Made by a program: the position numbers and the translations under genes. A stretch of 21,939 nucleotides of DNA from a virus. The notes beneath the pieces are model-generated. The model saw only the letters and a program-made list of their open reading frames with translations. It did no database searches and was not told where the DNA came from. Location: positions 1 through 21,939 of the IMG/VR virus record IMGVR_UViG_3300017771_000135; one strand, 5' to 3'. This document shows positions 1-21,939 of this stretch, piece after piece; the first letter of the stretch is position 1, and each line of letters begins with the position of its first letter.

Positions 1-6
1 ATTAGA

Positions 7-33
7 TGTAAGCAAGTAGCGAACCTGCTTACA
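7..33 (-). other. Hairpin in leader downstream of the 49-76 promoter
   Basis: TGTAAGCA at 7-14 and TGCTTACA at 26-33 are exact reverse complements and can form an 8-bp stem with an 11-nt loop. On the minus strand this lies just downstream of the promoter at 49-76, so it would fall in the 5' untranslated leader of the transcript that leaves the window. No T-run follows it within the window, so I do not call it a terminator. A stabilising 5' hairpin or a processing site is possible. Confidence 0.45.
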
Positions 34-48
34 CCTTTGATGACTATA

Positions 49-76
49 GTTATACTAAAAAATAACTACTTGTCAA
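49..76 (-). promoter_or_regulatory. Sigma-70-like leftward promoter, probably for the capsid gene
   Basis: Read on the minus strand there is TTGACA (76-71), a 16-bp spacer and TATAAC (54-49). This matches the sigma-70 consensus except for the last -10 base. It sits directly after the scaffold stop codon and points out of the left edge, where the major capsid gene would be expected from the usual scaffold-capsid order in podovirus-like genomes. It would allow capsid mRNA to be made independently of, and in excess over, the long late transcript. Confidence 0.6.
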
Positions 77-84
77 CACTTTTT

Positions 85-960
85 TTATCTGGCTGAACCA
101 GAAATATCATAGATAAACTTTCCAGAACGGATAGCTTCCATAATTTCGTCGGACTGTGCCTCATACTCTTGCGGTGACATCTTCTGTACTTCCGACTCTT
201 TCAAGTATGAGGAGGCTTCGTTTTCTTGCGGCTTACTGCGACTATTCTTTGTAGAGACAGATTTGGCTGCGTCCTTGTCTGACTTGGGTTTCTTTTTGCT
301 AATACCCATATCAGCTTTGTAGAGGTCAATCGCCCTAGCAGCAGAACGTGCGTCGTTGTCGTTTTCATAAAGCGCATCCTGCACCCACTTAGGCTGCTCT
401 TCAGCCCACTCGTGAAAACTGTCGCTATCCCTAATCTCATCAAAGTCAGGGTGCATCTGCATCAATGCCGCTTCTGCTTTCTCTTTAGTTGCAGATACTT
501 GCATCTCGTCAATCACTTTCATACGCTCTTCAAGTGCGCTGGATTGCTCACGTGCCTTCTTCATTGCAATTGTTTCAACAATGGCTGCTACATCAGGGTA
601 ATCTTTTGCCCACTGCTCAATGTCTTCATCTGACTTGGGCAGCTTCATTTCTTTTTGAGTAGCAGCAGAAAGCTGTGCTTTTAGTTCCGCAAGTTCTGTT
701 TTAAAATCTTCTGCTTGTTTTTGCTGATGCCTACGCAGATCAGAGTAACGCTTTTTAAAGGTTTTTTCTTCTGCACCTGTAGGCTCTTCTTCTTCGGCTT
801 CAGCAGTTTCTTCTACTTCACCTTTTTGTTCTTTGAGCATTCGCTCAAGTTCTTCTTCTTCCGTTTTGCGCTTTTCTTCGTTAGTGTATTTACGATTTGC
901 AAACGCTACTTTCTTGGGTGACTGCATTTCTTCAGCCATGATTTCTGCGGCTTCTGCCAT
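85..960 (-). CDS. Capsid assembly scaffolding protein
   Basis: This 291-residue, strongly acidic protein has coiled-coil-like charged segments (about residues 25-60 and 68-105) and a short basic, low-complexity stretch before its C-terminus. It has the general character of podophage head scaffolding proteins, and passages such as FKKRYSDLRRHQQKQ and LPKSDEDIEQWAKDYPD look like those of marine phage scaffolds I remember. Its role would be to direct capsid protein assembly inside the prohead, and its position after portal and just before the presumed capsid gene fits. I chose the ATG at 960 because AGGAG lies just upstream. An in-frame ATG at 993 would add 11 residues but has a poorer ribosome site. 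Function is inferred from composition, order and remembered similarity. Confidence 0.8.
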   Translation of the reverse strand: MAEAAEIMAEEMQSPKKVAFANRKYTNEEKRKTEEEELERMLKEQKGEVEETAEAEEEEPTGAEEKTFKKRYSDLRRHQQKQAEDFKTELAELKAQLSAATQKEMKLPKSDEDIEQWAKDYPDVAAIVETIAMKKAREQSSALEERMKVIDEMQVSATKEKAEAALMQMHPDFDEIRDSDSFHEWAEEQPKWVQDALYENDNDARSAARAIDLYKADMGISKKKPKSDKDAAKSVSTKNSRSKPQENEASSYLKESEVQKMSPQEYEAQSDEIMEAIRSGKFIYDISGSAR

Positions 961-1039
961 TTTACTTCTCCTAGTTGGGGCCACCGTAGCCATACACCTG
1001 TCGAGGGAGATGGGGGATGAGTAGCCAACATATGCGGGA

Positions 1040-4000
1040 CTATTTTTTAGAAGCTAGTCCACCTCGCTTCATCTTCTTTTTCTTGGTTGATTTTTTTACG
1101 GCGTCTTTCATTAGTTGTTCATTACTCATCAAACCGCCCTTGTTTTCGTCAAAGTAACCAGAGTCAACCATTTCTTGCGCTTCACGAACAGCAGTGTCAA
1201 TAATTGAACCACGTTCAAAGCCTGTATCGCTACTGTCGTCGCGGCGACCAAACGCCTCTTCACGTGCGCGTGAACCGACAGCTTCTTCTTGTGCGCGTTC
1301 AATTCTGTCTTTTTCCGCCTTTTCTCTAACTTTTCGCGCTGCTTCGTCTGCCGCTTTTTCCCTTTGCGCCTTACGTGCTGCTTCTCTACGGGCTTCAATT
1401 TCTCTTCTTTGTTGAGCCTGTTTTCTAGCAGAAGCAAATCTGTCTACGACGCCTATCACATTGCCTTCTTCATCAAATATGTCTTTTTCACGTTTCCGTT
1501 TTGCCGCTATGATATCTGGATCAGACGCTTCTTGATCACGAGCCTCTCTAAAAATTTCTCTTGTTTTAGTATAGTCTGTTCCGGGTGCCTTTATTTCGGC
1601 TCTAACAGTTTTCCATTGTTTTCCGGTAATATATATTTCGTCGTCACCGTCCTTTAGCATAATCGTTGCATCATCAGGAACTTTACCACTCAAAACTTGG
1701 CCTACACCTACAAGACCAAAACCCATGCCGTCTAAGTAATTAACACCATAAGTTTTGCTCTTACCTTCGCCGTCAAAGTCCAATAATCCAATTCTAGCTG
1801 AATCGTTGCCATACTGGTCTATTAAGGCTTGTCGTCTACGGGCATCATCATCTTCTTTGCCGGGATCGTCAAGAACCTGTTCTGTTTGCACAGTTGTAGT
1901 CGGCGTCTCAGGAACCACCTCTTTAGGTACATAGTCTTCCTTGCGTACAAAGCCCTGTGGAATTTCTGTCACACCGGGAATGAATGTAATTGTACGCTCT
2001 TCACCAGTTTCTTCGTTGACAATTACAATTGTTGTAGGTGCTGTTCCTTCTGGTGGTTTTATGAACTCACTGGCAGTAGGCAGTGTTTGGGGTGCTTGAT
2101 ACACAGGCGTTGCTTGTTGTTCTGGACGCGCAATAGGTGCCATCTCAATAGGAGATGCGGCCATGCCCACTTGTGTCTGTCCAGCTTGAAACTGTGGTGC
2201 TTGATATGTCACACCAGTATTTGGATCATTTCCGAATACAACACCGCCTGTATTATACTCTTTATCTTCGTCGTTGTCAACACCTTCAGAGCCGTCAACA
2301 ATAATTAAATCTGTAATACCAAAGGGAAGATCGTCAGGCATGGTGGCTTCATCGCTGTTGCCCATCTGCCCCATCTCTTCCATCATCTTGAGGCCCATCT
2401 TAGCTTCTTGCCGCATCATCATTAGCTTTTCAAGACCGATGTAACGTACCACGTCAGCCGGAAATACAAACTCGCCCTCACTCAGTTGGGCAGGAATATC
2501 ATCACGCACTTCTTCTTGTGATGAACCCGGTGGTACATCGTTGCCAGACACAGGGTCTTCAGTGCCACCATCTTGTTCTAAACCACCGTCTTTAAGAAAG
2601 CCGCCACTCTGCATTTTTTTGGGTTTGTCCATACCTACTTCGGCAACTTGATAATCATCCATAAATAGTTCCATCTGTTTTTGCATTGGTACTGCTCCAC
2701 CTTCTTGCAGCATCAAGCCGCCTTTATTTTTCATAAATTCAGGACTACTCTCTGTCATCCCGCCAAACAAACCTTTTACTTGGTTTGGTTCAAGTAACAT
2801 GTAGCTATCCGCAAAACGACTGTTCATGTCAATTTCAGCAGGATCAATTTCGCCACGTTGTGCGCGTTGTATTTGTTCTACCAACTCATCTATGTTTTCG
2901 TTTGCTGTGCCTTCGTACTCATTGCGATACACAAATGAGTCGTAGCCATTTTTATTTGCTGTCTCTTTAAGTGTGTTAAACCATGCAATACGATCTTCTT
3001 GGCTGTTTATAGTATCTAGTCCACGACGCTTTGCACCATGCGCTTCTAAAACAATATCCCGCCACAAACCTTCATCCATGCCAGCCCTCATGGCATCTGG
3101 GAGCATGGTATATGTTTCACCGTCTACTTTTACTTTTGGTGCTTTGGCAAATAAAGCAGCATCACTCTCATCACCTTTTAAAAATTTTATTCTTTGTAAG
3201 TCACTAGATGCTACAGAAAGATTTGCCAGCCAGCTACCGGGAACTTTGAAGTTACTCATATCGACAATACGAGCAGGTTTCAAATCCGCTTTGAGAACCA
3301 TAGGAAGGATACGTTCACCCTTCACCATTTGTTCTGCTAGTTCTGGATTATAATTTGTTTGTGTAGAACCTCTAGCTGTTGCTTGTTGCGCTGTGCCAAC
3401 ATGAAAACCTATATCGCTGGTGCCACTGCCTATTACATCTGCCGTGTCAAAGTCTGCTTTTGTTAAATGAAAAACACGACTGGACTCGTTGTTTGGATCG
3501 TACCCCATGCGAGGTGCCGGTGCATCTGTTGTTTCTGCTGCCTTTAACTCTGCTAGTGTAGGTAAGTCGGGAGTACCTGCTTCGTCATTTAATTTTTTAA
3601 CTTCGTCTGGCTCAAGGACTCTATTGACTTTCATCTCACCACTAATAAGCCAGTTGCCTTGCATATTAGGATTAGTTTTATATCTGTAGTATCCACCGGA
3701 AGGAAGTTGATCTGTAATCTGTGCTTCCTTCACATTTAACAATCCTTTACGCTCTCCTGATTTTACAGTAGATGCGTTTGAATCTGCTACAGATTGCCAG
3801 TCAGTGTCTGCTGGCATTTCAACTTCTGCCCATACCTGATCATCTGATCTGTACTTTTGGCCTTTATATTCTAATCCAATGTGAGGAGCAGCGGGTGAAT
3901 CTCCTGCATGAAATCCGGGCCTCAAAGCCACAGCTTTTACTGTTTTAGCTTTAGACCCCGCAGGAAGAAAACCCTTTTCAATAAGGATATCTCGTGTAGC

Positions 4001-4528
4001 CTGATCTGGAATTGTGATATTGTCACCAGTTCCCTTTTTGTCTCCCGTTCCTTTAGACGGCACATATTTTTTACCATTAGGAGCAGTAAACACAGATTCA
4101 GGAATTACAGCAGAAATAAATTCCCCTTGTGGTATTTTACTGTCTGCATCTACAAACAGAGGATATAGGTTTCCATCTTCACCTTTTGTGAATAGTTTGT
4201 ATGCTTTTACCGTTTTATTGGGTTTTAAAGCGCGAATACCTCTTCCAACTGCATCACCAAACACAGGCACAACACCTGCTAAAGTAGCCGCGCCTTCAAT
4301 ACCTGCACCAACATAGTCTCCTTCATCAAGAGCATCTGACGTGCGTTTTATACCAATTGCTTCACCCAAAAAGGGTGCAGACTCTGCAGCAAACATAGCA
4401 ACATCTTTAGCCGTGTAACCACCCTCTTCTATTTGACGCTGTGCGCCTTTAGAACGACGACGAGGATTGCCTCTTACACTAGATTGTGGAATAGCTATAT
4501 CTGTTTGTTCGTTAACGCTACGATCCAT
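1040..4528 (-). CDS. Large multidomain virion-region protein with polyvalent and ADP-ribosyltransferase-like domains
   Basis: This 1162-aa protein starts inside the end of the preceding gene (11-nt overlap). Residues 40-100 contain small-residue-rich hydrophobic stretches (AGIEGAATLAGVVPVFGDAV). Residues about 107-315 (KAYKLFTKGEDGNLYPLFVD, ALRPGFHAGDSPAAPHIG, GGYYRYKTNPNMQGNWLISG) resemble a domain I recall from large proteins of mobile elements. Residues about 350-590 have the layout of a phage ART-like domain: VFHLTKADFDTAD, DIGFHVGTAQQA, NGYDSFVYRNEYEG and the closing DSYMLLEPNQVKG. Residues 600-710 carry GGL/GGF motifs and SEGEFVFPADVVRYIGLEKL, which I associate with marine phage proteins. 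The rest is low-complexity, with a charged helix at about 1020-1130 and the C-terminal motif KKKKMKRGGLASKK. It could be virion-packaged and ejected, but this is inference. Confidence 0.75.
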   Translation of the reverse strand: MDRSVNEQTDIAIPQSSVRGNPRRRSKGAQRQIEEGGYTAKDVAMFAAESAPFLGEAIGIKRTSDALDEGDYVGAGIEGAATLAGVVPVFGDAVGRGIRALKPNKTVKAYKLFTKGEDGNLYPLFVDADSKIPQGEFISAVIPESVFTAPNGKKYVPSKGTGDKKGTGDNITIPDQATRDILIEKGFLPAGSKAKTVKAVALRPGFHAGDSPAAPHIGLEYKGQKYRSDDQVWAEVEMPADTDWQSVADSNASTVKSGERKGLLNVKEAQITDQLPSGGYYRYKTNPNMQGNWLISGEMKVNRVLEPDEVKKLNDEAGTPDLPTLAELKAAETTDAPAPRMGYDPNNESSRVFHLTKADFDTADVIGSGTSDIGFHVGTAQQATARGSTQTNYNPELAEQMVKGERILPMVLKADLKPARIVDMSNFKVPGSWLANLSVASSDLQRIKFLKGDESDAALFAKAPKVKVDGETYTMLPDAMRAGMDEGLWRDIVLEAHGAKRRGLDTINSQEDRIAWFNTLKETANKNGYDSFVYRNEYEGTANENIDELVEQIQRAQRGEIDPAEIDMNSRFADSYMLLEPNQVKGLFGGMTESSPEFMKNKGGLMLQEGGAVPMQKQMELFMDDYQVAEVGMDKPKKMQSGGFLKDGGLEQDGGTEDPVSGNDVPPGSSQEEVRDDIPAQLSEGEFVFPADVVRYIGLEKLMMMRQEAKMGLKMMEEMGQMGNSDEATMPDDLPFGITDLIIVDGSEGVDNDEDKEYNTGGVVFGNDPNTGVTYQAPQFQAGQTQVGMAASPIEMAPIARPEQQATPVYQAPQTLPTASEFIKPPEGTAPTTIVIVNEETGEERTITFIPGVTEIPQGFVRKEDYVPKEVVPETPTTTVQTEQVLDDPGKEDDDARRRQALIDQYGNDSARIGLLDFDGEGKSKTYGVNYLDGMGFGLVGVGQVLSGKVPDDATIMLKDGDDEIYITGKQWKTVRAEIKAPGTDYTKTREIFREARDQEASDPDIIAAKRKREKDIFDEEGNVIGVVDRFASARKQAQQRREIEARREAARKAQREKAADEAARKVREKAEKDRIERAQEEAVGSRAREEAFGRRDDSSDTGFERGSIIDTAVREAQEMVDSGYFDENKGGLMSNEQLMKDAVKKSTKKKKMKRGGLASKK

Positions 4529-4727
4529 TTACCTCTTCCCGAAGCATCTTTAATTTTCTAAGAACAGCCACAGAACCTTGTGACCTGTACATCATAATGT
4601 TGCTATCTGATTGCTCTAATGCTTTATGCTGCTGCTCAATCAGAGCATCAATGTAATCATTGAAGGCCAGCCACTGGCGGTTGTTGCCCACCCACGGCTT
4701 CAGCTTGCTGAGTATTTGCTTGTCCAT
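4518..4727 (-). CDS. Small helical protein between portal and the large protein
   Basis: This 69-residue protein (MDKQILSKLKPWVGNNRQWL...) is predicted to be mostly helical and charged, ending with KLKMLREEVNGS. It overlaps the portal 3' end and its stop overlaps the start of the 1162-aa gene, so translation is probably coupled. I prefer the ATG at 4727, with AAGGAT upstream, over the in-frame ATG at 4763, which would enlarge the overlap with portal to 107 nt. Small proteins of this type often follow portal genes in marine phages. I know of no assigned function; a head-assembly or connector accessory role is inference from position. Confidence 0.65.
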   Translation of the reverse strand: MDKQILSKLKPWVGNNRQWLAFNDYIDALIEQQHKALEQSDSNIMMYRSQGSVAVLRKLKMLREEVNGS

Positions 4728-6771
4728 TTGCACTAAATCCTTGCTCACCCGGTACAGGCGCATTGCCTACACCAATTGTGCCGCCACCAGAACCAGAGTT
4801 ATCCATGACGTTAGCCCCAGCAGGTGCAGCCTGTTGTTCAGGCATAGGTGCTTGGAACTGCTTCATCATCTCTGCTTGCAGTGCAGCTTCGTTCATATTG
4901 TTGGTTACTTTGTCGGGGTCAAGATCAAGGGATTTTGCAATCTCACGGATTACGTATTGGAATTTAGCAAACGGTGCTAGAGCAGGATTACTTGCAACCT
5001 GCAAGAACTGCATCAACCGTTGACTACGCACTTCGTTTGCCATCAGACTTTCAGTGCCACGCGCTTTGACTTCCAGATCGCCTTTTGTCTCTGGATCAAA
5101 ATCAAACTGCATATTAAATCGGAAGAAACCCTCACCAAGAGGACGCAGTAGATAATCGTCTACGTTTTTAATGACAGTCTTAATGCTGCCAGCAGCAGCA
5201 CCCATTAGCATAGAGATACCAGATGCTGTACGGCCCACGCCTTGCACACCTGTCTGTCCGTGTGCAAATGATGGGAAGCCTGTGCTTTCATCTGCCAGCA
5301 CACGTGCCTTGTCAAAAAGCATCATGTTCTCAGACGATACATTAGGAAACTTTGTACCGAAGATAGCCTGACCCGGTGCGCCACCCTGACGGCGGAATAC
5401 CTTGCCCGGATACAGCGACAGGTCTTGCCCCGGTACTAGATTGGTTTCGTCTACTTCTACAATCAAGTTGCCTGACAGCACAGCGTTGTCTACCGCCATA
5501 CGCATGAAGCCGTTCATCAGCGTTTGCGTATCGTCCATGTTCTCTGCAATGCCCACGCCAAAGAAGCTGTACGGGTTCAGTTCATAAGGTGCGGCTACAT
5601 ACGGAATCTTAGCTGGCTTGAATGGGTTCAAAACCATGCGGATAAGTTTGCCGTTACAAATCCAGATGTTGCCCTGCAGTTCATCAAAGTCTTTGAGTTC
5701 GTCAGGGATTTCGACGCCGTTTTCTTCCATCATCTCTGTATCAACCATGCCCCAATACTCAAGCACCTCAAAGCGATCAATGCCATGCTCTGGTGCGTAG
5801 TCGGACAGATCATCTTCCCAATACTTCTTATTGTAATTCTCACCAAACGAAATTGCTTCGTCAATAACTTGACCACGGAAGTATGGCCGCTTTTTTAGAT
5901 TGCGCAATTGAGAGCGAGACATTTTGTGACGCTCAATTACAAACTGCGCCTCATCCATGTTGTTGGCATCTGGGTCTGGGTAAAAGTTCCAGACAGACAC
6001 ATGATTGACCTGCGGAATAGTTTTGAACACCGGATCATAGTTACCGTCATCACCCCAGTTAGGATATTCTTTGTCGGTGGCAAATGGGCCTTTCATAATC
6101 CCTGTGCCGAAGAGGGCCATCTCAAATGCACTGCTTCGCAGGTTTTTATTGGCACCCGACTCCTCAAGCTGATCGTGGATTTTCTTTTCCATCTTTTTAG
6201 CCGCAATCATGGCTGGGCTAAATTCAATAGCTGATGGGGTTTTACCCGGCCCCTCTTTTAGCTTGTCTTCTACAGCTTCTAGTTTCTGCTCAAGTGGACC
6301 TAGCCTTTCGCCAAGCGTTTGTTCCGTAGCACCCGGCGGCAGTTCCTGTCCATCCCCAGCAAAGCCATAAGGACTCTGCATCCCTTCAGGCTCCTGCGGA
6401 TCAAAATGTACATCTGCCACTACGCCTTCTGGAAGTTCTGTAGGTTCAATAGACAGTGGGAACTTATTGTTAGCAAACAATACGTCAACAATTTGACCAT
6501 ATGCTGCCAGTGTTTTTGTTTTTGTTACCTTGATAAAGACACGAGATTTTTCGGCCTCTGTAAACTGTACATCCGGCCCATACAAACCACGATAATTGCG
6601 GTATGCCCGAAGCCAACGCTCTTCATCTTGATAACGATAGTCTTCTGCTTTCTGATACTTTTCCATAATGAAAGGAATAATATTAGAAACATCTACATCG
6701 TTAGCTACAGTATCTTCTGTATCTTCCAACGCAATGGCGTCGTCTTCAATCATAATTTCGTCGTCTGCCAT
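4657..6771 (-). CDS. Portal (head-tail connector) protein
   Basis: This 704-residue protein follows the large terminase, the usual place for a portal gene. Portal dodecamers form the DNA entry channel at one head vertex and the docking site for terminase. Sequence signs are an N-terminal helical region (YQKAEDYRYQDEERWLRAYR), the aromatic stretch NPYSFFGVGIAENMDDTQTL followed by a helix typical of portal cores, HGQTGVQGVGRTASGISMLM, and a helical C-terminal part ending in a flexible Pro/Gly/Gln-rich tail. An acidic segment opens the protein. The length fits larger podophage-type portals. ATG at 6771 is the first start after TerL, which ends at 6783. The family is clear to me from context and character rather than from a search. 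Confidence 0.85.
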   Translation of the reverse strand: MADDEIMIEDDAIALEDTEDTVANDVDVSNIIPFIMEKYQKAEDYRYQDEERWLRAYRNYRGLYGPDVQFTEAEKSRVFIKVTKTKTLAAYGQIVDVLFANNKFPLSIEPTELPEGVVADVHFDPQEPEGMQSPYGFAGDGQELPPGATEQTLGERLGPLEQKLEAVEDKLKEGPGKTPSAIEFSPAMIAAKKMEKKIHDQLEESGANKNLRSSAFEMALFGTGIMKGPFATDKEYPNWGDDGNYDPVFKTIPQVNHVSVWNFYPDPDANNMDEAQFVIERHKMSRSQLRNLKKRPYFRGQVIDEAISFGENYNKKYWEDDLSDYAPEHGIDRFEVLEYWGMVDTEMMEENGVEIPDELKDFDELQGNIWICNGKLIRMVLNPFKPAKIPYVAAPYELNPYSFFGVGIAENMDDTQTLMNGFMRMAVDNAVLSGNLIVEVDETNLVPGQDLSLYPGKVFRRQGGAPGQAIFGTKFPNVSSENMMLFDKARVLADESTGFPSFAHGQTGVQGVGRTASGISMLMGAAAGSIKTVIKNVDDYLLRPLGEGFFRFNMQFDFDPETKGDLEVKARGTESLMANEVRSQRLMQFLQVASNPALAPFAKFQYVIREIAKSLDLDPDKVTNNMNEAALQAEMMKQFQAPMPEQQAAPAGANVMDNSGSGGGTIGVGNAPVPGEQGFSANGQANTQQAEAVGGQQPPVAGLQ

Positions 6772-6782
6772 GTGTTTTTCCT

Positions 6783-8342
6783 TTAGTATCCAAATGTGGA
6801 GTCAGCTACCGGCATACCTGTTGATGGTCGCCCGTGCGGGTCGTAGTCGAAAATAGAGAACCGGGGTCTGGACATAATCCCATACCGTAGCGCGTCGTAA
6901 AGGTGGTCTTCAGACTTTGTATCAACGTCTTCTGGATTTTTCTTGTCCAAAGGGATGGACGGTATTTGACTGATGACATTTGTACAGCTATCAAAAAATA
7001 CAAGTCTAGGCTCCTCTGTAAACTCATCTATCTGTAAGCGTCGGTGTATCTCGTTCTTACCAGCTACGCGACTACCTCGACTTCTGTCGGATGGACGCCA
7101 TCGGCATCCCTTACTAATCATTTGCTCCGCAAGAGAAGGACCAGTATCGCCACGTTTGTGCCAAAGACTGCTATCCAAAACACCATACTTAATGTTGCCA
7201 TCTTCGGCTTCCAAATCCAAAATTATTTCGGCCAAGTCTGTTGCCAAAACCTTACTGACGTACAGTTCTCTGTATACGACAAGCTGCTCGTCAGGAGCAA
7301 CTGCAGACCAAATAACACCAGAATAACTGCCGTAACCATAGTCACATGCACGAAACTTGACCCAGTTATTAGGGATATGATAAGGCTCAACAACATGCAC
7401 GTCACGATTAAATTCCGTAAATGCCGCACCTTCTTTGATGTCCCAATCGCCTTCAAGAAGCTGCCTACGCTGTTGTTCAGGAAGCGAAAGGAGCATGGCT
7501 TCGTAGTCGCCTGCTGCAGATAGGTACGGGTTATCAGAAAGTCTTGCCGGGATAAAGCGTCTCTTAAATAGAGATTTTCCTGCCTTGCTATGTCCTGCTG
7601 GGTACTTGAGTACCTCTCCTGTTTCAATGTCGGTTGCATCAAAAGACCTGTTGTACGGTGCGGGGTCAATAAACATTTTCTTAACCCACTGATGTCCTCG
7701 CCCACCGGGGTTAGTAGTGCCTCGCATAAAGATAGGCAAGTCAGGTGCAGTGGACCGTAGACGACTTCGCATGTAGTTCCATGCATATGGTGTGGCCCAT
7801 TGTGTCAGTTCGTCAAAGCCTATCCAGCTAAATGCCAGACCCTGATAACGCAAGACATCATCATCTCTGTCGAGATATGACATCCACAATCTCGCGCCAG
7901 ATGGCGCAGTCCACTGCATCTTCCGTTCTGACCACTTGATACCGGGCCAGATTTTTGGGTACAACTCCTGCGACTTAAAGATGAGTTCTCTTAGTTCCTC
8001 AGTTGTGTGACGAAGAAGTAGTCCACTAAATTGTGAATGACCCATATAGCGTAGAGGGTCTGCCAACATAGCGTAAGACTTACCACCACCAGCACTACCA
8101 CCATAAAGAACTTCTCGTTCACTAGCGGCTAGAAACTCTGTCTGCGGCCCCGGATTAGGCTTGAACAATACATTGGCATGTTCCTCCGCTTGGCTAGAGT
8201 CGTATTCAACCTGTCGTATTTCCGGTTGCTGTTTTTGCTCCGGTTCTTGCTTCTTCAATTGCCTTCGCTTTGGCGATTGCCGTTTCCGCATATTCTGCCC
8301 ACTTGCGGAGGCTTTTAGCTGTGTTCTTACGCTGTCGCTCAT
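6783..8342 (-). CDS. terL: Terminase large subunit
   Basis: This is the DNA-packaging motor: an ATPase that pumps DNA through the portal and a nuclease that cuts concatemers. Visible motifs are Walker A GGSAGGGKS (residues 81-89), Walker B FSWIGFDEL with D177-E178, a coupling motif GTTNPGG (208-214), and RNase H-fold nuclease acidic residues in ACDYGYG (D334), GVLDSS (D390) and SEDHLYDALRYG (D479, D483). The length of 519 aa is normal. The first 60 residues are Gln/Lys-rich and disordered. The ATG at 8342 lies inside the upstream gene (137-nt overlap); a later start at residue 18 is possible because neither has a strong ribosome site. Nothing essential lies before residue 60. Confidence 0.95.
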   Translation of the reverse strand: MSDSVRTQLKASASGQNMRKRQSPKRRQLKKQEPEQKQQPEIRQVEYDSSQAEEHANVLFKPNPGPQTEFLAASEREVLYGGSAGGGKSYAMLADPLRYMGHSQFSGLLLRHTTEELRELIFKSQELYPKIWPGIKWSERKMQWTAPSGARLWMSYLDRDDDVLRYQGLAFSWIGFDELTQWATPYAWNYMRSRLRSTAPDLPIFMRGTTNPGGRGHQWVKKMFIDPAPYNRSFDATDIETGEVLKYPAGHSKAGKSLFKRRFIPARLSDNPYLSAAGDYEAMLLSLPEQQRRQLLEGDWDIKEGAAFTEFNRDVHVVEPYHIPNNWVKFRACDYGYGSYSGVIWSAVAPDEQLVVYRELYVSKVLATDLAEIILDLEAEDGNIKYGVLDSSLWHKRGDTGPSLAEQMISKGCRWRPSDRSRGSRVAGKNEIHRRLQIDEFTEEPRLVFFDSCTNVISQIPSIPLDKKNPEDVDTKSEDHLYDALRYGIMSRPRFSIFDYDPHGRPSTGMPVADSTFGY

Positions 8343-8622
8343 TTGCTAACCGTTTCCTCAATCCTACGTGTGAAATGTATCTGCCGCTATTTGCACTTAA
8401 CCAATTCGCAACCTCACGGTACGAGTATTGGTTTATGTGCTTCCGGGCTTTTTCTAACAAGTCCAGTTCAACTGGTATAGGGTCAAGAATGTCGGGGTCT
8501 TCTTCACTCTGTTTGTAACCAAATGGTACAGTCCTTGCAATGCGAGGTATCTGTATCCATTCGTTTTCTTCTTTAATGTCTGTTGGCTGTGGTAGCTTCC
8601 ACTTGCCTACGCTTCTAGTCAT
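8206..8622 (-). CDS. HTH-containing packaging-region protein
   Basis: This 138-residue basic protein lies between the small-terminase-like gene and terL. Residues about 67-92 (YSYREVANWLSANSGRYISH) look like a helix-turn-helix, similar to recombinase or terminase DNA-binding modules, preceded by RIARTVPFGYKQSEEDPDIL, which I remember as conserved in marine phage homologues. The C-terminus is a charged Ala/Lys helix. It starts 8 nt before the upstream stop, so it is translationally coupled, and it overlaps terL by 137 nt. It may share DNA recognition at the packaging site with the neighbouring protein, making the true small terminase ambiguous between the two. The reading frame is secure; the function is inferred from motif and position. 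Confidence 0.75.
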   Translation of the reverse strand: MTRSVGKWKLPQPTDIKEENEWIQIPRIARTVPFGYKQSEEDPDILDPIPVELDLLEKARKHINQYSYREVANWLSANSGRYISHVGLRKRLANERQRKNTAKSLRKWAEYAETAIAKAKAIEEARTGAKTATGNTTG

Positions 8623-8989
8623 CGTCTTCCACAGCAGCTTTAGGCGGCATAAGCATAACGCCTCCGCTTGCCTCTACCTGCATCTTCTCTGTCTTGACAA
8701 GACCTACACGGTCAAGCAGTTCTTTAGCTGCAACCATTTTGTCACGAATACCAAGTTCTGTCGGATCAAACAATGCGCCGGTCATAGCCATCGCAGCCTT
8801 GGGTGCATTCTGCGCCATGTACATTTGTGTAGCCTCAAGGATTTCTTCCTTCAAACCTTTGACAATTTCTGTTGTGGTTGTAGCATCTGAGTAGCCAGCC
8901 ATCTTCTTAGCCATAACCATGTTGCCACCGGCTTCATCAAAAAGCACATTTAAAAACGCTTGTTGTTTTCCTGTCAGTTGTCTAGCCAT
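8615..8989 (-). CDS. terS: Terminase small subunit-like protein
   Basis: This 124-residue protein opens with QLTGKQQAFLNVLFDEAGGN and MAKKMAGYSDATTTTEIVK (to residue about 44), the arrangement of the N-terminal helix-turn-helix of phage small terminases ('LT-KQ-F---L...A...AGYS'). A helical oligomerisation region and a short acidic tail (VEDDD) follow. Small terminase binds the packaging start site and regulates TerL. I chose the ATG at 8989 because GGAGAG lies just upstream; an earlier in-frame ATG at 9013 lies deeper in the lysozyme gene. The start overlaps the lysozyme stop by 8 nt. Confidence is limited by the neighbouring HTH protein, which could also play this role. Confidence 0.75.
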   Translation of the reverse strand: MARQLTGKQQAFLNVLFDEAGGNMVMAKKMAGYSDATTTTEIVKGLKEEILEATQMYMAQNAPKAAMAMTGALFDPTELGIRDKMVAAKELLDRVGLVKTEKMQVEASGGVMLMPPKAAVEDDD

Positions 8990-9473
8990 TAAACTCTCCG
9001 TGATGCATGGCATGAGAAAGTTTTGTACTACGTGATTTTACCTGATTTGCCCACCTGCTGTCAAGCATTTCTTTCGCCGCTATATCAAATTTTTTCTCAT
9101 GGACAGCGTTCCACATCTTTACAAACTTACAAAGTCGTGGTACACCCATATTAAATGCCATGTCCATCAGTACAAGTTGACGCACAGCGTCTAACTCATC
9201 TACGCAAGGGTGCGCACGGACAAGTTCCTGTTCGACTATCTGCACGTCATTCTGTGCGAGGTACATAGCATCAGCTTCGGTGATGCCGTCAGAAAAGATG
9301 TGGTCAATACTTGGGATATCCATCCAGTCCAGTTCTTCTTTACTGATGCCCCGGTCATCCAGATTACGGCCAATGCCCACTGTGTTGATGCCTAACGTGT
9401 CTTTGTATACGTCAAGGCGCAAACCTTCGTGGGCAACCAACTTATTCAAAAAATCATCTTTATTGTATTTCAT
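8982..9473 (-). CDS. Endolysin: T4-type lysozyme (GH24)
   Basis: This 163-residue phage lysozyme hydrolyses the MurNAc-GlcNAc bonds of peptidoglycan at lysis. The catalytic triad is visible with exact T4-lysozyme spacing: E16 in VAHEGLRLDVY, D25 in KDTLG and T31 in NTVGIGRNL (E-x8-D-x5-T). Later residues QLVLMDMAFNMGVPRLCKF match the family's conserved helix ('LV---FN-G'). The length is normal for GH24 and no signal peptide is visible, so it should need a holin. It starts with an ATGA overlap with the upstream membrane-protein gene, placing it in a lysis cassette with the holin at 9734-10117. Confidence 0.93.
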   Translation of the reverse strand: MKYNKDDFLNKLVAHEGLRLDVYKDTLGINTVGIGRNLDDRGISKEELDWMDIPSIDHIFSDGITEADAMYLAQNDVQIVEQELVRAHPCVDELDAVRQLVLMDMAFNMGVPRLCKFVKMWNAVHEKKFDIAAKEMLDSRWANQVKSRSTKLSHAMHHGEFNG

Positions 9474-9673
9474 TTCTCATGTCCCATCCACACGGCAAAG
9501 GCACCGGTCATAGCCCCTGTCACGACACTTACAAGTGCTGCTTGCTGTGACGTAGGGTCTGGCAATGCCATAAACCACTCCACTACCCGCCAAGCGGATA
9601 AGGACATCCCAAGCATCATCAGACGTGGTAGTATCTTCCACTTCAGCATTCTTTCCATTGTTACTTCTGCCAC
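9470..9673 (-). CDS. Two-helix small membrane protein of the lysis cassette
   Basis: This 67-residue protein has two hydrophobic segments, about residues 14-36 (LPRLMMLGMSLSAWRVVEWF) and 44-63 (AALVSVVTGAMTGAFAVWMG), joined by a short Pro/Asp turn. The start is GTG at 9673 with AGGAAG upstream; the ATG five codons later is an alternative. Its stop overlaps the lysozyme ATG (ATGA), so expression is coupled to the endolysin. It may be a second holin, antiholin or pinholin, but nothing in the sequence tells these apart. Confidence 0.75.
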   Translation of the reverse strand: MAEVTMERMLKWKILPRLMMLGMSLSAWRVVEWFMALPDPTSQQAALVSVVTGAMTGAFAVWMGHEK

Positions 9674-9733
9674 GGTTCTTCCTCGCTTGCTCTTCGGTAG
9701 TTCTCTCGTGCATACTCCACATCGGCATTAGGA

Positions 9734-10117
9734 CTACCTTTTACCAAAGAATTTTGTAGCACTGCGTACACCAAAGCTGGCAGCAACAATAACACCAAGG
9801 CTATATTGATACCATTCTGGCATGGCCTGAAGCTGCGCAAAACCATTAGCTACTACCTCTTCCATTCCGGGGATAAATGCTAGAATTAGCGGGATGCTAA
9901 ACAAGATGGTCAACCATTCATCTTTCCACGAAGACTGACTACCTTTAGCCATCTCCAAATCCCAGTCAATCTCACCCGTAGCTTTCTTTTGCATTACGAT
10001 AGCTTCGGCTTGTGCCTTGGCTACCTTCGTGGCTGATTGAGCCTTCTTCTCTTCTACTTTTCCACTGAGCCATGTGCCAGCTAGATTAGCTATTGGCCCT
10101 ATCAGTGCTGTCAGCAT
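9734..10117 (-). CDS. Holin of GTA 3-TM type
   Basis: This 127-residue protein has a hydrophobic N-terminal segment (residues 1-17), a charged helical middle (KVEEKKAQSATKVAKAQAEA), then EIDWDLEMAKGSQSSWKDEW and two membrane helices at about 68-83 (LTILFSIPLILAFIPG) and 103-118 (YQYSLGVIVAASFGVR). The WD-E-A---S-SWKDE motif before a membrane helix is what I recognise as the three-TM holin family described for gene transfer agent release. Holins permeabilise the inner membrane and set lysis timing, letting the GH24 enzyme reach peptidoglycan. Its position just upstream of the other lysis genes supports this. Confidence 0.8.
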   Translation of the reverse strand: MLTALIGPIANLAGTWLSGKVEEKKAQSATKVAKAQAEAIVMQKKATGEIDWDLEMAKGSQSSWKDEWLTILFSIPLILAFIPGMEEVVANGFAQLQAMPEWYQYSLGVIVAASFGVRSATKFFGKR

Positions 10118-10316
10118 TCTGTAATTCCCATAATTTCTTCTTAATCAAATACACACGATACTCAACATCTGGCTCCATATCTGCCAAGCGAACATCTCGT
10201 GGGTCATTACCCGCCTCTGCGAAATCTTGCAGTCTTTTTAGCAATAGATTTAGGCTGGCGTACAAACTGTTTCCCCTTGCGTTTGCCTTCTCTCTTAGCC
10301 TTAGTTGTAGCAGCAT
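10086..10316 (-). CDS. Small hypothetical protein, start uncertain
   Basis: The frame fills the 89-bp gap between the DUF5872-like gene and the holin and overlaps both. Residues from about 36 on (NDPRDVRLADMEPDVEYRVY, then LIKKKLWELQNADSTD) read like a real acidic-helical protein. The first 35 residues overlap the neighbour's 3' end and are Leu/Arg-rich, so the ATG at 10316 may not be the true start; a TTG inside (SLYAS...) is possible. No function recognised. Confidence 0.45.
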   Translation of the reverse strand: MLLQLRLREKANARGNSLYASLNLLLKRLQDFAEAGNDPRDVRLADMEPDVEYRVYLIKKKLWELQNADSTDRANS

Positions 10317-10455
10317 ACTCCGCTGATGTCAAGGACTTTATTGCTTTTTCTGGTAAATACCTTTCACCGGTCTTTGCACTAGGCTTGCCAGACTTAGTAC
10401 GCCACTTTTGCTTTGTCCACGACTTGAGACTTTGCTGTGACTTCTTTAGTGTCAT
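10207..10455 (-). CDS. DUF5872-like small basic protein
   Basis: This 82-residue, very basic protein contains SLKSWTKQKWRTKSGKPSAK, then TGERYLPEKAIKSLTSAEYA and a Lys/Arg-rich tail ending KKTARFRRGG. The W-T-KQKWRTKSGKPS...GERYLP signature is what I recall for DUF5872, a small family common in marine phages and giant-virus or environmental sequences. I chose the ATG at 10455, with AGGAAAG upstream; it overlaps the preceding stop as TAATG. An in-frame ATG at 10497 would intrude into the upstream membrane-protein gene. High charge suggests nucleic acid binding or a virion-internal role, but no function is known to me. Confidence 0.75.
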   Translation of the reverse strand: MTLKKSQQSLKSWTKQKWRTKSGKPSAKTGERYLPEKAIKSLTSAEYAATTKAKREGKRKGKQFVRQPKSIAKKTARFRRGG

Positions 10456-10886
10456 TATATCTTTCCTTGTGAGTGTAAAGCCAGCAATACAAAACAAGCC
10501 AGTACGGTCAAACCTACAATAAGCAAAAATGTAATAATGGCTATTTCAAAATACTGCTTGCGTTTGCGTCTAGCTTCGTCTTCAGCTTCTTTTTTAGCTA
10601 CACGAGCCTTTGCTTGAAACCTCTGCCAATCATGCCACAGACCGGGGCGACCTGTGTATATCATAATCTGCTTTAGCTGCTCTTCCTGTTCACGTATCTG
10701 CTCAAGAGCCATGAACTCTTCTAGGTCAGAGCCGCCACCCTTTTTGAGTGACTTACGTTCTAAATCTTGCTTTGCACCAACAAACTTGGCAATTGCGCTA
10801 CCCGCAGCGGCAATGTCCTTACCGTTAGATACGGCTTGTTTGATAACTTGAAAAGCTGCATTTGCAGCCGCTAATTCGGCAAGCAT
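10455..10886 (-). CDS. Conserved virion/tail-region protein with C-terminal membrane helix
   Basis: This 143-residue protein has an Ala-rich N-terminal helix (ELAAANAAFQVIKQAVSNGK), a conserved-looking centre (LEEFMALEQIREQEEQLKQI, then YTGRPGLWHDWQRFQ), a charged helix and one hydrophobic segment near residues 113-136 (EIAIITFLLIVGLTVLACFV). I recall similar proteins in marine cyanophages and pelagiphages near tail or internal virion genes, with no assigned function. It starts with a TGATG overlap with the preceding gene and ends in a TAATG overlap with the next, so it sits in the tightly coupled late operon. The C-terminal anchor suggests an action at the inner membrane, possibly during DNA entry or lysis. 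Confidence 0.7.
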   Translation of the reverse strand: MLAELAAANAAFQVIKQAVSNGKDIAAAGSAIAKFVGAKQDLERKSLKKGGGSDLEEFMALEQIREQEEQLKQIMIYTGRPGLWHDWQRFQAKARVAKKEAEDEARRKRKQYFEIAIITFLLIVGLTVLACFVLLALHSQGKI

Positions 10887-11074
10887 CAGTAAGTCTCCAT
10901 ATCTTTGTTTACAGTAGCGGGTAAGCAGTATGCTGTCACACTCTCACCCTGCTTATGAAGTTTCTGTGCATACCAAACACAATCATTCAAGTCACGAAAG
11001 TACATATCCTTACTAACTTGACGCTTGTCCTCTCCTATGCCAAGAAAGACAAACAGGAGAAAGACGTGTTTCAT
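10886..11074 (-). CDS. Small secreted-type protein
   Basis: This 62-residue protein begins with a signal-peptide-like stretch (MKHVFLLFVFLGIG) followed by DMYFRDLNDCVWYAQKL and TAYCLPA with two cysteines (C32, C50). The layout resembles the other small secreted-type protein at 14237-14449. No family name recognised. It ends in TGATG overlap with the next gene. Confidence 0.6.
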   Translation of the reverse strand: MKHVFLLFVFLGIGEDKRQVSKDMYFRDLNDCVWYAQKLHKQGESVTAYCLPATVNKDMETY

Positions 11075-11076
11075 TA

Positions 11077-11358
11077 TTACTTGTAGCCGCCCCCTGCTTT
11101 TTTGTAGGCTGATGCCAGCATCTGGGCTTTACGCGCCGACCACTGTCCGGGTGCGCCGCCTTTGCCGCCAGCTTTGATGCGACTGAACTGCCGCTTCCTC
11201 ATTCCGGGCTTAGTATAGTTGCCAGCTTCATTAACTCTTGATTTGCTCTTAGGCGCACCGCCTTGCGAAAGGCTAACCGTTCTAGTCGGTTTCTTTTTCG
11301 CTGTAGTTTGTGCGGCTTTGGTTTTTTTAGCGGCTGGCTTTTTAGTGACACGGGGCAT
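11077..11358 (-). CDS. Basic small virion-region protein
   Basis: This 93-residue protein has an Ala/Lys/Thr-rich N-terminus (PRVTKKPAAKKTKAAQTTAK) reminiscent of histone-tail-like DNA-binding extensions, then GMRKRQFSRIKAGGKGGAPG and QWSARKAQMLASAYKKAGGG. The RIKAGGKGG-PGQWSARKAQ motif is one I recall in several uncultured marine phage proteins without known function. I chose the ATG at 11358 because AGGAGACAGGAG is directly upstream; an in-frame ATG at 11412 would run into the preceding gene. Its strong positive charge suggests binding to DNA or to an acidic partner. Confidence 0.75.
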   Translation of the reverse strand: MPRVTKKPAAKKTKAAQTTAKKKPTRTVSLSQGGAPKSKSRVNEAGNYTKPGMRKRQFSRIKAGGKGGAPGQWSARKAQMLASAYKKAGGGYK

Positions 11359-11368
11359 CTCCTGTCTC

Positions 11369-11728
11369 CTATCTCGCTGGGTCAAAAAATTCTTCACAGG
11401 CAGTAGTAACAACTAGCTTACTAGCTGTACCTGCTGTGCATTTGATAATGTCACCTGCATGAAGATACAGGGGTCTGTCTACAGTAAATATAGACTCGTA
11501 TGACCCGCCCGCAATATTGTGAGCAGTCAACAAGTCATATTCTGCATTATCATCTGCATGAAAAAGGTGTAGGCTCAAAGTCACGTTACCTGTGTGATTA
11601 TTACTTACAAACAAATTCTCCAAGTGTGAAGAGAAGTTTGCAGGTACGGTGTACACATTCGTCTTGTTAGTATTACCTAACGCAACTACCTCTGTACGGA
11701 ACTTAGAACCCGATTGTAATACTGGCAT
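11369..11728 (-). CDS. Putative beta-rich virion decoration protein
   Basis: This 119-residue protein (MPVLQSGSKFRTEVVALGNT...) is rich in beta-forming and Asn/Thr residues: NVYTVPANFSSHLENLFVSN, GNVTLSLHLFHADDNAEYDL and YLHAGDIIKCTAGTASKLVV. The pattern fits a small jelly-roll-like decoration or fibre-attachment domain, and I recall similar small proteins near structural genes of marine phages. I take the ATG at 11728, with GGGAAAG nearby; an earlier ATG at 11761 would lengthen the overlap with the SET gene to 59 nt. Function is inference from composition and context. Confidence 0.65.
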   Translation of the reverse strand: MPVLQSGSKFRTEVVALGNTNKTNVYTVPANFSSHLENLFVSNNHTGNVTLSLHLFHADDNAEYDLLTAHNIAGGSYESIFTVDRPLYLHAGDIIKCTAGTASKLVVTTACEEFFDPAR

Positions 11729-12077
11729 CTCTACTTTCCCAATACTGCTTTCCGTAATCATGCAGTATTTCTTCGCCCTGCTTTATTTTTTTAAGCGCAA
11801 AAAACTTAACAAAGCGTTCATCTTCATCTTCAACCTCCCACTCAGCGTTTGGACTTGCGCTATGATTATACACCATAGCAAAGCCAAGTGGGATGTAATA
11901 CTCTTCTTCGCCGTCATAAGGCGTGTGAAACATGTAGTCATGGAGGACACACTCATCTCCCACGTCAGTATAATCCGCGACCAGATAAGGACACAACTCA
12001 ATTGTATCTCCTTGAGCATAGTCCCTATCTGCGAAAACACCAAGTCCATGTATTTCCGAATCTGCAACATATGGCAT
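11703..12077 (-). CDS. SET-domain protein (putative lysine methyltransferase)
   Basis: This 124-residue protein is little more than a SET domain, the fold of S-adenosylmethionine-dependent lysine methyltransferases. The diagnostic pieces are in order: G-x-G in HGLGVFADRDYAQGD (residues 10-24), the knot motif YNHSASPN (70-77) and GEEILHDYGKQYW (101-113) with the catalytic-type Tyr (Y108). It resembles minimal viral SET proteins and has no pre-SET or post-SET Cys cluster. Its ATG overlaps the stop of the lysine-rich repeat peptide gene (TAATG), so the two are translated together, suggesting but not proving that this peptide is a substrate. Some SET proteins lack activity, so the enzymatic role is unproven. 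Confidence 0.88.
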   Translation of the reverse strand: MPYVADSEIHGLGVFADRDYAQGDTIELCPYLVADYTDVGDECVLHDYMFHTPYDGEEEYYIPLGFAMVYNHSASPNAEWEVEDEDERFVKFFALKKIKQGEEILHDYGKQYWESRDASITIGF

Positions 12078-12211
12078 TACTTCTTCTTTTTTGCCATACC
12101 GCCGCGCATCATTTTCTTTTTAGGCATACCGCCACCGCGCATCTTTTTCATGCCCATGCCGCCGCCACGCATCATTTTCTTTTTAGCCATCTTAGCTTTG
12201 CCCATTGCCAT
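12077..12211 (-). CDS. 44-aa Lys/Met/Gly-rich repeat peptide
   Basis: This tiny ORF encodes 44 residues made almost only of Lys, Met, Gly and Arg. It has three copies of a MRGG-type unit (KKKMMRGGGM, KKMRGGGM, KKKMMRGGMA) and ends in KKKK. It starts at ATG 12211 with AGGAGATT upstream, overlaps the end of the 190-aa gene by 20 nt and ends in TAATG with the SET gene. The MMRGGMA string recurs exactly in the 128-aa protein at 13005-13391, and a related KMKRGGLA closes the 1162-aa protein. It is probably an unstructured polycation, possibly virion-packed with DNA. Confidence 0.75.
   Translation of the reverse strand: MAMGKAKMAKKKMMRGGGMGMKKMRGGGMPKKKMMRGGMAKKKK
12105..12186. repeat. Direct repeat of 19 bp inside the repeat-peptide gene
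   Basis: CGCATCATTTTCTTTTTAG occurs identically at 12105-12123 and 12168-12186, offset by 63 nt (21 codons, in frame). It encodes the KKKMMR units and suggests internal duplication of the MRGG module. Confidence 0.85.
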
Positions 12212-12764
12212 CTCTTAATCTCCTTCTGTCAAGCACTAAAGCATCGTATACTTCTTCTGGAAAGTGTTCATAGTAATTAGACTTTTCCAGATATAGGGCT
12301 GCATCGTCTAGTTTAGATAATAACTGAACAAAGACCATACAGTAGGACAGGCTGTCGTCCGTTACGTCGTCATCGACAAGGAAATCAAGACCAGCCTCTG
12401 TAGCGTCGTAGTCAGGGTGGAACACCATCAAGTGTAAATCCATACCGGCCACAGACGCCAACTCATTAATGCCATCGCAATACCCATCTAGGTATTCCAT
12501 ATCTGGCAAATCTTCTTCTGCCCACACTACAATATCATAGTCATGGTCATTGAACTTACGGACCTCTTCCATCAGCCCGTCTAGTCCTGTATTGATACTG
12601 AACACTACCTTATTATCAGCCCATGCCTTTCTGGCATAAGGGCAAGGTGGCAGACCATTTAGTTTAGCATTCGGTACTTCTAAAAAGTCTTTTGACCACG
12701 TGCGTATGTCTTGCTCAACTCTATGCACGTGGGTTTCGTTTACGAGCAGTTCGTGTACGTGCAT
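12192..12764 (-). CDS. Conserved phage protein with CPYA motif
   Basis: This 190-residue acidic protein has NGLPPCPYARKAWADNKVVF, then DYDIVVWAEEDLPDMEYLDG, LHLMVFHPDYDATEAGLDFL and a C-terminal helical part (ALYLEKSNYYEHFPEEVYDA). I recall a phage family with the same order of CPYA, an acidic segment, a 'V-HPD' segment and 'LEKT-YY', found beside virion accessory genes, without a known function. The alternating hydrophobic strands and helices suggest an alpha/beta fold. It overlaps the upstream basic gene by 44 nt and the downstream repeat-peptide gene by 20 nt. The start at ATG 12764 is the only good one; a few residues either way remain uncertain. Confidence 0.7.
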   Translation of the reverse strand: MHVHELLVNETHVHRVEQDIRTWSKDFLEVPNAKLNGLPPCPYARKAWADNKVVFSINTGLDGLMEEVRKFNDHDYDIVVWAEEDLPDMEYLDGYCDGINELASVAGMDLHLMVFHPDYDATEAGLDFLVDDDVTDDSLSYCMVFVQLLSKLDDAALYLEKSNYYEHFPEEVYDALVLDRRRLRDGNGQS

Positions 12765-13005
12765 AAGACCTGTTTTGTGAGGCTGTCTTCACTGCTAGAT
12801 TGCCACGGCGATTGTCGCGTGGATTACCATTACGATGTGCGACATCCTTACCTGCAACAGCTACGCCAGCCTTCTTCAGCTTATTACGCGCCGCATTACG
12901 GCTGGTTCTACGCTTGACCTGTTCTGGTCTGGCGTGGTATCTGTCGTACTCCTTACGGTAGTCCCGTTTAGGACGCGCAGGTCTTTTGGGTACACGAGGT
13001 GCCAT
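12721..13005 (-). CDS. Basic HNH-like small protein
   Basis: This 94-residue, Arg/Lys-rich protein contains KRDYRKEYDRYHARPEQVKR and then DVAHRNGNPRDNRRGNLAVK plus TASQNRSYARTRTARKRN. The H-NGN--DN---NL-------NRS segment (residues 57-80) is the core pattern of HNH nucleases, but the usual zinc-binding cysteines are absent. I remember related small proteins in the structural region of marine phages, so it may be a DNA-binding virion protein on an HNH scaffold rather than a homing enzyme. An HNH nuclease working with terminase is the alternative. Confidence 0.7.
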   Translation of the reverse strand: MAPRVPKRPARPKRDYRKEYDRYHARPEQVKRRTSRNAARNKLKKAGVAVAGKDVAHRNGNPRDNRRGNLAVKTASQNRSYARTRTARKRNPRA

Positions 13006-13391
13006 TAGCTGTTTACGATTTTGTTGTACGCAGCGCGTCCTCTGGGGCCACTAGCGCGAAGCGCACGTAGACCAGCATTGTCTTGAACAGCCCCGCCAGC
13101 AGAGTACATGTGTACTTTGCCGTTAGCCATACCGCCCCGCATCATCTGTGCTTTTTTGCTACGGGCTTGGTTACGGCGATTGCGTTCAAACTCTTCAGTC
13201 TCTTTCATCTGCTGCTTGAACTCTGCTTCAGTAGCCATGCCAGAAGGAAGTGCGACACCAGCTTGCTTCAGCTTGCGACGGAGATGCTTTTGCGCCTCAA
13301 CCTCGTCAAGACCATTCTTTCTGGCAAACGCCATTGCCTCATCACGAATTTTGTCAAAAGCTGGAGAAGTCTCTGAAATTTTTATAGGCAT
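13005..13391 (-). CDS. MRGG-motif virion-region protein
   Basis: This 128-residue basic protein has a helical N-terminal half (FDKIRDEAMAFARKNGLDEV, with EAQKHLRRKLKQAGV) and a flexible part SKKAQMMRGGMANGKVHMYS followed by AGGAVQDNAGLRALRASGPR. The string MMRGGMA is shared exactly with the 44-aa peptide at 12077-12211. Its ATG overlaps the previous stop (TAATG). I recall similar 'RGGMAN--V--YS-GG' tails in marine phages. No function is known to me; a small internal virion protein is the best guess. Confidence 0.7.
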   Translation of the reverse strand: MPIKISETSPAFDKIRDEAMAFARKNGLDEVEAQKHLRRKLKQAGVALPSGMATEAEFKQQMKETEEFERNRRNQARSKKAQMMRGGMANGKVHMYSAGGAVQDNAGLRALRASGPRGRAAYNKIVNS

Positions 13392-13936
13392 TATTTTTTC
13401 TCCGATTTCAGTTTAGTTGTGTACTTCTTGCCATTCCACGTGAAAGTCTTTGCACCTTTCTTGCGGAAGTGAGCAAATGCTTCTTTGAATGGAACACCAC
13501 CTCTGGAAACACCGACGTTGAACTTTTTCGCCGGATCAGCGCCTTTGTTGGTTGCGCTTGGAGCCGCTTTTTTCTTAGGCGTAGGCATACGCTTCGCTGC
13601 AGCACCTTCCTTGGATACAGGTGTGGACTTCTTGCGGTCTGTTGGCTTTGCCAACGAACTACGGATACGCGCCAGCGCATCTGCAGCCCTCTGACCACCA
13701 CTAGGCTTCTTTGTAGTCGTTGCCGTCGTACCAGAAGTCGGTTTGTCCAGCGCGCCCTTTACACGAGACAAAGCAGCGGATACTTTTTTGTCCGGTCCTG
13801 CCGCTTTCAACATCTTACGAATTTGACCTTCTGTCATGCCCTGTTCCAGAGCAGTGCCGACAATGCCTTCACTGAGACTAGGAAACGATGCCTTCAGCCT
13901 ACGGATTGCCAGCTTATGAGATTCTTTCATAGCCAT
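13391..13936 (-). CDS. Basic Ala/Lys/Pro-rich protein with conserved C-terminal motif
   Basis: This 181-residue protein has an N-terminal helical domain (KLAIRRLKASFPSLSEGIVG; EQGMTEGQIRKMLKAAG), a long disordered Pro/Lys/Thr/Ser-rich linker (about residues 60-135) and a C-terminal motif GVPFKEAFAHFRKKGAKTFT then WNGKKYTTKLKSEKK. The 'SF-EAFA-AR-AG-KTFTWNGK-Y-T' ending is one I recall from many tailed phage structural-region proteins of unknown role. I chose the ATG at 13936, with GGGA about 10 nt upstream; an alternative longer frame back to 14116 lies within the preceding gene. Possibly virion-associated. Confidence 0.7.
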   Translation of the reverse strand: MAMKESHKLAIRRLKASFPSLSEGIVGTALEQGMTEGQIRKMLKAAGPDKKVSAALSRVKGALDKPTSGTTATTTKKPSGGQRAADALARIRSSLAKPTDRKKSTPVSKEGAAAKRMPTPKKKAAPSATNKGADPAKKFNVGVSRGGVPFKEAFAHFRKKGAKTFTWNGKKYTTKLKSEKK

Positions 13937-13937
13937 T

Positions 13938-14240
13938 TTAATATTTCCCTTTTCTTGATTTAGGACTAGATTGTTTTGGTTTACCTGCCCCACCCCACAG
14001 AGTGCGACATGCCCAATAACGAGCAGACAGGATATCAGTGGCGGTGTCACACTTGTGTCTGGCTCTAAATGATTTACGGGCGGCTGCACTGTAGTTGTGT
14101 CCGTAGCCCGTAGCACCGAAATGAATTAGTTTTACTGTCTCGCCCTTTTTCGCAAGCACCATCTTCTTCTTACCGGGTCTGTTGGACTTAATGGGGCGAT
14201 TGTAGCCGGGGAAGGTGATACCACGGTACTTTACACTCAT
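13938..14240 (-). CDS. Small basic conserved phage protein
   Basis: This 100-residue protein contains RGITFPGYNRPIKSNRPGKK, KLIHFGATGYGHNYSAAARK and SFRARHKCDTATDILSARYW followed by ACRTLWGG. The FG-xG...S--ARKSF-ARH-C--A-D-LSARYWA signature is one I remember from small phage proteins near DUF5872/DUF6321-type families. A zinc site is not evident (two Cys only). It starts at ATG 14240, overlapping the end of the upstream gene by 4 nt. Function unknown; charge suggests nucleic-acid contact. Confidence 0.7.
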   Translation of the reverse strand: MSVKYRGITFPGYNRPIKSNRPGKKKMVLAKKGETVKLIHFGATGYGHNYSAAARKSFRARHKCDTATDILSARYWACRTLWGGAGKPKQSSPKSRKGKY

Positions 14241-14449
14241 AGCTTAATACCTTTGGGTGTAGGTTCTTCACACTTGAAACTGTACTGCATAGGCATAGGC
14301 ATGGTCATCGCCAATGCACTAACCATTTGATGCACACGCATCATACACTCTTCACGAGTTTCATAGGGACCACGCTCATCCGTGGCTTCAATGCACATGC
14401 TGGCATCTGTAGCACCTAATGCACATGCTAATACCATAGCGGTAAACAT
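14237..14449 (-). CDS. Small secreted-type cysteine protein
   Basis: This 70-residue protein starts with a short hydrophobic signal-like segment (MFTAMVLACALGATDA) followed by cysteines at C19, C35 and C60 in CIEATDERGPYETREECMMR and YSFKCEE. Its plan (signal, then Cys-spaced small domain) parallels the 62-aa protein at 10886-11074. Only one base separates its ATG from the upstream stop. Probably periplasmic or virion-exposed; function unknown. Confidence 0.6.
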   Translation of the reverse strand: MFTAMVLACALGATDASMCIEATDERGPYETREECMMRVHQMVSALAMTMPMPMQYSFKCEEPTPKGIKL

Positions 14450-14450
14450 T

Positions 14451-14660
14451 TCATTTGTCCTCCGACCAGCCTTCAGCCCTCATAGCGTCCTCTACATGCT
14501 TCAATGAAAAAGAACGCCCATAGTGCGCTTCAACTGCCTGTCGCACGTAGAAGACATCACTGTGGGGGATATGAAGACGGTCTAGTGTATTTGTACGGAT
14601 AGCATGATAAAATGCTTCCAATACATTGTCTGTGTATAGTTTTACGGATTTCTTAGCCAT
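14451..14660 (-). CDS. First gene of the leftward operon, small hypothetical protein
   Basis: This 69-residue protein (MAKKSVKLYTDNVLEAFYHA...) looks like a compact helical domain: SVKLYTDNVLEAFYHAIRTN, HSDVFYVRQAVEAHYGRSFS, LKHVEDAMRAEGWSEDK. The two-helix pattern with 'FSLKHVEDAMRAEGW' may be a winged-helix or HTH-like module, but I cannot assign it. It is the first ORF after the strong leftward promoter, separated by a leader of about 230 nt. The ATG at 14660 has no obvious Shine-Dalgarno; an in-frame TTG six bases earlier is less likely. Confidence 0.65.
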   Translation of the reverse strand: MAKKSVKLYTDNVLEAFYHAIRTNTLDRLHIPHSDVFYVRQAVEAHYGRSFSLKHVEDAMRAEGWSEDK

Positions 14661-14731
14661 TGTCAAGTAAAAACTTCAATTATCTGAGGCAGTCACAGAT
14701 GGTATGTACGAATGCAGCACCCATAATGTAC

Positions 14732-14745
14732 GTAATGTACATTAC
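14732..14745. promoter_or_regulatory. Perfect 14-bp palindrome in the leftward leader
   Basis: GTAATGTACATTAC is its own reverse complement. An extra AATGTAC copy precedes it at 14725-14731. It belongs to a group of AATGT/ACATT-type palindromes in the leader of the leftward transcript. Confidence 0.5.
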
Positions 14746-14868
14746 TATTAAAGTAACGTACAGATAAAAACCCCATTTAAGCATGATTATGGTGTCTCAG
14801 TGTCTTTGTACAATTATATGTTACATTGTAATGGTTTTTAACAAGATTGTAAAGGCATTTTTAATGTA

Positions 14869-14881
14869 ACAATGTCATTGT
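14869..14881. promoter_or_regulatory. 13-bp palindrome just downstream of the leftward start
   Basis: ACAATG-T-CATTGT is an exact inverted repeat about 17 bp downstream of the -10 box of the leftward promoter, a position where a bound repressor would block initiation or early elongation. A related TTACATTGTAA lies at 14821-14831. Confidence 0.45.
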
Positions 14882-14897
14882 AGTCTAGTTATACATA

Positions 14898-14926
14898 ATT
14901 ATACCAGAATTAGCAGGTCGTGTCAA
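14898..14926 (-). promoter_or_regulatory. Perfect consensus sigma-70 promoter for the leftward (late) arm
   Basis: On the minus strand: TTGACA (14926-14921), 17-bp spacer, TATAAT (14903-14898), with TGG before the -10 box (extended -10). All twelve consensus bases are present. It reads toward the gene at 14660 and the whole structural/lysis arm. Confidence 0.88.
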
Positions 14927-15009
14927 TAGCTAAAATGCACCTGCCCCAAAAATACCTTATTGTTGCACAAAAAATAGGCAGATGCACAATCCTTGAGCAT
15001 ATTAATTGA

Positions 15010-15243
15010 TCACTTTCCGTTGTGGTTAACACTCCATTTTCCTGATCTGTGTGCTTCTCTGTACATAGTACGTAGGTACGGGGGTGTGGCCCATGCCCGA
15101 CGTGCTGATTTCGTGCGAAACATGCCACCGCCAGCCAAAAAATGATAGTTTGGCGTTGCTGCAGCGAGATTGTCACACCTGTGACAGATTAAGCGCCTGA
15201 TATCGTTGCGTAATTCAGATTGCGGCAAGGAATATGTCATCAC
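15010..15243 (-). CDS. Doubtful small ORF containing an operator
   Basis: This 77-codon ORF in the control region includes LICHRCDN, encoded by the operator at 15171-15186. The surrounding text (LICHRCDNLAAATPNYHFLA) vaguely resembles the CH-CDNP-C--P-HLF-G core of HNH nucleases, so a decayed HNH gene is conceivable. There is no good ribosome site and no promoter close by. It may simply be non-coding. Confidence 0.25.
   Translation of the reverse strand: MMTYSLPQSELRNDIRRLICHRCDNLAAATPNYHFLAGGGMFRTKSARRAWATPPYLRTMYREAHRSGKWSVNHNGK
15171..15186. promoter_or_regulatory. 16-bp palindromic operator, copy 1
   Basis: TGTCACACCTGTGACA, 7-bp arms around a CC centre. It is the leftmost exact copy of the family and is isolated in the control region about 245 bp to the right of the leftward -35 box. 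Confidence 0.8.
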
Positions 15244-15320
15244 TTGCCCCAGCTTGTTCGTGTTTTAGCACGTGAATACACCCCACCCCGTGCGTTGCAA
15301 GGTAGGAGTACCCCCTAGCC

Positions 15321-15373
15321 GTACACATGCATGATAGAAATGATAGTTGTACGATAGTACACATGATAGAAGT
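15321..15373 (+). repeat. Short direct repeats before the operator array
   Basis: GTACACATG followed by ATGATAGAA occurs at 15321-15339, and the shorter version GTACACATGATAGAA at 15358-15372, with a further TGATAG/CGATAG between. They directly precede the operator array and could be part of the same regulatory or replication element. Confidence 0.5.
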
Positions 15374-15430
15374 GTCAGAATTTTGACAGGGTGTCGGGAT
15401 ATTGACAGCACAAGTGTCAAATTGATGACA
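15373..15430. promoter_or_regulatory. Array of three degenerate operators
   Basis: Three 16-bp elements keep the outer half-sites: TGTCAGAATTTTGACA (15373-15388), TGTCGGGATATTGACA (15392-15407) and TGTCAAATTGATGACA (15415-15430). With the exact copy at 15439 the start-to-start spacings are 19, 23 and 24 bp, about two helical turns. This suits cooperative binding on one DNA face. Confidence 0.7.
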
Positions 15431-15438
15431 CCAAAAAG

Positions 15439-15454
15439 TGTCACACGTGTGACA
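15439..15454. promoter_or_regulatory. 16-bp palindromic operator, copy 2
   Basis: TGTCACACGTGTGACA is a perfect palindrome. It lies 7 bp upstream of the -35 box of the promoter for the 181-aa gene and is the promoter-proximal member of the four-site array. Confidence 0.85.
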
Positions 15455-15461
15455 TTCCTAT

Positions 15462-15490
15462 TTGCATTCAGTCGTTTTTTCAGGCAATAT
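15462..15490 (+). promoter_or_regulatory. Probable promoter of the 181-aa gene
   Basis: TTGCAT (15462-15467), 17-bp spacer, CAATAT (15485-15490); an overlapping TATAAA at 15488-15493 is an alternative -10. It is followed by a leader of about 40 nt with a GTCGC/GCGAC inverted repeat and the site AAGGGA before the ATG. Confidence 0.55.
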
Positions 15491-15540
15491 AAAGACAGTC
15501 GCAATGACGCGACGGACACCAACCCGAAGGGAAAATCAAA

Positions 15541-16086
15541 ATGTCTGTTATCGTAAAAATCATCAAAGCCGAAGCCACCGCCGAAAAGAACGCAACAAAG
15601 CGTTTAGTTGAAAATCACGCCGATATCCTAATGGAAGCCGCCGCCATTGCCGATATCCGCGCCGCATATCGCGGCAAGGATTTTGCCGCCGCAATGAAAG
15701 CGCAAGGTTATGGCAATCTTGGAGAGCGTGATCAGCGCAACAGTCTTGCCGCCGTGCTTTGGATTGCCAGCGACGAAGGCACCAAAGCGTTTCACGATTG
15801 GGCGATGGATGATGGCCGCGCCAATTGTTCAACCTTGCGCGGCATCAAAAAAGCCGCCACCCCAACAGCTACACGTGCCGCGCGTCCGTCTGAAGGTGGC
15901 GAAGGTGAGGAAGCCGAAGCGGTGGACACTGCAGACAAAGCGCCGCGCACCGCCGCCGATATCCTGAAAAATGCTTTCGACCAGTGCCGCGCCGCCGGTA
16001 TCAGCCCGGAGCAGTTTCTGGAATTTGTGATCAGCGCCGAAGGTGCAAAAGTGGCCGACAAGGCAATCGACAAAGCCGCCGCCTAA
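15541..16086 (+). CDS. First rightward gene: Ala-rich 181-aa protein of unknown function
   Basis: This protein has an N-terminal helical domain (KNATKRLVENHADILMEAAA; DFAAAMKAQGYGNLGERDQR, then NSLAAVLWIASDEG), an acidic Thr/Pro/Glu linker (about residues 110-140) and a C-terminal helix pair (ADILKNAFDQCRAAGISPEQ). No family recognised. The gene uses GCC, CGC and GAA heavily and is much richer in G+C than its neighbours, suggesting a different history or selection for high expression. It stands alone: operator array and promoter upstream, operator and strong terminator right after the stop. That layout suits an abundant first-expressed protein, such as a DNA-binding or host take-over factor, but this is inference. 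Confidence 0.85.
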   Translation: MSVIVKIIKAEATAEKNATKRLVENHADILMEAAAIADIRAAYRGKDFAAAMKAQGYGNLGERDQRNSLAAVLWIASDEGTKAFHDWAMDDGRANCSTLRGIKKAATPTATRAARPSEGGEGEEAEAVDTADKAPRTAADILKNAFDQCRAAGISPEQFLEFVISAEGAKVADKAIDKAAA

Positions 16087-16087
16087 T

Positions 16088-16103
16088 TGTCACACGTGTG
16101 ACA
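16088..16103. promoter_or_regulatory. 16-bp palindromic operator, copy 3
   Basis: TGTCACACGTGTGACA, perfect palindrome, starts two bases after the TAA of the 181-aa gene and lies before its terminator hairpin. Confidence 0.85.
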
Positions 16104-16112
16104 CTTCACAAC

Positions 16113-16141
16113 GGGCCAGCCTTCGGGCTGGTCCTTTTTTT
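16113..16141 (+). terminator. Rho-independent terminator
   Basis: GGGCCAGCC (16113-16121), a TTCG tetraloop, and GGCTGGTCC (16126-16134), then seven T residues (16135-16141). The nine-pair stem includes one G-U. This is a textbook intrinsic terminator ending the 181-aa transcript. A second hairpin without a T-run (TCAGCC-GCT-GGCTGA, 16151-16165) follows. Confidence 0.92.
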
Positions 16142-16181
16142 GTGCCGACATCAGCCGCTGGCTGACAGGTCAGATAGTAGT

Positions 16182-16253
16182 GGGGGGTGGGGCGTGATGT
16201 GATAGATGTGGGGCATGGGGTGTGGTGTGGCACGTTTGACATAAGGTGTGGGG
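16182..16253 (+). other. G-run-rich segment upstream of a promoter
   Basis: Five runs of four or more G (16182-16187, 16189-16192, 16210-16213, 16217-16220, 16250-16253) within 72 bases, mixed with TGTGG repeats. It could form a G-quadruplex on the plus strand or simply be GT-rich spacer. Confidence 0.4.
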
Positions 16254-16264
16254 TGTGGTACCTT
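16236..16264 (+). promoter_or_regulatory. Rightward promoter A
   Basis: TTGACA (16236-16241), 17-bp spacer ending TGTGG, TACCTT (16259-16264). It shares CACGTTTGACATAAGG and the TGTGGTA junction with promoter B at 17236-17264. The operator at 16303 would lie about 30 bp into the transcript. Confidence 0.7.
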
Positions 16265-16302
16265 TAAGGACAATCTGAATTACAGAGTTTTTTCAACCCG
16301 AC

Positions 16303-16318
16303 TGTCACACCTGTGACA
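16303..16318. promoter_or_regulatory. 16-bp palindromic operator, copy 4
   Basis: TGTCACACCTGTGACA lies downstream of promoter A and 21 bp before the ATG at 16340, a roadblock-type position. Confidence 0.85.
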
Positions 16319-16339
16319 CGTTCAATAAGGACAAGAAAC

Positions 16340-16558
16340 ATGAAAGAACAGTTTTACATCTTCGCCGACAACAATCTGGTCGAGGTCACTTGCTCACTGG
16401 CTCGTGCCACCGACGTTTCCAAGGCACTACGTGAGCGTCACGGCAGCTTCCTTGCTGGCAAGATTGTTGTTAAATCCTACATGGTGGATGTCTCTGCGGT
16501 GCAAGCCGCTTCAGATCGTTATGACGAATTGAGGAGCGAAAACAATGAAAGCATTTGA
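16340..16558 (+). CDS. 72-aa hypothetical protein
   Basis: MKEQFYIFADNNLVEVTCSL... looks like a small mixed alpha/beta protein with a strand-rich N-terminus and a helical, acidic C-terminus (AASDRYDELRSENNESI). I chose ATG 16340, preceded by AAGGACAAG; an earlier in-frame start overlaps the operator and is unlikely. First gene of a four-gene chain with overlapping stops and starts. No family recognised. Confidence 0.7.
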   Translation: MKEQFYIFADNNLVEVTCSLARATDVSKALRERHGSFLAGKIVVKSYMVDVSAVQAASDRYDELRSENNESI

Positions 16559-16832
16559 GAATGACCGCATCGTGCCTATTGCCAGCGCACGGCTGCGTTC
16601 TGCCGGTACATGTGAGCGAGTCGCTGCGCATGAGCAGAACCTGCGTGATCGCAAGCTGTATCCGTCGCTGGATCAGGGTGTGATGATGTCTGCCCAAAAC
16701 TTCAAGGCATATGCCGAAGCCAAGCAGGACGAATGGCGCAGGTCATGGTTGTATCGTGCGCAGCAACGTCTGGCAGATATGCGCCGCAAAAAAAGTGTCA
16801 CACCTGTGACAAACATTGAGGAGTGGAAATGA
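16545..16832 (+). CDS. 95-aa hypothetical protein with an operator in its 3' end
   Basis: This basic, helical protein (CERVAAHEQNLRDRKLYPSL; QNFKAYAEAKQDEWRRSWLY; RAQQRLADMRRKK) starts 14 nt before the previous stop with GAGGAG upstream. Its C-terminus SVTPVTNIEEWK is encoded in part by the operator copy at 16796-16811, so these residues are probably dictated by DNA binding rather than protein function. The 'AY-EAKQDEWRRSWLYRAQQ' region suggests a charged helix. No family recognised. Confidence 0.7.
   Translation: MKAFENDRIVPIASARLRSAGTCERVAAHEQNLRDRKLYPSLDQGVMMSAQNFKAYAEAKQDEWRRSWLYRAQQRLADMRRKKSVTPVTNIEEWK
16796..16811. promoter_or_regulatory. 16-bp palindromic operator, copy 5 (inside a coding sequence)
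   Basis: TGTCACACCTGTGACA lies within the last codons of the 95-aa gene and 17 bp before the ATG at 16829. Confidence 0.8.
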
Positions 16833-17017
16833 TGATTACTTTTGGTTTGAAGGTATGTGTGGTGCTGGCCTATTGGGCTTTGGCTTGCCACCTGTTCTTT
16901 ACAGAGACGACTGACCCTAAGTTTATCTATGGTGTGTTGTCTATGTCTGAGGCAATCGGGTTTATCTTCATTGCCTTTGGGATGTTCGTTCTATTTACTA
17001 TGGGGTGGAAAAGATGA
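16829..17017 (+). CDS. Small two-helix membrane protein
   Basis: This 62-residue protein has two hydrophobic segments, residues about 3-22 (ITFGLKVCVVLAYWALACHL) and 39-60 (EAIGFIFIAFGMFVLFTMGW), with a short polar loop. The ATG at 16829 overlaps the upstream stop (ATGA) and has GAGGAG five bases upstream. A GTG six bases earlier is less likely. It could be an early inner-membrane modifier, but nothing indicates its role. Confidence 0.7.
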   Translation: MMITFGLKVCVVLAYWALACHLFFTETTDPKFIYGVLSMSEAIGFIFIAFGMFVLFTMGWKR

Positions 17018-17244
17018 CTGATAACAATGCAAAGCTACGCATGTCTGTCTATGAAGAACACAAGCTGGATTGCGCTGGATGTTGTGAGCCGTTGGATTGG
17101 CACACGTTCAAGATTCACGTGTGGCGTATTGCCGAAGGGGATTGGGCCGATGCGTTTCTACTGGCTGGTCGCATCGCTAGTGGCGAGACAACACTGCTCA
17201 AAGCAGCGAAAGAAAAGTATCAAGCGGAATCACGTTTGACATAA
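17014..17244 (+). CDS. 76-aa Cys-containing hypothetical protein
   Basis: The sequence MTDNNAKLRMSVYEEHKLDC continues into AGCCEPLDWHTFKIHVWRIA and ends with a basic helix. The DCAGCC cluster may bind metal, although a fourth ligand is not obvious. It starts with an ATGA overlap and its stop codon lies inside the -35 region of promoter B. No family recognised. Confidence 0.65.
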   Translation: MTDNNAKLRMSVYEEHKLDCAGCCEPLDWHTFKIHVWRIAEGDWADAFLLAGRIASGETTLLKAAKEKYQAESRLT

Positions 17245-17264
17245 GGGATTGTGTGTGGTAATGT
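17236..17264 (+). promoter_or_regulatory. Rightward promoter B
   Basis: TTGACA (17236-17241), 17-bp spacer ending GTGTGG, TAATGT (17259-17264). It has the same geometry and flanks (CACGTTTGACATAAGG) as promoter A. It drives the 86-aa gene. Confidence 0.75.
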
Positions 17265-17308
17265 CTATGCACAATGTAAATGGCAACTTGGAAAAAGGAG
17301 ATGTAGCC

Positions 17309-17569
17309 ATGTTTATCAAAGTAAAAGCTATCAACATCATCAACGCTATCGCTGGCCGCAAGCCGACCATTGATCGCACCAACCTGTATTCCTACAACCG
17401 CCTTGGCAAATACTATGTCGGCCCTACGCAAAACAAAAAGGGTACGCCTAGCCAGTTTTTGCAGGTGAATGATGGGTATCATGTACGGTACTACCAGAAT
17501 CCGTTTTGGAATCTGTACCGCATCGTGTCCAAGAATGGCAATGACTTTGTTGTCCATGAGGCACGGTAG
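17309..17569 (+). CDS. 86-aa basic hypothetical protein
   Basis: MFIKVKAINIINAIAGRKPT..., strand-rich and aromatic (NLYSYNRLGKYYVGPTQNKK; DGYHVRYYQNPFWNLYRIVS), suggesting a compact beta-barrel such as an SH3-like fold. The ATG at 17309 has AGGAG eight bases upstream. A longer frame back to 17249 has no ribosome site and overlaps the promoter. Transcribed from promoter B. No family recognised. Confidence 0.7.
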   Translation: MFIKVKAINIINAIAGRKPTIDRTNLYSYNRLGKYYVGPTQNKKGTPSQFLQVNDGYHVRYYQNPFWNLYRIVSKNGNDFVVHEAR

Positions 17570-17571
17570 AC

Positions 17572-17587
17572 TGTCACAGGTGTGACA
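17572..17587. promoter_or_regulatory. 16-bp palindromic operator, copy 6
   Basis: TGTCACAGGTGTGACA begins three bases after the stop of the 86-aa gene and 53 bp upstream of the next ATG (the reverse complement of the CC form). Confidence 0.85.
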
Positions 17588-17591
17588 CTTC

Positions 17592-17617
17592 GGGGTGGTG
17601 CAATGTCGTGCCACCCC
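17592..17617 (+). other. GC-rich hairpin in the leader of the 273-aa gene
   Basis: GGGGTGG (17592-17598) pairs with CCACCCC (17611-17617) over a 12-nt loop. No T-run follows, so it is not a standard terminator; an attenuator or mRNA-stability element is possible. Confidence 0.4.
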
Positions 17618-17640
17618 CAACCCCAACAAGTGAGGCCACT

Positions 17641-18462
17641 ATGATTATCTATGACCTGTCCAAAGTCCCTGCTGACGTTGTTGCACAAATCTACGCCAGC
17701 GAGAAATTCACCAAGTGGTTCAGCGAGTTCCCGACAAAGCTGCTGAACATTGACAACCCCAAGACTGTAAAGGGTGAGAAGTATGGTGTCCGCACGGCTG
17801 TCCTGTACCTGTCACCAGCCAAGAAGTCCGGTGTCAATCTGTGTGCCATGTCTCACATCGCCAAGTGCGAGGGGCCATGCTTGGATGAGGCAGGGCGTGG
17901 TGCTATGTCATCTGTCCAGATGTCACGCCTACGCAAGACGCTGTTCATGTTGCAATACTGGGATGATTTCAAGTCCATGCTTCTGACTGAGGTTCTGATC
18001 CATGCCAAGTATTGCGCCAAGCATGGTTACTTCAACGACGATCATGATTGGGTTGACAGTCCTTTGCGTTGCGCTGTCCGTCTCAATGGTACGACAGACA
18101 TTCGCTGGGAGAACAAGCTGTGGGATGCAATGGTATCGCTTCATCGTGAGCATGGGGTGCAATGGTATGACTACACCAAGATTGCCAATCGCATGGTGCC
18201 TGACCTGTCAATCTACGACTTGACATTCAGCTACAGCGGTGTGCCAGAGTATCAGCGTTTTGTACAGACTGCCATTGACATGGGTATGCGTTTGGCTGTG
18301 GTGTTCCGCTATCGCACACAGATACCCAAGCATTTCATGGGCATGGATGTGGTCGATGGTGACGACAGCGACTTGCGCTTTATTGAGCCGCAGGGTGTGG
18401 TGTCCGCGCTGTATGCCAAGGGCAAGGCAGTGCATGACGACAGTGGTTTTGTAGTGGGATAA
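17641..18462 (+). CDS. Cys-rich DUF7227/Gp88-like phage protein
   Basis: This 273-residue protein carries, in order: TKLLNIDNPKTVKGEKYGVR (32-51), YLSPAKKSGVNLC (56-68), CAMSHIAKCEGPC (68-80) with Cys 68, 76 and 80, LDEAGRGAMSSVQMSRLRKT (81-100), RLNGTTDIRWE (147-157), YDYTK (176-180), LTFSYSG (194-200), and at the end EPQGVVSALYAKGKAVHDDS plus GFVVG. I recall this order (GVN-C, C---C, AGRG, LNG-SD-, YDYTK, DGD-D-RF, K-SGFV) from a phage family of unknown function annotated DUF7227 or Gp88-like; the Cys set suggests a metal or Fe-S site. The ATG at 17641 has GTGAGG upstream. The function is unproven. Confidence 0.8.
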   Translation: MIIYDLSKVPADVVAQIYASEKFTKWFSEFPTKLLNIDNPKTVKGEKYGVRTAVLYLSPAKKSGVNLCAMSHIAKCEGPCLDEAGRGAMSSVQMSRLRKTLFMLQYWDDFKSMLLTEVLIHAKYCAKHGYFNDDHDWVDSPLRCAVRLNGTTDIRWENKLWDAMVSLHREHGVQWYDYTKIANRMVPDLSIYDLTFSYSGVPEYQRFVQTAIDMGMRLAVVFRYRTQIPKHFMGMDVVDGDDSDLRFIEPQGVVSALYAKGKAVHDDSGFVVG

Positions 18463-18463
18463 G

Positions 18464-18479
18464 TGTCACACCTGTGACA
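18464..18479. promoter_or_regulatory. 16-bp palindromic operator, copy 7
   Basis: TGTCACACCTGTGACA starts two bases after the upstream stop and its right end touches the ribosome site (AAAGGAG) of the next gene, 12 bp from the ATG. Confidence 0.85.
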
Positions 18480-18491
18480 AAGGAGAACGCC

Positions 18492-18650
18492 ATGAAGATC
18501 AGACCTGTAAATCCTGTAGCACGGGCGTTAGCACAGAACCGTCGTCGTGCGCAGGTAGTGCCACCCAAGAAGGGCAAGGGTTCGTATAACAGAGAGAAGG
18601 AGAAGACGAATGCACGGAAACATGAATCAGGTGAAACGTCTGGCTCATAA
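18492..18650 (+). CDS. 52-aa basic peptide
   Basis: MKIRPVNPVARALAQNRRRA..., with Arg/Lys-rich middle (QVVPPKKGKGSYNREKEKTN) and a polar tail. AGGAG lies just upstream of the ATG. It overlaps the next basic ORF by 41 nt in another frame. Probably unstructured; a nucleic-acid-binding or inhibitory peptide is conceivable. No family recognised. Confidence 0.6.
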   Translation: MKIRPVNPVARALAQNRRRAQVVPPKKGKGSYNREKEKTNARKHESGETSGS

Positions 18651-18777
18651 GCAGCCAGCCAAGCGGCGCGATAAGCCGTGGAAGATTGCACGTGCGGCCC
18701 AGCGTCGTGACAAGCAATACCGGCAGAACGCCACCTTTGCGGATGGCAGTGGTAGGTCACGGCTCAAGAGTGCTTAA
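18610..18777 (+). CDS. 55-aa basic peptide overlapping the previous gene
   Basis: MHGNMNQVKRLAHKQPAKRR, then DKPWKIARAAQRRDKQYRQN and a polar tail. AAGGAGA lies upstream, inside the preceding gene, and the ATG falls 41 nt before that gene's stop. Very rich in Arg and Lys. No family recognised, but the good ribosome site supports translation. Confidence 0.6.
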   Translation: MHGNMNQVKRLAHKQPAKRRDKPWKIARAAQRRDKQYRQNATFADGSGRSRLKSA

Positions 18778-18779
18778 CC

Positions 18780-18794
18780 GTCGCAACTTGCGAC
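18780..18794. promoter_or_regulatory. Possible variant operator
   Basis: GTCGCAACTTGCGAC is an inverted repeat with one central base. It sits two bases after a stop and just before the HNH gene, the same position as the exact operators, but its arms (GTCGCA/TGCGAC) and spacer differ from them. Confidence 0.35.
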
Positions 18795-18809
18795 ACTAGG
18801 GAGTAAACA

Positions 18810-19274
18810 ATGGAATACACACCGGCAGACTACAACGTCACCATTCATCGTGGCTTTGTGCGTGAAGATGGCATGAAGCTGTGGGGCATTCGACGTTACA
18901 AAGGTCAAGAAATTCTTGATTGGCGTGACCAGAAAACCTACGCACGTGATGAGGCAGCCAAAGACAAGGCGAGGGATGCGAGACACAATCTGCATCGCTC
19001 CAAGGTTGCCGCAATCAAAGTGGAGCGAGGGTGTGAATGCTGTGGACTGACACACAAACATTGGAAGAAGATGGGACGTAAGTTCTCCAGTGGATTTCAC
19101 TGCTACTTGCAGTTTGATCACATTGATCCTGAGAGTAAAGCGCACAACGTCTGCGACATGATGGGCCGTGCATGGAAAGCCATACAGGCAGAGATTGACA
19201 AGTGCAGGGTAGTGTGCTTCAAATGTCACGTCGGACACACGGCAGAGCAACGTAAAAGAGGAGAGATACAGTGA
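18810..19274 (+). CDS. HNH endonuclease-like protein
   Basis: This 154-residue protein has a strand-rich N-terminal part (about residues 8-45), a charged helix, and a C-terminal HNH zinc module: GCECCG (residues 74-79), FDHIDP (102-107) and the closing KCRVVCFKCH (131-140). The D-H of FDHIDP and the CH of FKCH supply the catalytic histidines and metal ligands typical of the ββα-metal fold; Cys 75/78 and 136/139 probably form the structural zinc site. HNH enzymes in phages act as homing, restriction or packaging-linked nucleases. Here it sits in the early arm, not next to terminase, so a homing or host-DNA role is more likely. The GGGAG upstream supports the ATG at 18810. Confidence 0.85.
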   Translation: MEYTPADYNVTIHRGFVREDGMKLWGIRRYKGQEILDWRDQKTYARDEAAKDKARDARHNLHRSKVAAIKVERGCECCGLTHKHWKKMGRKFSSGFHCYLQFDHIDPESKAHNVCDMMGRAWKAIQAEIDKCRVVCFKCHVGHTAEQRKRGEIQ

Positions 19275-19552
19275 GTAACATCTGGAAACTTGTAATGGAC
19301 TGGCGGTACAACCCGCTGTCCCACATACCCGACATGAACACACGGCACATGGTGATGCAGGTGCTGGCATGGATGTGGTGTATCATCTTCAGTATGTCGA
19401 TGGGCAGCATCGTGGTGTTTGGTATCAGTGCGCTTGCTCATGCCCTGCTGATTGCGGGCATCTTCATCACGGCAGGTGTGTTTGAAACAGCCAAGCGTAG
19501 GCCGCAGTATTTCGGTGGGCTTGGCAGAGGCAATGGAGGTGAGCATGATTAA
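19271..19552 (+). CDS. Small membrane protein, GTG start
   Basis: This 93-residue protein has two hydrophobic segments (about 30-48 and 50-71: VLAWMWCIIFSMSMGSIVVF; GISALAHALLIAGIFITAGV) and a Gly-rich tail (FGGLGRGNGGEHD). It starts with GTG at 19271 overlapping the HNH stop (GTGA), with AGAGGAGA upstream. No family recognised; an inner-membrane location is likely. Confidence 0.7.
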   Translation: MSNIWKLVMDWRYNPLSHIPDMNTRHMVMQVLAWMWCIIFSMSMGSIVVFGISALAHALLIAGIFITAGVFETAKRRPQYFGGLGRGNGGEHD

Positions 19553-19694
19553 GACAATCCTCACATGCTGGATGGAGACAGACCCAGCCAAAGACCCATT
19601 CATGGACAACGTGGTGCGCCTTGCCTGTATGGCTTGCATTGCATGGATGTTGTTCCACGCCTTCAACGGAATTATGGAAAGGATATATTGCTGA
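19545..19694 (+). CDS. 49-aa membrane-associated peptide
   Basis: MIKTILTCWMETDPAKDPFM followed by a hydrophobic helix DNVVRLACMACIAWMLFHAF and a short tail NGIMERIYC. The ATG at 19545 overlaps the upstream stop by 8 nt and has GGAGG before it. The stop overlaps the next ATG (TGATG). Probably a single-pass membrane peptide. Confidence 0.65.
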   Translation: MIKTILTCWMETDPAKDPFMDNVVRLACMACIAWMLFHAFNGIMERIYC

Positions 19695-20194
19695 TGAACA
19701 GGTTTCTGATTGAACATCATCCCGATGCCATCGCTAAGTCATTGTGTGATCAGCACATTGTCAAGATGCCATTGGAAGAAGCGCAGATGCTATGCACTAG
19801 CCTGTGGCATCATGCACCGGAGTATGCGGAGGAGCGTGGGCTATACAAGCCTGTGCATCAGAAGCATCCCTGTACCTTGTGGGCTATGGAGAACCGTGCC
19901 AACTACCGCTGGGCTTACAGCCTGTATATATCTATGCTGTGTGAGTATCACTACAGATACGGCAAGTGGCATGGTGCCGGTAAGCACAGCATTGCATTGT
20001 ACGAGGGGCGGCATCTGCTACCAGACGGTGACGTGACACCACACCCACAATGCTTCAGCGGACACGACGACTGCAAGACAGATGAGGACTGGCCCATCGT
20101 TGCCTATCGTGCGTTCTATACGGTTGACAAGATGCGGTTCGCTAGGTATAACAAGGGCCGTGAGATGCCTGAGTGGATGAGGAGTGCCGCATGA
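19694..20194 (+). CDS. Conserved phage protein with HIVKM motif
   Basis: This 166-residue protein has LCDQHIVKMPLEEAQMLCTS (residues 17-36), then YKPVHQKHPCTLWAMENRAN and YRWAYSLYISMLCEYHYRYG, a segment PQCFSGHDDC and a C-terminal RAFYTVDKMRFARYNKGREM. I recall a family in many phages with the order D-H-VKM-LE-AQLLC, YKP-H--HPC--W---- and an aromatic helix; it is sometimes annotated as a pyrimidine-dimer glycosylase-like protein, but I cannot see the residues that would prove that. Its many His and Cys suggest metal binding. The TGATG overlap fixes the start at 19694. Confidence 0.7.
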   Translation: MNRFLIEHHPDAIAKSLCDQHIVKMPLEEAQMLCTSLWHHAPEYAEERGLYKPVHQKHPCTLWAMENRANYRWAYSLYISMLCEYHYRYGKWHGAGKHSIALYEGRHLLPDGDVTPHPQCFSGHDDCKTDEDWPIVAYRAFYTVDKMRFARYNKGREMPEWMRSAA

Positions 20195-20373
20195 AAACGA
20201 TAACAGTCAATATCAAACACGAAAGTCGCACCATGCTTGAACGCAAGGTAGAGGATTACTTTCGTGGCTACTCCCCATTCGGGTATGGCACTAGGCTGGA
20301 AACACCAGCATACTACGATGAAGACCAGCAATGTTGGGTGGCTGTGATATCCCGACACACCTCTTGTGATTAA
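20191..20373 (+). CDS. 60-aa hypothetical protein
   Basis: MKTITVNIKHESRTMLERKV..., followed by EDYFRGYSPFGYGTRLETPA and YYDEDQQCWVAVISRHTSCD. It looks like a small alpha/beta domain (strand, helix, two strands). It starts with an ATGA overlap and AGGAG upstream. No family recognised. Confidence 0.7.
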   Translation: MKTITVNIKHESRTMLERKVEDYFRGYSPFGYGTRLETPAYYDEDQQCWVAVISRHTSCD

Positions 20374-20385
20374 GGAGAAGATGAT

Positions 20386-20631
20386 ATGAGTGAAGAAAAA
20401 ACAGAATGGGAAATGCGCTTTGAAGAGGCGTCAGAAACATGGGAAAAATTTAGTGACCATCAACAACGGTGTGTGCTAGAATTACTAAAAGCATGGGTGC
20501 CTATTCGTACCCGTGTTGGTGAGTTGTGTTCCATTGAATATGACGATCTGAAAGCAGTTGATACAGCGTGGTGGAAACTAAAGAACGCCGTTGTTGATAA
20601 GAATATAGAAATAAAGGAGTGGGATTACTAA
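20386..20631 (+). CDS. 81-aa acidic helical hypothetical protein
   Basis: MSEEKTEWEMRFEEASETWE is charged and helical, followed by KFSDHQQRCVLELLKAWVPI and a helix ending in a Trp/Asp/Tyr tail. AAGGAG lies upstream of the ATG and the TAA overlaps the ATG of the next gene (TAATG), so it is coupled to the SleB-type hydrolase. No family recognised. Confidence 0.7.
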   Translation: MSEEKTEWEMRFEEASETWEKFSDHQQRCVLELLKAWVPIRTRVGELCSIEYDDLKAVDTAWWKLKNAVVDKNIEIKEWDY

Positions 20632-21050
20632 TGTTTGAAGCAGCAATTATGTGCCTTGCATTGAACATCTACCATGAGGCCCGTGACCAGCCCTTCATTG
20701 GGCAGGTTGCGGTAGCCCAAGTGGTGATGAACCGTGTGCGTGACGACAGGTATCCTGACGACGTGTGTGGTGTAGTTAAACAAGGCCCAACCTACTCATG
20801 GAGAGAAGACTTCCCCGTGCGTAATCGTTGTCAGTTTAGCTGGTACTGTGATGGCAAGTCAGACAAGACGCCGGATACAGAGGCATTTGAGATAGCCAGA
20901 ATGATCGCCGTGGGCGTCTACAATGGTAATCTTGGAGACTTTGTTGAGGGTGCCACGCATTACCATGCAACCTACGTCCTACCCGAATGGGCAGAAACAA
21001 AATACAAGACAGTTCAAATTGGAGAACATGTATTTTATCGGTGGGACTGA
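20631..21050 (+). CDS. Cell wall hydrolase, SleB/CwlJ type
   Basis: This 139-residue enzyme matches the Hydrolase_2 (SleB/CwlJ) family, which cuts peptidoglycan glycan strands. Its opening LALNIYHEARDQPFIGQVAV (residues 9-28) carries the catalytic-type Glu (E16) of the 'EA----G--AVA-V--NR' signature, followed by AQVVMNRVRDDRYPDDVCGV, RCQFSWYCDGKSD, and the ATHYHA motif near residue 108. No signal peptide is visible. It is coupled to the upstream gene by TAATG and is separate from the late lysis cassette with its GH24 lysozyme. It might help DNA entry, lysis or early wall remodelling. Confidence 0.85.
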   Translation: MFEAAIMCLALNIYHEARDQPFIGQVAVAQVVMNRVRDDRYPDDVCGVVKQGPTYSWREDFPVRNRCQFSWYCDGKSDKTPDTEAFEIARMIAVGVYNGNLGDFVEGATHYHATYVLPEWAETKYKTVQIGEHVFYRWD

Positions 21051-21051
21051 C

Positions 21052-21080
21052 TTGACTTTACCTACGCTTTGTTGTATAAC
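21052..21080 (+). promoter_or_regulatory. Sigma-70-like promoter of the DUF932 gene
   Basis: TTGACT (21052-21057), 17-bp spacer, TATAAC (21075-21080), directly after the SleB stop. The operator at 21111-21126 lies about 25-30 bp downstream of the expected start. Confidence 0.75.
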
Positions 21081-21110
21081 AGAGCATCACTTGCCCTCAT
21101 GGGCTTCAAC

Positions 21111-21126
21111 TGTCACAGGTGTGACA
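21111..21126. promoter_or_regulatory. 16-bp palindromic operator, copy 8
   Basis: TGTCACAGGTGTGACA lies between the promoter at 21052-21080 and the ATG at 21146, a roadblock-type site. Confidence 0.85.
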
Positions 21127-21145
21127 AATGCAAAGGAGAAAAAAT

Positions 21146-21939
21146 ATGCCACTAGATTTTACAGCCGAAGAACTGATCCCCGAAGACATCAACTTTCCTG
21201 TGGTCTACGAGGACACCCACTTCCACAAGTCCAAGTACGTCATCAACGGTAACACGGGAGAATACCTTGGTATCGTTGGTAAGAAGTTCAAATGTGCCAG
21301 CCACGGCGACTTCTTTACTCGTGCGCATAACGCTGTGTCAGAGCATCTTGGTGAAGAGGTGTGCGACAGCATGAATCTAAAATTCAGCAAGGCACGTAAC
21401 AATGCTTGGGTGATGATGGAGATGGTCATGCCTAACGTGTTACGTAAGATTGTCACAGACAAGCACACGACTACCATTGCACCTCGTCTCATTGCCCTGC
21501 ATGGCATCGACGGTAGCTGTTCCAATCAGGTGTACTACGGAGCCATCGATTTCTTCTGTACGAATGGCATGATCACTGGCGACTACGACAAGATCAAACG
21601 TAAGAACACAACTAACTTTGACTTGGAGCGGTTCATTGGTGAACTGGAGCATACCATTCAGGACTTCAACAATACGGCAGACACATATCAGCAGTGGGCA
21701 GAGACAAAGCTATACACGATTGATGTGAATGCCATGCTCAAGTCCATCATGTCTGATGAGAAGGCAGAGAAGATGTTCAGCTTGTATAATCACGAGACTG
21801 TGACACGTGGTCGCAATGTGTGGGCTTTATATTCTGCATTCACTAGCTACGCTAACCCATTGAATGTGGACACTAATGGCTTCGCACTTCGCCGCACAGG
21901 AAATGATACGCAAGCACAGAGCCTGTGGAAGCGTGAACA
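21146..21939 (+). CDS. DUF932 family phage protein, cut by the window edge
   Basis: This frame is open from the ATG at 21146 (AAAGGAG upstream) to the last base, 264 codons without a stop, so the C-terminus is missing. The N-terminus EDTHFHKSKYVINGNTGEYL (about residues 22-41) leads into GIVGKKFKCASHGDFFTRAH; later come APRLIALHGIDGSCSNQVYY, then FFCTNGMITGDYDKIKRKNT and the segment YANPLNVDTNGF near the edge. The order (G--LG-VG--Y, then S-DG-----Y---F-CTNG) is what I recognise as DUF932, common in phages and plasmids and without a proven role, though often near recombination or replication genes. It has its own promoter and operator. Confidence 0.85.
   Translation, partial: MPLDFTAEELIPEDINFPVVYEDTHFHKSKYVINGNTGEYLGIVGKKFKCASHGDFFTRAHNAVSEHLGEEVCDSMNLKFSKARNNAWVMMEMVMPNVLRKIVTDKHTTTIAPRLIALHGIDGSCSNQVYYGAIDFFCTNGMITGDYDKIKRKNTTNFDLERFIGELEHTIQDFNNTADTYQQWAETKLYTIDVNAMLKSIMSDEKAEKMFSLYNHETVTRGRNVWALYSAFTSYANPLNVDTNGFALRRTGNDTQAQSLWKRE

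Follow-up and report, generated by a model that had tools for sequence, protein, structure and literature searches.

Gene arrangement of the locus

The DNA analyzed is a 21.9-kb IMG/VR fragment, which is referred to in its whole length as the window. Its late operon lies on the minus strand and spans roughly 14.7 kb to 0.1 kb; at around 15-16 kb the GC skew switches sign, matching the direction of transcription. Within this operon a short gene for a lysine-rich repeat peptide is followed by a gene for a SET-domain protein, and the two share one base at their stop and start codons (Table 1). The pair had been picked out by a sequence-only reading of the window, and both open reading frames and the TAATG that joins them were found on the minus strand as described there.

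Table 1. Positions of the genes and other features of the window
Feature	Position	Strand	Basis or remarks
SET-domain protein-lysine methyltransferase (predicted), vSET-like minimal SET, 124 aa	11703..12077	minus	Pfam, phmmer, AlphaFold/Foldseek, motifs
Lys/Met/Gly repeat peptide (KKKMMRGG units), SET-associated type, 44 aa; proposed substrate	12077..12211	minus	ORF, Shine-Dalgarno sequence, purifying selection, conserved family
TAATG overlap of peptide stop and SET start	12075..12079	minus	One shared base
Decor (working name), 120-aa protein downstream of SET	11369..11731	minus	Distant kin in HMO-2011 and CRP-345
190-aa protein, conserved left (upstream) flank of the cassette	12192..12764	minus	phrog_28122; homologues HMO-2011 gp66 and CRP-345 gp78
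Small endonuclease-like protein	12721-13005	minus	HNH_3 (PF13392); upstream of the 190-aa gene
128-aa protein	13005-13391	minus	MRGG-bearing
181-aa Lys-rich protein	13391-13936		Late operon
100-aa protein	11077-11379	minus	phrog_17747
1162-aa protein	1040-4528	minus	Many GG motifs
SleB-like cell-wall hydrolase	20619-21050	plus	TIGR02869, E 1.6e-15, below the family cut-off; plus-strand half

The phage was assigned from its terminase and late gene order. The window TerL is 85.7% identical to that of Puniceispirillum phage HMO-2011 over 100% of the length, and the late genes have homologues in the same order in HMO-2011 and in Roseobacter phage CRP-345. By these sequence criteria the window is from an HMO-2011-type phage, which agrees with the phage origin assumed in the sequence-only reading. 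HMO-2011-type phages are abundant and among the dominant phage groups of the ocean.

The SET protein matched Pfam family PF00856 over the full length of the profile (E 2.9e-14; 53.8 bits against a gathering cut-off of 22.4), and the motifs HGLGVFA, NHSASPN and GEEILHDYG, on which the earlier assignment had been based, are present as described there. The best relative of solved structure detected by sequence was PBCV-1 vSET (phmmer 5e-14), followed by fission yeast Set7 and Plasmodium PFL0690c. A single-sequence AlphaFold model (pLDDT 37) was discarded; the model used was built from an input alignment of 58 related sequences and had a pLDDT of 85.5. Foldseek matched it to vSET, PFL0690c, Set7 and MLL, all at probability 1.00, with PFL0690c and vSET (3kma, TM 0.72/0.84) at the top. 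Residues G13, Y70, N71 and N77 are invariant in the 58 SET sequences, and Y108, G109 and H72 are conserved at 90% or more. The catalytic tyrosine (Y108 of ILHDYG) and the NH(S) motif are kept across the SET clade; we take the catalytic and SAM-binding roles of Y108, the N-H motif and the G-x-G residues to be those of the SET family in general. As judged from sequence and model, this is a protein of the minimal vSET-like class for which lysine methylation is predicted. In phage loci L058 and L068 and in SAR116 loci L212-L225 NHG replaces NHS, and the SAR116 proteins with this substitution retain the remaining active-site motifs. Phage SETs are strongly acidic, with a mean net charge of about -20 over the first 116 aa, compared with -11 to -15 for SAR116 homologues and +1 for residues 9-114 of vSET. 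Such acidity would be in keeping with a polybasic substrate, though it is no more than suggestive.

The peptide of the window, MAMGKAKMAKKKMMRGGGMGMKKMRGGGMPKKKMMRGGMAKKKK, is 44 aa long, and a strong Shine-Dalgarno sequence, AAGGAG, is present just 5′ of the start codon ATG. The gene is conserved in more than 100 contigs. When unique copies were compared over their last 12 codons, synonymous changes made up 77% of the codon differences, compared with 16% expected for random point changes; as the copies are related, this figure should be read as a ratio, not as a test. The Shine-Dalgarno sequence, the conservation and the synonymous excess together mark the peptide as a selected and surely translated gene. 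No family was found for it in Pfam or PHROGs. The junction of peptide and SET is TAATG in 64 SET-bearing copies, and since SET has no clear Shine-Dalgarno sequence of its own, its translational coupling to the peptide is likely.

Several other late proteins are rich in lysine or contain similar motifs. The 100-aa protein, present in several HMO-2011-type phages, has an H1-like Lys/Ala/Pro N-terminus and a conserved C-terminus (GGAPGQWSARKAQMLA..YKKAGGGYK). The 1162-aa protein contains many GG motifs (KNKGGL, KMQSGGF) and ends in KKKKMKRGGLASKK, which resembles the peptide unit, and the 128-aa protein contains the motif AQMMRGGMANGK...MYSAGG. The peptide-unit motif may be a short tag shared by late proteins.

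Occurrence of the peptide and of SET

A scan for the DNA pattern of the peptide revealed at least 119 sites; among the matches listed, 39 have SET in the locus and 80 do not. When the downstream protein, decor, was used as the anchor, 76 loci were obtained, of which 62 contain the peptide and 10 contain SET. Many SET-less phages have the peptide gene joined directly to the decor gene by the same TAATG. HMO-2011 itself encodes a 50-aa peptide, MKGKTKMASKKMMRGGMAAKTSPKRMRGGGMMKAASKKKMMRGGMAKKKK, which is unannotated and lies between gp65 and gp66 (locus L307, approximately positions 50628-50780 of the record, minus strand); it is of the Ser type and there is no SET. CRP-345 gp77 belongs to the same peptide family, and this phage too is without SET; among the cultured HMO-2011-type phages of the collection searched, none carries the SET of the window. 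HMO-2011 infects a host of the SAR116 clade, so host clade alone does not dictate which type of peptide a phage has.

The presence of the peptide in so many SET-less phages, directly abutting decor, makes SET look like an optional insert between an older phage peptide gene and the next gene. Most phages with the peptide lack SET, among the matches listed as well as among the decor-anchored loci, and the idea of the peptide as a dedicated partner of SET was therefore rejected. A SET-specific leader peptide (Met/SAM attenuation) was also discarded, since this peptide lies ahead of many genes other than SET as well. The operon region carries other cargo: a methanesulfonate monooxygenase gene in HMO-2011 and, in L111, a Rieske-type ORF resembling it that follows the peptide.

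The association is much tighter when viewed from SET. Among 71 loci of a first SET scan the peptide ended at the SET start in 62; in eight of the others the DNA upstream was too short, and in one (L063) the decor gene lay in between. The same junction position was seen in 20 of 20 further SET relatives and in all five SETs only about 50% identical to that of the window. Overall, in the HMO-2011-type SET clade the peptide runs up to the SET start in 87 of 88 loci, although these loci are not independent and some are near copies. Entries L063, L129 and L246 represent one contig, in which the order is peptide-decor-SET instead of peptide-SET-decor; its peptide is nonetheless of the K type.

The sequence-only reading had proposed a survey of the gene neighbours of phage SETs, and SET genes of relatives without a Lys-rich neighbour were to count against the link. 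Within HMO-2011-type phages the pairing is borne out by the counts given above, but it does not extend to a general rule, as SAR116 SETs lack such a neighbour and no MRGG peptide was found near SET in 36 loci of other phages. A second group of SETs from viral contigs (L321-L347), many of these contigs longer than 100 kb, likewise lacks neighbours of the Lys-rich MRGG kind.

Chromosomal SETs of SAR116 bacteria are 50-58% identical to the phage SET. Together with the phage SETs and one Nitrospinae sequence they form one group (support 98/97), within which the phage SETs need not be exactly one clade. SAR116 SET loci have common metabolic neighbours, and no Lys-rich ORF was found within 1.5 kb of them. 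The simplest reading of these sequences is that the gene passed from host to phage from SAR116-type bacteria, which are probably the host.

Co-variation of peptide lysines with SET

Peptides from phages with and without SET differ in their repeat units. Among unique peptides, GKAKMA is present in 62 of the 70 from phages that have SET and in none of the 65 from phages that do not, whereas K[MTA]A[SAQG]K is present in none of the 70 and in 45 of the 65; these classes were defined after inspection of the peptides. The difference falls consistently on one position of the unit K[MTAV][AS]xK. With SET, x is Lys in 133 units and Arg in six, that is, Lys or Arg in 139/139. Without SET, x is Ser (33), Lys (31), Ala (17), Pro (11), Gln (11) or Gly (1), so that 73/104 units have one of the five other residues and 31/104 have Lys or Arg. 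K-type units occur in a few SET-less phages as well, for example L107, L115, L145 and L179.

In the phylogeny of the downstream protein there were 18 changes of SET status, six of them forced by supported branches, and the joint distribution was 77 with neither SET nor the K type, five with the K type only, one with SET only and 42 with both. The tree of the upstream protein required nine changes of SET and 12 of peptide type. Supported independent pairs numbered three on the upstream tree (sign test, p ~0.5) and six on the downstream tree (p 0.06). Individual comparisons illustrate the recombination: the downstream protein of the window is identical to that of the SET-less L235/L236, yet their peptides are of different types, and L082 and L174 are 95% identical in the upstream protein, yet differ both in SET status and in peptide type. 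As type follows SET although both flanks recombine, the smallest unit seen moving together is the peptide with SET.

Such co-variation could arise without any interaction, since abutting genes can be inherited together. The fact that the difference falls on one lysine of the repeat unit favours a substrate, and suggests that the peptide is what SET methylates. Of the enzyme-substrate link proposed in the sequence-only reading, the association has thus gained support, short of proof, from the co-variation of amino-acid type with SET, while the peptide has turned out not to be dedicated to SET. There are two readings, that the peptide is the substrate and that the genes move together as a linked pair, and sequence alone cannot choose between them.

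A putative methyltransferase-substrate cassette

Based on the fold, the motifs, the gene overlap, the conservation and the co-variation, we propose a methyltransferase-substrate cassette in HMO-2011-type phages, with a predicted activity, a candidate substrate and a putative purpose; we give it a probability of about 0.5. A SET gene akin to those on SAR116 chromosomes would have been inserted between the pre-existing peptide gene and the next late gene, and SET would be made right after the peptide by translational coupling. It would methylate lysines in the repeated K-M-A-K-K-K units, SET-phage peptides carrying Lys where SET-less relatives mostly have Ser, Ala, Pro or Gln. From its composition and operon position the peptide is a late protein of small size and strongly basic character, probably disordered, which may bind nucleic acid or capsid or serve in packaging, and methylation would tune its interactions. 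This proposal is supported by the SET fold and motifs, by adjacency in 87 of 88 loci across the divergence of SET, by the way in which peptide type follows SET through recombination, by the acidity of SET and by precedents of SETs on basic DNA-binding proteins. It is weakened by the sufficiency of linkage as an explanation, the few supported independent pairs, the post hoc classes, K-type units without SET, the independence of the peptide from SET, the gene order in L063 and the lack of an obvious Lys switch in the 128-aa protein.

The main rival is a host-derived cargo enzyme aimed elsewhere, at a host nucleoid, ribosomal or translation protein, and located at a spot that accepts inserts, with peptide type hitch-hiking as part of a recombining block. 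We regard this as somewhat unlikely, though a serious contender. It fits the closest cellular kin, which are SAR116 chromosomal SETs that sit among metabolic genes and have no Lys-rich gene beside them, as well as the methanesulfonate monooxygenase and Rieske-type genes of the same region, and physical linkage by itself predicts co-inheritance. However, SET begins at the peptide stop codon in nearly every locus over a wide SET divergence, and the association of peptide type with SET survives recombination on either flank; hitch-hiking would leave the consistent placement on one Lys position unexplained. It is improbable that SET acts on other Lys-rich proteins of the operon (for example those of 100 aa and 181 aa, or that of 1162 aa at its C-terminus), the peptide being only one target among several or no target at all. 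Several such proteins are indeed encoded there, some with an MRGG-type motif, but related Lys-rich proteins occur also in SET-less HMO-2011-type phages, and the one motif-bearing protein compared, that of 128 aa, had no obvious Lys switch with SET among its relatives. A catalytically dead SET, or one serving merely as a binding partner (chaperone) of the peptide, could account for NHG in some relatives and for the very acidic composition, but is highly improbable given the conserved catalytic Tyr, N-H motif and G-x-G and the otherwise complete motifs of SAR116 SETs with NHG.

SET proteins have already been annotated in phages. Those of Stenotrophomonas phage Moby, of a 735-kb uncultured phage and of further viral contigs are recognisable as SETs, but are distant and without an MRGG-type Lys-rich neighbour. 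Chromosomal SETs of SAR116/Puniceispirillum group with the phage SETs, but differ in their metabolic surroundings, without a Lys-rich neighbour, and in being less acidic. Bacteria lack histone H3. The vSET protein (PBCV-1 A612L; PDB 1n3j, 3kma) targets histone H3K27 of its algal hosts (PMC3089700). The phage SET resembles it in minimal single-domain viral form, fold and motifs, with 33% identity in structural alignment, but belongs to a bacterial virus, has a very acidic composition and has its gene coupled to one for a Lys-rich peptide, so the likeness is one of vSET-like architecture only. Further related systems are archaeal Go1-SET, which methylates MC1-alpha (PMC3980110), and a chlamydial SET that binds Hc1/Hc2 (PMC3089700). 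These are also non-eukaryotic SETs on the organism's own DNA-binding proteins, although enzyme and partner are cellular and neither a tandem-repeat phage peptide nor a cassette is involved. SET most likely methylates lysines of the peptide, as Go1-SET does MC1-alpha.

In the open-licence papers searched we found neither the cassette, the peptide family nor the lysine co-variation, and no mention of SET in papers on HMO-2011-type phages. The locus may, with slightly less confidence than we attach to the cassette itself, represent a phage-encoded system of protein methylation, in which a SET acquired from bacteria and a tandem-repeat basic peptide, its lysine pattern co-evolving, would provide a histone-tail-like modification of the phage's own protein. 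Histones have been the main subject of work on lysine methylation by SET proteins. At this locus the natural variation, with phages that have or lack SET and peptides that have or lack the extra lysines, points to a specific substrate and even a residue, so that the prediction can be tested with synthetic peptides. The analysis has also revealed a small gene that is widespread in HMO-2011-type phages but has been overlooked, and that lacks annotation even in HMO-2011, the type phage.
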